From Paenibacillus sp. FSL W8-0186 (GTDB lineage: Bacteria; Bacillota; Bacilli; Paenibacillales; Paenibacillaceae), in assembly GCF_037969765.1 (NCBI RefSeq), contig NZ_CP150207.1:2845001-2909000 (forward strand): 64,000 nt of DNA. The letters are read 5' to 3'. Positions 1-64,000 of the stretch are shown one piece after another. A model generated the notes under the pieces. The model was not told where the DNA came from. It ran no database searches and worked only from the letters and a program-made list of their open reading frames with translations. Each line of letters begins with the position of its first letter. The stretch's first letter is position 1. The translations under genes and the position numbers were made by a program.

Positions 1-1199
<1,199 letters not shown>

Positions 1200-1336
1200 T
1201 TTTACCCCAAAAAGTGAAGCGGAGGCTTCGAAGAGTATACCGAATACTTTTCGGGGGCCCCGGTGAACCAAGTAAGGGCTAACACGCAAATGAAGTTTCG
1301 TATCCAGTTTTCAGGTGATCAAGTCATCTGAGCACG

Positions 1337-1454
1337 TTTGGTGGCAATGGCGGAGGGGTTCCACACGTACCCATCTCGAACACGACCGTTAAGCCCTCCA
1401 GCGCCGATGGTACTTGGACCGCAGGGTCCTGGGAGAGTAGGACGTCGCCAAGCA
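1337..1454 (+). rRNA. rrf: 5S ribosomal RNA
   Basis: The roughly 117-nt segment starts TTTGGTGGCAATGGCGGAGG and ends GACGTCGCCAAGCA. It has the canonical 5S layout, with terminal stem and the conserved CCCATCTCGAACACGACCGTTAAG region. It follows the 23S gene by about 140 nt, and no tRNA gene lies between or after them. Confidence 0.97.
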
Positions 1455-1472
1455 GTTTAATAAACTAATATG

Positions 1473-1503
1473 AAAACGACTCTACATGGTGGAGTCGTTT
1501 TTG
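1473..1503 (+). terminator. rrn operon terminator
   Basis: The inverted repeat AAAACGACTC / GAGTCGTTTT with a short loop is followed by T residues, 19 nt after the 5S gene. It ends the ribosomal operon. Confidence 0.9.
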
Positions 1504-1747
1504 CTATTAATAGGACTCGTCCCCTTCCTTATATATACCTTCTATTGGCAGAGCAGGAGAACTAGCCGGTATGGTAGGTGACGATACCACTAAAACGATA
1601 GCAGTTATGCAATCAAAAACATTAATTACCACATGCCCGTAAAGCAAAGCCCCCTGTTTAAGCACCACATGCTACACGCGTACGTTCTTTAATTTGAATT
1701 TATCATATGTATCGGATTCGAGTGCGAACTAAAGCCCTCTGGTCAGC

Positions 1748-1777
1748 TTGACTACAACAAATTGTGCGTGGTAATAT
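1748..1777 (+). promoter_or_regulatory. sigma-A-type promoter upstream of the bpsA leader
   Basis: TTGACT (1748-1753) and TAATAT (1772-1777) are separated by 18 nt. The predicted start near 1784 coincides with the first base of the outer stem of the structured region that follows. No other convincing promoter was found between here and bpsA. Confidence 0.55.
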
Positions 1778-1783
1778 AAATTA

Positions 1784-2017
1784 ATCATTACTAAGGAGAA
1801 ATGTTGATGTCGGCGGTAGTTCTTAACTAACCAAATTCCATACTTGAAGTTTTCAACAGTCCCAAAAACCAATTGCTGAAATAGCAAGGTTTATTTCGTT
1901 ATGGACACCATGAGGACTTCGGAATTAGTTAAGAACAACGGATAATGATCAAGGCCTTAGTGCTGCCTATTGTTATGCACCCACAATCCGTGCTGTTTTC
2001 AGCTCGGATTTTTTTGT
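1784..2017 (+). ncRNA. candidate structured RNA or attenuator leader upstream of bpsA
   Basis: The region contains nested complementary segments: ATCATTA (1784-1790) with TAATGAT (1943-1949); GTTCTTAACTAA (1819-1830) with TTAGTTAAGAAC (1925-1936), a perfect 12-bp match; GAAGT (1846-1850) with ACTTC (1916-1920); GTCC (1859-1862) with GGAC (1903-1906); and an apical hairpin AAACC-TTGCT/AGCAA-GGTTT (1866-1892). A promoter precedes it and an intrinsic terminator (1985-2017) closes it. No convincing ORF lies inside. The long irregular hairpin resembles the general shape of 6S-like RNAs, but no known family was recognised. It may be a free small RNA or a 5' leader controlling bpsA. Confidence 0.45.
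1985..2017 (+). terminator. intrinsic terminator 1 before bpsA
   Basis: The stem AATCCGtGCT / AGCtCGGATT is followed by a long T run (TTTTTTTG). It ends the candidate structured RNA. Confidence 0.75.
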
Positions 2018-2047
2018 TTTTTTGCGGTGTTTATTTAGGCAGATTCC

Positions 2048-2092
2048 AAAAAGGGCAGGGATGACGTATGTTCATTCCTGCCCTTTTTTATT
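2048..2092 (+). terminator. intrinsic terminator 2 immediately upstream of bpsA
   Basis: AAAAAGGGCAGG...ATGA pairs with TCAT.CCTGCCCTTTTT, followed by TTATTTT. It lies only about 40 nt before the bpsA start codon. An ATG at 2068 falls inside this stem, which argues against that ATG as the bpsA start. Confidence 0.8.
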
Positions 2093-2130
2093 TTCATTAT
2101 GGGGAAATTACAGTTTATAGGAGGGTTTGT

Positions 2131-3333
2131 ATGAAGACGTATATCGAACAAGTAAGTGAGCATATTCTACTGCAAGAAGGAACACAGGTGATCGAGCAGC
2201 TCTGTTACTTGAACCCGGGAATTTCAACAAAAGAATTGGCACGAAAAACGCTGCTTCCGACCCCTGTCGCTGCGGCTATTAAACGGGAATTTATTAAAGC
2301 AGGGGCGCTCGTCCAGGATCGCGGTGTCCGCTGCACAACTGACGGACTTGCATGGATTGAGCAGGAATGGGGATTCCGTGGCTTGGATCAATCCCTTTAT
2401 CACGATTTGTTTAATGAGATAAGATGGATTGAAAGTCTAAAAGATATGTTACCTATTCTGGAGGAAATATTATCACAGCGGCCGTCTGTAGATGTTCAGA
2501 TCGATCAGTCCAAATGCACACCCGAAACGAGCTTACGCCGAGCTATTCTTTGTTTGAAGCACCATGCGTTGATCGGAAAGAAAATTTTATGCGTAGGCGA
2601 TGATGACCTGGTAAGTGTGTCTATTGGTTTGCTGCTACAGCGGTTGTTTCCGGATATCGGGCACAGCGTTGCGCATGTGGATGTTCTGGATATTGACGAA
2701 AGATTCCTAAAATATATTGAATCGATTGCGGAGGAGTGGGGATTACCAATTACGTGCCACCGACTTGATTTGAGGGAGCCACTACCGGAAAACCTTCACA
2801 AGCAGTTTGATTGTTTCTTTACGGATCCTCCGTATACTCTTCAGGGAATGGGTCTTTTCGTATCACGCGGTATACAAGCTTTGAAAAGGGAGAAGGGGCT
2901 GCCGATATTTCTATCTTTTGCCCATAAATCGCCTGCCTTTATGCTTGCCATGCAGCGGGAATTTGTCCGCATGGGGCTGACGGTCAACGCTAATTTTCCG
3001 CAATTCAACGTCTACGAGGGAGCAGAAATGATTGCCAACCGGAGCCAAATGTTTATTCTGCGGACAACGGATCAGACGAAACCCGAATATATGGAGAAAT
3101 TCACGGATGCCTTGTATACAGGCGAGGTGAAACAAACACTGCGTACTTACCGCTGCAAACAATGCTCCAGAGATGTGTATGTCGGTATCAACGAGGAGTT
3201 TGCGACCATTGAGCAGTTAAAGAATGAAGGATGCACGGGCTGCAGCCATGATACATTTGAACTGGTGGCCAAACAACGGGTTTCTTCAGAAAGGAATGAC
3301 AAGGCTGATTATAAGGCAGGTCGAAGTTCGTGA
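2131..3333 (+). CDS. bpsA: N4-bis(aminopropyl)spermidine synthase (branched-chain polyamine synthase)
   Basis: The 400-aa protein resembles BpsA, which transfers aminopropyl groups from decarboxylated SAM to spermidine to make N4-branched polyamines. Visible parts are an N-terminal winged-helix-like segment (about residues 15-70), a Rossmann methyltransferase-like core with GDDD (157-160) and DPPY (232-235, then TLQGMG), and a C-terminal Cys4 zinc-ribbon (Cys342, 345, 368, 371). The GDDD and DPPYT signatures are diagnostic for this family. The start at 2131 is chosen because GGAGG precedes it, and because the upstream in-frame ATG (2068) lies within a terminator stem. The gene is monocistronic and appears to be read from the leader promoter at 1748, through two terminators. 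Confidence 0.88.
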   Translation: MKTYIEQVSEHILLQEGTQVIEQLCYLNPGISTKELARKTLLPTPVAAAIKREFIKAGALVQDRGVRCTTDGLAWIEQEWGFRGLDQSLYHDLFNEIRWIESLKDMLPILEEILSQRPSVDVQIDQSKCTPETSLRRAILCLKHHALIGKKILCVGDDDLVSVSIGLLLQRLFPDIGHSVAHVDVLDIDERFLKYIESIAEEWGLPITCHRLDLREPLPENLHKQFDCFFTDPPYTLQGMGLFVSRGIQALKREKGLPIFLSFAHKSPAFMLAMQREFVRMGLTVNANFPQFNVYEGAEMIANRSQMFILRTTDQTKPEYMEKFTDALYTGEVKQTLRTYRCKQCSRDVYVGINEEFATIEQLKNEGCTGCSHDTFELVAKQRVSSERNDKADYKAGRSS

Positions 3334-3355
3334 TTTTTGAAAAACTACGGACTAA

Positions 3356-3466
3356 ATGAGCGCTTTGAACAGGAAGGGGCTGTACAACGGTCTGTTAATT
3401 GCAGATGATAAGAATATACAACTCCAAAAATCGATTGATCTATATGTTAAAAAATTGAGTTTTTAA
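3356..3466 (+). CDS. possible short peptide, weakly Spo0E-like (36 aa)
   Basis: A 36-codon frame (MSALNRKGLYNGLL...) ends right at the terminator that follows. The pattern LYN..., acidic-Asn turn, then LQKSIDLYVKKL recalls the two-helix layout of Spo0E-like aspartyl phosphatases, whose usual motif is SQELD. The canonical SxxxD motif is not clean and no good ribosome binding site is visible before the ATG. It may be a decayed gene or not coding at all. Confidence 0.25.
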   Translation: MSALNRKGLYNGLLIADDKNIQLQKSIDLYVKKLSF

Positions 3467-3500
3467 AACCCGTGGATAATTAAATCCAACGGGTTTTATT
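3465..3500 (+). terminator. intrinsic terminator
   Basis: AAAACCCGT-GGAT pairs with ATCC-ACGGGTTTT, followed by ATTTTTATT. It ends transcription from bpsA and/or the small frame before it. From here to about 3780 no gene is seen. That stretch holds a GGTACAA-type repeat site at 3558-3574 and a TGTGACACA palindrome near 3601. Confidence 0.8.
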
Positions 3501-3796
3501 TTTATTAAAACGAATGATGGAAGGATCTAAGAGGAAAAAGGGCAAGTTACGGCAAAGGGTACAACATCTTGTCCTTAAACGTACATGTTATTGTCTCCGA
3601 CATGTGACACATGTCTAATAAGGCTGAGACAGAGAGAGGCTGAGTCAAATTGTCTGAGCGTTTACTATTTGAAAACTCTGTTTAATATCGCTACAGGTCA
3701 ATTTGATTTTATGGGAGACCTAATTTCCCGAATACTTCAAATTTAAGTAACACACACTAATCGAATCAAAGTATTTATTATTATGGAGGTTCATTT

Positions 3797-4839
3797 ATGG
3801 TTTTCACAATTGCAATTACCATTGTGGCTATTTTTGCAATATGGGGTGCAGTAGCCCCTGACCAGTTGGCAAATACCGCTAATGTCGCATACAATTTCTC
3901 CATCAACAATTTCGGCTGGTTTTATTTGCTGGCTACTCTGTTTTTCTTGATCTTCACTTTTTATTTAGCATTCAGCAGGTTTGGCAGCATCCGTTTGGGA
4001 GACGACGACGATGAACCGGAATATTCCACATTATCTTGGCTGTCGATGCTATTTAGCGCAGGGATGGGAATTGGGCTTGTATTCTGGGGAGTCGCTGAAC
4101 CGTTGTCTCACTATTTATCTCCGCCTGAGGGCGTAGAGGGAGGTACGACAGAAGCAGCGAGGATCTCCATGCGTTATTCTTTTTTTCATTGGGGACTGCA
4201 TCCATGGGCTATTTATACAATCATCGGATTGACGCTTGCTTACTTCCAGTTTCGCAAAGGTTATAAAGGCTTAATCAGTTCAACCTTTATCCCTTTATTG
4301 GGGAAACGGCTGGCTGCCGGCTGGCTGGGAAAGGTAATCGATATTTTAGCCGTTATTGCCACTATTTTTGGGGTGGCTACTTCGCTTGGACTCGGGGCTC
4401 TTCAGATTAACGGAGGATTGCGTTATTTATTCGGGGTTCCTAATACGGCAGCATCTCAGATTGTTATATATTAGCATTTATTGCTACGCTCCTTATTATG
4501 ACCTTTTTTATCACTTCTGCCGATTCGGCTACCTTTGTGCTGGGCATGCTGACCTCAGACGGCAAGCTCAATCCCAGCGCAAGAGTGAAATTAACCTGGG
4601 GAATTCTGCAATCCGCCATAGCTGTAGTTCTGCTGATTAGCGGCGGATTAAGCGGCCTTCAAACTGCCTCCATTGTAGCAGCCTTACCTTTTGCAATTGT
4701 CCTGATCGGGATGTGTTTCTCACTGCTCAAAGCTCTTCAGGCTGAGGACAAAGAGCGCCGTCATCGAGAAAAACGTCAACGCCAAAAGCTGAAACGATTG
4801 CTCGAAGAACAAGAAGAATTCAAGATTCCTATGAAATAA
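3797..4839 (+). pseudogene. BCCT-family betaine/choline transporter, internally deleted
   Basis: The first 225 codons (3797-4474) match the N-terminal half of a BCCT Na+/osmolyte symporter (OpuD/BetL type). Several membrane helices and the family stretch SAGMGIGLVFWGVAEP are visible. The frame then stops. The C-terminal part resumes in another frame (clearly from about 4470 to 4839) with the conserved [15 protein letters not shown] segment and a charged tail. Family members are about 500 aa or longer, so roughly 170 codons of the middle are missing and the junction is out of frame. The remnant cannot encode a functional 12-helix carrier. Confidence 0.88.
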
Positions 4840-5062
4840 GCTGGCGGATCCTCACATACTTCCGAGGCAAAAAGGTTACGTTGTTCGGAACGGGCTAAGA
4901 AAGCTTGCAGAAACAAGGATTCATTCGAATTTTCGGGTTAGCATCTAAATGTCTCTACCCCGATGGAATTTTCATTATACACGGCTGATTTTTTACTTTC
5001 TCTTTAGGAACTATATAATAAACCTAATTGTATACGGTTTGATTCTGTTGTTTCGTAAAAGC

Positions 5063-5239
5063 ATGCAAACCACTCCTGAAATGAAAACAAAAAATGTGGG
5101 TACTCTACAGACTGCAACTGATCGGAAGGTATCTATAGCTCTAGATGGTGAAGGAATATTGCAGGGGTTCGGAAGCGCCGATCCAACGAGCCTTGAGAAT
5201 TTCTTTGACACTGAAAGAACTACATTTGTAAGAAAATAA
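5063..5239 (+). pseudogene. fragment of a GH2 beta-galactosidase C-terminal domain
   Basis: About 58 codons encode the end of a family 2 glycoside hydrolase: a short beta-sandwich segment, then GEGILQGFGSADP and ENFFDTERTTF, a very characteristic string in the C-terminal domain of large GH2 beta-galactosidases. The upstream catalytic domains are absent and the frame stops where the family continues. The region 4840-5062 before it has no recognisable gene. It is best read as the residue of a deleted galactosidase gene. Confidence 0.65.
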
Positions 5240-5280
5240 GTTATATGTGTTATTAATGTAGTCACATTTGTGTAATTAGT

Positions 5281-5360
5281 GTCGAGGGACAAGAGCAAGG
5301 TCCCATTGAAAGTCGCTATTATAGCGGCTTTTTTATTTTAATGGTACAAGTTCGTGGACA
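5281..5360 (+). repeat. dispersed repeat copy 1 (GGACAAGA core, with built-in terminator)
   Basis: The segment GTCGAGGGACAAGAGCA...TCCCATTGAAAGTCGCTAT.ATAGCGG.TTTTTT...GGTACAAG recurs at 12250-12330 with roughly 85% identity by eye. It contains a hairpin terminator (5309-5340) and ends in a GGTACAAG near-palindrome. Confidence 0.75.
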
Positions 5361-5819
5361 ACAACTTGTTAGTACATGCAGTTCCAATATGGGGTATAAC
5401 CTTTATCGCAGATTATTGGGGGTTCCAGTACGAAGTGTTTTGTGAATTTAGTCAGCAATATGGGGAAACGATAGAGGCCGAAGCTTTGCACGATTTCAGA
5501 ATGCACCTCAGCTCTTATCCAATGCTTGCGTTGGAACATGAAACCGGCCGTGCGATTTATCGAACGCTGAAAAAAATTTTGACGCAAAGGGACATACCGT
5601 ATTAACCAATGGTGTTGCAAGTTGTACCGTGGCCGTACTCGGTAAAGGGACACTGCTGCCCAATTGAAAAAGGACCAGATGTGGGCTCCGCCCGCAGGCC
5701 TTCCACAACATGGTCGATATAACTGCGTTGGCGTACCGGTTCTGTATGTCTCCGATCGTCTCGAGGGTATCCCATATGAGATCCACCCGACCCATGAGGA
5801 TACAATAGACCACTCCTGA
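5354..5819 (+). pseudogene. broken gene with a RES-domain-like 3' end
   Basis: Two frames are seen. 5354-5605 encodes 83 aa that I do not recognise. In another frame, 5679-5816 reads MWAPPAGLPQHGRYN followed by GVPVLYVSDRLEGIPYEIHP. That pattern resembles RES NAD+-phosphorylase domains (M-x-A-P-P ... GR-N ... G-P-LYVs). A stop and frame changes separate the pieces, so no intact product is possible. Assignment to RES is tentative and the two pieces may come from different genes. No partner antitoxin was found nearby. Confidence 0.35.
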
Positions 5820-5888
5820 TTGTGTAGTTATGTTATGAGTTAGGAAATTCAGCTTATTAAGCTAGCGGGCAATACTGTTATAATAAAT

Positions 5889-5909
5889 TTTATTACCGAA
5901 GTAATATAA
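5889..5909. promoter_or_regulatory. TetR operator upstream of its own gene
   Basis: The dyad TATTAC-cgaa-GTAATA resembles the stronger palindrome at 6624-6647 (ATTACC/GGTAAT core). This suggests the TetR protein regulates both its own gene and the NmrA gene. The TATAAT at 5933-5938 just downstream may be the -10 element of the tetR promoter. Confidence 0.55.
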
Positions 5910-5962
5910 TTCATTTTCCTTGATAAATGATTTATAATAGGTCAAGGGGGTTGGACGCGAAT

Positions 5963-6532
5963 ATGAGTGCCAGAGGTGCAACCAAAGAAGCTATTTTGAC
6001 TACAAGCATAAATTTATTTAATCAATATGGATTCGAAAATGTAACGATCAATCAGATTTGTCAAGAAATCAATGTGACCAAAACCGCGTTTTACTACCAT
6101 TTCAAATCTAAGGACGAATTGATTTCTGAATTTTTTTCGTTTGACAACCTCGTATCCAACGACGATTTGTTGAACATTCTTGCCGTTACCGATTTGGCCG
6201 AGCAGGCCATCAAAGCGATGGAAATATTCGTGAAGCACATTGTCCGATCGGGCGTCGAAATGACGAAGGAAAATTATCGGGTTCACTTGCGAAATCAAAT
6301 CCTTCCGCTCGATAAGAGCAAATCCGCGCTGCTCGGCAGCATTATTCCTGCTTTGCTTCAACGGGCCAAAGACGCGGGCCAAATCAAAAATCCGGCGAGC
6401 GCCGAGGAACTGCTGGACACTATGTGCAATCTGGCCAACGGGGTTATTCTGAATTGGGCCATGACAGGCGGCAGCTTTGATATTCTGGAAGAAACAAGAA
6501 AACGATTTGAAATTTTGTTGGTCGTCAAATGA
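5963..6532 (+). CDS. TetR/AcrR family transcriptional repressor
   Basis: The protein has 189 aa. The N-terminal helix-turn-helix (about residues 10-55) includes the usual TetR recognition pattern TKTAFYYHFKSKDEL. The C-terminal part is all-helical and would bind an unknown ligand. The start at 5963 has AAGGGGG about 12 nt upstream. The longer frame from 5927 would begin upstream of the probable transcription start. The gene is followed by a terminator and then by the nmrA-like gene, whose promoter carries a palindrome matching the one before tetR. This supports the pair as a small regulon, probably responding to a reactive or electrophilic compound (inference). Confidence 0.85.
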   Translation: MSARGATKEAILTTSINLFNQYGFENVTINQICQEINVTKTAFYYHFKSKDELISEFFSFDNLVSNDDLLNILAVTDLAEQAIKAMEIFVKHIVRSGVEMTKENYRVHLRNQILPLDKSKSALLGSIIPALLQRAKDAGQIKNPASAEELLDTMCNLANGVILNWAMTGGSFDILEETRKRFEILLVVK

Positions 6533-6547
6533 GAGAAGAGGCAGGCA

Positions 6548-6580
6548 GGACGCTCCGCTCAATAGAGGGAGCGTTTTTTA
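6548..6580 (+). terminator. terminator after tetR
   Basis: ACGCTCC / GGGAGCGT with a purine-rich loop is followed by TTTTTTAG, 16 nt after the tetR stop. Confidence 0.85.
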
Positions 6581-6618
6581 GTTTGTTTTCCACGTGTAAA
6601 ATATACATTACCTTGGTG

Positions 6619-6647
6619 TTGACATTATATTACCTCGGTAATATAAT
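6619..6647 (+). promoter_or_regulatory. perfect-consensus promoter with embedded TetR palindrome
   Basis: TTGACA (6619-6624) is followed after 17 nt by TATAAT (6642-6647). The spacer and the -10 box are one palindrome, with 11-nt arms 6624-6634 and 6637-6647 (ATTATATTACC / GGTAATATAAT). A repressor bound there would block RNA polymerase completely. The half-site matches the operator upstream of tetR. Confidence 0.85.
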
Positions 6648-6679
6648 TCGGTTATTCGAAGCGAATGGAGTGATCAGAT

Positions 6680-7594
6680 ATGGAGCAAAAGGAAACAAGA
6701 ACGATATTGGTGATAGGCGGTACCGGTACGCAAGGCGGCTACGTAGCCCGAGAGTTGTTACGGCACGGCCATCGTGTGCGTATTCTGACCCGCAATCCTG
6801 AATCCGAGGCCGCCCAAACGTTAGCTGCCGAAGGTTCGGAAGTGAGCCGGGGAGATTTAGCCGATCCGGCATCGCTCGGACCAGCCATGCACCAGGTAGC
6901 GGCGATTTTTTCTGTGCAGTACGCCGATCCATACGACCAGACGATCGAGCCGCGGAACGCCGCCAACATGGTCCAGGCCGCCAGGGACGCCGGAATCGAA
7001 CAAGTCGTCCATACCTCGGTCGCCGGCAGCAATTTTTTTCCGCGCTGGGATAAATACGAGTATTTGGCTCGGACATGGGACAATAAATACGACATCGAAG
7101 AGTTGATCCGTGGCGGCGGTTTCCGGTATTGGACGATCTTGCACCCGTGCTGGTTTATGGAAAATTTCGTGGAGCCCCTTTCAGCCTTTATGGCACCGGA
7201 ATTGAAAAACGGCGTCTTGTTCGGCACGATGCATAGAGACACGCCGTTGAAGCTTAATTCGGGGGAGGATACGGCCCAATTCGCACGCGCGGCGTTCGAA
7301 GATCCGCAGAAGTTTCATGCCAAGGATATTAATGTCGCAAGCGACGAGCTGTCCATGTCGGCAATTGCCGATACGTTAAGCCGGGTGCTTGATAAGAAAG
7401 TGGTTTTCGAAACAGTCGGCAGCGAGGAAACCCGAAATCGCGGTATGCTGGAAGGCACGACTTATTTCATGGAGTGGTTGGAGGAATTCCCCGGATTCGG
7501 CTTCGATATGCAGGAAACCAGGCAGTATGGCGTGGCGCTGAAGTCGTTTGCGGAATGGGTGGATGAAAATAGAGATCGGTTCGACATTCAGTAA
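6680..7594 (+). CDS. NmrA-like NAD(P)-binding protein (atypical short-chain dehydrogenase)
   Basis: The protein has 304 aa. The N-terminus carries the Rossmann motif VIGGTGTQGGYV (GxxGxxG) and then RVLTRNP-like cofactor specificity residues. The middle shows the HTSVAGSN segment of the NmrA/HSCARG group and the C-terminal NmrA domain. The family includes redox-sensing regulators and quinone or NAD(P)H reductases, and no classical YxxxK is evident. GGAG precedes the ATG. It is transcribed from its own strong promoter, which is overlapped by the TetR palindrome, so expression is probably induced when TetR leaves. The substrate is unknown. Confidence 0.85.
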   Translation: MEQKETRTILVIGGTGTQGGYVARELLRHGHRVRILTRNPESEAAQTLAAEGSEVSRGDLADPASLGPAMHQVAAIFSVQYADPYDQTIEPRNAANMVQAARDAGIEQVVHTSVAGSNFFPRWDKYEYLARTWDNKYDIEELIRGGGFRYWTILHPCWFMENFVEPLSAFMAPELKNGVLFGTMHRDTPLKLNSGEDTAQFARAAFEDPQKFHAKDINVASDELSMSAIADTLSRVLDKKVVFETVGSEETRNRGMLEGTTYFMEWLEEFPGFGFDMQETRQYGVALKSFAEWVDENRDRFDIQ

Positions 7595-7804
7595 GTAGCT
7601 GATGTTGGCGGCGGAAGTGAACGAACATGTCCGGCGTGATGGCACATTAAAAAGATAGCCTATCTCCTGGTCAATCAGACCGAGTGAGAAAAGCGATCTT
7701 TCTCATTCATGTACTAGATGCAGGCGGGTTAGCGGCACGAGGTTGGAAAACAGCAGAGAAGAGGCGTAGCGTTGGCGTGGACTCCCAACATGAAAAAACT
7801 TCTA

Positions 7805-7839
7805 TAAGATAAGATAAGATAAGATAAGATAAGATAAGA
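7805..7839 (+). repeat. TAAGA pentanucleotide microsatellite, seven units
   Basis: Seven uninterrupted copies of TAAGA run directly into the stem of the following terminator. Such tracts are prone to slippage and may vary between strains. Confidence 0.95.
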
Positions 7840-7866
7840 GCTTCTGTACTAAACGGGAGCTTTTTT
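7838..7866 (+). terminator. intrinsic terminator after the TAAGA repeat
   Basis: AGCTTCTGT pairs with ACGGGAGCT (with G-U pairs) and is followed by TTTTTTG. Confidence 0.6.
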
Positions 7867-7904
7867 GTCTAATGACACAAAAGTGGATACATTAAAAATA
7901 AGCT

Positions 7905-7934
7905 AAAAAGCCTGATTTATCAGGCTTTTTTTAT
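7905..7934 (+). terminator. intrinsic terminator
   Basis: AAAAAGCCTGAT / ATCAGGCTTTTT is followed by a further T run. It is symmetrical and may work on both strands. TGACACAAA-type inverted sites flank it on both sides. Confidence 0.75.
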
Positions 7935-8186
7935 TTTATGTAGCCAAAATTGTGTCATTAAAAAATGCACAAAAGTGACCACATTGTAGGATTTTGACAC
8001 AAATGTAACAGTTACTTCAACCGACGAAGCCGCTCTTGCGGCTTCGTCGTATTTGACAGCGAAATACTGATTATAAGTCCGGGTGAAAAACTAACGATTC
8101 CTCAACCATCAGCTTGTTATACTCATTCTGTCATCAGTTGACACTATGCATCAGCATAAAGAGAACAGAAATGGAGGATGATAAAG

Positions 8187-9848
8187 ATGAGAAGAATTAG
8201 CCAGAAAAAGTTCGGAACTATCCTTGTGGTGACACAAGCGCTCGTGTTGACGACCCTGCTATCTGCTTGCGGAAGTGCCGGTTCAAACGATTCTACTTCG
8301 TCCGTCTCTTCTCCGTCGGCTTCTTCATTGGGAGTCGCTTCGGCCAACGGGACTACAGCCACGACGGAATCCGGATTCACCGTAACAGGGCCGATCAATG
8401 GGGGCGAACACAAGCAGCCGTTCGGCGCTTATTTCGGTGATATGAAGAAGCTCGGATATGTAGAAGAGGAATACTTTGTTGAAGGCGTAGCCCAGCGGTA
8501 TGAGCCGGTTGGAAACCTGACGCCCGACGGCAAGTGGAATTTGAAGCCGGATGATACGGCTCCTTATAAGACCAGGATATTGGTCCGTAGACCGATCGAT
8601 CCGGCGAAATTTAACGGGACGGTATTGATGGAGTGGGCAAACGTCAGTAACGGATATGAGATTTCCTTTGCCGATCCGCACGGGCTATACCAAAACGGAT
8701 TCGCCTATGTCTCCGTGTCAGCGCAGCCCCTTGGCGTCGAAGGCTACGAGGACAACAACCAAGGATTGAAGGCGTGGGACCCCGATCGTTACGATAGCCT
8801 GTCCATTCCCGATGACGGTGTGTCTTATGATATCTTTACCCAAGCCGCCAGGGCAATCGGACCGAATCGGAAAGGTGACGTCGATCCGATGGGGGGCTTA
8901 CCGGTCAAGAAATTAATTGCAATCGGTGGTTCGCAATCAGGTAATCGAGTGCTGGCTTACGCGAACGGCGTTCAGCCCATCGAGCATACATTCGATGCGC
9001 TAATGCCGATGCTCGAGGCCGGTTCGGCTTCCGACTTCGAAAGAGAACTTGCACATGCGGACGTAACTAAACATAGTCGCGTCGTGAAGGCCAAAGTGCG
9101 TGACGACCTCAAGACGCCGGTGATGAAAATCAACACGCAGACTGAAGGGTTGTTCTATGTTCCGTTGCGGCAACCGGATACGGATCTCTATCGCTCGTGG
9201 GAGATCGCCGGTGCCTCGCATGCACCAACCCGGCAGATGGAATTGATTCGGCAGAAGACTGATCGTGACGGCCTGACCAACTCGTTGGACACGTATTCAC
9301 CGTATCGCTCCAGCGACGTCAACTGGCTGTATACCGTCGACGCGGCCATCCTTCATGTTCATGATTGGATCAACGGCGGGGAGGCACCTCCGAGCATGAA
9401 GCCTCTCGAAATCGCCAGCAATGGAATGGATTATTCCTATGATGAATTCGGCAACGCCAAGGGAGGTGTTCGCTTACCAGAGCTGGAGGTTCCGATTGCC
9501 CGGTATGCGGTCAGCCCTGTGTACGGCCTTGGGGGTTTTACTATTCCGTTCACGGCTGAGCAACTTAAAAAGCTCTACCCGACGCATGATGATTATGTGG
9601 CCAAAGTGAAAGCTGCGGCAGAGGCTGCCGAAAAAGCGGGGGTCATTCTACCGTACCGGGCTGATGAATATATCCGGGCGGCGAAGGCTGCCCCAATTCC
9701 GACCCCGGCAATGCCGGATTTGCCCGAAGGTATCGGATATAATGAAGAAGGTCCAACAGACCCGATAATCGCTTACGTTACCCTCCCGGATCAGAACAAG
9801 CGCACCGGCAAGACCAGCGACAATTCTCTGTCCTTGCCGGTGCAATAA
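8187..9848 (+). CDS. lipoprotein alpha/beta-hydrolase-domain protein
   Basis: The protein has 553 aa. A lipoprotein signal peptide ends in LLSAC, so it is probably anchored on the outer face of the membrane, followed by a Ser/Thr-rich linker. The body resembles the 'alpha/beta hydrolase domain' group often annotated in esterase-like secreted proteins. The likely nucleophile elbow is GGSQSGNRV, around residue 250. The ATG at 8187 is preferred because GGAGG (8173-8177) lies 9 nt before it, whereas the ATG at 8178 touches the ribosome binding site. A two-component system follows 13 nt after the stop, so all three genes probably form one operon. The substrate is unknown. Confidence 0.75.
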   Translation: MRRISQKKFGTILVVTQALVLTTLLSACGSAGSNDSTSSVSSPSASSLGVASANGTTATTESGFTVTGPINGGEHKQPFGAYFGDMKKLGYVEEEYFVEGVAQRYEPVGNLTPDGKWNLKPDDTAPYKTRILVRRPIDPAKFNGTVLMEWANVSNGYEISFADPHGLYQNGFAYVSVSAQPLGVEGYEDNNQGLKAWDPDRYDSLSIPDDGVSYDIFTQAARAIGPNRKGDVDPMGGLPVKKLIAIGGSQSGNRVLAYANGVQPIEHTFDALMPMLEAGSASDFERELAHADVTKHSRVVKAKVRDDLKTPVMKINTQTEGLFYVPLRQPDTDLYRSWEIAGASHAPTRQMELIRQKTDRDGLTNSLDTYSPYRSSDVNWLYTVDAAILHVHDWINGGEAPPSMKPLEIASNGMDYSYDEFGNAKGGVRLPELEVPIARYAVSPVYGLGGFTIPFTAEQLKKLYPTHDDYVAKVKAAAEAAEKAGVILPYRADEYIRAAKAAPIPTPAMPDLPEGIGYNEEGPTDPIIAYVTLPDQNKRTGKTSDNSLSLPVQ

Positions 9849-9861
9849 AGGAGGTTTTGGA

Positions 9862-10542
9862 ATGAAAATTTTACTTGTCGAGGATGAGGAAGAATTGTCC
9901 GATATCGTCAGTCGCGGATTGCGCAAGTACGGCTATGCTGTGGATAAAGCTTATGACGGCGAAGAAGCAATGGATTACTACAGCGTCAATGAGTACGATA
10001 TCGTCATTCTGGATCTGAACATTCCCAAGCTAGACGGGCTGGAGGTCCTCGGAAAAATCAGACTCAATGACAATCGGACAAAGATTCTCATTTTGTCTGC
10101 CCGGAGCGCAGTCGACGACCGGGTACGGGGATTGAACATGGGTGCTAACGACTACTTGACCAAGCCGTTTGATTTTCTGGAACTGGAAGCTAGAGTCAGG
10201 ACACTATCGCGTATTATGTACGTTCAGCAGACTGACGAGCTGATGTGCGGGGGGCTCGTTTTGAACCGAGCAACAAGGTTGGTCTCTTACCAAGACGGTA
10301 AACTCGCGCTAACCAAGAAAGAGTACGCGATCTTGGAATATATGATGCTGCACAAAGGCAAAGCTATCGCTACTGAACAGCTACTAAACCATGTATGGGA
10401 TAGCGATGCTGCTCTCTATCCGGATAGCTTGAAATACCATATTCATTCTATAAAGAAGAAGCTTGTGGAAGCCGGTTGCCCTCCTGATCTTATTCAAAAT
10501 ATTCGCGGTGTCGGCTATAAGGTCGAGGAAACGTCGGGATGA
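9862..10542 (+). CDS. OmpR/PhoB family response regulator
   Basis: The protein has 226 aa. The receiver domain carries the acidic pair EDE near the N-terminus, the phosphoacceptor Asp51 (ILDLNIP) and Lys101 (TKPFD). A winged-helix DNA-binding domain follows (about 130-224), ending in RGVGYKVEE. GGAGG precedes the start. The stop overlaps the start of the histidine kinase by 4 nt (ATGA), the usual arrangement for a cognate pair. Its targets may include the operon itself and the upstream hydrolase lipoprotein (inference from co-transcription). Confidence 0.93.
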   Translation: MKILLVEDEEELSDIVSRGLRKYGYAVDKAYDGEEAMDYYSVNEYDIVILDLNIPKLDGLEVLGKIRLNDNRTKILILSARSAVDDRVRGLNMGANDYLTKPFDFLELEARVRTLSRIMYVQQTDELMCGGLVLNRATRLVSYQDGKLALTKKEYAILEYMMLHKGKAIATEQLLNHVWDSDAALYPDSLKYHIHSIKKKLVEAGCPPDLIQNIRGVGYKVEETSG

Positions 10543-11660
10543 AGATTGCGAACAAGCTTTCATTACGCATTAGGATTACGCTCCTGGCCGGCGGCATTCT
10601 GGTCCTCTGCTCTATTATTTTAACGGGTGCCGCATTTTATAATGCTTATACTTTATTTTACGAATTGACGGCAGCCGAAGTGTTGCTTCCTCCGAACGCG
10701 CCACAGAGCGCTGAGCTAGGCGATGTTCCTATTAACACGGTCAGGTCTACCGTATTAGCTGCCAAGGCACATTTCGATCATGTTGGTCTTACGACCCTAG
10801 CAGCTGTATCCATACTCGGAATGGTGATGGTCTATACTGTAGCAGGGCGTTCGTTATTGCCCATCCATCGCTTAAGCAAAACGATCGCTACCATAACTGA
10901 AGCCAATCTAAAGAAAAGGATTCCCGAAGAAGGACGCAAAGACGAGGTCGGGGCGCTCGGGCATTCTTTTAACGTCATGCTAGATAGGCTCGAAAGATCG
11001 TTCGTCAGGCAAAAACAATTCTCCGCGAATGCGGCCCACGAACTCAAGACGCCGCTCGCCACAATCAACGCCGGCATACAGGTGCTTCGTCTGGAAGAAG
11101 CGCCGACGGTGGCCGATTACGAAGAGACATTGACCACGGTCGAACGCAACGTGAAGCGGCTTATGGCCGTCGTAGACGACTTGTTGACGCTATATGACGA
11201 GCAAGACGAAGGCTCTATAGACGCGGTTAACTTAAAGGAGATGTTCGATACGATATGCGGCGAACTTCGCTTCCGGTTCGAAGAGAAGCAATTGGAGGTT
11301 GACTTGCATTGTGAGCTGCAAACCGTACAGGCCAATCCGGTCTTGTTGTATCGGGCATGCTTCAACTTGGTCGAGAATGCGGCCAAATATAATAAGGACG
11401 GCGGCAGGATCTGGATCAAGACGTTTGCGGAAGATAGGGGCGGCAAGATTGTCATTTACGATACCGGCCGCGGAATTCCAGCCAGTGAACTGCAATCTAT
11501 TTTTGATCCGTTCCATCGAGTGAACAAGTCACGTTCACGTAAGGAAGGTGGTGCCGGGCTGGGACTTTCCATTGTCAAATCTATTGTGGAGAAGCATGGA
11601 TGGCGAGTTTCGGTGGAGAGTGTGCCGGAACAAGGATCGACATTTACCATTATGTTTTGA
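10539..11660 (+). CDS. sensor histidine kinase
   Basis: The protein has 373 aa. Two membrane helices (about 12-32 and 85-103) enclose a short extracytoplasmic loop of about 50 residues. A HAMP segment (104-155), HisKA with phospho-His167 (AAHELKTP) and a HATPase domain follow, with N-box (NLVENAAKY), G1 (DTGRGIP) and G2 (GAGLGLSIVK). The small sensing loop suggests detection within or near the membrane. It is translationally coupled to the response regulator. Confidence 0.93.
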   Translation: MKIANKLSLRIRITLLAGGILVLCSIILTGAAFYNAYTLFYELTAAEVLLPPNAPQSAELGDVPINTVRSTVLAAKAHFDHVGLTTLAAVSILGMVMVYTVAGRSLLPIHRLSKTIATITEANLKKRIPEEGRKDEVGALGHSFNVMLDRLERSFVRQKQFSANAAHELKTPLATINAGIQVLRLEEAPTVADYEETLTTVERNVKRLMAVVDDLLTLYDEQDEGSIDAVNLKEMFDTICGELRFRFEEKQLEVDLHCELQTVQANPVLLYRACFNLVENAAKYNKDGGRIWIKTFAEDRGGKIVIYDTGRGIPASELQSIFDPFHRVNKSRSRKEGGAGLGLSIVKSIVEKHGWRVSVESVPEQGSTFTIMF

Positions 11661-11674
11661 ATGGGGGAATAACA

Positions 11675-11995
11675 ATGGGATTGATGCAGAACAAAGCCGG
11701 TTTGATTACCGGGGCAGGCTCTGGGATTGGGAGAGCAAGCGCTTTGGCTTTTGCAAGAGAAGGAGCCAGGGTGATGGTGTAGGATTTCAATGAAGAGTCC
11801 GGTCAGGACGCCGCTCGTTCAACTGTTTTTTGAGCTCCGGAACAAGCGGCTGCGATGCAGGCGCGAATCCCGCTCGGACGAATCTCTGAACCCCAAGATC
11901 AAGGAAATGCGGCGGTGTGGCTGTGCTCTGACATGGCTAAATATGTAACAGGCGTCGCTTTGCCGGTAGACGGCGGATTTGTGGCGGGAAAATAG
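11675..11995 (+). pseudogene. short-chain dehydrogenase, stop codon plus internal deletion
   Basis: The start encodes a classic SDR N-terminus (LITGAGSGIGRASALAFAREG) and is interrupted by TAG at codon 36. Reading continues to an acidic DFNEESGQ segment. The frame then jumps to a typical SDR C-terminus ([10 protein letters not shown]..., [17 protein letters not shown]). The middle, with the catalytic Ser-Tyr-Lys residues (about 140 codons), is missing. A ribosome binding site (GGGGG) is still present 14 nt after the kinase gene, so this was once the fourth gene of the operon. Confidence 0.85.
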
Positions 11996-12106
11996 CAAAC
12001 CGGGTTAGGTGGCTTGTGCGGGGTACCTAGCTGAACAGAGAAAGGATTGGAACTGAGAAAGAAGGTTGAGGTATTGCTACGGTTATTTCATCAGGCAGCT
12101 TTCTCA

Positions 12107-12140
12107 AAATGAGTTCGGTAAAGTACCGAACTCATTTTTA
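12107..12140 (+). terminator. intrinsic terminator
   Basis: AAATGAGTTCGGTA pairs perfectly with TACCGAACTCATTT across a 3-nt loop and is followed by TTA. It is symmetrical, so it may act on both strands. Confidence 0.8.
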
Positions 12141-12249
12141 AATCCAAATCTAGGGACCAGTCGTTTTGTGCATTCTTGTATTAGGGTATGGCTTGTATTC
12201 GACCATGCAGATAGAAAATTCAAGAATTCAAGTAACAGGGAACAATAAT

Positions 12250-12350
12250 TGTCGAGGGACAAGAACATGTTCCCATTGAAAGTCGCTATATAAGCGGTTT
12301 TTTTGTTTTATCGGTACAAGATCTTGTCCCGAGTCGAGGACAAGAACATC
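12250..12350 (+). repeat. dispersed repeat copy 2 (GGACAAGA core, with built-in terminator)
   Basis: It matches 5281-5360: GTCGAGGGACAAGAACATGT, then TCCCATTGAAAGTCGCTAT, a terminator hairpin (12279-12307), and the near-palindrome GGTACAAGATCTTGTCCC (12313-12330). A further GTCGAGGACAAGAACATC follows at about 12333-12350. Confidence 0.75.
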
Positions 12351-12552
12351 AGCCGATTACCGATTAGATAAGTATCTAATACCATTTTATTAAGCTACCT
12401 GTCAGAATAATTATAATGAGATTGATTTTTTTTAATTCTGAGGTAAAAAAGCTTATACTTTACCTAAGACGATGAACTCAGTCAATGATTTTTTCTTTGC
12501 ATGAAAAGCGAATATCACTTCGAAAACTAAAATGATATAGGAGAAAGTGGTA

Positions 12553-13503
12553 ATGGCAAATATTATTGATATAGCAAAGCGTGCGGGTGTGTCGGTATCA
12601 ACAGTATCAAGGGTGCTAAATAATCATCCTTACGTATCTGAGTCTAAGCGGAAAGCAGTGCAAGATGTGATTGATGAATTGGATTACACACCAAATCGCT
12701 TAGCAGTAAATTTAATCCGTAAGGTGACAAGGAGTATCGGTGTAGTCATGCCTTACAACAACAATCAAGCATTTGATCAGCTGCTGCATGGCGTACTTAA
12801 TCGATCGGTTGAATATGAGTATTCTGTGATGGTTCTTCCTACGAAATATGACCCTCAAATAGAGCTTAGTTACTTAAATATGTTGAAGAATAAACAACTG
12901 GATGGAATCGTTATTACATCGCGCTCGAACACTTGGGAGACGATAATACCATATACCAAATATGGAACAATTGTTGCGTGCGAGTTTACGGACCATCATG
13001 AGATCGGCTGTGCCTATGTGGATCGATATGCATCTTTTTTAGATACGTTTCAACTGTTAAAGGATAAAGGTCATTCACAGGTCGCTTTTACAACAGCAAG
13101 AGGAGAAGAGAGCACTAGTACATCGCTGATAATTAAAGCGTATAAAAAAATTTTTGGTGATCTGCCTGCAGGATACCATATCAGTGATTGTCACAGCATT
13201 GATGATGGGTTAAGAGTGGCTCAACAACTGCTTAATATGGAGGTTAGACCCACGGCTGTTTACGCGAACGGTGATGAAGTTGCAACGGGCTTTTATCAGT
13301 ATGCAAGGAGCATACAATTGAAAGTACCGGATGATCTAGCGATTATTGGCCAAGAGAATCAACCTGTTGGAATTGGTTTAGGCCTATCTACAGTTGATCA
13401 TAAATTGGTTAAAGTCGGTGAACAGGCTTTTGATCTTGTAATTGAAAACTCTCAAAATAAGGTGAAAATTCCTTATCATATCATTGTACGGCAATCAATA
13501 TAA
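12553..13503 (+). CDS. LacI family transcriptional regulator
   Basis: The protein has 316 aa. The N-terminal LacI helix-turn-helix is ANIIDIAKRAGVSVSTVSRV with the hinge NLIRKVTRSIGVV. A periplasmic-binding-protein-like effector domain covers the rest. AGGAG precedes the ATG at 12553 by 9 nt, while the in-frame GTG at 12547 lies too close to it. Base composition is lower in G+C than in the genes at 6-12 kb. Two HAD phosphatase genes follow on the same strand, which suggests control of sugar-phosphate metabolism. The effector cannot be told from the sequence. Confidence 0.88.
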   Translation: MANIIDIAKRAGVSVSTVSRVLNNHPYVSESKRKAVQDVIDELDYTPNRLAVNLIRKVTRSIGVVMPYNNNQAFDQLLHGVLNRSVEYEYSVMVLPTKYDPQIELSYLNMLKNKQLDGIVITSRSNTWETIIPYTKYGTIVACEFTDHHEIGCAYVDRYASFLDTFQLLKDKGHSQVAFTTARGEESTSTSLIIKAYKKIFGDLPAGYHISDCHSIDDGLRVAQQLLNMEVRPTAVYANGDEVATGFYQYARSIQLKVPDDLAIIGQENQPVGIGLGLSTVDHKLVKVGEQAFDLVIENSQNKVKIPYHIIVRQSI

Positions 13504-13579
13504 CTGTTGACCTGAAAAGGATTTCATCCTTTAGCATTCATTAAGGGAGCTTTTTTATAAATGCTAGGAGGATGAAATT

Positions 13580-14206
13580 ATGTACAGTACCGTTATTTTT
13601 GATATTGATGGCACAATAATAAATACTGAACAAGCGGTGTTGGGATCCTTACAGAAATTGCTGGAGAAAAATTATGATCGGAAAATGGAGCAGCATGAAC
13701 TCGCATTTGTGCTCGGAATCCCGGGAACAGTATCCTTGAGGCAACTAGGTATTGAAGATATTGAACATGCGAATAAATGCTGGAATGATCTTATGAGTGA
13801 TTACCGGCATACCATTCATGTATATGAGGGTTTTCAACAAGTGTTTACTAACCTTAGGGAGCAATCGATTGTAACAGGGGTTGTAACTTCTAAGACAAAA
13901 AAAGAGTTTCAAGATGACTTCGTCCCATTTGGACTCTCTCATTTTCTTCCTTTTGTTATATCTGCAGAAGATACAGAGCTACACAAACCTCATCCGGAGC
14001 CATTACTTAAATTTCTTGAACTATCTGGTGTAAAAGCTGACACATCTATATACATCGGTGATACCATTTATGATTACGAATGTGCTAGAGACGCTGGAAT
14101 AGACTTTGGATTAGCATTGTGGGGATGCAATCAACCTGATTCTATTCCAGCGAAGTATAAGTTCGAGAGTCCAGAAGAGATTTTGACTCTTTTTGATATC
14201 AGTTAG
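13580..14206 (+). CDS. HAD-superfamily phosphatase (phosphoglycolate phosphatase/beta-PGM-like)
   Basis: The protein has 208 aa. Motif I is DIDGT near residue 9, motif II is in VVTSK around 95, motif III is the Lys in HKPHPEP, and motif IV is IGDTIYD. An alpha-helical cap lies between motif I and II (subclass I). AGGAGG precedes the start. The neighbouring gene at 14270 is a second HAD protein of similar length and layout, perhaps an ancient duplicate. The specific substrate is not evident. Confidence 0.85.
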   Translation: MYSTVIFDIDGTIINTEQAVLGSLQKLLEKNYDRKMEQHELAFVLGIPGTVSLRQLGIEDIEHANKCWNDLMSDYRHTIHVYEGFQQVFTNLREQSIVTGVVTSKTKKEFQDDFVPFGLSHFLPFVISAEDTELHKPHPEPLLKFLELSGVKADTSIYIGDTIYDYECARDAGIDFGLALWGCNQPDSIPAKYKFESPEEILTLFDIS

Positions 14207-14269
14207 TATTATGCTTCGCTCTAAATATTTTTCTTCATTAAGCTAATGGAATAAAAAGAGGGTGTACAC

Positions 14270-14908
14270 TTGAAATACAAAGCAGTTTTATTCGATTTTG
14301 ATGGAACACTTGCAGATACACTGCCTGTATGTTTCTATTCATTTCAAACAATCTTTAAGAAATACGATGGCAGAACTTTGTCTAAAAAAGAGATGATCGA
14401 AATGTTTGGCCCATCGGAGACTGGTATCATTGAACAAAATTTGCAGAATAAAGAAAAAATGACGGAAGCAATAGAAGATTATTATTCTTGTTACGAAAGA
14501 GAGCATTGTAATTTAGTAAGGATGAATGAGGAAATAATTTATATGATTGAACACCTAAGGAAGAGAAAAATCTCAATTGGTATTGTAACAGGCAAGGCTA
14601 GAAAAAGTTTAGAAATATCACTTAAGCACCTATTCTTAAGTGAATTTTATAAAGTAGCTATTAGTGGTGATGATGTAGTTAACCCAAAACCGCACCCAGA
14701 AGGTATTAATAAAGCATTAAAAGTACTCGGAATTTCTCCCCAAAATACACTCTATGTTGGAGATAGTAATGCAGATATTGAGGCTGGAAAAAGAGCAGAT
14801 GTGGAAACAGCTGGGGTTAACTGGCTTATTAATTCACACGGAAGTGCATTTACGATTAAACCAGATTATGAGTTTTCAAGTATAACAGATTTCATGAAAA
14901 TCTTCTGA
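14270..14908 (+). CDS. HAD-superfamily phosphatase, second copy
   Basis: The protein has 212 aa and starts at TTG, preceded by AGAGGGTG. HAD motifs are DFDGTLADT (motif I), VTGK (II), NPKPHPEG (III, Lys) and VGDSNADIEAG (IV), with a helical cap. It resembles phosphoglycolate phosphatase and pyrophosphatase PpaX-type enzymes. It is separated from the first HAD gene by 63 nt, is probably co-transcribed, and is AT-rich like its neighbours. Confidence 0.83.
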   Translation: MKYKAVLFDFDGTLADTLPVCFYSFQTIFKKYDGRTLSKKEMIEMFGPSETGIIEQNLQNKEKMTEAIEDYYSCYEREHCNLVRMNEEIIYMIEHLRKRKISIGIVTGKARKSLEISLKHLFLSEFYKVAISGDDVVNPKPHPEGINKALKVLGISPQNTLYVGDSNADIEAGKRADVETAGVNWLINSHGSAFTIKPDYEFSSITDFMKIF

Positions 14909-15007
14909 GTAATCTGAGTGGGGATCATTTGAAATCTTGGTACTATCGAAGAAGTGGAAACTGTATTGCTCAAACACTGATATTTTCGGCCGCTTAAAAC
15001 AAATTTA

Positions 15008-15177
15008 AAAACCCACTGATTAAATTAAAAATAAATCAGTGGGTTTAGCTTTATATTCGAAATGCTAAAAGAGTAGAGCTAAATATATTTGTTCGTTAAA
15101 CCCACTGATTAAATAAATCAGTGGGTTCAGTTTGTTATTTAATGATAAAAGAGTAGAGCTAAATAAATCATTCGTTT
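15008..15177 (+). repeat. tandem duplicated hairpin unit, two copies
   Basis: Each unit starts with AAACCCACTGATT...AATCAGTGGGTT (hairpins at 15008-15046 and 15098-15127). Each then contains an identical 20-nt block, TAAAAGAGTAGAGCTAAATA (15066-15085 and 15146-15165). Unit 1 has about 10 extra bases in the loop and linker. TTGTGACACAAA and TTTGACACA follow at about 15177-15222. The array lies between the HAD genes and the 3' end of xerS. The hairpins can act as terminators for the convergent transcripts. Confidence 0.85.
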
Positions 15178-15278
15178 GTGACACAAACCATGTGAAATAA
15201 TGTTGTCGTAGTTTGACACACTGCATGCTCCTTTATATACATATGTACAAAATACGGATTTTGTGAACATGTATAAGA

Positions 15279-15301
15279 AAAACCGCGTAACGACGCGGGT
15301 T
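15279..15301 (-). terminator. terminator at the 3' end of xerS
   Basis: On the minus strand ACCCGCG / CGCGGT is followed by TTTTTC, directly at the stop codon. Confidence 0.55.
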
Positions 15302-16370
15302 ATCGGTCCATATTATTTACAGCATTACGCATCTCTTCATCTGTTAAGTGTGTGTATATCATTGTTGTTTGAATCGATGAATGCCCTAATTGATTCTTCA
15401 ATCTTGGCACATCGTTATTTTCTAAATGATATCGCGTTGCAAATGAGTGTCTAAGCGAATGCACTGTTAGAGAGGGTTTTCCAAAGGCCGTGGCATATTT
15501 TTCAACCAGCTTTTCGATTGAACGTTGTGTCAGACGCCGGCTTTTTCCTTTACGACCTACAGGAGCTGCAATAAATAAATAGTTTTCGTGTTTTTCTGGT
15601 AAATATCTTGCTTCTCTGATCTGCAGATAATTTTCTATGTCCAATAAAGCCTGCTTACTAAAGTAAACATATTGTTCTTTATCACCTTTACGAACCACTC
15701 TTACTAAAGCTTTATTCATATCTAAATCATCCAAATTAATGCCTGCAACCTCAGACAATCTAAGTCCCGAACCTAGTATCAGCGAAACGATCGCTGTGTC
15801 ACGCTCACGATTGAATTGATGAAACGTAAAGATCCGCTTATTATCTTTATGTATTTCACCGAAATCATAAGCTACAAATCGCCTGAATAACTCAAAATCA
15901 TCTTCTCTAAGGATTTTTCCTTCAATACGGTTTGCAATGGTTTCTTGGCTTTCTTTGACGGCGTTTAAATCTATTTTGGCCATCACATTTCGTTGAAGAT
16001 AAGGCTTCAGATCGCTTGTTTCAGCCTTATTCTGCAGGTAATCAAACAAAGATTTGAGCGAGGATAATTTGCGATTTATCGTGAGTTTCTTGTTTCCAAG
16101 CTGATAATCCAGGAATGACAAAAAATTTTCCACTTCACGAACGGTTAATCGCTCTAGAGTTTCTAAGTTTATTTCTTTTCGACTTAATGAAGTTAGATTC
16201 TCAGCAACAAGCCAATCAAAAAATATAATGTAATCATGGCAATAATTAAGAAGTGTTGTCGGTGATAATTTGCGTTTTTTACTATCGATAAATTCTGTAA
16301 CATACCAAGGCAAATCTGACAGTTTTTCATCAATGCGTTGCATATAGTGCATTTTCATTTGTTTATCCAT
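15300..16370 (-). CDS. xerS: tyrosine recombinase, XerS type
   Basis: The protein has 356 aa, the usual XerS length. An N-terminal SAM-like core-binding domain (about 20-125) precedes the catalytic domain with Arg204 (SGLRLSE), Lys228, His304-x-x-Arg307 (HSLRHSF), His330 (GHSS) and nucleophile Tyr339 (MIYTH). The GGAGG before ATG 16370 decides the start over the upstream ATG at 16388. In streptococci XerS alone resolves chromosome dimers at a dif site next to its gene. A XerC/D-like protein is also encoded at 60231 here, so this one may be an additional or element-borne recombinase. Confidence 0.85.
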   Translation of the reverse strand: MDKQMKMHYMQRIDEKLSDLPWYVTEFIDSKKRKLSPTTLLNYCHDYIIFFDWLVAENLTSLSRKEINLETLERLTVREVENFLSFLDYQLGNKKLTINRKLSSLKSLFDYLQNKAETSDLKPYLQRNVMAKIDLNAVKESQETIANRIEGKILREDDFELFRRFVAYDFGEIHKDNKRIFTFHQFNRERDTAIVSLILGSGLRLSEVAGINLDDLDMNKALVRVVRKGDKEQYVYFSKQALLDIENYLQIREARYLPEKHENYLFIAAPVGRKGKSRRLTQRSIEKLVEKYATAFGKPSLTVHSLRHSFATRYHLENNDVPRLKNQLGHSSIQTTMIYTHLTDEEMRNAVNNMDR

Positions 16371-16414
16371 AAATATGCAAACCTCCATGATTCCAATATA
16401 CTTTATTAATATTT

Positions 16415-16441
16415 ATTCGTCAAATTATTATTTTACGTAAT
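16415..16441. other. imperfect inverted repeat upstream of xerS, possible recombination site
   Basis: ATTCGTCAAAT-tatt-ATTTTACGTAAT lies about 45 nt upstream of the xerS start. Two unequal arms around a short AT-rich centre are what a XerS/difSL-type site looks like, and streptococcal sites sit directly upstream of xerS. It could equally be part of the xerS promoter region. The rest of 16371-16640 shows no gene, only a GGACAAGAGCAAACATC repeat core at 16514-16530. Confidence 0.3.
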
Positions 16442-16637
16442 TATATTTTACTACTGAGTTCATGCCTGCCCAAATCCGGATGCTGTTGTATGACCAGAAA
16501 CTACATCTTTTAAGGACAAGAGCAAACATCGATGACTGCATTTTGTTTAACAGATCGATTTAGTTTTTACTACTCTTCAAGTACCTTCCTCAGGTTATAA
16601 AGAACCGGTATTTCTCATATTGATAAAACTCGTGTGA

Positions 16638-16684
16638 ACAAAAAAACACTCTTATGACGGTTGACTGCCCCAAAAGAGTGCTTT
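16638..16684 (-). terminator. terminator of the HxlR-type gene
   Basis: On the minus strand GCACTCTT pairs with AAGAGTGT and is followed by TTTTTTTG, about 115 nt after the stop codon of the HxlR-type gene. Confidence 0.65.
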
Positions 16685-16796
16685 AAGGTATTAGATCCAT
16701 AGTTGCACGTATCTCTTTGGATTTGCCTTTCTCGGGTGATCTTCATTAAATTAGAAACTAATGGCACCCATTGTGTAATTCAGCCACAATAATTTT

Positions 16797-17141
16797 TTAG
16801 CCGTATTCTCTTCCGAAGTCTTCCATCTTCTCAAGAATCGGCAGTAATTTTTTCCCCTTGTCTGTAAGCGAATACTCTACCCGTGGAGGAACTTCCGGAT
16901 AAACATCACGTTTAATGACTCCATCTTGCTCCAACTCTTTAAGTTGCTTTGTGAGAGAGCCTTGCGATAAACCGCCAAGAAATTTTTTTATCTCCGTATA
17001 GCGACGCGTTTCTTCTCTTAGATACCATAATATATAGTGTTTCCAACGACCTGAAAGGACATATTGGGTAAAGGATATCGCGTACATATCCCTGTTATCA
17101 TCGATAAACGCTTTATCAAATCCTTCATTACAGACCCTCAT
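16797..17141 (-). CDS. HxlR (MarR/DUF24) family redox-type regulator
   Basis: The protein has 114 aa. The winged helix spans about residues 25-100 (RYTEIKKFLGGLSQGSLTKQ... recognition region, VEYSLTDKGK wing), typical of the HxlR/DUF24 family. A single N-terminal Cys at position 4 (MRVCNEG) fits the thiol sensor used by YodB, CatR and HypR. The start at 17141 (GGGGGG 6 nt upstream) is preferred over 17183, because the palindrome GTACAA/TTGTAC would otherwise lie inside the coding sequence. It is divergent from a nitroreductase gene, the same arrangement as hypR-hypO in Bacillus subtilis. Confidence 0.8.
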   Translation of the reverse strand: MRVCNEGFDKAFIDDNRDMYAISFTQYVLSGRWKHYILWYLREETRRYTEIKKFLGGLSQGSLTKQLKELEQDGVIKRDVYPEVPPRVEYSLTDKGKKLLPILEKMEDFGREYG

Positions 17142-17157
17142 TGATATCCCCCCTAAA

Positions 17158-17175
17158 GGTACAAAAAGTTGTACT
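17158..17175. promoter_or_regulatory. likely operator of the HxlR regulator
   Basis: The palindrome GTACAA-aaag-TTGTAC lies just upstream of the chosen start of the regulator gene, in the divergent control region shared with the nitroreductase. Confidence 0.55.
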
Positions 17176-17321
17176 ATGTTCATTTATATTGCCCTCTTTG
17201 CGAATCCAACGAAAAATTTTATGATAGTGTCAATGTCACCGGGACAGAACTTCATTGGCCAATATTTAGTTAAAGCAGTCTTACGGAGTTATTATATCAA
17301 ATAAATGTGGAGATGAATTAC

Positions 17322-18062
17322 ATGAATGAAACCATTTCATTGCTTCATAATCATGTATCTGTGCGATCTTTTACCAATAAACCCTTGACAGAAGAACAGC
17401 GAGAAGCAATCTATAAAGCAGCCAGTCAAACTTCATCTTCCAGTCTTCTTCAAGCTGTTTCGATTATTCGAATCACAAATCCTGATCTTCGAAAAAAAGC
17501 GATGCAGCTCAGTATGGATCAACCCTATATTGAAGAAGCACCAGAGTTTTGGATTTTTTGTGCAGATTTCAACCGTAATCATCAAATTGCCCCAAAGGTG
17601 GATATTGAATATATTGAATTTCTATTGGTTGGTACGTTCGATGCTGGACTGATGGCACAAAATGCTTTAACAGCAGCCGAATCCATGGGACTTGGTGGTG
17701 TATTTATCGGAGCTGTCAGAGCTAATATTAACGAATTATCTGACCTATTGAAATTACCGAAGTATGTGATACCTTTGGTGGGATTATGCCTCGGTACCCC
17801 GGCAGAAGAAAAACCTGAACTTAAGCCGCGGCTGCCTCAATCCATGGTCATGCTAGAAAATCAGTATCAACCACTGGATCAAGAGAAATTAGCCATCTAT
17901 GATGAAGCCATGTTGAATTATTATGAGAGCCGTCCGGTTATGGCTCCCTTCACAGTGAAAAGAGTAAAAGGATGGAGTGACCATATCCAAGATCATCTCC
18001 AGAGAAGTATTCTCCCTCAAATGATGAACTATTTGAACAAGCAAGGATATGCGAAAAAATAA
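17322..18062 (+). CDS. NADPH-dependent nitroreductase (NfsA/NfrA type)
   Basis: The protein has 246 aa. It is a flavin-binding nitroreductase-fold protein of the oxygen-insensitive NfsA/NfrA subgroup. An N-terminal helix pair carries the FMN-phosphate-binding HVSVRSF (Arg), followed by the central SSSSLLQAVSIIR, the GLGGVFIGAVR stretch and a C-terminal region with R and K residues used for FMN/NADPH. It reduces nitroaromatics, quinones or flavins in the cytoplasm. The ATG at 17322 is chosen because GGAGATGA lies before it. It is divergent from the HxlR regulator and probably activated or derepressed by thiol stress (inference from the HypR/HypO parallel). Confidence 0.87.
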   Translation: MNETISLLHNHVSVRSFTNKPLTEEQREAIYKAASQTSSSSLLQAVSIIRITNPDLRKKAMQLSMDQPYIEEAPEFWIFCADFNRNHQIAPKVDIEYIEFLLVGTFDAGLMAQNALTAAESMGLGGVFIGAVRANINELSDLLKLPKYVIPLVGLCLGTPAEEKPELKPRLPQSMVMLENQYQPLDQEKLAIYDEAMLNYYESRPVMAPFTVKRVKGWSDHIQDHLQRSILPQMMNYLNKQGYAKK

Positions 18063-18072
18063 AGTAAGCTTA

Positions 18073-18105
18073 AAGTCCCCATCTGCTGAACAGGTGGGGA
18101 CTATT
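18073..18105 (+). terminator. terminator after the nitroreductase gene
   Basis: AGTCCCCATCTG / CAGGTGGGGACT is followed by ATTTTA. It may also stop the convergent amine-oxidase transcript. Confidence 0.8.
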
Positions 18106-18142
18106 TTAAGCCTACGTTTCTATAGTTGCTCAAATGCTGAAG

Positions 18143-19263
18143 CTAAAGATGTGATTCATTCGATTGGAAGTGCTCCATAAGTTCAGATACCGCTCGTTCT
18201 GCAGATCGTAACGCACCTTCCAGATGTCCGCCTTGTGTCGGAGCGGTTTCCGTACCCGCAAAAAAGATCTTTTTATCCCAGCTTTGCATACCTACTGGAG
18301 GGCCATAATTGGGATAGTCTTGTAGCGGCTGAGCATCTTCAGTTACAGCTGTTGCCGGATCGTTCGACCAATCCTTATAGAGAAGAGCAAGCGTATGTCC
18401 CGCAAGCGGCCCAAAGAGTCGAATTAATTGCTCTTTGACAAGCTTCATTATTCTTTCCTCTCCTAACTCTTCACGCCTCTTCGCCGATATGCCAAAAAAA
18501 CCAAACAGTGCCCCCACGCCGGTAACAGGTGATGCATCATGGATTTCCTGCAGCGGTCCTGCCCAGCTTGTTGCGAAACCTGAAAGTCCCTGTTCCCGCC
18601 AAAATGGGCGTTTATAGACCGCAATCACTTTCGCATGGGATGCCATCCATGTAGGCTTGTTCAACAAACTTATCATCAGATCAGGAGCTAGCTCGGGCCT
18701 GAAAATAATGTTTCGTGCTGCGAGCCGCGGCGGCACCGTTATAATGACCGCCCTTGCCCTGATTTCTTCCTTTCCCCCATCAACCTCAATGACAAGATTG
18801 CCGTCGCCATTCTCGCTAACCGAGCTCACTCTCGTATTCAGTTGAATGATTCCTTCAGGTAGAGTAGCCGCTATGGCATCAACGAGAGCCTGAACTCCTC
18901 CCGCAAACCTGACGGCGCTTTCCATAGCTCCCTCTGGCAGCGCATATTGCTGCGGAGGCTCCTTATGTGATCGCTCTGTAACCATAAGTCCCGTTTGATA
19001 TTGCAGGAATGTCTTTAAACCAAGCTCATGAACAAGTCGGTAATGGCATGCTCATAACGCGGCCAGAACCACGTTGGACCCAAATCAAACTTTCCGAGAT
19101 CAGGTCTGCCAATAACCTCTTGACTTAAAACTCTCCCGCCAATACGATCCCGGGCCTCGAGCACACGGCATGGAATCCCTTTAGCGGAAAGCAAAGAAGC
19201 TGTCCGCATGCCGCTTAAACCTCCACCGACAATTACTACTGATTCATGTTTTTTCATATTCAA
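18143..19263 (-). pseudogene. flavin-containing amine oxidase, single-base frameshift
   Basis: The N-terminal part (19263-19015) carries the FAD dinucleotide-binding motif VIVGGGLSGMRTA, then EARDRIGGRV and DLGPTWFWP, typical of monoamine oxidase/FAD oxidoreductases. The frame breaks near 19030. Reading GACTTG[G]TTCATGAGCTT with one G added restores a continuous frame into the second ORF (from 18985). That ORF holds the substrate domain and ends with the family's C-terminal FAD motif (FFAGTETAPTQGGHLEGAL). Only one base is missing, so it is a recent loss or a sequencing error. It starts 6 nt after the MFS gene and is probably coupled to it. Confidence 0.85.
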
Positions 19264-19269
19264 TCTTGC

Positions 19270-20580
19270 TTAACCTTTCTTCTTACGAACCCAAAGGACA
19301 ACTGGAATCAAAAGCAAAGACAGAAAAGCTCCAGCTAAGGAAAGGGTTGTGTAGCTGGATTGCTCTACAACCATACCCGACAACGCGCCGCCAGAAGCTC
19401 CGCCTAATGCGATCAAAACATCAATCGTGCCTTGGGTTTTCGCCCGAATCTGTAAAGGTGTTGCATGAACAATTGCTGCCGTCCCGCTAATCAAACCAAA
19501 ATTCCAACCCAATCCAAGGAGTGCAAGGGCCAGAATAAGCATGACCATAGAATCGCCAGGTCCAAATGCTGCCAGCAAACCTGACAACAACAACGTAAAT
19601 CCAGCGGCGTAAGACATGGCGATATGTCCGAATTTATCAACGAGAACACCTGTGATCAGGGAAGGTAGATACATCGCGGCAACATGAATGCCGATGACAA
19701 TACCAACTGCACCCAAACCGTGTCCATGATGTTGCATGTGAACGGGAGTCATTGTCATAATCGCAACCATCACAATCTGTGTAAGAACCATAACCGTTGC
19801 GCCAATGATTATCCCCTTTTTATTGGCGACATTTTCGTGTGTTCGAGATCGTTCCGCATCTTTCGTTATGGATTCGATTCTTTGCTTTTCAGCTACGGCC
19901 CTAGCGACAAGGAACGGATCAGGTCGCAGGAAAACAAACAGCACCAGCCCGGCAATCAGATACGCCACCGCTGCCAGCATAAAAGGTCCTGACAATGGCG
20001 GAGCGCCAAAGGACGCAGCGAACTTGCCAGTCAACGTGACCAGATTCGGACCGGCAACAGCGCCAAGTGTTGTGAAAACCATAGCCATACTTATCGCTTT
20101 TGCCCGATGTGTTGGCAATGCCAAATCCGTTCCCGCATATCTTGCTTGCAAATTGGTTGTCGTGCCTGCCCCATAAAGCAACATAGAGAGGAAAAGTAGA
20201 GGCACACTGTTGAATAACACAGAAAGCACGACGCCAATAGCGCCCAGACCGCCTGTCATAAATCCTATAGCCAAACCAGGCCTGCGTCCCCATCGTTGAG
20301 AAAGTCGGCCCACTCCATAAGCGGCTGCGGCGGAACCCAGCGTAATAAGTCCTGAAGGAACTCCGGCATACCGATCTGTGCCCAGCATATCTTGAGCAAG
20401 CAATGCGCCTACGGTGACCCCTGCCGCCAAGCCCGCTCCAGCAAGTATTTGTGATAAAATAACAACCTTTAACGTTTTGGCATGTAGCTGACGCTGTTTC
20501 TTCGATTCATTCACGTATTCCATAATAGAAGGCGGTAGACTCTGTGCCTTGTTACTAATATCTGAAATATTATCCAGCAT
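19270..20580 (-). CDS. MFS transporter
   Basis: The protein has 436 aa. About twelve hydrophobic helices and the loop 2-3 motif GRLSQRWGRRPG (MFS motif A) are visible, so it is a drug/proton antiporter-like major facilitator. The N-terminal 35 residues are charged and cytoplasmic. It is the first gene of a two-gene unit with the frameshifted amine oxidase, suggesting joint handling of an amine (import or export plus oxidation), although the oxidase is now broken. A palindrome ATAGAATTCTAT lies about 20 nt upstream of the start. The substrate is unknown. Confidence 0.85.
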   Translation of the reverse strand: MLDNISDISNKAQSLPPSIMEYVNESKKQRQLHAKTLKVVILSQILAGAGLAAGVTVGALLAQDMLGTDRYAGVPSGLITLGSAAAAYGVGRLSQRWGRRPGLAIGFMTGGLGAIGVVLSVLFNSVPLLFLSMLLYGAGTTTNLQARYAGTDLALPTHRAKAISMAMVFTTLGAVAGPNLVTLTGKFAASFGAPPLSGPFMLAAVAYLIAGLVLFVFLRPDPFLVARAVAEKQRIESITKDAERSRTHENVANKKGIIIGATVMVLTQIVMVAIMTMTPVHMQHHGHGLGAVGIVIGIHVAAMYLPSLITGVLVDKFGHIAMSYAAGFTLLLSGLLAAFGPGDSMVMLILALALLGLGWNFGLISGTAAIVHATPLQIRAKTQGTIDVLIALGGASGGALSGMVVEQSSYTTLSLAGAFLSLLLIPVVLWVRKKKG

Positions 20581-20789
20581 GTATATTCTCTCTTTTCTAT
20601 AGAATTCTATTCAGGATATGACTCTCAAAACTTGCCTATAGATATTCATTCGTTTCTAAAGATTTAGCCTCGACATTTTTTCTATTGAATCATATTGCCG
20701 AATTATTAATACGTCAAGTCAATCTAATGGGCTGGTATACCACATCAAAGACATTTCCTATGGGTGAAAAACAGGAGCAAGTGAGCTAC

Positions 20790-20824
20790 AAAATAAAAAG
20801 AGAGCCAATCTTGTGATTGACTCC
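20790..20824 (-). terminator. terminator of the thioredoxin gene
   Basis: On the minus strand GAGTCAATC / GATTGGCTC is followed by TCTTTTTATTTT. The gap 20581-20909 otherwise holds no supported gene. Confidence 0.8.
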
Positions 20825-20909
20825 CATTTTGAACCTCTTCGTAAGGTTAAACTCTATGAGAAAGAAAATCAGCAACACTCTCGTACTGTATTGCCAGTTA
20901 CCACAGACA

Positions 20910-21230
20910 TTATGAATTTACTTGACTCAGGATTTTTCTTTTGAGTATAGGTTTATGATTGATCCCCACCATTTGTTCTACTAACTTACCATCTTTAAAC
21001 AGCAGCAAAGCTGGAATACTGCGGATACCAAATTGCGAAGCCAGCTCCCCTTGTTCATCGACGTTCACTGTTGCGATCGTCGCCTGATCATTAATTTCAT
21101 CAGCTAATTCATGAACAATCGGAAGCTGGATTTGACAAGGCCCACACCAAGGAGCCCAAAAATCAACCAAACTTACCCCCGACTGAATCGTACTTTGAAA
21201 CGTTTCTTTTGTTAGTGCTACTGCTCCCAC
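20910..21230 (-). CDS. thioredoxin
   Basis: The protein has 106 aa. The active site is WCGPC (Cys29, Cys32), and the cis-Pro region is RSIPALLLFKDG. It is a cytoplasmic thiol-disulfide reductase of normal thioredoxin length. AAGGAGG lies before the start. Upstream, at about 21398-21433, an ATTCAAT/ATTGAAT palindrome matches that before the divergent ArsR-rhodanese gene. It is therefore probably a special-purpose thioredoxin controlled by that regulator rather than the housekeeping TrxA. Confidence 0.92.
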   Translation of the reverse strand: MGAVALTKETFQSTIQSGVSLVDFWAPWCGPCQIQLPIVHELADEINDQATIATVNVDEQGELASQFGIRSIPALLLFKDGKLVEQMVGINHKPILKRKILSQVNS

Positions 21231-21301
21231 TTAAGTACCTCCTTTAATATGCCGAGTAGATTGCCTCAGACTCATTATTGAAACTGTGCAGAACTTGTAC
21301 A

Positions 21302-21340
21302 TCTTCATCACGAACTATAAGTTCTCGTGATTTGAAGATA
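21302..21340. repeat. long inverted repeat upstream of the thioredoxin gene
   Basis: ATCTTC-at-CACGA-actataagttc-TCGTG-att-tGAAGAT can form an imperfect hairpin in the 5' region of the thioredoxin transcript. Its role is unknown. Confidence 0.5.
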
Positions 21341-21397
21341 AGTCTTTTGCATAATGACTTCGCCTTCAGTTTGTTTAAATCTGATCAATAGAAGTCC

Positions 21398-21433
21398 ATT
21401 AATTCAATAATTCAATCGAGTAATTGAATTATA
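21398..21433. promoter_or_regulatory. probable ArsR-type operator, thioredoxin side
   Basis: AATTCAAT-cgagta-ATTGAATT, preceded by another ATTCAA. The same AATTGAAT half-site recurs at about 21590-21610. Confidence 0.6.
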
Positions 21434-21589
21434 GTACTGAAAAAATAATCAGTCAAGTATCCTACAACTCATTGACATATTCACCACAGCATGAAACCGT
21501 GTTTTGACAATAGCATTCATTATATATCTTGCTTTCACAACGAGTTTCCATTACATACACTGAAACAATATTACTTTCAAATTTTTGCT

Positions 21590-21612
21590 CAATTGAATAA
21601 TTGAATAACTTG
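21590..21612. promoter_or_regulatory. probable ArsR-type operator, ArsR-rhodanese side
   Basis: CAATTGAATAATTGAATAA contains two AATTGAAT half-sites, the same word as in the operator upstream of the thioredoxin gene. No supported gene lies between 21231 and 21762. Confidence 0.5.
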
Positions 21613-21762
21613 ATGTACACTATACAAAAACTCCATATTATTGATGATCGGTTTGACAAGGAAGGAAGTCTTTCCCATAGCATGAATTTACAGTATTTAA
21701 AGGGCACACCGAATGATAGTCCAGTATTTATTAACTATTTCAAGAATTGAGGGAAAATCACG

Positions 21763-22431
21763 ATGACTGATCCTATGCTGGATTCCGCGAAACTCTTAAA
21801 AGAAGAGCTCTACAAACAATTATCGAGAATCGGAAAAAGCCTGTCTAGCGATAAGCGTTTGGAAATTCTGACCTTATTGTCCCAGGGACCAAAAACGGTC
21901 GAAAAGTTAACCTCATCCTCGGGTATGAATTTTGCAAATGTTTCTCGTCATTTGCAGGTATTACTAGATGCCAAGCTTGTTAAATTCACAAAGAAAGGCA
22001 CCAGCGCCATCTATTCATTGGCTGATCCCTCTATTGTTGACTTACTTAATTCGTTGTGGAGGATTAGCGAAAAACAACTTCCAGATATCTCAAAACTTAA
22101 ACACGACTTCTTGCATAACCTGGATAACATCCAAACACTAACGATGGATGAAGTGATGGAGAAGTTAAACTCAGAGTCTATCCTTCTCTTAGATTTACGT
22201 CCAAAAGAAGAGTTTGAAATCAGCCATATAAAGGGCGCTATCTCCGTTCCCATGGAAGAACTTGAATATTATATACGTGAATTACCTAAGGACGCTGAAA
22301 TCATTGCTTATTGCAGAGGCCCACTCTGTGTGTATTCCGCCATCGCTGCACAAAAATTGCAGGCTAGAGGATTCAAAGCTTTTCGAATGGATGAGGGCTT
22401 GAATGAATGGCAGGAACATTTTGCTCATTAA
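21763..22431 (+). CDS. ArsR-type repressor fused to a rhodanese domain
   Basis: The protein has 222 aa. Residues 15-100 form an ArsR winged helix (KRLEILTLLSQGPKTVEKL; SGMNFANVSRHLQVL recognition helix). Residues 125-220 are a rhodanese domain with active-site loop CRGPLC (Cys184, Cys189). Such fusions are thought to sense sulfane sulfur or oxidants through the rhodanese cysteine. The divergent thioredoxin gene shares its operator type, which fits a sulfur/thiol stress regulon. The start ATG has a weak GAGGG about 10 nt upstream. Confidence 0.87.
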   Translation: MTDPMLDSAKLLKEELYKQLSRIGKSLSSDKRLEILTLLSQGPKTVEKLTSSSGMNFANVSRHLQVLLDAKLVKFTKKGTSAIYSLADPSIVDLLNSLWRISEKQLPDISKLKHDFLHNLDNIQTLTMDEVMEKLNSESILLLDLRPKEEFEISHIKGAISVPMEELEYYIRELPKDAEIIAYCRGPLCVYSAIAAQKLQARGFKAFRMDEGLNEWQEHFAH

Positions 22432-22458
22432 AATGGATGCGTTCAAATCCATCAATTG

Positions 22459-22496
22459 AAAAATGCTCATGCGCTGAACATGAGCATTTTTCAATA
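22459..22496 (+). terminator. terminator after the ArsR-rhodanese gene
   Basis: AAAAATGCTCATG / CATGAGCATTTTT is a perfect 13-bp stem. It is symmetrical, so it may also end the convergent ATPase/HNH transcript. Confidence 0.88.
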
Positions 22497-22547
22497 TTTT
22501 CGTCATTTGGATTTGCCATGGAAAATGCCATATTTTTATCCCGACTG

Positions 22548-23585
22548 TTATCTCGTATCCAAATACTTCAAAAGCCCTAACTCGTTCGCGATGTCTGAAG
22601 TGAACTTCGATAGAGTACGTCGATCATGGTTTGCCCCATGAGCGAAGTTGCCGATGACGAATCTAACGACCTCCTCACGAGAATTAAAGAGAGTGCCTGA
22701 TTGACTCAGAATCGTATCGATATAATCAGACGTATAATGCTGCGATTTCTGAAGTAGTTCTCTTACTTCTTCTTTATGGAAATTATATAGCTCCTTGATC
22801 TTAAAAAGCTCAATATTTTGCTTGGCGCGTCGAGTGAAGTCTGGATCAGGTGACAGGTAACGGAAGTCGATATGGAACTCCTCCGTATTATTGCCTAGAA
22901 GGAAAGTAACATCATAAGGCTGACCGGCGGTTCCCCCATTAGGTACAATCGTAAACCTTACTTCTGAACCAAACTCTTCTTTGTAAGGATGAATAAAATC
23001 AGTCATTGTCATCTCTTGGCGACCCTTGAAATCGGAATTACATACTTTACAGCTTGGAATCAAGTTATACAGAGATATGGCCAGATATGGATAACGTTTC
23101 TTATCATAAAAGTGATCTAATGTTCCTCTGGTCTGTCCTTCCCAAAGAGATTTTCGGGTTCCCTTCTTTCTTCGAATCCTGTTCCGAATCGTGGTGATGT
23201 ACTGCCGATTACAGTAGGGACAAGTCCCGACCCCAAGATTTTTGACAAGTAAGTAACCACCCCAATTTGTCCCTTTTACCCCAGGTGAGCGATTACTAAA
23301 AATGTCGTAGTCGAATACAGCTTGCAGCTTGCGATTCGTTGTTTTTGAGAATGGGTGTCCGTTAGTCAACTTATTGATTGTATTGATCGCATCAGCCAGC
23401 ACATCCGGATTCCCAATTAATATTTTTTCATAATTATCTCGTAAATATTCCATTACCTTCTTTTCAAACGGGTGCTTATATTTCTGACCGGCATACTTCC
23501 TAAGTAAATCAAGACCTTGCTTTTTAAAATAGCTCAAATGTTCTTTTTTAATATTTGCATGGCCAGCATCATTTATTTTGATCAT
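22548..23585 (-). CDS. HNH endonuclease-like protein, Septu PtuB-type partner
   Basis: The protein has 345 aa. Its centre holds an HNH/zinc-finger nuclease core: CPYC (Cys122, Cys125), Asp157-His158 (LDHFYDK), Asn174 (YNLIPSC) and CKVCN (Cys179, Cys182, Asn183). The N-terminal 110 residues are helical and charged, and the C-terminal 140 carry no recognised motif. The ATG follows the ATPase stop codon immediately (TAA-ATG), so the two proteins are translationally coupled. ATPase plus HNH is the layout of Septu (PtuA/PtuB) and of some retron effector modules. No reverse transcriptase or ncRNA was found here. The anti-phage role is inferred. Confidence 0.75.
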   Translation of the reverse strand: MIKINDAGHANIKKEHLSYFKKQGLDLLRKYAGQKYKHPFEKKVMEYLRDNYEKILIGNPDVLADAINTINKLTNGHPFSKTTNRKLQAVFDYDIFSNRSPGVKGTNWGGYLLVKNLGVGTCPYCNRQYITTIRNRIRRKKGTRKSLWEGQTRGTLDHFYDKKRYPYLAISLYNLIPSCKVCNSDFKGRQEMTMTDFIHPYKEEFGSEVRFTIVPNGGTAGQPYDVTFLLGNNTEEFHIDFRYLSPDPDFTRRAKQNIELFKIKELYNFHKEEVRELLQKSQHYTSDYIDTILSQSGTLFNSREEVVRFVIGNFAHGANHDRRTLSKFTSDIANELGLLKYLDTR

Positions 23586-25487
23586 TTACTGCTTCCCTTT
23601 CAACGACCGAACTTCAGCCTCTAGATCCGATATTCTGTTTACCAGCTGTTGGAAGGATTGATCTTGAATGCGCAGCCGGTCCTCCAGGACAGAGATCAAT
23701 TTATTACGAATAACAGGCTCTCCAATTATTTCAATTTGTTTTCTTATGCGGCTTTCCTTTTCCCTAATATCTGCAATATCATCCTGGTATAATTCATGAA
23801 CAAGTCGGTTGATCTTTTGCTTGGCAAATTCACCGAGTAGTCCGTCAGGCAAAAAAAAGGCATCTGACAACAATGTATGTATATTAGCCGCAAAGGATTG
23901 CCGATGATCCTCAAGTCCCCCGACCACTGTGGCACCATTTTCGGTAGCTTGAAGGAACACGATATTAGCATGCGGCAGGTCAGAAATTAAAAAAGGAGAG
24001 TTGGTTGTCAGGACAATATCCAAAGTCTTCTGCTGCTGTACACAGCAATATTCAGTAGAAAAATCTATGAGTTCTTTGATGAATCTGCGTTGCCATTGCG
24101 GATGCATATACAACTCGCCTTCATCGATCATAAGCAGAATATGCTCTTGCTCGATGTTTAAAGAGAACGATTCATATAGCCGTGCGTACATGGTGAGAAG
24201 TGATTTTTCTCCAGAACTTAGATCCGGCCAATCCAAATCAAAATCAATGCTTACTTTTTGATTCCCTTTTCTCAAGATCGAGAGAACTGTAGATGCCGGG
24301 CTTTCGTTCGAAACTAACTGGGCTCTGATAGCACCATCTTCCATGAATATAACATTGTCCATAATTAGCTCAATAAGTTCATCATATACTATCTCAAGCA
24401 CTTCAGCCTTCTCCAAGAATCGTCTATTATCATCTTCTCTTGGCAGCCTTTCCGTCAATAACCCCACAAAATTGCTAAATATCTCATAACCAATATCATT
24501 TTCGGGGTCTAATTCATACTCATCAATAAAACGGTTAATTTTTTCTGTGCATGTGTGAGGGGATTCACGGTACACCTCATATAACAGGAGTAAAAACACC
24601 ATAGTGAAAGACTTGATCCCTTCTACACTTATATCCTTTTGGATTCCGTTATAAATATCGTATTTTTCCATCTTGTTATATGCTTTATAGAGATAACCTT
24701 CAAAAGAGGATTGTTCTTCATTTATGCCAGACCCGAAGTTGATGATGTCTAATCTTAAATTTTCTTCAAGTCTTTGCAACAAACGTGAAAAGCGAAAATA
24801 CATTTCTTTTGGCACCTCAAAAGGGATAGTCCAAAATGAGGAATTTCCCTGTTCCAAAAAGAAATCTATTTGCATCCGAATATCGTTATACTTATGTGCT
24901 AGTGTTTCATGAGCTTGAGGATCATTGTGAATAGATTTTGAAAGGAGCGTATTTGTTGTCATATCGATCAGCCTGTTACCGTTCTTGATGGCAGAATGGT
25001 CGAAGATGTTAGAATACAAAACTACCGAAAGATTGTTGAAAAAAGCCTCAGAGTCCTTAACTATATAAGATCTTCTAAAATAATCGGGTTCGAATACTGA
25101 AATATGATTCTCCTCATAATTGCCCCCGACAAGCTTCAGGTCTGGATTGTGTACCACAATCAACTCATCGTGCCCAAATATACGAAAAACACAAAGAATG
25201 GGCTCTTCTAAGATTTTTGCTGCAAAGCCCTCATTACCGTTAGCCAGTAAAGCAATCATAAAACGCAGAAGTGACGTTTTACCAGTGCCATTACGCCCCA
25301 CAATAGCTGTCACCTGATCAAAACCCGTATTTTCCGAAAAAAAATGCTCGATAAAAAACGGGTTCCTTTTTACATAAAGTTCACCTTGTTCAGGTAAATA
25401 TTCGAAGCGGTATTCGCTATGAAAATGCACTCCCTCCCCTTTTACAACCAGGCTATCACTTTTGGTCCACACATACAGCAGTTGCAA
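23586..25487 (-). CDS. AAA/ABC-type ATPase, Septu PtuA-like
   Basis: The protein has 633 aa and a TTG start with GGGAGGG 8 nt upstream. It has Walker A GRNGTGKT (64-71), the ABC signature LSSGE (423-427), Walker B ILLMIDE (450-456, catalytic Glu456) and a 300-residue insertion between them. At the H-loop the sequence reads TTNSPFLISDLP, so Asn496 stands where His is usual. The end shows ANIHTLLSDAFFLPDGLLGEFAK, a string typical of PtuA and related OLD/SMC-like defence ATPases, and a coiled coil (about 600-630). It probably oligomerises and controls the HNH partner. The ATPase defence function is inferred from architecture. Confidence 0.78.
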   Translation of the reverse strand: MQLLYVWTKSDSLVVKGEGVHFHSEYRFEYLPEQGELYVKRNPFFIEHFFSENTGFDQVTAIVGRNGTGKTSLLRFMIALLANGNEGFAAKILEEPILCVFRIFGHDELIVVHNPDLKLVGGNYEENHISVFEPDYFRRSYIVKDSEAFFNNLSVVLYSNIFDHSAIKNGNRLIDMTTNTLLSKSIHNDPQAHETLAHKYNDIRMQIDFFLEQGNSSFWTIPFEVPKEMYFRFSRLLQRLEENLRLDIINFGSGINEEQSSFEGYLYKAYNKMEKYDIYNGIQKDISVEGIKSFTMVFLLLLYEVYRESPHTCTEKINRFIDEYELDPENDIGYEIFSNFVGLLTERLPREDDNRRFLEKAEVLEIVYDELIELIMDNVIFMEDGAIRAQLVSNESPASTVLSILRKGNQKVSIDFDLDWPDLSSGEKSLLTMYARLYESFSLNIEQEHILLMIDEGELYMHPQWQRRFIKELIDFSTEYCCVQQQKTLDIVLTTNSPFLISDLPHANIVFLQATENGATVVGGLEDHRQSFAANIHTLLSDAFFLPDGLLGEFAKQKINRLVHELYQDDIADIREKESRIRKQIEIIGEPVIRNKLISVLEDRLRIQDQSFQQLVNRISDLEAEVRSLKGKQ

Positions 25488-25563
25488 TCCTTTTCCCTCC
25501 CGGCGGCCTGCATCAGACTCAATTAAGTTACTCTTCTTCCTTCATCAAAATATTAACAGCTTC

Positions 25564-26790
25564 TTATTTCATATCCTGCCAGCCTTTGAAATCGTGAATA
25601 GCAAAGCCGGCATAGCTCGCGTAATGCGTTAATTTATTATGGGCGGACTGAAGCTCCTTTTCCATCACTTCATTGCTCATGGAATAAAATGAGACCCGCG
25701 GCCCTTCTTTGCTTTTAACTGTTTCAACGGCAATAACAATTTTCTTCTTGAGCGTGGAGGCTTCTCTCAGCATGTCCTGTGCATTTTCCACAATTCCATT
25801 ATCGCCTAACGCATGATTCCGATAATTCATGATGACGAGGCAATCGAACTTTTCCAGCAGCCATGCGCTCATGCTGTAATTCGTTCCGGGTACATGAACC
25901 GTATTTAGCCAATACGGAACGTCCATAGTAATTTGCAAGCCGCTGCCTTTGGTTTCTTTTTCGATCAGTCTCAAATTGTCCATCCAGCTCTCAAGAATCA
26001 CTTTGTTGACCTTAGTCCATTCGTCAAGCGCATAAGGTTCAATATCGAAATGCAGTCCCGTAAAGCTTGCTTCGGGGCCAACAGAGGAATTGTAGGTTTT
26101 AACCCATTCGATGAATTTTTGAATATCCTCCTGCCCGGACTTATAGACCCATTCGGGGCGCCCTTCAAGTGCTTCCACTAATATTCCTTCACGTTTGGCT
26201 TTTCGTATAAATTCCTCATATATCGTTGAATCAATATCTCTATTCACCTGAAGGTAAATAGATGTCACACCCTTCATTTTTGCGAAGCTTATCATTTTCT
26301 CTTGATCCTGCTTGATGATATGAGTGTCCCATATCCATGTTCCCTTCGGAACATTGCCCACGGAGCTCATAATGCTCACCAGCTTGTGCTTGGGCTGCCA
26401 CTCTACATTTGCATGAAGGGCTTCGCTTATAAAACGCAGCGGAACCATCGTGCGTCCGTTCTTAAGCACTGCCGCCCCTTCAAAGTCTACTCTTTTTCCG
26501 TTCACCAGTGCATGATGGTCGCCAATTACCAAGATAACAGTGTCACGGTTAAGCGAGATCGTGATTTGTTTTAATTCGCCGTCCCATTCCGTAGCAGCTC
26601 CGAGCTTGTCGGATATAAAAGCAAGTGGAACCATTGTAAGGTTGGATCTCTGATCGACATAGGGGTGCTCATCCAGAAATTGAACGTTACGCCCATCCAC
26701 GGATACTCGGACTCCAGAGGCATAGGTAGCGGGAGTGAACGCAGCTACGCTCAGAATAATAGCTAACGTGCATACAAGCCATTTTCTCAT
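25564..26790 (-). CDS. secreted stalk-domain protein with a glycosidase-like TIM barrel
   Basis: The protein has 408 aa. A signal peptide (through about residue 25) leads into a copper-amine-oxidase-N-terminal ('stalk') domain pair (VSVDGRNVQF..., YVDQRSNLTMVPLAFISDKLGA, GRTMVPLRFISEALHANVEW). This module is common in Paenibacillus surface proteins. Residues 150-400 look like a TIM barrel of the hydrolase type (TGLHFDIEPY, DCLVIMNYRNHA), but no carbohydrate specificity is readable. The start at 26790 is preferred since GAGGA precedes it, whereas the ATG at 26805 lacks a ribosome binding site. It is the only gene between the ATPase and the PNPOx gene. Confidence 0.75.
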   Translation of the reverse strand: MRKWLVCTLAIILSVAAFTPATYASGVRVSVDGRNVQFLDEHPYVDQRSNLTMVPLAFISDKLGAATEWDGELKQITISLNRDTVILVIGDHHALVNGKRVDFEGAAVLKNGRTMVPLRFISEALHANVEWQPKHKLVSIMSSVGNVPKGTWIWDTHIIKQDQEKMISFAKMKGVTSIYLQVNRDIDSTIYEEFIRKAKREGILVEALEGRPEWVYKSGQEDIQKFIEWVKTYNSSVGPEASFTGLHFDIEPYALDEWTKVNKVILESWMDNLRLIEKETKGSGLQITMDVPYWLNTVHVPGTNYSMSAWLLEKFDCLVIMNYRNHALGDNGIVENAQDMLREASTLKKKIVIAVETVKSKEGPRVSFYSMSNEVMEKELQSAHNKLTHYASYAGFAIHDFKGWQDMK

Positions 26791-26826
26791 GGGTGATTTC
26801 CTCATCTTTTTGAATTTGTGCTGAAA

Positions 26827-27390
26827 TTACTTTGTCCCTAGGCGTTTGCCTAGAGACGTTGGCAATTGGTCCAGGCTGCTCATATTTTTTTCACGCCAGT
26901 AACTTTGCAGACCTTCTTCGCCTTTTTGCTCCGCCCAGCGCCGAAGTGTGTCCCGCTCCTTCTCGTACGACATGAACGGCACAGAATAACCGCAGGATGT
27001 CTGGACTTTATGTATGTCGACCGTAATGATCTGCCGGACTCCAGGCAACGGATCGAACAATCCGTATACCTCCTCCCATTTGCTGTCCTCTGGGAGAATT
27101 ACTGTTCCATTTCCGTACAGGCGTAAGATGTTCGGAGGCCCCTGAAATGCACAGAACATGATCGTGATTCGACCGTTCTCTTCGAGATGGGCGCTGGTCT
27201 CATTGCCGCTGCCGGTTAAATCCAAATACGCTACCTTAGACTCGGACAAAATCCTAAAACTGTCATATCCCTTCGGAGACAGATTGACATGCCCATCCCG
27301 TGACATAGGTGCCGTTCCGACAAAGAATAGATGCTGTTTTTGGATAAAGGCCATGTGCTCTGGAAGCATGGCCGGAAATTGTTTCCCCAA
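26827..27390 (-). CDS. pyridoxamine 5'-phosphate oxidase-fold protein
   Basis: The protein has 187 aa and a TTG start with AAGGAGG before it. A split-barrel flavin-binding fold of the PNPOx family is suggested by FFVGTAPMSRDGHVNLSPKG and VAYLDLTGSGNETSAHL...GRITIMFCAF. The group includes flavin-dependent redox proteins of mostly unknown substrate, not the true PdxH. A conserved Cys-Gly-Tyr (SCGYSVPFM) follows. It is monocistronic. Confidence 0.82.
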   Translation of the reverse strand: MGKQFPAMLPEHMAFIQKQHLFFVGTAPMSRDGHVNLSPKGYDSFRILSESKVAYLDLTGSGNETSAHLEENGRITIMFCAFQGPPNILRLYGNGTVILPEDSKWEEVYGLFDPLPGVRQIITVDIHKVQTSCGYSVPFMSYEKERDTLRRWAEQKGEEGLQSYWREKNMSSLDQLPTSLGKRLGTK

Positions 27391-27595
27391 ATGAATCCCT
27401 CCTTAAAACTTGTAATTTGCTTCGAAGACGCTTAGCACCGCCGAGATGGTATTTGCTTAAGATTGGCTAATTAACTAAAAATTAATATAATATATACTCA
27501 TATTTTAGTACATAAGTATTGTAGATTAAAGCGAGAGATTATTTTTTTGGAAGCCTTGTTTTAAGGTGGAAGATATGATTCGATGATTAAGGCGT

Positions 27596-27648
27596 AAAAA
27601 TAGCCAAAACTGCGATCCTTCATCAAAAGGCACAATTTTGGCTATAAA
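27596..27648 (-). terminator. terminator of the methyltransferase gene
   Basis: On the minus strand TAGCCAAAA ... TTTTGGCTA is followed by TTTTTACG, 19 nt after the stop codon. The stretch 27400-27595 holds no gene. Confidence 0.65.
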
Positions 27649-27662
27649 GATAGAACACATCT

Positions 27663-28283
27663 TCATTTTCGTTCAAGCACGATTTTGCGATACATATCCC
27701 CGAACATGGCTGGGCTGTCCTCACGAATGTTCAACCGTTCAAGGTGTGGTTTCAGGATCGCCTGATAATTCCGGCCGATATCGGTGCCCAATACGGCCAC
27801 GAGCGGCCGCAGCATACGCATAATCAGCGGCATTTTCCCTTCCCCGCCCTTGAACTTGTCGAAAATGACGATGCTGCCTCGCTCCTTTGTAACACGAACT
27901 AGCTCCGACATGCATTTGTGTTCGTCGGGAACGACCGACAAAATCAGGCTTGCAATCACCAGGTCGAAGGACTGGTCAGCGAATCGCAGATCCTGAGCAT
28001 CCATCTCCAAAAACCGGATGTGCTCGTTTTCCCCTGCTTTTGATTTCGCCTGAGCAAGCATAGCCGGCGAGAGATCGACAGCCGTAATTTCAAGCGTCTT
28101 TCCGCAGAAAAAACGCAGATCGGCCCCCGTCCCTACCCCAACCAACAGTACGCGCTGACCTGGTTCGAGAGCCAAATCAGTAAAAACCTTTTTTCTGGCC
28201 CGGGCGAACGGGCCCGCATTAAATAAAACATCGTAAAACGGAGCCCCCGCTCGATAGATCAATTTATTCCAGCGATTGTTCAT
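27663..28283 (-). CDS. class I SAM-dependent methyltransferase
   Basis: The protein has 206 aa. The SAM-binding motif I is VLLVGVGTGADLRFF, motif II is ITAVDLSPAML, and the post-motif is MDAQDLRFADQSFDLVIASLILSVV. It resembles UbiE/phospholipid N-methyltransferase-like enzymes. It lies 12 nt after the CadA ATPase gene and is surely co-transcribed with it. A link to metal or metalloid methylation is possible, but the conserved Cys of ArsM enzymes is not seen, so the substrate remains open. Confidence 0.83.
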   Translation of the reverse strand: MNNRWNKLIYRAGAPFYDVLFNAGPFARARKKVFTDLALEPGQRVLLVGVGTGADLRFFCGKTLEITAVDLSPAMLAQAKSKAGENEHIRFLEMDAQDLRFADQSFDLVIASLILSVVPDEHKCMSELVRVTKERGSIVIFDKFKGGEGKMPLIMRMLRPLVAVLGTDIGRNYQAILKPHLERLNIREDSPAMFGDMYRKIVLERK

Positions 28284-28295
28284 ATCCCCAATCCT

Positions 28296-30506
28296 TTAAG
28301 CCAAATTAGGTTTAATCTTCAATACGCGCATGGCGTTCAACACGGCGAGCAGAGTAACGCCCACATCCGAGAACACCGCCTCCCACATCGTCGCAATGCC
28401 GAACGCGCCCAGGAGCAGGAAGACCGCTTTGACGAGCAGTGCGAAAAGGATGTTCTGCCATACAATGCGCCGGGTTCTCTTCGCAATATGGATGGCGGAA
28501 GCCAGCTTGGAAGGCTCGTCGGTCATAATGACGATATCAGCAGCTTCAATGGCTGCATCGGACCCGAGTCCGCCCATGGCCACGCCGACATCTGCTCTGG
28601 CTAGAACCGGCGTGTCGTTAATGCCATCGCCGACGAATACGATCTTTTCTTTACTCGATTTTTGGCGGTCGATCTTCTCTAGCTCTTCGACTTTATGCTG
28701 CGGCAGCAATTCGGAGTGAACCTCGTCCACACCCAGCTTTTTGCCGACCGCTTCACCCACTGTCTTGATGTCGCCCGTCAACATGACAATCTTCTTCACG
28801 CCGAGATTTTTTAGTAAACGGATCGCCTGCGCCGAATCCTCTTTGACCTCATCGGCAATGACCAAATATCCGGCATACTGTTTGTCGACCGCAATATGCA
28901 CGATGGTGCCCAGCTCGGATGGCACGGCGATGTCGATATTTTCCCGTTTCATCAGCTTCGCGTTCCCGGCCAGCACTTCCTTGCCCTCAAACACAACCTG
29001 AATGCCGTGTCCAGATATTTCGTTGTAACCCGAAAGCAGCTCTTCATTCAATTGCTGTCCGTATGCTTCTCTGATCGACTCGGCAATTGGATGGGTAGAG
29101 TGCATTTCGGCAAAAGCGGCTTGGCGCAGCAGTTCTTGTTCGGTCCATCCGTTTTGCGGATGTATGCCGTTTACCTTAAATTCACCTTTGGTTAGCGTTC
29201 CCGTTTTATCAAAAACGACGTATTTGACGTCATTCAACGCTTCCAGGTAATTGCTCCCCTTAACCAGGACGCCGTTCTTGGACGAAGCCCCTATGCCCCC
29301 AAAGAAGCCGAGCGGGATCGAAACGACTAGGGCGCAAGGGCAGGAAATGACGAGGAACACCAAAGCCCGGTACACCCAATCCGAGAAGGTCGCGCCGCTG
29401 AAGAGCAGCGGAGGCACAATGGCCAGCAATGCAGCGACAATGACGACAAACGGCGTGTAGTAACGGGCAAACTTCGTAATAAAATTTTCCGTCGGTGCCT
29501 TTTTACTGCTTGCGTTCTCCACTAGATCCAAAATTTTGGCAACGGTAGACTCCCCGAATACCTTTGAAACCTCGATCGTCAGCGCCCCGTTTTTGTTAAT
29601 GAATCCGCTCAGCACATTATCGCCCGCAGCCACTTGGCGCGGCACGGATTCACCAGTTAATGCCGAGGTATCCATTGCCGAATTTCCTTCGATAATTTTA
29701 CCGTCAAGAGGTACCTTTTCACCAGGCCGCACGACGATCAAATCGCCGATTCGCACTTCTTCCGGACTCACACGTTTGATCTCGTTGCCTGTTTTCAAAT
29801 TGGCAAAATCCGGTCTGATATCCATCAATGCGCTGATGGATTTCCGCGACCGGTTGACGGCAATGCTCTGGAACAGCTCGCCAACCTGATAAAAGAGCAT
29901 AACAGCTACACCTTCAGGATACTCCCCAATCACAAAAGCGCCGACAGTCGCAATTGACATAAGGAAGTATTCGTCGAACACCTGACCTCTAACGATGTTC
30001 TTCAGCGCCTTGAATACAATATCTCCACCTACAATGAGATAGGACGCAATAAACAGAATCAGTTCAAGCTCCCGGCTCAGCGGTAACGCAAACGCCAACA
30101 CGCCGATGGCAAGACCTATGATCAGCCGGACAACCATGATTTTGATGCTTTGCGCCCCGTGGTCATGAGAATGTCCATGCCCTTCATCCTCCGCCTCGGC
30201 ACCGTGATCATGGCTGTGAGCGTGATTATGTTTGAAGGCTCCCGCCTTATGGCTTCCCGCCGCTCCGTATTCCAATACTTTGATACCCGGCTCAAGTGTA
30301 CGAATTTTTTTCTTCGTCTGCTCAAGAATGTCATCTGAACGGTCTGACGCCAGCTCCATGGTCAACGTTTGGTTTGCAAAATTCACCGAACAAGCGGAAA
30401 CCCCGTCAATCTTCTGGACACCGTTCTCGATCTTCATAGCACAGTTTGCGCAGTCCAGACCCTCCAGCACCAGCTTTCGCTTAACTGCAGAAGTACCTGT
30501 TTCCAT
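28296..30506 (-). CDS. cadA: heavy-metal P1B-type ATPase (Cd/Zn/Co exporter, CadA/ZntA type)
   Basis: The protein has 736 aa. The N-terminal HMA domain has GLDCANC (Cys19, Cys22). A His-rich stretch (residues 92-117) probably binds Zn or Cd. The membrane core has the ion-selective CPC (389-391). TGES (284-287), DKTGT (Asp433 phosphorylated) and GDGIND-like ATP-domain motifs are present. It exports divalent metal cations across the cytoplasmic membrane. A perfect palindrome of ArsR/SmtB type lies just upstream. The downstream methyltransferase gene is in the same operon. Length and motifs are normal for the family. Confidence 0.93.
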   Translation of the reverse strand: METGTSAVKRKLVLEGLDCANCAMKIENGVQKIDGVSACSVNFANQTLTMELASDRSDDILEQTKKKIRTLEPGIKVLEYGAAGSHKAGAFKHNHAHSHDHGAEAEDEGHGHSHDHGAQSIKIMVVRLIIGLAIGVLAFALPLSRELELILFIASYLIVGGDIVFKALKNIVRGQVFDEYFLMSIATVGAFVIGEYPEGVAVMLFYQVGELFQSIAVNRSRKSISALMDIRPDFANLKTGNEIKRVSPEEVRIGDLIVVRPGEKVPLDGKIIEGNSAMDTSALTGESVPRQVAAGDNVLSGFINKNGALTIEVSKVFGESTVAKILDLVENASSKKAPTENFITKFARYYTPFVVIVAALLAIVPPLLFSGATFSDWVYRALVFLVISCPCALVVSIPLGFFGGIGASSKNGVLVKGSNYLEALNDVKYVVFDKTGTLTKGEFKVNGIHPQNGWTEQELLRQAAFAEMHSTHPIAESIREAYGQQLNEELLSGYNEISGHGIQVVFEGKEVLAGNAKLMKRENIDIAVPSELGTIVHIAVDKQYAGYLVIADEVKEDSAQAIRLLKNLGVKKIVMLTGDIKTVGEAVGKKLGVDEVHSELLPQHKVEELEKIDRQKSSKEKIVFVGDGINDTPVLARADVGVAMGGLGSDAAIEAADIVIMTDEPSKLASAIHIAKRTRRIVWQNILFALLVKAVFLLLGAFGIATMWEAVFSDVGVTLLAVLNAMRVLKIKPNLA

Positions 30507-30533
30507 ATATTTATCTCACCTCATCAATAAAAG

Positions 30534-30561
30534 CTATATATGAACAACTATTCATATATAG
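30534..30561. promoter_or_regulatory. ArsR/SmtB-type operator upstream of cadA
   Basis: The perfect 11-bp inverted repeat CTATATATGAA-caacta-TTCATATATAG lies in the promoter region of cadA. It is of the type bound by SmtB/CadC/CzrA repressors. The SmtB-like regulator encoded 1.2 kb away at 31767 is the obvious candidate. Confidence 0.85.
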
Positions 30562-30654
30562 TATATTCCTCAATTCTCACTGCTGTCAACATACTGCTTT
30601 ATTTACCCTAATCCTGCGGCTGTTATCCAAGACTTTGACAAGATCATATATCAT

Positions 30655-30688
30655 TAAAACAAAAAAAGCCGCAATCATGCGACTTTTA
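30655..30688 (-). terminator. terminator of the arsenite-type pump gene
   Basis: On the minus strand AAAGTCGCA / TGCGGCTTT is followed by TTTTG, overlapping the end of the gene. Confidence 0.75.
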
Positions 30689-31649
30689 GATCCCGGTAAA
30701 TTAAATTAGGCACAAATTTGATATATACTAGCTCTGCGATTAATTCAATGACGGTTTGGGTTACTATGACAGATGCTGCAATTGTAGCCATCTCCCCTGG
30801 CAAGGTCAGGGCAAGTGGAAGCACTACAAGGGAATTGCGAGTTCCTGCACTAAAAATCAGCGCTCTGCCATCTGACGGCCCGATTCCCAACGCCGATGAG
30901 ATGATTCGCGATATGAATGGCGAAACGATATGGAATAATACATAAATCGGGATCACAGCGATAATGACATCGAAATCCTTGACAATTCGATTCACTTGAG
31001 AGCCTATGACCAAAAAGAGCACGAGCGCCATAAGCGGCACGGGAAGCCATGCCGTAAAGTCCAATACTTTAAGGCCGCGTGCATGTTTTTTAGCTGACAA
31101 CTGGACGGCTAAGGCTACGAATAAAGGGACAATAATCAAATAAATAAAAGCTTCAATGAAAGGAGCGATTTTTACGATTTGGGCAGCCTCTTGACCAATG
31201 AACAGCCAAAGGTAACAAGGCAGCATAACCATCTGTACGACAAAAAGCACCGGAGTGGATGCAAGTATTAACTTCTCATTCCCCTTGCCCAATTGAGTAA
31301 AAACAATAACATAATCGATGCATGGAGTGAGAAGTACCAAGCAAACTCCAATCAGAACTGGGCTTGGCTGAGGAAAAACCTGAATTAATATGTATACCAG
31401 TAAGGGAATGAAAATAAAGTTTACAAGCAGTAAGGCTCCCATGAAACGCCCATTAGAAAGTGCCTCCTTTAGTTTAAGAAAGGGAATTTGACAAAACATA
31501 CTGAATAAAAGGACAGCAATCCCAAAGGAAACCATGGGTTCCAGATAGACGCCTATTCGGGGACTTGCCCACCCCGCGAGCCCCGCCGCAATTATTGCTG
31601 CCGCGTAAACGCCAATTTGGTTCTTTTCTAAACTCTCTCTTGATAGCAC
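30675..31649 (-). CDS. arsenic-resistance-type transporter (bile acid:Na+ symporter/Acr3-like fold)
   Basis: The protein has 324 aa with about ten hydrophobic helices. It starts at GTG preceded by GAGGAG. The sequence TPCIDYVIVFTQLGKGN in the middle corresponds to the conserved Cys-containing helix of Acr3-like permeases, although the classical Acr3 signature is not fully matched. It probably exports arsenite or a similar oxyanion. It is divergent from the SmtB/CadC-type repressor gene and shares its control region. Substrate assignment is by family only. Confidence 0.75.
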   Translation of the reverse strand: MLSRESLEKNQIGVYAAAIIAAGLAGWASPRIGVYLEPMVSFGIAVLLFSMFCQIPFLKLKEALSNGRFMGALLLVNFIFIPLLVYILIQVFPQPSPVLIGVCLVLLTPCIDYVIVFTQLGKGNEKLILASTPVLFVVQMVMLPCYLWLFIGQEAAQIVKIAPFIEAFIYLIIVPLFVALAVQLSAKKHARGLKVLDFTAWLPVPLMALVLFLVIGSQVNRIVKDFDVIIAVIPIYVLFHIVSPFISRIISSALGIGPSDGRALIFSAGTRNSLVVLPLALTLPGEMATIAASVIVTQTVIELIAELVYIKFVPNLIYRDLKVA

Positions 31650-31766
31650 TACCCAATCTCCTCTTTTTTATTCGGATTATATCATAGCGGTTAATAGTAA
31701 TCATTTCGTTTAAGTCATTTTTTTTGTTATAATAATGGAAAAGATGCTTACAGAAAGGTGATTTTA

Positions 31767-32138
31767 ATGACACAGTCTCTAAATTCTGCTGAGGAATGTG
31801 ACACAACTTGCCTTGGATCGGATACCGATTTAAACACCATTAAGGCAGAGCTGATTGACGATCAGGCAGCTGTTCAATTTGCCGACTGGTTCAAAGCTTT
31901 TAGTGATCCAACCCGGGTTAAATTAATTAGTGCATTATTAAAAAGAGAGCTGTGCGTTCATGATTTGACGGTACTCTTAGGAATGGGACAATCTGCTGTC
32001 TCTCATCAGTTAAGGTATTTACGAAATATGAGGATTGTAAAACGCCGTAAGGTCGGTAAAACCGTATATTATTCCTTAGACGATAATCATATTGAGCAAA
32101 TTTTTATACAAACTCTTCAGCACACAAATCATAGTTGA
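31767..32138 (+). CDS. SmtB/CadC-type ArsR family metal-sensing repressor
   Basis: The protein has 123 aa. The winged helix carries ELCVHDLTVLL and SAVSHQLRYLRNMRIVKRRKVGKTVYYSL, very close in order to SmtB. The alpha-5 zinc site is present as Asp-x-His ... His ... His (DDNHIEQIFIQTLQHTNH). Its alpha-3 motif has CVH instead of the CVC of CadC, and two Cys lie at the N-terminus (ECDTTC). AAAGG precedes the ATG at 31767, so the longer GTG start is rejected. It probably represses the divergent pump, itself and perhaps cadA, with release on Zn/Cd or arsenite. Confidence 0.88.
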   Translation: MTQSLNSAEECDTTCLGSDTDLNTIKAELIDDQAAVQFADWFKAFSDPTRVKLISALLKRELCVHDLTVLLGMGQSAVSHQLRYLRNMRIVKRRKVGKTVYYSLDDNHIEQIFIQTLQHTNHS

Positions 32139-32144
32139 ATGATT

Positions 32145-32192
32145 AAAACAACCCCGACTGTCGTATCGTATAGGCAATCTGGGTTGTTTTGC
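32145..32192 (+). terminator. terminator after the SmtB-type gene
   Basis: AAACAACCC ... GGGTTGTTT is followed by TGCTTT. Confidence 0.65.
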
Positions 32193-32311
32193 TTTCATCT
32201 TCAAATGGATAGTTTTACATATATTTACATATATGATACTATGAAAGCGTATCCATAAGTTGATAGTTTATATAATAGTTTTCATATCTTACATGGAAAG
32301 GAAGTCTGATC

Positions 32312-34606
32312 ATGACAAATTGGCTCAAAAAGGTAAGCGCAATGCTGCTGGCATTTACTCTTCTCCTTGGCTTGATGACAGCGCCCGTTCATGCGGACAC
32401 CCCACTTTTCACGATTGAAAGCGAAAACGCTCAGCTCACCTCCGATCTTCAAGTCGTGACCGAAATTTACGGACAACACAAACCCGGATTCTCTGGGAGT
32501 GGATTTGTCTGGATGCAGAATTCCGGCACAATGACCTTTACAGTGACTGTCCCGGAAACCGGCATGTATGCGATCTCCACCCGCTATATGCAGGAGCTGA
32601 GTCCTGACGGCAGGCTTCAATATTTAACCGTTAACGGCGTTACCAAGGGTTCATATATGCTGCCCTATACGACCACGTGGTCGAATTTCGATTTCGGTTT
32701 TCATAAGTTGAACCAGGGAACCAACACGATCCAGCTGAAGGCTGGTTGGGGCTTCGCTTATTTCGATACCTTTACAGTGGATTATGCCAATCTTGACCCT
32801 CTAGATGTGGAGCCTGTCCTCACCGATCCTAAGGCTACACCGGAAACGCAGCTTTTGATGAATTATTTAACGGAGGTTTACGGTAATCACATTATTTCCG
32901 GCCAGCAGGAGATTTATGGAAGCGGAAACGATGGCAATTATGAGCTGGAGTTTGATTGGATTTACAATTTAACCGGAAAGTATCCGGCCATCCGCGGCTT
33001 TGATTTTATGAACTACAACCCGTTGTACGGCTGGGAGGACGGCACAACCGATCGGGTTATCGACTGGGTAAACAACCGCGGCGGAATCGCGACAGCCAGC
33101 TGGCATATCAATGTGCCCCGAAATTTTACCACGTACCAGCTCGGGGAGTTTGTGGATTGGAAGGACGCTACCTACAAGCCGACAGAAACTAATTTTAATA
33201 CAGCCAATGCGGTGATTCCTGGTACGAAAGAATATCAATACGTGATGATGACCATTGAGGATTTGGCGGAACAGCTGCAGATTCTGCAGGATAACCATGT
33301 GCCGGTTATTTTCCGTCCCTATCATGAGGCTGAGGGCAACGGCGGGTTGAACGGAGAAGGCGCGTGGTTCTGGTGGGCTTCGGCAGGCGCCGAGGTGTAT
33401 AAGCAGTTGTGGGATCTGCTCTATACCGAACTTACGGAGACTTACGGCTTGCATAACTTGATTTGGACCTACAACAGCTACGTGTATCCTACTTCTCCTG
33501 CCTGGTATCCCGGTGACGATCAGGTGGATATCGTCGGCTATGATAAATACAATACGATCTACAACCGTCATGACGGTCTATCCGGCGTGCCCAATGAGGA
33601 TGCGATTACCTCGATTTTCTATCAGCTTGTTGATTTAACCGGCGGTACCAAAATGGTGGCCATGACGGAGAACGACACCGTCCCAAGCCTGCAGAATCTG
33701 ATCGAGGAAAAATCAGGCTGGCTCTACTTCTGTCCTTGGTATGGCGAGCATCTGATGAGTTCCGCCTTTAATAATCCGGCCACACTGACAACGCTTTATC
33801 AAAGTGATTATGTCATCACATTGGATGAACTGCCCAATTTAAAAGTTGACGCTCCAACACCAAGTGCTGCAATTTCTCCCGTGAGTACAACATTTGATAG
33901 AGCGGCGAATCTACAGCAAGATATTTCCGTATCCCTTGCCTTAAACGGTCACCAGCTCGTAAGTATAACGCATGGAAATTATACTCTTCAATCCGGCCTG
34001 GATTATACGACGTCAAGTGCTGCTGTCGTTCTGAACAAATCCTATCTTTCCACGCAGCCACTGGGCCCAAATGCGATAACCTTTCATTTTAGCGGAGGAA
34101 AAAACGCAGTTCATACTGTAAATGTAGTGGACAGTAGTGTTCCCATACCCGCAGGAGGCTTGGCGATTCAAGCCTTTAACGGCAGCATAAGTACCTTTAC
34201 CAACGGAATTTCGCCCAAATTCAAAATAGTCAACACCGGGAATACGTCGATTCAGCTTAGTGATGTAAAACTCCGCTATTACTATACAATTGATGGGGAA
34301 AAAGCACAAAGTTTCTGGTGCGATTGGGCCAGTATCGGGAGTGCAAATGTAACCAGCAATTTTGTGAAGCTGGCGAATCCGGTTACTGGAGCTGATTATT
34401 ATTTGGAAATTGGCTTTACAAGTTCGGCTGGAACGCTTAATCCGGGCCAAAGCGCAGAAATCCAAGCGCGATTCTCCAAAGCTGACTGGTCCAATTACAA
34501 CCAGGCCAACGATTACTCGTTTAAGGCTTCCAGCAGTCAGTTCGCAGACCATGAACAAGTTACCGGGTATATCAGCGGTCAGCTTGTCTGGGGGATTGAG
34601 CCGTAA
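32312..34606 (+). CDS. secreted modular beta-mannanase (GH26)
   Basis: The protein has 764 aa. A signal peptide covers residues 1-28. An N-terminal carbohydrate-binding, CBM35-like beta-sandwich (about 30-165) is followed by the GH26 catalytic domain (about 170-510), with acid/base Glu339 (RPYHEAEG) and nucleophile Glu453 (MTEND), the two canonical GH26 catalytic positions. An X2-type Ig-like module (about 515-610) and a C-terminal CBM3 (about 615-764) that binds cellulose follow. It hydrolyses mannan or glucomannan outside the cell. GGAAG precedes the ATG. It is monocistronic, ends in a strong terminator, and no sugar transporter stands next to it. Confidence 0.93.
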   Translation: MTNWLKKVSAMLLAFTLLLGLMTAPVHADTPLFTIESENAQLTSDLQVVTEIYGQHKPGFSGSGFVWMQNSGTMTFTVTVPETGMYAISTRYMQELSPDGRLQYLTVNGVTKGSYMLPYTTTWSNFDFGFHKLNQGTNTIQLKAGWGFAYFDTFTVDYANLDPLDVEPVLTDPKATPETQLLMNYLTEVYGNHIISGQQEIYGSGNDGNYELEFDWIYNLTGKYPAIRGFDFMNYNPLYGWEDGTTDRVIDWVNNRGGIATASWHINVPRNFTTYQLGEFVDWKDATYKPTETNFNTANAVIPGTKEYQYVMMTIEDLAEQLQILQDNHVPVIFRPYHEAEGNGGLNGEGAWFWWASAGAEVYKQLWDLLYTELTETYGLHNLIWTYNSYVYPTSPAWYPGDDQVDIVGYDKYNTIYNRHDGLSGVPNEDAITSIFYQLVDLTGGTKMVAMTENDTVPSLQNLIEEKSGWLYFCPWYGEHLMSSAFNNPATLTTLYQSDYVITLDELPNLKVDAPTPSAAISPVSTTFDRAANLQQDISVSLALNGHQLVSITHGNYTLQSGLDYTTSSAAVVLNKSYLSTQPLGPNAITFHFSGGKNAVHTVNVVDSSVPIPAGGLAIQAFNGSISTFTNGISPKFKIVNTGNTSIQLSDVKLRYYYTIDGEKAQSFWCDWASIGSANVTSNFVKLANPVTGADYYLEIGFTSSAGTLNPGQSAEIQARFSKADWSNYNQANDYSFKASSSQFADHEQVTGYISGQLVWGIEP

Positions 34607-34616
34607 GGATGTAAGA

Positions 34617-34664
34617 TAAAAGGGCTGGATCGGGGTTATCCCCTGCTCCAGCCTTTTTTGTTAT
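34617..34664 (+). terminator. terminator of the mannanase gene
   Basis: AAAAGGGCTGGATCGGGG / CCCCTGCTCCAGCC(TTTT) stem is followed by TTTTTTG. Confidence 0.88.
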
Positions 34665-34705
34665 GTTAGGCAAGATACAGGCGCTATTTGCAAATTTATT
34701 GATAA

Positions 34706-35188
34706 TTATCTTATCGTTATATCGATTGTTTTTGTATCTTTTCGTACATCTTCTTTCTGTACATCTTCAGGAGCATCCTCCATGCGTAGACTAGATATCA
34801 ACGTATGCCCTAGAACAATACTAGAAAGAATAAGTATGTAATCATTAGTCGATATGTAGAGATAAACCCATGCAAAGCCTTTAAATAAACCCAATTGCGC
34901 CCATATATGAGTCATTGAAAGGATAAGAGACGGCAATCCAAGAACCAGTAATTTGGAGTAGTCGATTTTTAACGTTTTGGCTCGTCTGTCCGAATTCCCT
35001 GCCCTGCTTAATGCTAGTACTACCCCTATAGCTCCAAAAAACACCATCGTCACAAAGGTTACATATACGGGGCTGTAATAAAAATTTATTTTCACTTCCT
35101 CGTAATGATTGCGCAATAATGTGGTTCCGCCAAAATAAAAGATGGCTATGAATACAAGACAGCTGAAATTTTTGATAAAATTCTTCAA
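34706..35188 (-). CDS. small integral membrane protein, unknown function
   Basis: The protein has 160 aa and a TTG start with GGAGGG 8 nt upstream. Four hydrophobic segments (about 8-26, 42-62, 78-98, 105-127) are followed by a charged C-terminal tail (EDAPEDVQKEDVRKD). I recognise no family. It stands alone between the mannanase and the sulfonate transporter operon. Confidence 0.6.
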   Translation of the reverse strand: MKNFIKNFSCLVFIAIFYFGGTTLLRNHYEEVKINFYYSPVYVTFVTMVFFGAIGVVLALSRAGNSDRRAKTLKIDYSKLLVLGLPSLILSMTHIWAQLGLFKGFAWVYLYISTNDYILILSSIVLGHTLISSLRMEDAPEDVQKEDVRKDTKTIDITIR

Positions 35189-35380
35189 ATCATCCCTCCT
35201 CTTCTATCTCCGACATAATATATAAAACTCCAGATATTGTCAAACGAAAAACGCCCACCATGATCCAAATGATGATGAGCGTTATAATGAACCAAACTTA
35301 AGAAATGTGCTTTTCCGATCCCAAGCTTACCGATGCTTTTAATTAGTTTACATAATTTTTGTTATGTTAATTAAATTATA

Positions 35381-35417
35381 CGCCCAGTATTCAGCGAATA
35401 TTTAACTGGGCCTTTTT
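35381..35417 (-). terminator. inverted repeat, probable terminator of the ssuC operon
   Basis: GCCCAGTAt ... AACTGGGC lies 22 nt beyond the stop of the permease gene. It is followed by T residues on the plus strand and by AT-rich DNA on the minus strand, so direction is uncertain. Confidence 0.45.
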
Positions 35418-35439
35418 AGCATTCAACCTCCATTTTGCA

Positions 35440-36210
35440 TTATCGCCTTAGCGATGTCGTGCTGACCACACCGTAGCGCGACAGCAACTTTCGCCCAAGC
35501 AGCGCTACCGCACGATCCGTCAGAAATCCCATCAATCCCAGACAAATCAGCCCGACAAAAATCCAATCTGTGCGGAAAAATAGGCGTGAATTCCAGATTA
35601 AATACCCTACGCCCTCGTTGGAAGCGATCATTTCGGCGCCGATAATCGCCATAAACGACGTGCCCATCGCCAGGCGGACGCCCGTAAAGATGTACGGAAC
35701 CGTGGCCGGAATGATCACATGAAGGACGATTTGCCATTCCGAGGCGCCCATACTGCGAGCGGAGCGGATTTTATCCTCTTCAACGGACAGGACGCCCGTC
35801 AGCGTGTTGAGAATAACGATAAAAAATGTAGCGTACATGATCAGCATCACTTTCGACGTTTCCCCAATGCCGAACCAGACCAGAAATAAGGTAATAAAGG
35901 CTATCGGCGGAATGAATCGTATAAAATTGAGGAAAGGCTCCGCAAACAAGCGGATTGCGTACACTTTTCCAATGATGATGCCCGTAGGCACGGCGATCAG
36001 ACTGCCCAGCGTCCAGCCCAATAATACGCGGTATGCGCTGATTCCGATGTATTGCAACAGCGTTCCGTCCACTAGCAGCTCATAGCCACCTTTAGCCGTA
36101 TAGAGCGGCCCTGGAAGGATTTCCGGACCGTACACCAGCGACAGCAATTGCCAGAGGCCAAGGATGAAGAACCAGAACAGCAGCTGCAGTGACATTTTTT
36201 TCGTATTCAT
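35440..36210 (-). CDS. ssuC: ABC transporter permease, sulfonate/taurine type
   Basis: The protein has 256 aa. About six membrane helices are present, with the EAA-loop region SARSMGASEWQIVLHVIIPATVPYI, a landmark of SsuC/TauC-type permeases. It works with the ATPase and binding protein encoded upstream. It is the last gene of the MarR-ASST-SsuABC operon. The true substrate may be an aryl sulfate or aryl sulfonate rather than an alkyl sulfonate, given its partner. Confidence 0.88.
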   Translation of the reverse strand: MNTKKMSLQLLFWFFILGLWQLLSLVYGPEILPGPLYTAKGGYELLVDGTLLQYIGISAYRVLLGWTLGSLIAVPTGIIIGKVYAIRLFAEPFLNFIRFIPPIAFITLFLVWFGIGETSKVMLIMYATFFIVILNTLTGVLSVEEDKIRSARSMGASEWQIVLHVIIPATVPYIFTGVRLAMGTSFMAIIGAEMIASNEGVGYLIWNSRLFFRTDWIFVGLICLGLMGFLTDRAVALLGRKLLSRYGVVSTTSLRR

Positions 36211-36233
36211 TTGCTTTCCTCCGCTTCCCTTTT

Positions 36234-37010
36234 TTACTCCTCAAAATGTGCTTGGATCTGATTGTAAAGAACATGGAACTCCGGACTAGTCAAATCCCGG
36301 GGGTAACCAAGCGGTACATCATAAATATGTGTAATTTGGGAGGCAGGCCCCGACGACATAATACCGATGCGTCCTCCGAGCAGTAACGCCTCCTGAATAT
36401 CATGCGTCACAAATATCACCGTTTTGTCGGTATCCCGCCAAATGTTCACCAGCTCCCTCTGCATCGTGCGGCGGGTCATCGCATCCAGCGCTCCGAAAGG
36501 TTCATCCATCAGGAGAATGGCCGGATCGTTCGAGAGCACTCTTGCTAGTTGAACTCGCTGCTTCATGCCGCCGGACAGCTCCCGCGGGAATTTGTTCTCA
36601 TGTCCCTTGAGCCCTACAAGCGAAATGAACCGGTCCGATACTTCCTTCCGGCGAACAGCTGGAATCCGTTTCATCCGCAGGCCGAACTCCACATTCTCCC
36701 TCACCGTCAGCCAAGGGAACAGGGAGGAATCCGCCTGCTGGAAGACGACCGCCCGATCCTGTCCGGGCCGTTCTACTTCCTTCTCACCCACCTTGACCTG
36801 TCCGGAGGTTTTTGACACAAAGCCCGCGATCAAGCTAAGGAGAGTCGATTTACCACAGCCGCTTGGCCCCAGCAGGACAAAGAACTCGCCTCCTTTGACC
36901 ACCAGACTCACGTCCTGGATGATGTAATGAAGATCCCCGGCAGCCTGGGGCGCATAGCTCTTGTTCAACCGTTCAATATGAATTTCGTTAGACTTCGGCA
37001 ATGAACTCAC
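36234..37010 (-). CDS. ssuB: ABC transporter ATP-binding protein, sulfonate/taurine type
   Basis: The protein has 258 aa and a GTG start with GGGGGAG upstream. Walker A is GPSGCGKST, the signature is LSGGMKQRVQLAR, Walker B is ILLMDEPFGALD, and the H-loop His is in FVTHDIQEAL. It is a typical SsuB/TauB importer ATPase and energises the permease encoded next to it. It starts 17 nt after the binding-protein gene. Confidence 0.92.
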   Translation of the reverse strand: MSSLPKSNEIHIERLNKSYAPQAAGDLHYIIQDVSLVVKGGEFFVLLGPSGCGKSTLLSLIAGFVSKTSGQVKVGEKEVERPGQDRAVVFQQADSSLFPWLTVRENVEFGLRMKRIPAVRRKEVSDRFISLVGLKGHENKFPRELSGGMKQRVQLARVLSNDPAILLMDEPFGALDAMTRRTMQRELVNIWRDTDKTVIFVTHDIQEALLLGGRIGIMSSGPASQITHIYDVPLGYPRDLTSPEFHVLYNQIQAHFEE

Positions 37011-37027
37011 GGATGTCTCCCCCTCTC

Positions 37028-38038
37028 TTATTCCAATGCTATGACACGATCCGGGAATGCGATACGGACCAGTTCCAAATTTAATTTATGGTTCAAGTCA
37101 AAATCCCGCTCGATGATGCCGTTCTCCACCATATATTTCTTCTGGCCAGCCAGGCCTTCATACGCTTGCTGGGTGAAACCGATTTGCCAGGGGTTCTTCG
37201 GAAGATCCTTCAAGGTCGCTTCTCTAGGCTGCTTTACTTCGGCATACATAATATCTGCCGCCTCGTCTGGATGAGCCTGGGCATAGGCGGAGGCTTCGTC
37301 CAATGCCCTCAGAAACCCTACGAGACCATCCCCATACTCTTGGATCAGCTCGTTGGAAGCGATAAGACCCGTGCCAAGCCGCACCGGAGTTTGCGACATG
37401 TCCGCCAGCTCGTGCGCCTCTTCGAGCGCTATAAATTTCTCGTTGAGTACGGCTCCGTAAACCCAAGCTGCATCGATCTCTCCTTTTTTTAAGGCCACAT
37501 AAGCTTCGTCAAAACCGCCTTGACCCACAAGTGTCACATCGGATAACTGAATGCCGTGCTGCTGCAAATACACATCCCACAAATATGGGATGAACGTTCC
37601 GCGCGAGAAGCTCAGCTTCTTGTCTTTCAAATCCGCCGCACTGACGATTTCATGACGGGCAAACAATTTCCACTCGCTAGCGCTTAGGTCGGTCGCCGTT
37701 CCGGAAGAAGCGAAGATCGAATAGTCTCCTTTACTGACGGCATTCAGCAGAGGGAAATCCGCGCCAAAGGCGATGTCAACCTGTTTGATGAACAGGGAAT
37801 TGACCCCTTCGGCCGGAGTGGCGAAGTTCACCAGCTCGGCGTCTATGCCGTGCTTCTCAAAAATTCCTTTGTTTTTAGCGACACGAAACACGGTATTCGT
37901 GGAAATGTCCGCTATTCTCAGCTTGAGTTTGCTGCCTTGATCCGAACCTGAAGCCGTTTGGCAGGCGCTGAGCAGCGTACCCGCAAGCAGGAGCGTGATG
38001 ATCGATAGGCTTATATGACGAATGCTGTGTTTTTTCAT
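37028..38038 (-). CDS. ssuA: sulfonate-type substrate-binding lipoprotein
   Basis: The protein has 336 aa. The lipoprotein signal ends LLSACQT (lipobox LSAC). The mature part is an SsuA/NMT1-like periplasmic-binding-protein fold (TNTVFRVAKNKGIFEKHGI, NFATPAEGVN, DIAFGADFPLL, AYVALKKGEIDAAWV). It captures a sulfonate or sulfate ester outside the cell. Its ATG overlaps the TGA of the arylsulfotransferase gene by 4 nt (ATGA), so the two are translated in a coupled way. Confidence 0.88.
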   Translation of the reverse strand: MKKHSIRHISLSIITLLLAGTLLSACQTASGSDQGSKLKLRIADISTNTVFRVAKNKGIFEKHGIDAELVNFATPAEGVNSLFIKQVDIAFGADFPLLNAVSKGDYSIFASSGTATDLSASEWKLFARHEIVSAADLKDKKLSFSRGTFIPYLWDVYLQQHGIQLSDVTLVGQGGFDEAYVALKKGEIDAAWVYGAVLNEKFIALEEAHELADMSQTPVRLGTGLIASNELIQEYGDGLVGFLRALDEASAYAQAHPDEAADIMYAEVKQPREATLKDLPKNPWQIGFTQQAYEGLAGQKKYMVENGIIERDFDLNHKLNLELVRIAFPDRVIALE

Positions 38039-39486
38039 TGCGGATCCCTTTCCTTCCTGTCCGCCTCGTCCGTCGTAGCCACGCAGAAGGCGCCCTCGCT
38101 GTAAGCTGCAGTTCCCTCGACTTCAACGGTCATCCAGGCACCTCTCGGAGCTGCGCCAGGCAAGCGGAAATCAGCTACATCCACCGGTTCAATTTCGGTC
38201 TCCACTGGTTTCTCCAGCTGCGGTATCCATCCATAGGGTACACGGTAAGCCCGATAAACCATATTGGAATTGCGTTTGTTTTTGTAAGGAGAAATGTATT
38301 CCCAGACCAGTTCATGCTCCCGGGTAACTTCAAAAATCCGTCCATCCGCCCCTTCGGTAATCAGCGTATTTCCGTTCGGCAGCCGCTGTGCGGAGCTGAT
38401 ATACGGACTATAGAACCGATACGAGTCGAGCGGCGCCTGGAATCCCGCTTCGGTCGGGGTATACTGCCATTCGATCTCCAGCGTGACCGGGTTGATCTCC
38501 AAAATGCGGGAATGGTCGCGGCGCGCCACCTTCAGCCCGTCAGGAGCTTCGGGATTCGGTCTGCCATAGCCGCCCCAGCCCCCGTTGTCGAACACGAGAA
38601 GATTACCTTCGCCCGGCAGGCCTTTAGGAATCAGGTGGGCATGATGCTGGCCGATGATCCAGCCGAGATGTTCCGTTTCTTTCGTATCGTAATTCGGGCC
38701 GAGCTTCCAGACAATGTGGCCTGATCGCTTGTCGATGATCGCGATAATGTTCGTTTCGCGGGCATCCCAGATCAGATTATCCGGGTGGAAGCGCTCATCG
38801 CCAGCATCGTAGTGCTTGTTGGGTCCCAGCACGGATACGGAGTTGATATGCATCCAATCCCCGGCGTGCGTGCCGAATGCCCGGGTGTTGGGATCGCGGT
38901 ACAGCGCCGCCTTGGCATCATCATCGAACCCCAGCTCATGGAAGTGGTCGCTGACCGCCCACTCCCAAATGACATTCCCCTCCCAGTCCACCTCGATAAT
39001 CGTATCGTCGAGCAGCTCGGTATCGGAGATGTCGGGGCGTTGCACGTTTTTGTGCGCAAGGATTATGGTGTTGCCGGAGTCGACTTTTGGTTCCAGCCCC
39101 GGTGCATAGTAGCCGACCGGATTGCCTTCCCGCTGATAATCGTGATGTTGGCGCGCCATCCACTGCGCCGGGTGCCCCGGGTCTTCAATCCAGGCATAGC
39201 GGTCGAATTTCCAGACGATGTTGCCCTCCCAATCCACCTGGACGAGATTTTTCTCATCCTGGAAGCCGTATTTTGGATCGCGCTCCGACGTGCTGCCCAG
39301 GACGTAGCCGCCCGGGAACAATTTGTTCGGAAAGCCCCGCAGACCTTTCCATAAATGAACCTCTCTTCCATTCATATCAATGAGCAGCGCCCCGGTATCG
39401 GCAGCCTGATAAATCGTATAGCCGCTCCATGCTTTTTCCGGCAAATATACCGTCGTTCCCGTCGGATAAATCGTGGGATGTCCCAT
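38035..39486 (-). CDS. arylsulfotransferase-family (ASST-like) beta-propeller protein
   Basis: The protein has 483 aa. Repeated blade motifs VDWEGNIVWKFDR, VDWEGNVIWEWAV and DKRSGHIVWKLGP belong to the arylsulfotransferase beta-propeller family. The His-rich GQHHAHLIPKG and HGDWMH-type segments carry the probable catalytic His residues. These enzymes move sulfate between aryl esters without PAPS. No signal peptide is visible. The start at 39486 (AGGAGAG before it) is chosen over the 24-nt longer frame. It is fused by a 4-nt overlap to the sulfonate binding protein gene, and a MarR gene lies 33 nt upstream. Cytoplasmic ASST is unusual. Confidence 0.8.
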   Translation of the reverse strand: MGHPTIYPTGTTVYLPEKAWSGYTIYQAADTGALLIDMNGREVHLWKGLRGFPNKLFPGGYVLGSTSERDPKYGFQDEKNLVQVDWEGNIVWKFDRYAWIEDPGHPAQWMARQHHDYQREGNPVGYYAPGLEPKVDSGNTIILAHKNVQRPDISDTELLDDTIIEVDWEGNVIWEWAVSDHFHELGFDDDAKAALYRDPNTRAFGTHAGDWMHINSVSVLGPNKHYDAGDERFHPDNLIWDARETNIIAIIDKRSGHIVWKLGPNYDTKETEHLGWIIGQHHAHLIPKGLPGEGNLLVFDNGGWGGYGRPNPEAPDGLKVARRDHSRILEINPVTLEIEWQYTPTEAGFQAPLDSYRFYSPYISSAQRLPNGNTLITEGADGRIFEVTREHELVWEYISPYKNKRNSNMVYRAYRVPYGWIPQLEKPVETEIEPVDVADFRLPGAAPRGAWMTVEVEGTAAYSEGAFCVATTDEADRKERDPQ

Positions 39487-39519
39487 ATTGCTCTCTCCTT
39501 TCATACACACCGTATAAAT

Positions 39520-40062
39520 TTAGTAGGTAATAAACCGGTTCGTTCGCTGCAGGCCAGCCTTTAGCTGGTTGGCTGCCGCCGCGTCGCTGTCCTCCAAGGA
39601 CTTCGTCAGGCGCAAAACTCCTTCTGCGAATCCGTCCAGCCGGTCATGCAGGCTCCGGAATAATGATATTTGAAATTCAAGCTCATCCAGCGTAAATTCG
39701 CCGAAAATGGCATCGATCATATATGTAGCTGCTGCCCAGTTGCGTTCAACCATCCGCTTCCCCTCCTCGGTAATATGCAGAGCCACGGATCTGCGATCTA
39801 CCTCATTGCGTCTGCGAATGGCGTAACCCAGCTTCTCCAGCTTGTCGCAGATTGCCGTGACAGCGCCAGACGTAAAATCCAGCTGTTCCGCCAAATCTCC
39901 AAGCCTTTGTTCCCCATCCCGCAAAATGGCGTTCAGGATAAGCATGCCGGGAAGCGGCACGCCTTCGATCGCAATTTTGTCCCGCTCCTTCACAAATCGC
40001 CTGACGAGCCGGCGGAAATGCCAATCCGCCTCCTCCATTCGCGCCCAATCTTTATATTCCAT
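39520..40062 (-). CDS. MarR family regulator of the sulfur operon
   Basis: The protein has 180 aa. A MarR winged helix (about 50-120) includes LGDLAEQLDFTSGAVTAICDKLEKLGYAIRRRNEVDRRSV, with long N- and C-terminal helices for dimerisation. It starts at ATG with GGAAGGAG upstream. It heads the operon, so it probably controls itself and the ASST-Ssu genes, with an aromatic ligand lifting repression (inference). A hairpin at 40137-40191 lies upstream. Confidence 0.85.
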   Translation of the reverse strand: MEYKDWARMEEADWHFRRLVRRFVKERDKIAIEGVPLPGMLILNAILRDGEQRLGDLAEQLDFTSGAVTAICDKLEKLGYAIRRRNEVDRRSVALHITEEGKRMVERNWAAATYMIDAIFGEFTLDELEFQISLFRSLHDRLDGFAEGVLRLTKSLEDSDAAAANQLKAGLQRTNRFITY

Positions 40063-40136
40063 AACGCTCCTTCCTGTCCCAATCCTCCAAGCCGCTGGAG
40101 ATATACTGGACGATCTTCTAGATTCGTCAAATACAG

Positions 40137-40191
40137 AAAAGGCTCCCTGTTCTTTACCGAAAATTACTCGGTATTGAACATAGGAGCCTTT
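40137..40191 (-). terminator. large inverted repeat, probable terminator of the TetR gene
   Basis: AAAGGCTCC.TGTTC.TACCGA / TCGGTA.GAACA.GGAGCCTTT forms a long imperfect hairpin. On the minus strand TTTTCTG follows. It lies about 130 nt after the tetR stop and about 75 nt before the MarR gene, so it may also act as a leader structure of the sulfur operon. Confidence 0.5.
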
Positions 40192-40321
40192 GGTGGACCA
40201 ATCGGCTAATAATTTAGTTTAATCCTGAAATAATGAATGATTAGATAATGAACAACGACCTATCAGGCTTGAAATCAGATTAAACCAATTAACCTTACCT
40301 GTCAAGTGAGTATTTTGAATT

Positions 40322-40906
40322 TTATAGCAAGGCATGATGCTTCCCTTCTTTCGTCAGCTTAAGTACAGCTTCGGCCATGAATTCCGGCGAATACGGAAAA
40401 TCATTCTGCAGCCACCAGCTTGCGACTGAGAAATGAGCTGCAATGCTGTAGCGCCAGTGGATCTCCGCAGGAACTCCGTCAATGGCTTGCTGTACATCTA
40501 CGACTTGCCCCATTGCCTCTTGGACAATATCGGAGAACAGTTCCATAATATCCAGCTCGTATCCCCTATTCAGAATCACCTTGAAGTAGTAGCTCTGTTC
40601 TTTCAGATGCCGATAGAAAGCCAGCAGGTAGCCGGAGCTGATCGTATCCGCGCTGCTGTTATCGATGCTGGTAGACAGCACAGATTCTTTCAAGGATTGA
40701 AACAAATCCTCGACATTTTGTACGAGCAAATCGTATTTATTCTCATAATGCTGATAAAAGGTCGAACGGTTCAGCTTCGCTTTTTTCGTCAAGTCCTGTA
40801 TCGTAATCTGTCTCCACTCTTTCTCATAGAGAAGCTCAAACAAAGCTTCCTTCAGCTGCTCCTTCGATCGGATGCTTCTCTTGTCGTCCCGATAATCAAA
40901 CGCCAT
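40322..40906 (-). CDS. TetR family regulator (TetR_C/DUF-type)
   Basis: The protein has 194 aa. The N-terminal HTH reads TKKAKLNRSTFYQHYENKYDLL, typical of TetR regulators of the 'SRSKEQLKEALFELL' subgroup. The C-terminal ligand domain is all-helical. The neighbouring SDR gene at 41163 is divergently transcribed with a 256-nt gap, so it is a plausible target. A clear terminator structure follows. The ligand is unknown. Confidence 0.85.
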   Translation of the reverse strand: MAFDYRDDKRSIRSKEQLKEALFELLYEKEWRQITIQDLTKKAKLNRSTFYQHYENKYDLLVQNVEDLFQSLKESVLSTSIDNSSADTISSGYLLAFYRHLKEQSYYFKVILNRGYELDIMELFSDIVQEAMGQVVDVQQAIDGVPAEIHWRYSIAAHFSVASWWLQNDFPYSPEFMAEAVLKLTKEGKHHALL

Positions 40907-41162
40907 GGTTTAGCACTCCTTGTTCCTTTGCGTTATCGATCTCTGAATATCCTTTTTATTTCATTATATTTAGATTTCTCTTTCATCCTTTCAAAATTTA
41001 CATCATAAGGAAATTAATATCAACCGACAGAATGAGGGATTCTGTTGGGATATTCTATCATTACCTTAGCTTCTAACAGGTGAGAACGGGATATAATGAA
41101 TAATGAATTAGGATACTGTACATCAGCAGCGCGCAAATAAATAGATCAAGGAGTGTTGGCCT

Positions 41163-41951
41163 ATGAATTTGAATCTTACAGGAAAAAAAGTACTCGTAGC
41201 AGCCTCTAGTAAAGGGATCGGGAGAGCGATCGCAGCATGCTTTGCCAGTGAAGGAGCTCATATTATGCTTTGCTCACGTCATGAGGATGATTTGAAGGCA
41301 GCAGCGGAAGAGCTTAGGGGACATTATAATGCGCAAGTTCACTATAAGGTAACCGATCTTTCCGTGAAGCAGGATATCGAGGATTTAGTTCAAGCCACTG
41401 CCGAGGCTTTCGGAGGCTTGGATATTCTAGTTACAAATTCCGGCGGCCCGCCAAGCGGAAGGTTCGAGGAAATGGAGGACGATGCATGGGAGCACGCTTT
41501 TCATCAAAATTTGATGAGCGTCATCCGGCTTATTCGCTGCTCCCTTCCCTATTTAAAACGCTCGAAAAACGGCCGCATCGTGAATATCACATCAACCTCA
41601 GTGAAGCAGCCCATTGAAGGTCTTATTCTTTCCAACACCTACCGTGCGGGTATCGCCGGTCTGGCCAAGACCCTGGCCCATGAGCTGGCTCCTGACGGCA
41701 TTCTAATCAACACGGTAGCGCCTGGAAGAATTGCGACGGATCGCATCTATCAATTGGATAAGCATAAAGCAGAATCAATGAATACCCCTATGGAGGAAAT
41801 TCGTGCCCGGGCAGAGCAGAATATTCCTCTAGGCCGTTATGGTCAGCCGGATGAGCTTGCCAAAATGGTGGTGTTTCTGGCCTCGACCGCTAATTCCTAC
41901 ACAACCGGACAGACAATACTTGTTGACGGAGGGATGGTCAAGTCGCTATAG
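41163..41951 (+). CDS. SDR-family protein with an altered active site
   Basis: The protein has 262 aa. The Rossmann fold is VLVAASSKGIGRAIAACF (TGxxxGxG-like), with TNSGGPP and VNITSTS segments and a C-terminal DGG. At the place of the usual YxxxK it reads SNTYRAG, so the catalytic Tyr position is Ser and the Lys position is Arg. This group is annotated as 3-oxoacyl-ACP reductase-like but may not use the standard mechanism. It is expressed away from the TetR gene and is followed by a terminator shared with the convergent P450 gene. Confidence 0.85.
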   Translation: MNLNLTGKKVLVAASSKGIGRAIAACFASEGAHIMLCSRHEDDLKAAAEELRGHYNAQVHYKVTDLSVKQDIEDLVQATAEAFGGLDILVTNSGGPPSGRFEEMEDDAWEHAFHQNLMSVIRLIRCSLPYLKRSKNGRIVNITSTSVKQPIEGLILSNTYRAGIAGLAKTLAHELAPDGILINTVAPGRIATDRIYQLDKHKAESMNTPMEEIRARAEQNIPLGRYGQPDELAKMVVFLASTANSYTTGQTILVDGGMVKSL

Positions 41952-41978
41952 CAACAATATGAAATAATGATGGAAGAA

Positions 41979-42010
41979 AGGCTAATCCCTCCAAAGGATT
42001 AGCCTTTTTA
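41979..42010 (+). terminator. terminator between the SDR and P450 genes
   Basis: AGGCTAATCC / GGATTAGCCT is followed by TTTTAAG. Confidence 0.85.
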
Positions 42011-42032
42011 AGATGGCATGAATGCTTGCTAG

Positions 42033-43262
42033 TCAAGCATAATTAGCGACGAGCGGCAGTGACAGCAGCGATTGCCCAGCCGCCGAAGGCTGCAGGTGAT
42101 CCTCTAACTGAAAGCCGGGAACAGGCTCGATTTTGCTAAACCGCTGAACGAATTGCTCGAGCATGATCGCAGCCTCCAATCTGGCGAGCGGAGCACCCAG
42201 GCAGAAATGCGGGCCATTGCCGAACGTCAGATGCTTCTTGCTATTATGCCGGCGAATATCCAGCTTGAACGGATCGTCAAACATCGCTTCATCGTGGTTG
42301 GCTGCGCTCATCCAAGTGATGACGACATCCCCCTTCTTCAGCTCGACCCCCAGCAGGTTGTTATCCTGTTTGACCGTCCGGTCCATCTTGCTGATGTGGA
42401 AACGGTAGCGCAGCATCTCTTCTACCGTATTCGGAATCAGTCCGGGATCCTGCCGCAGTTCGCTATATATCGTATTATCATCATATAAAAAAGAGTAAAA
42501 CGTATTGGCCATCAAATGGCTTGTCGTCTCGATGCCCGCTGCCAAAATGAACATCGTTGTCCGTACGATCTCATCATCAGTGAACCGTTCCCCGTCGACC
42601 TCCGCCCGGATCAAATCGGAAATGATGTCCTCCTGCAGATGATCGCGTTTATCCAAAACTAAGGGGTATAAGAATGAATAATATTCCCGGGCGGCCTTGC
42701 CCTTTAATTCATTCACCTGATCCACATTCTGCTTGCTGGTCGGCATGAAGAGAATGTCCACCCATTCCTTGAAGAGGTTCCGGTGTTCCCACGGCACGCC
42801 AAGCAGCTCCGACATGACGATTGTCGGAAGCGGGGATGTCAGACTGCTTACGATATCGACAGACGTTTTGTCCGGTATCTCGTCAATCAGTTCGTCGACG
42901 ATGCCGCGAATGCGCGGCTCCCATAATTTCAGGCTGCGGGGAGTAAAAGCGCTCGCAAGCAGGGCCCGCCGTTTGCGATGTTCGGGGGGATCCACACCAA
43001 GATTAAGCTTTTCCGCGATATGGCCTTCCTTCGTATTCGTTCCCACATCAATGATTGTCCTTGTACGCACGCTGGAGAAGTATTCATGATCGCTGAGCAC
43101 CCGTTTGACGTCGTCGTACCTGAATACATTCCAAGTATTTGTCTCCGGATGATAGCTGATTGGCTCATGCAGCAGCTTCTCTTCATACCACGGATAAGGA
43201 TTGAATTCATCGGATTTGGTGCTGAACCTTGTTATCTCCGAGACCGGAATGATTTCTCGCAT
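42033..43262 (-). CDS. cytochrome P450 (CYP107-like)
   Basis: The protein has 409 aa. The I-helix is AAGIETTSH, ExxR is EEMLRYR, and the heme loop is FGNGPHFCLG with axial Cys354. It is a soluble class I bacterial P450 that needs separate redox partners, and none is encoded in this window. GGGAGG precedes the ATG. It is monocistronic and convergent to the SDR gene. The substrate is unknown; a role in secondary metabolism or fatty-acid oxidation is typical for the group. Confidence 0.92.
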   Translation of the reverse strand: MREIIPVSEITRFSTKSDEFNPYPWYEEKLLHEPISYHPETNTWNVFRYDDVKRVLSDHEYFSSVRTRTIIDVGTNTKEGHIAEKLNLGVDPPEHRKRRALLASAFTPRSLKLWEPRIRGIVDELIDEIPDKTSVDIVSSLTSPLPTIVMSELLGVPWEHRNLFKEWVDILFMPTSKQNVDQVNELKGKAAREYYSFLYPLVLDKRDHLQEDIISDLIRAEVDGERFTDDEIVRTTMFILAAGIETTSHLMANTFYSFLYDDNTIYSELRQDPGLIPNTVEEMLRYRFHISKMDRTVKQDNNLLGVELKKGDVVITWMSAANHDEAMFDDPFKLDIRRHNSKKHLTFGNGPHFCLGAPLARLEAAIMLEQFVQRFSKIEPVPGFQLEDHLQPSAAGQSLLSLPLVANYA

Positions 43263-43545
43263 ATGATTTCCTCCCTTTCAGACAAATATTGATTTCTATT
43301 TTTGTATGAATCAGACAACCCGGCATTTAGTAAAAATTTACGTCAAACTCACTCTATGATCAACCGACACATTGCTTCGATCTGTTGAAGAACTTCAGAG
43401 CTTCTATGGAAAACTAGCGGAAGAAGCATGTACTCTTTCCTAGCAATATAAGCAATTTGAAGGATATTCACTTTGACTTGTTAACCCTGATAATGGATAT
43501 GTAAATATATTTTACCATTTTCTCATTATGAAAGGAGTTTTGCTC

Positions 43546-45339
43546 GTGGCCAAGGAACTGAATCTGAACAAACTCTTGCTGGTAACCCTCGCTATCTTGA
43601 TGCTCTCGATGGGTTGGCCAAATCAGGGGTACGCTGCTGTACTGGAGGAACAAGCTCACATTGAATGGTCACACATCCTGGAAGGAAAGCACCCGCTTTA
43701 TAAAAGCAAATCCGGTTATGCGGCGACCGCTACGTCGGATGGGGGCTATGTAGCCGCAGGTGACAAGTATTGCGAAACTCCGGATGAGAACTGCTCTTAC
43801 ATCGTCAAGTTGAACAGCAGCGGCGAGATCTTATGGGAAAGAGATATGGTATATTACGATTATGATTATGAGGAGAATACGGCATTCACGGTCACCGAGA
43901 CTTCCGACGGCAGCATCCTGGTTGGCGGAGAAATTCGAGATGGCTCCTATGGCCGGCCGCGTTTTGTTCCCTATGTTTTTAGACTGAGTGCGGATGGAGA
44001 GCTATTGTGGCAGAAATATTATCCTCGTATGCCCTACTATCAGCAATCCGCAAGAAGTATTCAAGAAACATCTGACGGCAATTTTGTAATTACCGGTGGC
44101 GGGTGGAATGAATACAGCCCTTCGCCTGCTTATCTCCTTAAAATTGATGCAAATGGGGACGAGCTTTGGTCTAAAACTTATCCCATCGGTTACAGTGGTA
44201 TGTTCTCCAATATCATATTAACTTCGGATAACGGTGTCATCGTAGCCGGGAGTCGGACACTGGAGGAATATGATCGGGTATCATTGCCTTATTTGCTAAA
44301 AATAGACCGCAATGGCGAAGTCGTCTGGATGAAAACCGATGAGACCGACTATGTTACATCCACCATCATTACTTCTGAAGACGGGAATTATATTCTGACC
44401 AGATATAACCCTGGCACACAGTCCTATTACCTGCAAAAGATCAACGAAGCCGGGGATATACTCTGGAATAAACCGCTGGATTCACCAGCCATGGATGAGA
44501 TAGAGAGGATTATTCGAACCCAACCGGTAGATGATGGCTATGTTCTATTTGTACAAAATACATCATCGAGTATCGAAAATGGAAAATCCCAGTATCAGAT
44601 TATTCTGCTCGACGAGAATGCTGTGCCCACAAAAAAATATCAGTTTGGCGATTTGGATTTGGGCCTTAGAAGTGATGGCATCACTGCTTTTAATCAAGGG
44701 CTCCTTGTAACGGGAACAGTTAGAATTTACACCGATGGGGGCTATAGAAATGAAATGCATTTGCTGAAAATATCTATACCGAACGAAGGCCCATCAGATT
44801 CAGAATTGACTAGACTCGAATTTCAGCATCCGGAGCTCGAGCTATCCGTGGGTCAATCCGCCGCCACTGTCGTTAACGCCGTCTATTCCGACGCTTCCGT
44901 AACAGACGTGACGTATTCCTCCCTGTACGAATCTAATGACCCGAGCATCGCCAGTGTGGATGTATATGGCAATATTACTGGAATCAGTCTGGGCACAACG
45001 TGGGTTAAAGCAGCCTACAAAGGATTAGAAACAAGAATTACTGTCAAAGTCTCAAATGCAAAAGAACCTGGCCGCTTCTACCTGGATTCTGAGGAATACT
45101 CCCTTTCGATTGGAACGGAGCTCGATGTGGCGGCCTACCACGTGAATGAATCCGGTCTCCCCTCCAAGGTTACGCAGGATACCGTGTTCAATATTGATGA
45201 TCCCTCTATTGCTACGGTTGATGAGTACGGAAATATTCGAGGAATCCGTCCGGGAATCACTCATATTACCGCCAGCTATAACGGCATAACCTACAGAGCA
45301 AGCGTCTGGGTTGTCCGTCCGTATGTACATCATATATAA
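43546..45339 (+). CDS. secreted beta-propeller protein with Big2-like domains
   Basis: The protein has 597 aa. It starts at GTG (AAAGGAG 8 nt before), which fits better than the ATG at 43528 that overlaps the ribosome binding site. A signal peptide ends near residue 30. Residues 45-415 contain repeated blades of the form ...TSDGGYVAAG..., YLLKIDANGDELW, LKIDRNGEVVW, a PQQ-like or quinoprotein-type propeller. Two bacterial Ig-like (Big2) modules follow (DPSIASVDVYGNITGISLGTTWVKA; DPSIATVDEYGNIRGIRPGITHITA). It is probably a surface-bound binding or scaffold protein. No enzymatic motif is recognisable. Confidence 0.75.
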   Translation: MAKELNLNKLLLVTLAILMLSMGWPNQGYAAVLEEQAHIEWSHILEGKHPLYKSKSGYAATATSDGGYVAAGDKYCETPDENCSYIVKLNSSGEILWERDMVYYDYDYEENTAFTVTETSDGSILVGGEIRDGSYGRPRFVPYVFRLSADGELLWQKYYPRMPYYQQSARSIQETSDGNFVITGGGWNEYSPSPAYLLKIDANGDELWSKTYPIGYSGMFSNIILTSDNGVIVAGSRTLEEYDRVSLPYLLKIDRNGEVVWMKTDETDYVTSTIITSEDGNYILTRYNPGTQSYYLQKINEAGDILWNKPLDSPAMDEIERIIRTQPVDDGYVLFVQNTSSSIENGKSQYQIILLDENAVPTKKYQFGDLDLGLRSDGITAFNQGLLVTGTVRIYTDGGYRNEMHLLKISIPNEGPSDSELTRLEFQHPELELSVGQSAATVVNAVYSDASVTDVTYSSLYESNDPSIASVDVYGNITGISLGTTWVKAAYKGLETRITVKVSNAKEPGRFYLDSEEYSLSIGTELDVAAYHVNESGLPSKVTQDTVFNIDDPSIATVDEYGNIRGIRPGITHITASYNGITYRASVWVVRPYVHHI

Positions 45340-45345
45340 ATACAA

Positions 45346-45378
45346 AAAAGACCAACGCATCTCAGCGTTGGTCTTCCC
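45346..45378. terminator. bidirectional terminator
   Basis: AAGACCAACGC / GCGTTGGTCTT lies between convergent genes, with A-rich and T-rich flanks. Confidence 0.85.
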
Positions 45379-45381
45379 CGT

Positions 45382-47364
45382 TTACTTCGTTTGAAACTGG
45401 ACGTCCATCACGGCCTCTTTATTGGCCGTTACTCGGCCTTGGCTTGCCTTCACCGTCAGCCCAGCGACCTGCTCCGTTCCCGAAGGAACTATTACAGGAG
45501 TAACCGTGGAGAGCCCGGCCTGTTGAATGGCATCGACATCGAACTCAATCAGCAGTTGGCCTGCTTTTACGGTGTCGCCGGTCTGAACATAGGTTGTAAA
45601 TCCTTCCCCTTTTAAGGAGACGGTGTTGATACCGATATGAATCAAGAGCTGCATGCCGCTTTTATGGGCCAGGATGACTGCATGCTTGCTTTTATTCATT
45701 ATGTGAGCCACTTCACCGTCAAACGGAGCGAATACTTTGCCTTCGGTCGGTTCAACCGCAAACCCTTCCCCCATATGCTTCTGGGCAAAAGCCGGGTCGG
45801 GAACGTCCTCCAGCGCCAGCAGTTTTCCTGAGATAGGCGATGGCACATTCAGCACATCTGTTGATAAATCCGCATTGACTTGGCTTGGTTCTGCAGCAAT
45901 TACCTTGGAATCTCTCGTATCGGCTTGCAAGACAGCCTGTCCCGAAGAATTTGCGCCCGCAGTGGCTGCCATCTCTGCCGCTGCTTCATCTTTATAACCA
46001 AACAGCCACGTCAATATAAAGGCAATCGCCATGGCAATCAGGTTGCACAGGATGTACATTGGAAGCTGTTCATTCAGATATAGCAGCGTTCCCGGTATAA
46101 CCGTAATCGCCATACCCGTCGCAGCCAGACCGGACAACGAGGCCAGGAAGCCGCCGACGGCTCCGCCGATCAATCCCATGACAAACGGCTTCATATAGCG
46201 CAAATTGACGCCAAAGATCGCCGGCTCCGTAATCCCTAAGAAAGCGGATAGCGAGGATGGCAAAGCGAGAGATTTCAACTTGACGTTTTTGGTTTTCAAG
46301 CCTACCGCCAGGCACGCTGCACCCTGGGCAGCCATGGCGCTCGTGACCAATGCGTTAAACGGATTGGAGCCGAACTGCTCCAGCAGCTGTATTTCCAGAA
46401 AATTAAAAATATGATGAACGCCAGTCACGACAATGATTTGATTGAAGAAGCCGATGACTAATCCCGCAATACCGAAAGGAAGACCCAAAATAAATGTAGT
46501 TCCATGCAGTACCCATTCCTCCAAGGAGTGGAAAACAGGACCGACAACGAAAAGTCCAAGAGTTATCATGACGAGCAGTGTGATAAACGGCGTCAAAATT
46601 AGATCTAACGCTTCAGGTACGCGTTTTCTAAGCATTTTTTCAAATTTTGCGCCCAGCAGACCCATGAAAAAGGCAGGAAGCACGGAGCCCTGATACCCGA
46701 CCACCGGTATAAAGCCGAGCATGACTAAGGCTTCAGCCGAGCCATTGGCCACGCTGTAAGCATTCGGAAGCGCTGGATTGACCAGCATTAATCCCAGGAC
46801 GATACCCAGAATCGGGCTGCCTCCGAATACCCGGAATGCGGACCATGCGACAAGCGCTGGCAGGAACGCAAACGCAGTATCGGTTAATACCTGGGTAAAG
46901 AGCAGGAAGTTAGCCGGAATATCTGCTGCGGTCATCCCAAAGATCGACAGAATCTGCTCTTGCGTAAGCAAGCCGCGTAATCCCATGAACAATCCCGTAG
47001 CCACGAGCACCGGAATAATCGGCACGAATACGTCGCCGAACGTGCGGATCGATCTTTGAAAGACGTTTCCTTGCTTCTTGCTTTGGCTTTTAATATCTTC
47101 TTTCGTTGTGCCTGTAATTCCGAGATTCTCCACCTCTTCAAAGATCCGGTTCACTGTGCCGGTCCCAAAAATAACCTGGAACTGCCCAGAGTTGAAGAAG
47201 GCTCCTTTTACCTTATCAATATTCTCTACTCCAGCCTGATCGATCAAATCTTTGTCATGTACCATAATCCGCAGCCTCGTAGCGCAGTGTGCAAAGGATG
47301 CAATATTATCCTTGCCGCCGACCGCCTCTACGACCTGTTTGGCAATATCCCGATTTTCAGACAT
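45382..47364 (-). CDS. scrA: sucrose-type PTS EIIBCA permease
   Basis: The protein has 660 aa. The EIIB domain has phospho-Cys27 (FAHCATRLR). The membrane EIIC domain spans about 100-450. A C-terminal EIIA domain of the glucose class has phospho-His in LLIHIGINTVSLKGEGF. It imports and phosphorylates sucrose to sucrose-6-phosphate, using HPr as donor. Its ATG overlaps the end of the fructokinase gene by 8 nt, so translation is coupled. It is the last gene of the scr operon. Confidence 0.9.
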   Translation of the reverse strand: MSENRDIAKQVVEAVGGKDNIASFAHCATRLRIMVHDKDLIDQAGVENIDKVKGAFFNSGQFQVIFGTGTVNRIFEEVENLGITGTTKEDIKSQSKKQGNVFQRSIRTFGDVFVPIIPVLVATGLFMGLRGLLTQEQILSIFGMTAADIPANFLLFTQVLTDTAFAFLPALVAWSAFRVFGGSPILGIVLGLMLVNPALPNAYSVANGSAEALVMLGFIPVVGYQGSVLPAFFMGLLGAKFEKMLRKRVPEALDLILTPFITLLVMITLGLFVVGPVFHSLEEWVLHGTTFILGLPFGIAGLVIGFFNQIIVVTGVHHIFNFLEIQLLEQFGSNPFNALVTSAMAAQGAACLAVGLKTKNVKLKSLALPSSLSAFLGITEPAIFGVNLRYMKPFVMGLIGGAVGGFLASLSGLAATGMAITVIPGTLLYLNEQLPMYILCNLIAMAIAFILTWLFGYKDEAAAEMAATAGANSSGQAVLQADTRDSKVIAAEPSQVNADLSTDVLNVPSPISGKLLALEDVPDPAFAQKHMGEGFAVEPTEGKVFAPFDGEVAHIMNKSKHAVILAHKSGMQLLIHIGINTVSLKGEGFTTYVQTGDTVKAGQLLIEFDVDAIQQAGLSTVTPVIVPSGTEQVAGLTVKASQGRVTANKEAVMDVQFQTK

Positions 47365-48358
47365 TCGTCATCATCCCCTTGTTCGATTGCATTTCAATTA
47401 ATTTATGCACGTCCGCCTGGCTAGGAAGAGCAGGAATCGCGCCTTTACCGGCAGTTGTCCATGCCCCGCTGGCATTGGCAAACTCCAGGATTTCATCATG
47501 ATGCACGCGAAGCACCTCTATGATGTTGTCCTGCGCAGCCCCCGTTTCCAGCAGCTTATACAGAAAACCTCCGACAAACGCATCGCCGGCCCCTGTCGTG
47601 TCCTGAACTTTGACGTTAAATCCTCGCCCCTTATACTTCTCATCCGCAGAAAGATAGAGCTCCGCTCCCTCTTTCCCTCGGGTATAGACAACGGCTAGGA
47701 CATCTCCTTGAAACAAGGAAGCAATCGCCTCCTTCTTTGGCGTTATACCCGTAATGAACTCCAGTTCATCTTCAGATATCTTTATAAGATGGGCGACCGG
47801 AATAAAATCTTGAATCGTTCTCCGGCACTCCTCCGGACTATGCCATAAAGGAAGCCGGACGTTCGGGTCAAAGCTGATGAGCCCTCCCTGACTTTTTACT
47901 GCATGAATCGCTTTCAAATGCGCCTGCTTCATCGGACTTTCCACAAGATCGACCGAGCCAAAATGCAAAATATCGTTCGTACCGAAAATACCCGGATCAA
48001 TTTCGTCTTCGGACAATAGCAAGTCGGCCGAGGGGCTGCGATAAAAGGAAAAATCCCTCTCTCCATCCTCACGCAGCGATACGAACGCCAAACCCGTGTT
48101 GGCCTCGTCTGTTCGCCGGATAAGATCTGTCCTTACTCCCGTATGAGCCAGCTGCTCGATTAAGTAATCCCCAAAGGCGTCCTTTCCTAGCTTAGTCAGC
48201 ATGGAGGCGTTCCCGCCAAGCTTGGCGACAGAAGCCGCTACGTTGGCTGGCGCGCCTCCTGCCGCTCGTTCAAAGGCCTGTACGTCCTTCAGCGGGCTCC
48301 CTTTTTGTAAGGGGATAAAATCAATTAACACTTCTCCGATTGCAAATAACTGTCCCAC
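47357..48358 (-). CDS. scrK: fructokinase (pfkB/ribokinase family)
   Basis: The protein has 333 aa. It is a ribokinase-fold sugar kinase with LFAIGEVLIDFIP, the FERAAGGAPANVA N-terminal lobe, and the C-terminal ATP/anion-hole motif DTTGAGDAFVGGFL. It phosphorylates the fructose set free from sucrose-6-phosphate. The GTG at 48358 is preferred, because the TTG at 48385 lacks a ribosome binding site and the family normally begins just before LFAIGE. It lies between scrB and scrA. Confidence 0.88.
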   Translation of the reverse strand: MGQLFAIGEVLIDFIPLQKGSPLKDVQAFERAAGGAPANVAASVAKLGGNASMLTKLGKDAFGDYLIEQLAHTGVRTDLIRRTDEANTGLAFVSLREDGERDFSFYRSPSADLLLSEDEIDPGIFGTNDILHFGSVDLVESPMKQAHLKAIHAVKSQGGLISFDPNVRLPLWHSPEECRRTIQDFIPVAHLIKISEDELEFITGITPKKEAIASLFQGDVLAVVYTRGKEGAELYLSADEKYKGRGFNVKVQDTTGAGDAFVGGFLYKLLETGAAQDNIIEVLRVHHDEILEFANASGAWTTAGKGAIPALPSQADVHKLIEMQSNKGMMTNV

Positions 48359-48403
48359 GTTGTCACCGCCCCGTTTTATATTCAAATCCGTCTTGTTTGA
48401 GAG

Positions 48404-49873
48404 CTATATTTTCCATAGCGATGCTCGGCAAGCAGCCGTTCCCCCTTGTGCAAAAAAGCGGATTTGCGTACTTTCCCGACTAGGGAAAATGCGGCTCGTA
48501 AACACCTCTTCCCCATCATTGACGAAGATCTCAACGGACGAGGTATCTACATAAAGCTGGAATTTAATGTTCTCCGCATCCAGATGGCAGCGCCGTACGC
48601 TTCCGTATTCCACGGCAACAGGGTAGCCGGATAATGATCTGTCCAAAATGACCTTTTTCGAATTCCGATCATACGACAGTACTGTCTTCTCGTTCTCTCC
48701 TGCCCGAAACTCAATGCCGAATTGCTCGGCATCCGTATTGGTAAACTCACAAACCAGCTCATAAGTCATTCCCTCGAATCCGGCAAAGCTCTTTGTCTCA
48801 TCCTGCAAAATGGCTTCACCCTTGACCCCTTGTTTTCTCAGCTTCTCCAGTTCCCTGACCGGACGCTGATGGATTTTGCCGCCTTGGAGCGTCAATTCTC
48901 TCGGCAAAGTCAGGCAATTGGCCCACCCGTGATTGTCCGTCGGATAATTGGCATCGGGAAGCCCCATCCAGCCTACAAGGATTCTGCGCCCGTCTGCTGC
49001 TGCCGTCGTTTGCTGCGCATAGAAGTCAAAGCCCCTGTCCAGCTCTTGGAATTCCCCATGCTCCAGCTTGCTTGTTGTCAGATCAAGCGGCTGACCGACA
49101 ATATAACCCGATTGGAATATGTTCTGATAATAATCTCCGTGCGGTTCGATGCCTTGCGGTGAAAACAACAATACACCCTGGCCATCCAGTTCGAAATAAT
49201 CCGGGCACTCCCACATGTATCCGAAGTCTGTCAGTTTTGTAGAAATTTCGCCCTTGAAATTCCAGGTATGCAAATCCTGAGAACTGTACATTACGGCACA
49301 ACCGGTGCCATTGGTTCGCTGTGCTCCCAGAACGCAATAATATTCGCCGTTGCTGCTCCACACCTTCGGATCCCTGAAGTGATCCGTGTAGCCAGGGGGC
49401 ACCGAGTCGATCACAGGATGGTCGAGCTTCGTAATCATGCCGCTGCTGTCCATGATCGCCAGGTTCTGATAAGGATGCCTGTTCCATTGCTCGTCCCGCG
49501 TATTGCCCGTATACATTAAATACAGTTTGCCGTCCTTAACGATCCCGCTTCCGGAATACGCCCCATGAGAATCATGGGCATCGCCGGGCTCAATCCCAAT
49601 GCCGACATTGTCCCAGTGGGCCAAATCCTTCGATTTCGTATGATACCAATATTTCATGCCATGAAATGTTCCCAAAGGAAACCATTGATAGAATAAATGA
49701 TACTCGCCTTGATAGAATGTAAAGCCGTTTGGATCGTTCAACAGGCCATACGGGGGCTGAATATGATAAGTTTGCCTCCATGGACAATTCTTAACCAGGT
49801 CCTGGAGCTTTTCCAGCTCACCAGGCACCGCCTGCTCCAATTTTCTGTATTTTTCTTCTCTTAATGCTGTCAT
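48404..49873 (-). CDS. scrB: sucrose-6-phosphate hydrolase (GH32)
   Basis: The protein has 489 aa. GH32 signatures are LNDPNG (nucleophile Asp47), FRDPK (Asp168) and ECPD (acid/base Glu222), followed by a C-terminal beta-sandwich. There is no signal peptide, so it acts in the cytoplasm on sucrose-6-phosphate delivered by the PTS permease. It is the first structural gene of the operon. Three identical-core operators lie upstream. Confidence 0.92.
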   Translation of the reverse strand: MTALREEKYRKLEQAVPGELEKLQDLVKNCPWRQTYHIQPPYGLLNDPNGFTFYQGEYHLFYQWFPLGTFHGMKYWYHTKSKDLAHWDNVGIGIEPGDAHDSHGAYSGSGIVKDGKLYLMYTGNTRDEQWNRHPYQNLAIMDSSGMITKLDHPVIDSVPPGYTDHFRDPKVWSSNGEYYCVLGAQRTNGTGCAVMYSSQDLHTWNFKGEISTKLTDFGYMWECPDYFELDGQGVLLFSPQGIEPHGDYYQNIFQSGYIVGQPLDLTTSKLEHGEFQELDRGFDFYAQQTTAAADGRRILVGWMGLPDANYPTDNHGWANCLTLPRELTLQGGKIHQRPVRELEKLRKQGVKGEAILQDETKSFAGFEGMTYELVCEFTNTDAEQFGIEFRAGENEKTVLSYDRNSKKVILDRSLSGYPVAVEYGSVRRCHLDAENIKFQLYVDTSSVEIFVNDGEEVFTSRIFPSRESTQIRFFAQGGTAACRASLWKI

Positions 49874-49911
49874 CGAATGCCTCCATCTCCCCTCTATTTC
49901 CGAGAGTCAGT

Positions 49912-50018
49912 AGAACCGGTTCCATTTTTGTGCGAAAAAGAGGAACCGGTTCCAAACATGCTATAAAAGATGTCCCATAATTCTAAAGCAAAATGCAGTG
50001 AATTATGGAACCGGTTCT
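49912..50018. promoter_or_regulatory. three ScrR operators in the scr control region
   Basis: GAACCGGTTC occurs at 49913-49922, 49943-49952 and 50008-50017. All have the LacI-type palindrome with G/A at the outer edge (GGAACCGGTTCC). The spacing is 30 and 65 bp centre to centre, suitable for cooperative binding and a DNA loop. The sites lie between scrR and scrB, which are both on the minus strand. Confidence 0.88.
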
Positions 50019-50040
50019 GTCTCGAATTATAAACACCGTT

Positions 50041-51021
50041 TTACCGTTTGTCAACGCTTTCTCGCTCAAGAAGCTCGGTATCCAGCATGGTAACTTGATC
50101 CATTTCCTCATCCCTCACGAGCTTGATAATATTGCGCGCTGCAGCTTGTCCTGCTTCTTTGTAAAAATATCGTACCGTAGTCAGCGTAGGATGGATAATT
50201 TCCGTTATGTCATATCCTCCAAAGCCTGTCACCGACAGGTCCGAAGGGATGACGATTTGCCGGAGATATGCGGCTTTCATGACCCCGAGCGCAATGTTAT
50301 CCGTGGCGCATACGATGATGGAAGGCGTGCTTTCATCCAGAATCTGCGATGCCGCTGCCATCGCATCCGTCATTCTAAAGCCTGTTTCATAATAGGAGAC
50401 CGAGCACTCCGTACCTTCCAGGCTCTTTTTAAAGCCCTCTTTTCTCCGGATGCCCACAGAAATATCCTTCTCCGTTACTCCAAGATAGGCAATTTGCCGG
50501 TGACCCATTTCCAGTACATGACGTCCTATTTTGTAACCCGCGTGAAAGTCATCGTGGATCAGGCTATACAGCTGAGAATGCTCCTGTCCTACTAACAATA
50601 TCGGAATATTGATCTCTTCTGCCGCTTTTAGATGCTCCTCATTCACTTGGGCGGCCAGCAAAATGATCCCCGAAACCTTCTGCCGGGCAAAATCGTAGAT
50701 CGCTTCGATTTCCCGTTCCATATCCTGACTCGTATTTGAGATCAGCATTTGAAAATTGGCGCTGCGCAACTCTTCGTCAATCCCCATCAGCGTTTGGGAA
50801 GTAGCAAAAGAATCGAGACGGGGCACTACGGTGCCAATGATATTCGTTCTTCTCGCTTTCAAGCTTTGAGCAAATGTATTCGGAACATAATGATGCTCTT
50901 TAATGACTTGTTCGATACGCTGCCGCGTTGCTTGGCTGACTGAACCTCCATTTAAGTAACGGGATACTGTGCTTTTGGCCACGCCTGCAATTGCGGCAAT
51001 ATCTGAAATTGTTTTAATCAT
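50041..51021 (-). CDS. scrR: LacI family repressor of the sucrose operon
   Basis: The protein has 326 aa. The HTH reads TISDIAAIAGVAKSTVSRYLNGG. The C-terminal effector domain has the TGFGGYD... segment of the sugar-binding group. Its genes are arranged in the order scrR-scrB-scrK-scrA on one strand, and three GGAACCGGTTCC palindromes separate it from scrB. It probably represses in the absence of sucrose-6-phosphate or fructose (by analogy with ScrR proteins). Confidence 0.88.
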   Translation of the reverse strand: MIKTISDIAAIAGVAKSTVSRYLNGGSVSQATRQRIEQVIKEHHYVPNTFAQSLKARRTNIIGTVVPRLDSFATSQTLMGIDEELRSANFQMLISNTSQDMEREIEAIYDFARQKVSGIILLAAQVNEEHLKAAEEINIPILLVGQEHSQLYSLIHDDFHAGYKIGRHVLEMGHRQIAYLGVTEKDISVGIRRKEGFKKSLEGTECSVSYYETGFRMTDAMAAASQILDESTPSIIVCATDNIALGVMKAAYLRQIVIPSDLSVTGFGGYDITEIIHPTLTTVRYFYKEAGQAAARNIIKLVRDEEMDQVTMLDTELLERESVDKR

Positions 51022-51128
51022 CTAATCATCGTTACTCCCTTTTACCATTCCCGGTTTATACTTCATATTTAGTATACTGTCTTTTTCACGCGCCGGGTAG
51101 TTGATCGGGAGCTGTGCTGATTTGCTGC

Positions 51129-52718
51129 CTACTGCTTTGTCACAAGCTTCTGCAGGAAAGCCTTTAAATCAACGATCCGCAAATTTTCGGGCCGTTCCTC
51201 CGTGCCGCTGATAATCAACGGCACAAGCGACTCTGCATGGCCAAGAGAACCGTGGCTGCCTCCGCCCTTGTGGGTTGGCGAATGCTGGTCAGCCAGCTCA
51301 TATCCTGGTTTGGCGGTGACAACCAGGAAGTCGCCGTCGTGCGAATGCAAAGCCCCATATAATCTTTGCAGCACATCGGGGTACCGCTCATAATCCAAGG
51401 TTTGCCGCTCGTGATTGATTTTTAGATCCAATGCTTGCGGCTCCCCTTCAATCGTCCATGATTGCTTATAAGAGTCCGTCAGTTCCCCTCCCGTTTTGAA
51501 CCGGAGCTCTTTGGAGGCGCCGTTACTGACACATATCCATTCTCCATCTCTCCAGGCAATGATATCGATGCGCGAATCGGCCCTGATAGCCTCGGCAATA
51601 TCTCTGGCCTCCCGAGCCTTCAGGTTGTAGACATATGCCATCGTCTCATTCACGGCCAGAACGATTTCCGTCTCATCCGTTATGGCTTCCCCCTGGCGGT
51701 AAACGTTAAAAGCTTGCAGCAAAGGGAATAATTCGACCACTGGATTTTCATTCGCAGGCAAGATTTCAGTCATACCGCTATCACCGATAATGACGATGAT
51801 CGCCTTTTCCAGCGCATTTTCCAATGATCCGAAGTTTTGCAATAAGGTCTGGAGCTGATGGTCAGTATCCTTGAGGCTCTTCAAATCGGACGGCCCTTTC
51901 TTATGAATCTGCTGATCCATATCGGGCAGGTACATATACAAAAAGTCGGGAAGTTTGTTTTCCCTGATTAAATAGCTTGCAGTGGAGATCGAAAATTCAC
52001 TGTTAATGCCCAGACGGTGGATTATGCTGCCGGGAAGATCTTCGATCCCTTCCAGCGGGTTGGTTAGCGAACCTAATGACAGAAAGTCCGGACCCTTGAC
52101 CGAAATCGATTCAGGCATAGACGTTGGTCCATGCATCCAGGCCGGGAGCGATAACGTATGAGGAGCAGAACCGCGATAGATCAGACCGTTGATGCTGCCT
52201 GTTTTTTTTCCCGCTCGTGACAAATCTTCATAAATTGTTGGCAGCTCGGGGTTCAGGTGACTGCCGTTCAACTGCATCAAGGCATCCGCCATCACCTGGT
52301 TTACACCAATTTTTATGACTTCCGCCGGCCCGGTTCCGTAATTGATGAGCTTATGATCTCGAACGGAGTACCAGTTCAGCCCAGGCACATGATGGCGATC
52401 CGGATAGGCTCCCGTGAGGAGGGAACTGTCAATCGTCACGGACATCGTGGGGAAAGAACTGACCATATCCTTGTAATATTGACCACGCTCGATCAAGAAC
52501 TGAAATGCGGGGAGCTCCTTTTGCTCCAAACCTCTATCTACCGCTTCGGCCATCAGGGAGTCGATCACGATGAAAATTACTTTTTTGGCGCTGTCCCCGG
52601 CGTTGGATTTTACTTGGAGCAAGTCCTTCTCTTGCGGAGAAGGTTTCTGTTTCCTGCGTGACGACCAAACCGCAATCAGCAGGAAAAGAATGAACAGCAC
52701 AATGACCGCTTTTAACAT
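51129..52718 (-). CDS. membrane-anchored alkaline-phosphatase-superfamily protein
   Basis: The protein has 529 aa. An N-terminal helix (2-18) anchors it, facing outside. The core resembles type I phosphodiesterase/nucleotide pyrophosphatases: IFIVIDSLMAE (metal Asp), PTMSVTIDSSLLTG (nucleophile region), MDQQIHKKGP (Asp, His) and SHGSLGHAESLVPLI. At the usual DHG site it reads GDSGM, so the metal-binding His is replaced by Ser. Activity may therefore be altered. A DUF421 gene lies upstream on the same strand, 33 nt away, and both are probably co-transcribed. Confidence 0.78.
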   Translation of the reverse strand: MLKAVIVLFILFLLIAVWSSRRKQKPSPQEKDLLQVKSNAGDSAKKVIFIVIDSLMAEAVDRGLEQKELPAFQFLIERGQYYKDMVSSFPTMSVTIDSSLLTGAYPDRHHVPGLNWYSVRDHKLINYGTGPAEVIKIGVNQVMADALMQLNGSHLNPELPTIYEDLSRAGKKTGSINGLIYRGSAPHTLSLPAWMHGPTSMPESISVKGPDFLSLGSLTNPLEGIEDLPGSIIHRLGINSEFSISTASYLIRENKLPDFLYMYLPDMDQQIHKKGPSDLKSLKDTDHQLQTLLQNFGSLENALEKAIIVIIGDSGMTEILPANENPVVELFPLLQAFNVYRQGEAITDETEIVLAVNETMAYVYNLKAREARDIAEAIRADSRIDIIAWRDGEWICVSNGASKELRFKTGGELTDSYKQSWTIEGEPQALDLKINHERQTLDYERYPDVLQRLYGALHSHDGDFLVVTAKPGYELADQHSPTHKGGGSHGSLGHAESLVPLIISGTEERPENLRIVDLKAFLQKLVTKQ

Positions 52719-52751
52719 GGACGGACACCAGCCTTTCGAGATTATAAAGAA

Positions 52752-53459
52752 TCATTTTGCATGCTTTTTCATCACCTGTACGACCGCATTATCGCTGATG
52801 GTTGCCAGCATTACATCGGGAATATCCGCACTTGCCCCGGCGATTTGCTCCTCAAGCCAATCGAGGTCTTTACCCATTTCCTGCAGCAGCGCCATTTCGA
52901 TTTGGCCGTCCACGATAATCGGTCTTGTAATAACGAACGGCTGCGTCTTCAAGTCCAGATCTGCTGGAGTAACCGGCTGGTAAGGGGTATCCATAAACAC
53001 GGAAACAATTCCCCCAGGCTCCCATAGTGCAAGGGATACCTTTTGAATATCCTCAACTTTTTCTTTGCGCAGCTCCGAGAATAAGAAATCCGCAGAAATT
53101 CTGGCTTTCGCTAAATGATGGAATTGAATTTGTCCGTTTTGAATGAGCGTGATCGGCTCCGGATGCAGAAACCGGTTGAACCGGGGCCATTTCAAGCTTA
53201 GCCAGGTCCCGGCAATATATAGTATGGTCAGCGTAGCCGTAGTAATAAAAGACCCCTGTAATCCGATTTTCTGGTCGGACAGCGGGTGGGCAATAATATT
53301 ACCAAGGGTTAAAGCGACAATGAAATCTAACAGTCTCAATTGGGATATCGAGCGCTGACCCATGAACTTAGCGATGATGAGCAGGAAAGCAAAGCTGACA
53401 CTCCCTCTCAAAATCCATTCCATGGCCGTCAACGCTTCCTTGCCGTGAAAAAAATCCAA
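52752..53459 (-). CDS. DUF421 (YetF/YrbG-type) membrane protein
   Basis: The protein has 235 aa. Three N-terminal membrane helices are followed by FMGQRSISQLRLLDFIVALTLGNIIAHPLSD, the DUF421 landmark, and a soluble C-terminal domain (EKVEDIQKVSLALWEPGG). Such proteins are common in sporulating Bacillales (YetF, SpoVA-like context) and of unsettled function. It starts at TTG with GGAGGG 9 nt upstream; an internal ATG is also possible. It sits upstream of the phosphatase-like gene in one unit. Confidence 0.8.
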   Translation of the reverse strand: MDFFHGKEALTAMEWILRGSVSFAFLLIIAKFMGQRSISQLRLLDFIVALTLGNIIAHPLSDQKIGLQGSFITTATLTILYIAGTWLSLKWPRFNRFLHPEPITLIQNGQIQFHHLAKARISADFLFSELRKEKVEDIQKVSLALWEPGGIVSVFMDTPYQPVTPADLDLKTQPFVITRPIIVDGQIEMALLQEMGKDLDWLEEQIAGASADIPDVMLATISDNAVVQVMKKHAK

Positions 53460-53532
53460 TCCATTCAGCCCTCCCGCTAAAACGAGTTATCAATTAAGTT
53501 CCCCTCACCCGCTGCTCTCTATGCACAATAAA

Positions 53533-53565
53533 AGGAAAGAGGAGCTCCGAAGAGCTCCTCTCTAT
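53533..53565 (-). terminator. terminator of the GH87 gene
   Basis: On the minus strand GAGGAGCTC-TTCG-GAGCTCCTC is followed by TTTCCTTTT. Confidence 0.85.
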
Positions 53566-53591
53566 CTCTATCTGACAATAAGGCAAAGTGA

Positions 53592-56500
53592 TTATTGGAT
53601 CATCAGGTTAAAGCCATTCAAGATGTAGTACAAATTAGGAAATGCGATATTTCTCGTGGTGAGATTGTTGAATCTGGCGGAGCCATTCGCTGTATAGGAG
53701 AAAATAGCTGCGCCCTGATGCGGCCCGGAGAAGCGTGAGGTTGTGATCCCATCAAGGCCTGTGCCATCTATCGTGATATTGTTGAAGACAATATTCTCGA
53801 ATCCTCCCCCATATCCGAATTGGATCGCGTCCCGCTGTGTATTGAGAATATCGATATTGTTGAACGTAACGTTTCTGATGGGATCGGTCGAAGCTTCGAG
53901 GTCGATAGCTCCGCGTTCCCCGTTGTAAAGATCTTTACTTGTACCGCTGTTAATAATAGTGGTGTCCGAGAATACAATCCCGGTGTTGTTCTGAAAATGG
54001 TAGCCGGGGAACACGGTATTCATTCTGATCCCGGAGCCGCCGACGGTGTCAATGATCAGGTTATGATCAGCTTTATGCCCACTTCCGCCGAAAAAGGCAA
54101 TGGCGGCTGCACGCCAGTTATTTTCAATCGTGTTATAGGAGAAGGTATTATTTACTCCCGCAGGCGCTCCATTTACGTTACTCGTCCAGACGGCAAGGCC
54201 GTCATCCCCGTTGTTGCGAATGCTGCTGTTACGGACGGTCGAATTGCTGGTACCCTGGGCAAAATTGATGCCGTCGGCCAGATTGTTTCTGACCCGGCTG
54301 TTCTCAATGACCAATCCATTGGCATAAATGGCGGGAGTATGGGCATAGTCCCCGACCCAGAAGCCGCATTCAAAGTGTTCCACCCACACATCATGTATTT
54401 TGGAATTGGTGCCGAAATTGTCCATGAAACCCTTGTAGATGGCGTTTTGCCCGTACCGCGACCGCAGATTCGAATTCAGATATACATTGCTGAAATCAAG
54501 CTGTCCCTGAATTCGTAGCGAAATGCCGCCCCCTGCCGCGTTCGGATTCGTGAATTGCAGGTTCGTATGCCAAATGCCGGCTCCCGTGATTGTGATATCA
54601 TTGATTTTTTTGCTGACAGAGCCGATTTCCCACATGCCGCCCAGATGGAACGTCCCTTCGGGAATGTACAAGGTTTTGCCTGACGTTACCGCTGCTTGAA
54701 CAGCAGCTTTAAAGGCGTCAAGGTCATCCTTTCCGTCATTGGCAACGGCACCGTAATCCGTGACGGATACCGCGTTGGCCGGGCTGGGAATTGCCGCAGG
54801 AACCGGTTCGATTTCGAGGAAATCTACCCCATATTCCAGGTTGTCGCCATTATTCTTCTGAATGCGGATCGTATCCCCGGGCTTCAGCGGCGTATCCAGC
54901 TTCCAGTGAACCTCGTCAAAACGGAATAGCGGCCGTCCCGAGCTAGGTGTATCTCCAGGCATATCCCCGGAAAAATATTGCCAGCTATAATAGGAGGTTA
55001 ATGGCACCGTTTTCGCTTTGGTGCCGTTAACGTACACGTCAAGCGAACCGTTCAGCCCCATGCCGTCTGCAGAGTCCGGCATTGTAAACCGCATCGTCAC
55101 TCCTGCCCCGCCCTGTCCCTGCTTAATCGTCCATTCGAGATACGAGCCATTTGCAGGAAGAGCCACATAACGCTGACCAGATGCTTCCGATGCTGTTAAA
55201 GATTGGTCGAAAGTCGGTGCTGTCTTCAGGACAGCGCCGCCCCCGTGAGTGGCATTCTCCGTATCATATCGGCTGTATGGCATGACTGCGCCACGGGCAG
55301 CATAGACCGTCAGGTTGGCTGTACTAGTATTATTGGCCTGTTTGGCTTCGAGTTCGTTAGCATCTGCGGCAATTGTCGTAACTACGGTATAATTCCCGTT
55401 TGCCGCTGTCCACGTACCCGGAATTGCGACATTGACAGAAGCTCCCGGAGCCAAAGCGCCATTATACGAACCATTCAGGGTTTGGATGGCAGCCCCGGCG
55501 GCATTTTTGAGCACCACTGTTATTCCGTGAGAGCCGCTTGCTGAAGCGATACTTCCTTGATTTTTAAGATTGACGTTAAAAGAAACCGCATTACCCGCTG
55601 CCGGATTCCCTGGCGACCAGGAAACAGTCCCCACGAAATCAGAGCTGGCTGCTTGAGCCACAATCAGTGGCGAAGCGCTCGTATAGCTGTTATTCGTTTC
55701 ATCTTGCTCAATAATCGTGTTGCTCTCATCGACCTTCGCGCTAACCGAATAGTTACCAGCGGTTTTCGTTCCGGCGTTCAGCGATACCGTTGCTGTAGCG
55801 CCGGAAGCAAGCGCTGCGACCGGAGCGGAGCCAACTCGCTCGCTGTTCAGGTAGAAATTCACCGTCGTTGCAGCAGAACCGGCATTTCCGATGTTCTTCA
55901 CCACTGCGTTTAACGAAATTGTGCTGCCCTCGTTCGGCGATGACGGTGACCAGCTCAGATCGGTAATCGTCAAATCGGGATTTGACGCAGGTGTTCCGAA
56001 TACCTGGAATTCGGCAATTTGCCCCGCCGGAGCTCCGGTATTCGAGGAAATATTCAACTGCAGGCGCTTGACCGTCGCCGTCAGCGGAATTGTCACCGAG
56101 TTGCCGGTGGAGGGATTGAAGGTGTAGGCCTGTGCGGTTACGAGGTTGCTGAAGCCTGCCGTATCCTGGTTGTGGCCAAGCACCTGAATCGTCTGCGTTC
56201 GGGTGCTCCATATCGGATCTGGGTTCAGCTTCAGTACAATGGATGTAATATTGTGATTTGCACCAAAATCCAGTGTCAAAGTACTTGGATTTCCGCCCCC
56301 TTCCCAATACGTATTTGTGTCGTCGTCATTTGCATTGGCGGCCACGTATGTAAACGTGCTCGAGGAGGCAGCAATCGGCTTTCCGATGGCGATGTTAGTT
56401 CCTATTGGAGACGTTGGTGTTGGTGTCGGACTTGGCGTTGGTGTTGGTGTCGTTCCGACAGCACCGTAAATCTCGAATTCAGACAGCTGCCCTGCCGCCC

Positions 56501-56969
56501 AGCCCGTGTTGCCGGTAATATTCAGACGAACATAACGGGTGTCCGCTGCTGCAAAGCTAATCGTGACCGAATTATTGGAATCAGGATCGAAGTTATAACT
56601 CGCAGAACCGACAATGTCAGTAAAGGTCATTCCATCCGTGCTGCCTTGCACGGCTAGTGTTTGAGTGCGCTCTTCCCAATTTAGCGGCAGCTTAAGTACA
56701 ATTTGATCAATGCTCGTAATTTCGGTCAGATCGACCTGAATCCATTGCGGAAAGGCATGGTTAACGCTTTCCCAGTACGTCCCTTGATTGTTGTCCTGTA
56801 CGTTGCCCGGTTCATAAGTTTGGTTATGCCCGCTTGCTGTGATGACTTTGCCCAGTGTCAAATTTGGCTCGCCCGCAGCTGAGACAGAGAAATCAGACCC
56901 CACTGCCATAAATAGGCTCGAAACCAGCATGCTTGCCAGTAGCAACCATACAATAAAATTGTTGCGCAT
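53592..56969 (-). CDS. secreted modular alpha-1,3-glucanase/mycodextranase-like enzyme (GH87)
   Basis: The protein has 1125 aa. A signal peptide (about 1-32) is followed by two discoidin (F5/8 type C) domains (about 35-170 and 190-330) joined by a TPTPTPSPTPTPTSP linker, two CARDB-type domains (about 331-435 and 440-550), a beta-sandwich module (555-715) and a C-terminal parallel beta-helix with VTDYGAVANDGKDD. The GH87 catalytic pattern is present: Asp899 (LADGIN) and Asp922-Asp923 (NGDDGLA). The order (discoidin repeats ahead of a GH87 catalytic domain) matches Paenibacillus/Bacillus mutanases. It would degrade fungal alpha-1,3-glucan or nigeran. Start and ribosome binding site are clear (AAGGAGGAG). 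Confidence 0.88.
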   Translation of the reverse strand: MRNNFIVWLLLASMLVSSLFMAVGSDFSVSAAGEPNLTLGKVITASGHNQTYEPGNVQDNNQGTYWESVNHAFPQWIQVDLTEITSIDQIVLKLPLNWEERTQTLAVQGSTDGMTFTDIVGSASYNFDPDSNNSVTISFAAADTRYVRLNITGNTGWAAGQLSEFEIYGAVGTTPTPTPSPTPTPTSPIGTNIAIGKPIAASSSTFTYVAANANDDDTNTYWEGGGNPSTLTLDFGANHNITSIVLKLNPDPIWSTRTQTIQVLGHNQDTAGFSNLVTAQAYTFNPSTGNSVTIPLTATVKRLQLNISSNTGAPAGQIAEFQVFGTPASNPDLTITDLSWSPSSPNEGSTISLNAVVKNIGNAGSAATTVNFYLNSERVGSAPVAALASGATATVSLNAGTKTAGNYSVSAKVDESNTIIEQDETNNSYTSASPLIVAQAASSDFVGTVSWSPGNPAAGNAVSFNVNLKNQGSIASASGSHGITVVLKNAAGAAIQTLNGSYNGALAPGASVNVAIPGTWTAANGNYTVVTTIAADANELEAKQANNTSTANLTVYAARGAVMPYSRYDTENATHGGGAVLKTAPTFDQSLTASEASGQRYVALPANGSYLEWTIKQGQGGAGVTMRFTMPDSADGMGLNGSLDVYVNGTKAKTVPLTSYYSWQYFSGDMPGDTPSSGRPLFRFDEVHWKLDTPLKPGDTIRIQKNNGDNLEYGVDFLEIEPVPAAIPSPANAVSVTDYGAVANDGKDDLDAFKAAVQAAVTSGKTLYIPEGTFHLGGMWEIGSVSKKINDITITGAGIWHTNLQFTNPNAAGGGISLRIQGQLDFSNVYLNSNLRSRYGQNAIYKGFMDNFGTNSKIHDVWVEHFECGFWVGDYAHTPAIYANGLVIENSRVRNNLADGINFAQGTSNSTVRNSSIRNNGDDGLAVWTSNVNGAPAGVNNTFSYNTIENNWRAAAIAFFGGSGHKADHNLIIDTVGGSGIRMNTVFPGYHFQNNTGIVFSDTTIINSGTSKDLYNGERGAIDLEASTDPIRNVTFNNIDILNTQRDAIQFGYGGGFENIVFNNITIDGTGLDGITTSRFSGPHQGAAIFSYTANGSARFNNLTTRNIAFPNLYYILNGFNLMIQ

Positions 56970-57194
56970 TTCACTCCTCCTTATTTATGATATATTTACA
57001 GACAATTCCATTATAAAGGCGAGACAAGCCTAATTATAATAAGCAATTCTACGGAAAAGATAGGCATTCTCAAGTTTATCCTATATTCGAAATCAGAATT
57101 GGGCTCGGAATTGGGTTTGGGATTAGTCTGTTTCATTCAAATTTATAGCACTGAATGAGTAGAATGTATTTATCTATGAAAAGGGGTTGAAATA

Positions 57195-57707
57195 ATGGAG
57201 AAAATCGATTTTTTTATGAGAGAAAGTAAGGCCGGTGCCGTTTTTCTATTGCTGATACGGTGTTACTTGGGCTGGAAATGGCTTACTGCTGGCTGGATGA
57301 AGCTTACCGCTCCACAACCATTTGATAGCACGGGCTATCTACAAAACGCTGTTGCCAACTCCAAAGGAGAGAATCCGATTGTTCAGGATTGGTGGGGAAG
57401 CATATTGGAAACTGCTGTTATCCCCCAAGTTGAAATATTTAACTTCCTGGTTCCCTGGGGAGAGTTTTTAGTTGGTTTAGCCTTGTTGCTTGGCGTATTT
57501 ACTGTTTTTGCTGCATCGGCGGGCGTAATCATGAACCTTTGCTATTTCCTCTCTGGTTCCATTAGCATCATCCCTCAAATGCTTTTATGCGCATTTTTCA
57601 TTATTTACGCGGGCAGTAACTCAGGGCGAATCGGCGTACTGTATTTGCTCAATAAATATCGGTTTAGAACTAAACACACAACTTCAGCAAACCCGGAACA
57701 AACCTGA
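57195..57707 (+). CDS. DoxX family membrane protein
   Basis: The protein has 170 aa with four hydrophobic helices and the RCYLGWKWLTAGWMKL N-terminal segment of DoxX/DoxD-like proteins, linked to thiosulfate:quinone oxidoreductase or respiratory-chain membrane complexes. AAGGGG precedes the start. It is followed 88 nt later by a lipoprotein peptidyl-prolyl isomerase gene on the same strand. The function in this organism is unknown. Confidence 0.8.
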   Translation: MEKIDFFMRESKAGAVFLLLIRCYLGWKWLTAGWMKLTAPQPFDSTGYLQNAVANSKGENPIVQDWWGSILETAVIPQVEIFNFLVPWGEFLVGLALLLGVFTVFAASAGVIMNLCYFLSGSISIIPQMLLCAFFIIYAGSNSGRIGVLYLLNKYRFRTKHTTSANPEQT

Positions 57708-57795
57708 CACCATACAAACTGGAATTTTCCGCGAAATGCCGGTATGATAGAACATGATTTGTTACAAATGCTACAAAGGAGTTGGACCAGCACTT

Positions 57796-58491
57796 ATGAG
57801 AACAAAGCTACTAGTATTCCCATTCCTCCTTCTGCTGACTGCTATGATCATGAGCGGTTGCGGCAAGGACAAAGAAGCACAGGAAGCACCAGCAAATCAA
57901 CAACAATCTGCCGGCAATAGCGCAGAGCAATCTACGGCGCCTGAACCGCCAAAGCAAACAATGAGCTGGGACAGTCCTCCGGCCATGGAGATCGACACGA
58001 ATAAGTCGTACACCGCCGAATTCTCGACGACGAAGGGGAACTTCATGATCGAGCTGTTCGCCAAAGACGCGCCAAAGACGGTTAATAACTTTGTATTCCT
58101 GTCGCGGCAAGGCTTTTACAATGACGTCACCTTCCACCGGATCATCGAATCCTTCATGATTCAAACTGGAGATCCGGAAGGCACGGGTGGCGGAGGCCCT
58201 GGGTATCGATTTGAAGATGAAAAGACGGACTACGAATACGAGCCGGGCATTGTTGCGATGGCCAACGCCGGACCGGATACGAATGGCAGCCAATTTTTCA
58301 TCTGCACGGGTGAAGATAGCCTGTCCCTAAACCTAAAGCCCAACTATACTATTTTTGGCAAGGTCATCGTTGGTATGGATGTCGTCCAAGATATTGCAGC
58401 CACACCAGTTGAACCCGGCGGCCCGCGTGGTGAACTGAGTTCACCAACAGAGACCGTCCAGATCAAGGAAATCAAGATAACAGAGCAATAA
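57796..58491 (+). CDS. cyclophilin-type peptidyl-prolyl isomerase lipoprotein
   Basis: The protein has 231 aa. The signal peptide ends in the lipobox MSGC, so the enzyme is anchored outside the membrane. A Gln/Pro-rich linker leads to a cyclophilin domain: FHRIIESFMIQTGDPEGTG (catalytic Arg), FEDE, GIVAMANAGPDTNGSQFFI. It helps fold secreted proteins. The start at 57796 is chosen to yield the signal peptide; AAAGGAG lies 14 nt upstream, which is long. The upstream frame from 57754 has no ribosome binding site. Confidence 0.88.
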   Translation: MRTKLLVFPFLLLLTAMIMSGCGKDKEAQEAPANQQQSAGNSAEQSTAPEPPKQTMSWDSPPAMEIDTNKSYTAEFSTTKGNFMIELFAKDAPKTVNNFVFLSRQGFYNDVTFHRIIESFMIQTGDPEGTGGGGPGYRFEDEKTDYEYEPGIVAMANAGPDTNGSQFFICTGEDSLSLNLKPNYTIFGKVIVGMDVVQDIAATPVEPGGPRGELSSPTETVQIKEIKITEQ

Positions 58492-58510
58492 AGCAAGGAC
58501 ATTTCAATCA

Positions 58511-58555
58511 GAACAGGCCCCGTAATCCTAATAAGGATTGCGAGGCCTGTTTCTG
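58511..58555. terminator. bidirectional terminator
   Basis: AACAGGCC.CG.AATCC ... GGATT.CG.GGCCTGTT is followed by TCTGTTT, between convergent genes. Confidence 0.85.
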
Positions 58556-58579
58556 TTTCGCTATTACTTTTTTAACAGC

Positions 58580-59434
58580 TCAAGTATTCAAATCATGAAG
58601 ACCTGGGCTATGCTCATTGGCCAATTCAGGCAGGCTAGGCAGCGGATATCCTTCTGGCGGTGCAACCACTTGCAGCTCCCCGCCGTTACGGCTTGGTGTT
58701 TGGCCGCTAAAGATTTCAGCAATCCGCGTAGGATCCAGCCGGAAATTAAATTGCGCATTGTGAAAGCCCATATCGACGTATTTCTTGCATTCCGGGTATT
58801 TGTTAATATCATAGTTTGGAACAGGAAACAGCTTGCCCCATTCAACGCCCAATGTTTCCAAGGCCTTGGCAAAAGCGTTCTGGTGGGCATTATCGCGAAC
58901 GATCAGAAACGCCAGTGTTTCACGAAACGCTTTGTTGTTGCTCATTTCATAAATTCTTGTCTTTTGAAGCACTCCCGTTGATTCCAGAACAACGTTGTCC
59001 AATAAATTGCTGATCAGATTGCCATGATCATACACATAATTTCCATTCCAGGGATTTCCGGCTGCATCGACTGGCAGCGAGCTTTGCGCGCCCATAATAA
59101 AGTGATGGGGGTTGGCATGTTTGACGGCCTCATCTAGCGGAGCTGCATTCAAGCCCGAATCGCCTGCTCCAGAAGCGCCTGCACCGGTGAGCAATTGGTT
59201 GATGGTATGCTGAACCAACTCGACATGGCTTAATTCTTCCAGAAACACGCCTCGTATCAAATCCCGAAACTGGGTTGCGTTGCCACGAAAGTTATTGCTT
59301 TGAAAGAAGAACTGCATCATGGTGCGCATCTCGCCAAATCTCCCGCCTAATGTTTCTTGCAGCACCTTCGCTGCTGCCGGATCAGGCTGATCTGGGACGA
59401 TCAAATTAATTAAATCTTCTTTATAGAAATACAT
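58580..59434 (-). CDS. manganese catalase
   Basis: The protein has 284 aa. A ferritin-like four-helix bundle carries the dimanganese ligands Glu35 (GEMRTMM), Glu67 and His70 (EELSH), Glu151 (VLESTG) and His184 (DNAHQNA), which correspond to the canonical Mn-catalase set. It disproportionates hydrogen peroxide. It starts at ATG 59434, just 3 nt inside the GTG of the longer frame, with AAAAGGAG upstream. Members such as CotJC and YdbD are spore-coat or stress proteins in Bacillales. Confidence 0.92.
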   Translation of the reverse strand: MYFYKEDLINLIVPDQPDPAAAKVLQETLGGRFGEMRTMMQFFFQSNNFRGNATQFRDLIRGVFLEELSHVELVQHTINQLLTGAGASGAGDSGLNAAPLDEAVKHANPHHFIMGAQSSLPVDAAGNPWNGNYVYDHGNLISNLLDNVVLESTGVLQKTRIYEMSNNKAFRETLAFLIVRDNAHQNAFAKALETLGVEWGKLFPVPNYDINKYPECKKYVDMGFHNAQFNFRLDPTRIAEIFSGQTPSRNGGELQVVAPPEGYPLPSLPELANEHSPGLHDLNT

Positions 59435-59626
59435 CACGATAATCTCCTTTTATGCAAATTTACGTCCTTATGAGTTTGCGCTGGTCGACTAGGGGGAATG
59501 CAAGGAGGAGTCTGCCATGTTTCTCCAAGTATCATGAGATGACATGATGTTAAGTAAGAAGCATAAAACATCAGGATGAAGTGAATAATGACGGTGATTA
59601 TAATAAAAGGAGAGACAATAAACGAT

Positions 59627-60139
59627 ATGGGTATATTAAGCGGTAATCCCAAAGACGAACCGATGCATTATGGTGAAATTTTCAGCGTATGGCAAGCATC
59701 CATGATGGCTAAAGGCACGGTTTCCTGTTACCAGGCCTTCCTCAACCACGCCGGTGACGAGGATCTTAAGAAAATTCTCGAAGCTTTAATTGAACAGGCG
59801 AAATTAGAAATTAAAGAGTGTGACACCCTGCTCACCGATAATGGTATTGCACCCGCGCCTGTATTGCCAGAAAGACCCCCAGCTAAGCTTGAAGATATTC
59901 CAGCGGGAGCAAGATTTACAGATCCTGAAATTGCTGCAAAAATTGCAGCGGAGAATGCGCTTGGTCTTGCAGCCTGCAGTTCGGTTATGGGACAATCGAT
60001 AAGAGAAGATGTCGGCGCATTATTTGCCAAATATCACCTTACTAAAGCTGCATTGGGCTTGCGCATTCTTCAAATGAACAAAGATAAGGGCTGGCTAATC
60101 CCTCCGCCCCTTCAGGTAAAAAGACCTGTTGAAGAATAA
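59627..60139 (+). CDS. DUF3231 family protein (spore-associated, ferritin-like)
   Basis: The protein has 170 aa. The start MGILSGNPKDEPMHYGEIF is characteristic of the DUF3231 family found in sporulating Bacillales. Two four-helix-bundle segments are predicted. It lies back to back with the Mn-catalase gene (divergent, about 190 nt apart). AAGGAGAG precedes it by about 12 nt. The biochemical function is unknown. Confidence 0.83.
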   Translation: MGILSGNPKDEPMHYGEIFSVWQASMMAKGTVSCYQAFLNHAGDEDLKKILEALIEQAKLEIKECDTLLTDNGIAPAPVLPERPPAKLEDIPAGARFTDPEIAAKIAAENALGLAACSSVMGQSIREDVGALFAKYHLTKAALGLRILQMNKDKGWLIPPPLQVKRPVEE

Positions 60140-60153
60140 AATACGAATGAAAA

Positions 60154-60182
60154 TCAAAAATCCCACGCAGCGTGGGATTTTG
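60154..60182 (+). terminator. terminator of the DUF3231 gene
   Basis: AAATCCCACGC / GTGGGATTTT with a tight loop is followed by TTGT. Confidence 0.8.
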
Positions 60183-60230
60183 TTGTCCTTGTAGCTTAAG
60201 TTGAACTTCATTCCATTGCATGCTGAATCT

Positions 60231-61145
60231 TCAAACCTTCGGCACTTCAATCGTCGTCATCGCACTGCGCTTCTGCTCATCGTTGATATGCGTATAGATC
60301 ATTGTTGTTTCAATGGAGGCATGACCGAGCAGTTCCTTTACCACGCGAATATCTACGTTGTTTCTCAGCAGCATGGTAGCAAAGGAGTGCCGCAGCTTAT
60401 GACAGGATAATTTCATATCGGTCAACTGCGGGTGATCCTGTTTGAAGGCATCGAAGACATGCGCCGCAATCTTCTGAATTTGACGAATCGATAATCTTCT
60501 TCCCTTCTGAGAGACGAAGAAGGCTTCCTCTTTTGCACTATAAGGCTGGATGCGCTCCTCCTCCACTTTCGCCAGGTATTCAACGACCAACTCAGGCAGC
60601 GGGATCTCGTTCCACTTCCGGCCTTTGCCCAGTACTTCGAGCGTCCCCTTATCTTTCTTGAAATGAGAGAGATTCATGCGGTGAACCTCTCCTACCCGCA
60701 AACCACAGTAACCCATCAATAGGAAAATCGCCAGATTTCTATCCCGGTAACGACCATCGACATAAGTGAGCACCTTCTTGAGTTCCTGCTCCTCCAGATA
60801 GACTGGAATTTTATTTTTCTCCGTCTTTGATTTCTTGACCTCTAACGCCGGATTTCTGGTCGCCAGTTCAAAATCGATCAATGAAGCATAAAATGAACGG
60901 ATCGCGGACAAAGTCCGATTCCTTGTCTTATCCCCCGCGGATTCCTGTTTGGAGACCAGAAAGCTGACAACATTCAATTTCCCCGCCTGTTGCACAGGCA
61001 ATTCATCTAAGGAGAATAAATAGTCATATACTTCTCTTAAATATTCTTTTCTTGTCGTCTCTGTATATCCTGATTGTTTCATCCAAATCGTAAAGGCTTG
61101 AAGCGGTTCGGCATAAACTTCTTCGATGTAATATTTCGTAGTCAA
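60231..61145 (-). CDS. tyrosine recombinase (XerC/XerD-like)
   Basis: The protein has 304 aa, normal for Xer. Catalytic residues are Arg150 (CGLRVGE), Lys174, His249-x-x-Arg252 (HKLRHSF), His275 (GHAS) and Tyr284 (MIYTH). The N-terminal SAM-like core-binding domain is present. It is a site-specific recombinase of the integrase family. No attachment site or other element genes are seen nearby, so a housekeeping or solitary Xer role is more likely than an integrative element. Confidence 0.87.
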
Positions 61146-61308
61146 AGCAATCCCTCTTACATTGATGTTTTTACCATTTATAGGTTAACTTTGCGAAAAA
61201 TCAACTTGATAACTAGCTGTCTCTAAGAAAACAAATCGTTCTAGATCAAAAGTGCGCAAAATACGTGTTTGGCGTACTTATTATAGCACATACGTTCCCG
61301 GAAGGGAA

Positions 61309-61839
<531 letters not shown>

Positions 61840-61846
61840 TTAATAA

Positions 61847-62299
61847 TCAATAGTTTCTCCTATTCCCCTTTTTTACAAGTTCCCAATCTTTTTCTATATT
61901 TTTTCTTATTCTCTGGATAAAATGGAAAATAGCTTCTGCTTCTTCTTCTGAAAATCCCTCTAAAGCAACGGAATTGGAATAATCATGTTCTCTTATAATA
62001 AAAGGATAAATATGTTTCCCTTTCTCTGTTGCAAAGAGTTTTTTTATTTTTTTGTTATGTTGATCTTCTTTCTTTTTTATAAAGCCACTAATTTCAAGTT
62101 TTTTGATAGCACGAGCAGCTGTTGATCGGTCGACCTTGATCATTTCAGCTAATTTTTCTTGAATGATTCCTGGATATTCGCATATTCGCACGAGGTATAA
62201 ATACTGCCCTTTTGTAAGATCAAATTCTTTAAATTCTATATTACTGATGGAATCCAGCGCCCTTGCGATCATTCCAATTTCACGAAGAATTTCTTTCAT
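61847..62299 (-). CDS. MarR family regulator
   Basis: The protein has 150 aa. The winged helix LAEMIKVDRSTAARAIKKLEISGFIKKKED is typical of MarR. AAGGAG before ATG 62299 decides the start; the longer frame to 62422 runs through the operator and promoter region. Two palindromes TTGCAaaTGCAA/GTTGCAttTGCAAC lie just upstream, so it probably regulates itself and the co-transcribed GNAT gene. Confidence 0.87.
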   Translation of the reverse strand: MKEILREIGMIARALDSISNIEFKEFDLTKGQYLYLVRICEYPGIIQEKLAEMIKVDRSTAARAIKKLEISGFIKKKEDQHNKKIKKLFATEKGKHIYPFIIREHDYSNSVALEGFSEEEAEAIFHFIQRIRKNIEKDWELVKKGNRRNY

Positions 62300-62325
62300 A
62301 ATTAAACTCCTTAGCAGGTATTTTA

Positions 62326-62385
62326 TTGCAAATGCAACAAATTGGCATACCAATAATTTAATATAATATTGTTGCATTTGCAACA
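62326..62385. promoter_or_regulatory. MarR operators, two TTGCA-n2-TGCAA palindromes
   Basis: TTGCAAATGCAA (62326-62337) and GTTGCATTTGCAAC (62372-62385) share the core TTGCA-n2-TGCAA and are about 46 bp apart. The upstream one overlaps a plausible -35 element on the minus strand. Confidence 0.75.
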
Positions 62386-62463
62386 TAAATGATGAATAAC
62401 CTCTTCGACGGAAAAGCTTCATGGATCCTAATTAACAATCCCTGTTTCAATCCACCTAAAATA

Positions 62464-62503
62464 AGAAGCCTCCTCAGGTGATTACCTAAGGAGGCTTCCT
62501 CGA
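62464..62503 (-). terminator. terminator of the VOC gene
   Basis: On the minus strand GAAGCCTCC-TTAGGT / ACCTGAGGAGGCTTC is followed by TTATTTT. Confidence 0.75.
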
Positions 62504-62610
62504 TTTAAATTTATATCCTATTCTTTCTTGCAATCAAAAGCGATTTCTTGTTTGTTTGCATTTGGTTAATATGATTAATCATATTAATTCACATTATTAA
62601 ATATATCGAT

Positions 62611-63027
62611 TCAACCCTGTTCAATCGTGGCCGGGTCCATATATACGACCTCCCATAAATGGCCATCAGGATCCTGGAAGCTCCGAGTGTACATAAACCC
62701 GTGATCTACTGGATCATTAAAAGGCTGGCCGCCTGCAGCAAGAGCCCGTTCCACGATTTCATCCACCTGCTCCCGGCTGCTTGCGGACAAAGCGACAATC
62801 ACCTCTGCATTTTCCTTTGTATCCGGGATGTCTTTCTTCGTAAAGGTCTTGAAATAGGCCTCGCTCAGCAGCATGGCATAAATATGCTCGCTTATGACCA
62901 GGCAGGCTGCTTTCTCGTCCGTGAACTGGGGATTAAATTCGAATCCAACCTGTTCAAAGAAATTCTTCGTCTTGGGCAAATCTTTTACCGGCAAATTTAC
63001 AAAAATCTGATTACATTGAAGCGCCAT
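62611..63027 (-). CDS. VOC/glyoxalase family protein
   Basis: The protein has 138 aa. It is a vicinal-oxygen-chelate fold protein with NQIFVNLPVKDLPKTKNFFEQVGF at the start and FQDPDGHLWEVVYMD at the end, the metal-ligand and C-terminal Glu region. It resembles lactoylglutathione lyase/bleomycin-resistance-like proteins of unknown substrate (YaeR/PhnB-type annotation). AAGGTGG precedes the ATG. Confidence 0.88.
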   Translation of the reverse strand: MALQCNQIFVNLPVKDLPKTKNFFEQVGFEFNPQFTDEKAACLVISEHIYAMLLSEAYFKTFTKKDIPDTKENAEVIVALSASSREQVDEIVERALAAGGQPFNDPVDHGFMYTRSFQDPDGHLWEVVYMDPATIEQG

Positions 63028-63180
63028 TTGGATACCACCTTATCATGGATTGGTAATACGCAGAAATGCCTGACTAAGGTGCTGAACAAAGAAGAACCTT
63101 TGTTCGTATATTATAATACTACACCAATCCAGAAAAAGGAATCCTTTTATTTAAGTTTACATAATATATATTACGTTAAC

Positions 63181-64000
63181 TCAGTTCTTCATGCCGGTAA
63201 TCTCGGCAACAAGCTCGTAAGAACGAACGCGCGCTTTATGATCATACATCGTCGTATTAATAATCAGCTCATCCGCCCCTGTGTTATCTATAAACGCCTG
63301 TAGTTTCTCCCTGACTTCGTCCGGGTTGCCGATAATCGAAGCATTCAGTTGCTTCATGACCAAGGCTTTCTCATACTCCGTCCAAATGTTCTCCATGCTC
63401 TCGACTGGCGGCGGAATTTGACCAGGGTGATTACGGATCAGGCTTAGGAATTGTTGCTGGAACGAAGTCGCGAGGTACTCCGCCTCTTCCGTCGTGTCGG
63501 CCGCGAACACATTAATCCCGGCCATTGCATATGGTTTATCCAGTACATCAGAGGGCTGGAACTGGGATTTATACTGCGTTAACGCCGCAACTGTATGTTC
63601 AGGGGCGAAATGGCTAGCGAATGAAAACGGCAATCCCAGCTTTGCTGCTAGTGCGGAACTGAAGCCGCTGGAACCGAGCAGCCAGATGGGAATGTCTTGG
63701 CCTTCCCCGGGTATCGCCCTTACACGGTTATGCCGTGAATTCTCATCCAGGTAGCTTCGCAGCTGCTGCAGCTGATCTGGAAAATCATGACCGTTCGCGC
63801 GAGGATCGCGGCGAAGCGCCAGCATCGTACTCTGGTCGCTTCCCGGAGCACGGCCTAAGCCGAGATCGATCCGTCCGGGATACATGGCTTCCAGCGTGCC
63901 GAATTGCTCAGCGATGACTAGCGGCGAGTGGTTGGGCAGCATGATTCCGCCGGAACCAACTCGTATCGTGCTTGTTCCGCCAGCGATATAACCGATAACA
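63181..64000 (-). CDS. LLM-class flavin-dependent oxidoreductase, 5' end outside window
   Basis: The frame is open to the window edge, so the annotation extends past the ATG at 63942. Upstream codons read VIGYIAGGTSTIRVGSGGIM, the usual luciferase-like (MsnO8-type) segment. GRIDLGLGRAPGSDQST follows. Around 273 codons are present. The protein binds FMN/F420-like flavin and acts as a monooxygenase of unknown substrate. The beginning of the gene lies beyond 64000. Confidence 0.88.
   Translation of the reverse strand, partial: VIGYIAGGTSTIRVGSGGIMLPNHSPLVIAEQFGTLEAMYPGRIDLGLGRAPGSDQSTMLALRRDPRANGHDFPDQLQQLRSYLDENSRHNRVRAIPGEGQDIPIWLLGSSGFSSALAAKLGLPFSFASHFAPEHTVAALTQYKSQFQPSDVLDKPYAMAGINVFAADTTEEAEYLATSFQQQFLSLIRNHPGQIPPPVESMENIWTEYEKALVMKQLNASIIGNPDEVREKLQAFIDNTGADELIINTTMYDHKARVRSYELVAEITGMKN

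Follow-up and report, generated by a model that had tools for sequence, protein, structure and literature searches.

How can the bpsA-like gene of Paenibacillus sp. FSL W8-0186 be expressed when two terminators stand in front of it? The gene lies in a window (the whole stretch of DNA analysed, 64,000 nucleotides, positions 2845001-2909000 of the 5.66-Mb genome) which starts with the end of a 23S rRNA gene and a 5S rRNA gene. A preliminary description of this DNA had proposed that bpsA is expressed by read-through of both terminators (attenuation), perhaps under a leader responding to a polyamine or another metabolite, or from a weak unseen promoter, with an independent small RNA in the first part of the region as the alternative. 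It had named paired segments kept in relatives as support and an Rfam match to an unrelated family as evidence to the contrary. The comparison of leaders and computed folding suggest that the leader is probably a ribosome-mediated transcription attenuator containing a seven-codon upstream open reading frame (uORF), MSAVVLN*. The features of the locus are collected in Table 1.

Table 1. Features of the leader and its target gene in the window
Feature	Position	Strand	Basis or remark
Sigma-A-type promoter, TTGACT-18-TAATAT, extended -10 (TG)	1748-1777	+	Predicted start ~1784
Shine-Dalgarno region of the uORF (GGAG 1795-1798)	1789-1798	+	Sequence, fold
uORF ATG TCG GCG GTA GTT CTT AAC TAA, MSAVVLN*	1807-1830	+	Sequence; overlooked in the preliminary description
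P1 5' arm, GTTCTTAACTAA (final three codons of the uORF and its stop)	1819-1830	+	Fold
P1 3' arm, TTAGTTAAGAAC, pairing perfectly with GTTCTTAACTAA	1925-1936	+	Fold
Antiterminator strand ACGGAT, complementary to ATCCGT 1986-1991	1938-1943	+	Partner exchange, folding
P3, outer stem around terminator 1 (about 1962-1982 with 2026-2042)	1962-2042	+	Fold, partner exchange
Terminator 1, hairpin 1985-2010 and T run	1985-2017	+	Sequence, fold -13.3 kcal/mol
Terminator 2	2048-2092	+	Sequence; simple scan (2048-2088 and T run)
bpsA-like gene, 400 aa	2131-3333	+	BpsA_C PF01861 E 1.2e-45; solved BpsA 5xnc E 2.2e-24

The sigma-A promoter, the nested hairpin behind it, both terminators and the lack of a promoter between terminator 2 and bpsA had all been described before, and each of these was borne out. 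The promoter agrees with the consensus at 9 of 12 positions. Counted by themselves, sites of this quality do not exceed the chance expectation for the region (11 observed against 9.8 expected in a simple scan). The best promoter-like site located -80 to -12 from the uORF start reached at least 9/12 in 81% of 113 non-redundant leaders, compared with 11% of shuffled copies, so that the promoter is conserved upstream of the uORF. The fold of 1780-2020 reached -66.1 kcal/mol (z -3.9) and was equalled by none of 200 shuffles, and that of 1780-2130 had a z of -5.4, equalled by none of 100. The simple scan listed terminator 2; terminator 1 was missing from its list although the hairpin folds at the energy given in Table 1. 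Terminator-like sites in the region overall numbered 7, with 5.4 expected from the same scan, and at least two terminator-like hairpins follow downstream, by loose criteria, in 103 of 120 non-redundant leaders. Between 2092 and 2131, no promoter-like site was listed by the scan. Terminator 2 also contains an ATG (2068) whose open frame continues into bpsA in the same frame (2068-3333), and the longest frame likewise begins 5' of the probable gene start in the loci of several relatives; a second uORF in this frame was considered and is not claimed.

The GGAG of the uORF stands at normal spacing from its ATG (1807), and the end of the reading frame doubles as one arm of the hairpin P1. Over 125 leaders, the 12 pairs of the P1 arms were 93% complementary, compared with 25-49% when the arms were slid against each other; the pairing is thus kept in relatives, as the preliminary description had anticipated for a functional leader. 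Double changes were found among these leaders at pair 5 (three leaders), pair 6 (two) and pair 10 (one), whereby those at pairs 5 and 6 come from related genomes and may represent one event each. They were visible only once divergent members were included: RNAalifold on 26 close sequences returned only an invariant 10-pair stem, with compensatory change absent. Three leaders (L218, L219 and L228) have CTG as the Leu codon and AAT or AAC as the Asn codon, with the 3' arm altered to match. The apical part of P1 is variable between leaders. Moreover, TACTAAGG at 1789-1796, in the Shine-Dalgarno region of the uORF, is able to pair with CCTTAGTG at 1955-1962.

At the peptide level, the uORF has the consensus M-[S/L/T/I/K]-[V/A/G/E]-x-V-L-N-stop. 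An in-frame start codon with a Shine-Dalgarno sequence, neither of which the search pattern required, was present in 106 of the 107 assigned loci among the inverted-repeat matches listed. The pattern that gathered 113 of the 125 leaders fixed most bases of the V-L-N codons, so the conservation of V-L-N in these 113 is partly by construction, and the unbiased sample is the set of 11 whose sequences were read in front of MutS2-like genes; V-L is kept in all 11. Four leaders (L080, L224, L220 and L221) have Ser or Arg in place of the Asn. In L083, the uORF stop is lost (MSAIVLNEAGIA*), yet part of the stem still pairs. No known arrest motif was recognised in the uORF peptides, and the R/K-x-R/K motif of the macrolide leader peptide type was absent from those compared. 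Since V-L-N is what the uORF conserves, the leader might sense the slow reading of Val, Leu or Asn codons, as in classical amino-acid attenuators or a sensor of general translation speed. This is unlikely, since each residue has a single codon and no codon forms a run, the Asn is exchanged in the four leaders just named, and the genes downstream are other than those of amino-acid biosynthesis.

The same genome carries a second, diverged copy of the leader at 956229, with a promoter-like TTGACT, the uORF MLVAVLN*, the two arms and terminators 1 and 2 in the same order; G969, a genome of the same species, likewise has two leader copies. A DNA search returned matches in 30 of 59 genomes, including its own, and among 30 loci of relatives in which the uORF was read, 26 stand before MutS2-like and 4 before BpsA-like genes. 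The covariance model R1, built from 26 sequences, matched in 227 of 325 genomes of the family (17 of 19 genera), in 67 of 398 genomes of the class (15 of 145 genera) and in 10 of 398 genomes of the phylum, two of these outside the class; because R1 was trained on near relatives, the distribution at the class and phylum levels is probably underestimated. Neither match from outside the class was counted as a leader, the one in G533 (L245) having no such uORF and the one in G492 (L243) no arm pattern that could be found.

A bare inverted-repeat scan of the genome collection yielded at least 118 stretches, of which 93 stand before MutS2-like genes and 14 before BpsA-like genes, while 11 fall in neither group. 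These 11 mostly lie too near the end of the available sequence to judge and include one MutS2-like fragment (L119) and one gene resembling aminoglycoside phosphotransferases (APH-like, L180). The inverted repeat occurs in Paenibacillus, Brevibacillus, Cohnella, Neobacillus, Rossellomorea, Mesobacillus, Peribacillus, Halobacillus, Pontibacillus and other genera, and also in Clostridium sp. OS1-26, Petroclostridium sp. X23 and a Tissierellales bin; the viral contigs scanned with it held no copy. At gathering scores, Rfam had no family for the leader in the window, in the second copy or at six further loci, and an assignment to an unrelated family, which would have counted against a leader, was absent. 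The relaxed threshold gave matches far below gathering scores, mostly on terminator 2, and these were rejected. The sole Rfam match was a ZMP/ZTP riboswitch in L161 (2996-3078, + strand), about 150 nt from the leader (2741-2849) and on the opposite strand.

The gene downstream of the second copy encodes a 684-aa MutS2-like protein (TIGR01069, E 7.8e-174) in which an Smr match is absent, the only Smr domain of the genome being located in a different, 790-aa open frame. In this paralogue, the MutS2 core and the ABC ATPase are clear, and a KOW/SH3-like segment appears only below threshold; no Smr domain was matched in the five MutS2-like proteins tested. Among the paralogues listed from 398 class genomes with at least 40% identity, a cut chosen after viewing a match list that reaches down to E ~1e-101, the leader preceded all 69 of 69, with four ordinary long MutS2 frames at 40% (G072, G382, G078 and G063) excluded by frame length. 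R1 accounted for 58 of these, counted if located 0-800 nt upstream on the same strand, and reading for the other 11 (L218-L228), whose uORFs end in V-L-N (eight), V-L-R (two) or V-L-S (one) and whose P1 arms pair in the fold of each leader. The leader was absent from nine more distant MutS2-like genes (36-38% identity, L229-L237) that were inspected. They form a separate MutS2-like group of about 640 aa without such a uORF, and seven of the nine (L230-L234, L236 and L237) have a short terminator-like hairpin starting with AGCTG upstream. In a PADLOC search, one MutS2-like protein (L004 3562-5616) weakly matched mads_8 (E 4e-7, ~70 residues) and the BpsA-like protein of the window (2131-3333) weakly matched mads_2 (E 6.6e-8, ~70 residues), both probably through a shared fold. 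According to PMC10897456, MutS2 of B. subtilis splits stalled ribosomes; its loss makes cells hypersensitive to chloramphenicol, tetracycline and erythromycin, and the ATPase is the part that matters most.

The target in the window is a putative relative of the branched-chain polyamine synthase. Its GDDDL and DPP segments align with those of 5xnc, in which DPP is followed by E instead of the Y present here. BpsA-like genes are present in 8 of the 59 genomes, including its own; five have the leader, and none was found within the upstream DNA examined for the other three. R1 matches not standing before the listed MutS2-like genes numbered 24, and the 18 inspected precede 16 BpsA-like genes, one GNAT and one APH-like gene. 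The rare targets are thus a GNAT acetyltransferase (L068, in G340) and APH-like phosphotransferases (L080, in G272, and L180), the assignment of L080 resting on a PF01636 match just above the cut-off. Further downstream in the window, at 3797-4839, lies a broken gene for a BCCT (glycine betaine) transporter, of which two frames match positions 1-222 and 402-482 of the 483-position profile, so that ~180 profile positions are missing.

A BpsA-like target could point to a polyamine sensor, in which spermidine or a related polyamine (or its lack) would stall the ribosome on the uORF and adjust bpsA; among eukaryotes, one uORF peptide stalls at its stop with polyamines. Such a sensor is quite unlikely, and a polyamine or metabolite leader specific to bpsA is unsupported, because the same leader mostly precedes MutS2-like genes (the 93 against 14 given above) and its conserved part is a uORF forming an arm of the switch. 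It also precedes GNAT and APH-like genes, and the BpsA-like genes themselves occur in just the 8 of 59 genomes.

For tests of the switch, 7 of the 120 non-redundant leaders were removed (reverse reading of the palindrome, or terminator not found), leaving 113; the first terminator lies 20-110 nt after the 3' arm in 108 of them, and 90 have both terminators by the criteria used. By partner exchange, the region after the 3' arm paired with the 5' half of terminator 1 at -8.16 versus -7.15 kcal/mol (sd 0.18, 0/10000, n=108), and the uORF start region with the stretch after the 3' arm at -8.94 versus -7.55 kcal/mol (sd 0.20, 0/10000, n=113). For the uORF Shine-Dalgarno region and the stretch 8-46 nt after the 3' arm, z was -6.8, as opposed to +1.0 and +1.5 for two control regions (n=113). 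These antiterminator, uORF-start and Shine-Dalgarno pairings are support and not proof, because the null ignores relatedness and is broad, unrelated combinations reaching up to z +4.5. When an antiterminator was sought for terminator 2, the stretch following the 3' arm reached z -3.8 and terminator 1, by its 5' half, z -4.3; both are inside the range of unrelated combinations, and no antiterminator is claimed there. Terminator 2 is conserved, but partner exchange revealed no convincing way to bypass it. At the level of single bases, 54 leaders have a CGG/CCG core on both sides, and the adjoining base is complementary in 42 of them and not in 12. Among the remaining 54 leaders, 13 pair CATAGC with GCTATG or GCTGTG, and many show just 4-5 complementary bases.

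Transcripts ending midway through terminator 1 were also folded in silico with the uORF kept unpaired to mimic a bound ribosome; in the control, a block of equal length in the P1 loop was kept unpaired instead. The expected number of antiterminator pairs over 108 leaders was 1.7 in the free RNA, 6.6 with the uORF held open and 1.7 in the control, and at least three such pairs were expected in 24, 92 and 22 of the 108 leaders, respectively. Holding the uORF open raised the number in 96 of 108 leaders and lowered it in 7. The leader of the window went from 1.0 to 6.3 expected pairs. The second copy of the genome (L002) went from 8.3 to 6.1, against the model.

The strongest covarying pairing of the leader is P3, the flanks of terminator 1 pairing mutually at z -16.8 (partner exchange, 90 leaders). 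P3 also encloses the T run of terminator 1, and its formation is possible only after read-through. A structure conserved this strongly could belong to an RNA that binds a ligand or a protein (a riboswitch or an autoregulatory site) with no need for uORF translation. That reading is very unlikely in view of the start codon, frame and Shine-Dalgarno sequence kept in the uORF, the synonymous codon changes with compensation in the opposite arm, the variable apex of P1 and the missing Rfam match.

The uORF, P1, the antiterminator strand and terminator 1 are mutually exclusive because they overlap. On sequence evidence, a translatable uORF lies between the promoter and the terminator, and in the computed folds its arm of P1 excludes the antiterminator, as in known uORF attenuators; the antiterminator and terminator 1 share a strand, this last feature being weak or absent in part of the leaders. 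P1 can be extended by pairing of the uORF start codon and Shine-Dalgarno region with the sequence directly after the 3' arm, which can alternatively pair with the 5' arm of terminator 1. In the proposed attenuator, the ribosome would by default complete the uORF and leave, whereupon P1 would close and lock away both the antiterminator strand and the ribosome-binding site of the uORF; terminator 1 would then form and transcription would stop. A ribosome stalled on the uORF would keep P1 open, so that the strand after the 3' arm could pair with terminator 1 and RNA polymerase would read on, turning on genes that help cells to cope with blocked translation. The second copy, which precedes an unrelated gene in the same genome, supports this mechanism. 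Of the earlier interpretation, attenuation by conditional read-through is retained, with the uORF, P1, the antiterminator and terminator 1 both conserved and overlapping, whereas a bpsA-specific polyamine or metabolite leader and the independent small RNA are not supported. A small RNA ending at terminator 1, with bpsA expressed from a weak unseen promoter, would suit a region that has its own promoter and terminator and would leave a short RNA upon premature termination, but it is extremely improbable for a leader tied to specific downstream genes (all 69 listed MutS2-like paralogues), and the scan listed no promoter-like site from terminator 2 to the gene.

Stalling on the uORF would most likely be triggered by an inhibitor of the ribosome or by translation stress in general, since the commonest target is a paralogue of the ribosome-splitting factor MutS2 and the rare ones are GNAT and APH-like genes. 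A translation inhibitor would be the likeliest inducer because of the role of MutS2 in B. subtilis and the precedents of hflXr and msrD. BpsA-like proteins would then presumably act in translation stress as well, via branched polyamines or another reaction.

Several known systems resemble this arrangement. The msrD leader peptide MsrDL (MYLIFM) is a hydrophobic peptide of six residues that stalls at the stop codon; that attenuator has another peptide, an ABC-F target and a known inducer (cladinose macrolides), whereas here the targets are MutS2-like and BpsA-like and the stall is predicted (PMC10314930). The hflXr leader rli80 of Listeria likewise attenuates through a uORF, and the gene behind it is a resistance paralogue of a ribosome-splitting factor, but its uORF has 14 aa with an RLR motif and its target belongs to the HflX family, as opposed to 7 aa, V-L-N and the MutS2 family (PMC6310831). 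In tlrB (yxjB) of B. subtilis, a short uORF and attenuation are likewise combined with a hairpin that also prevents the uORF from being translated again; unlike the present leader, it has an RYR motif, a 23S rRNA methyltransferase as the target and translation attenuation in addition (PMC6851288). The ARE-ABCF uORFs of VmlR (MIN), VmlR2 (MK[L/Q]), CplR (MR[I/M]) and LsaA (MAGN) are also short attenuators of ribosome-protection genes in Gram-positives, but have 3-4 aa without V-L-N and govern a different gene family (PMC10201436). Among the titles and abstract openings listed from the open full-text literature, none describes the leader, and MutS is absent from the main texts of structured-RNA surveys and a premature-terminator survey. 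Regulation of this kind is known, whereas this class of uORF, the genes it controls and its wide distribution appear to be new within the literature searched. The leader in the window is one copy of a widespread and apparently undescribed RNA switch with a seven-codon mini-gene.

A broader view can be offered tentatively. In Bacilli and some Clostridia, one uORF class (M-x-x-x-V-L-N-stop) may control an inducible regulon against translation stress, in which the Smr-less MutS2 would be a drug-induced ribosome splitter (the MutS2 counterpart of HflXr), the BpsA-like enzyme would protect translation via branched polyamines or RNA modification, and the occasional GNAT or APH-like enzyme may modify the inducer. 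If this is true, the uORF would lead to an arrest motif new among nascent peptides and perhaps to a common translation inhibitor of soil. A single ribosome-sensing switch would tie a widespread, unexplained MutS2 paralogue to a BpsA relative, which makes the functions of both directly testable. Should the inducer be an antibiotic, the MutS2 family would, alongside HflXr, provide an inducible form of resistance that works by splitting ribosomes.
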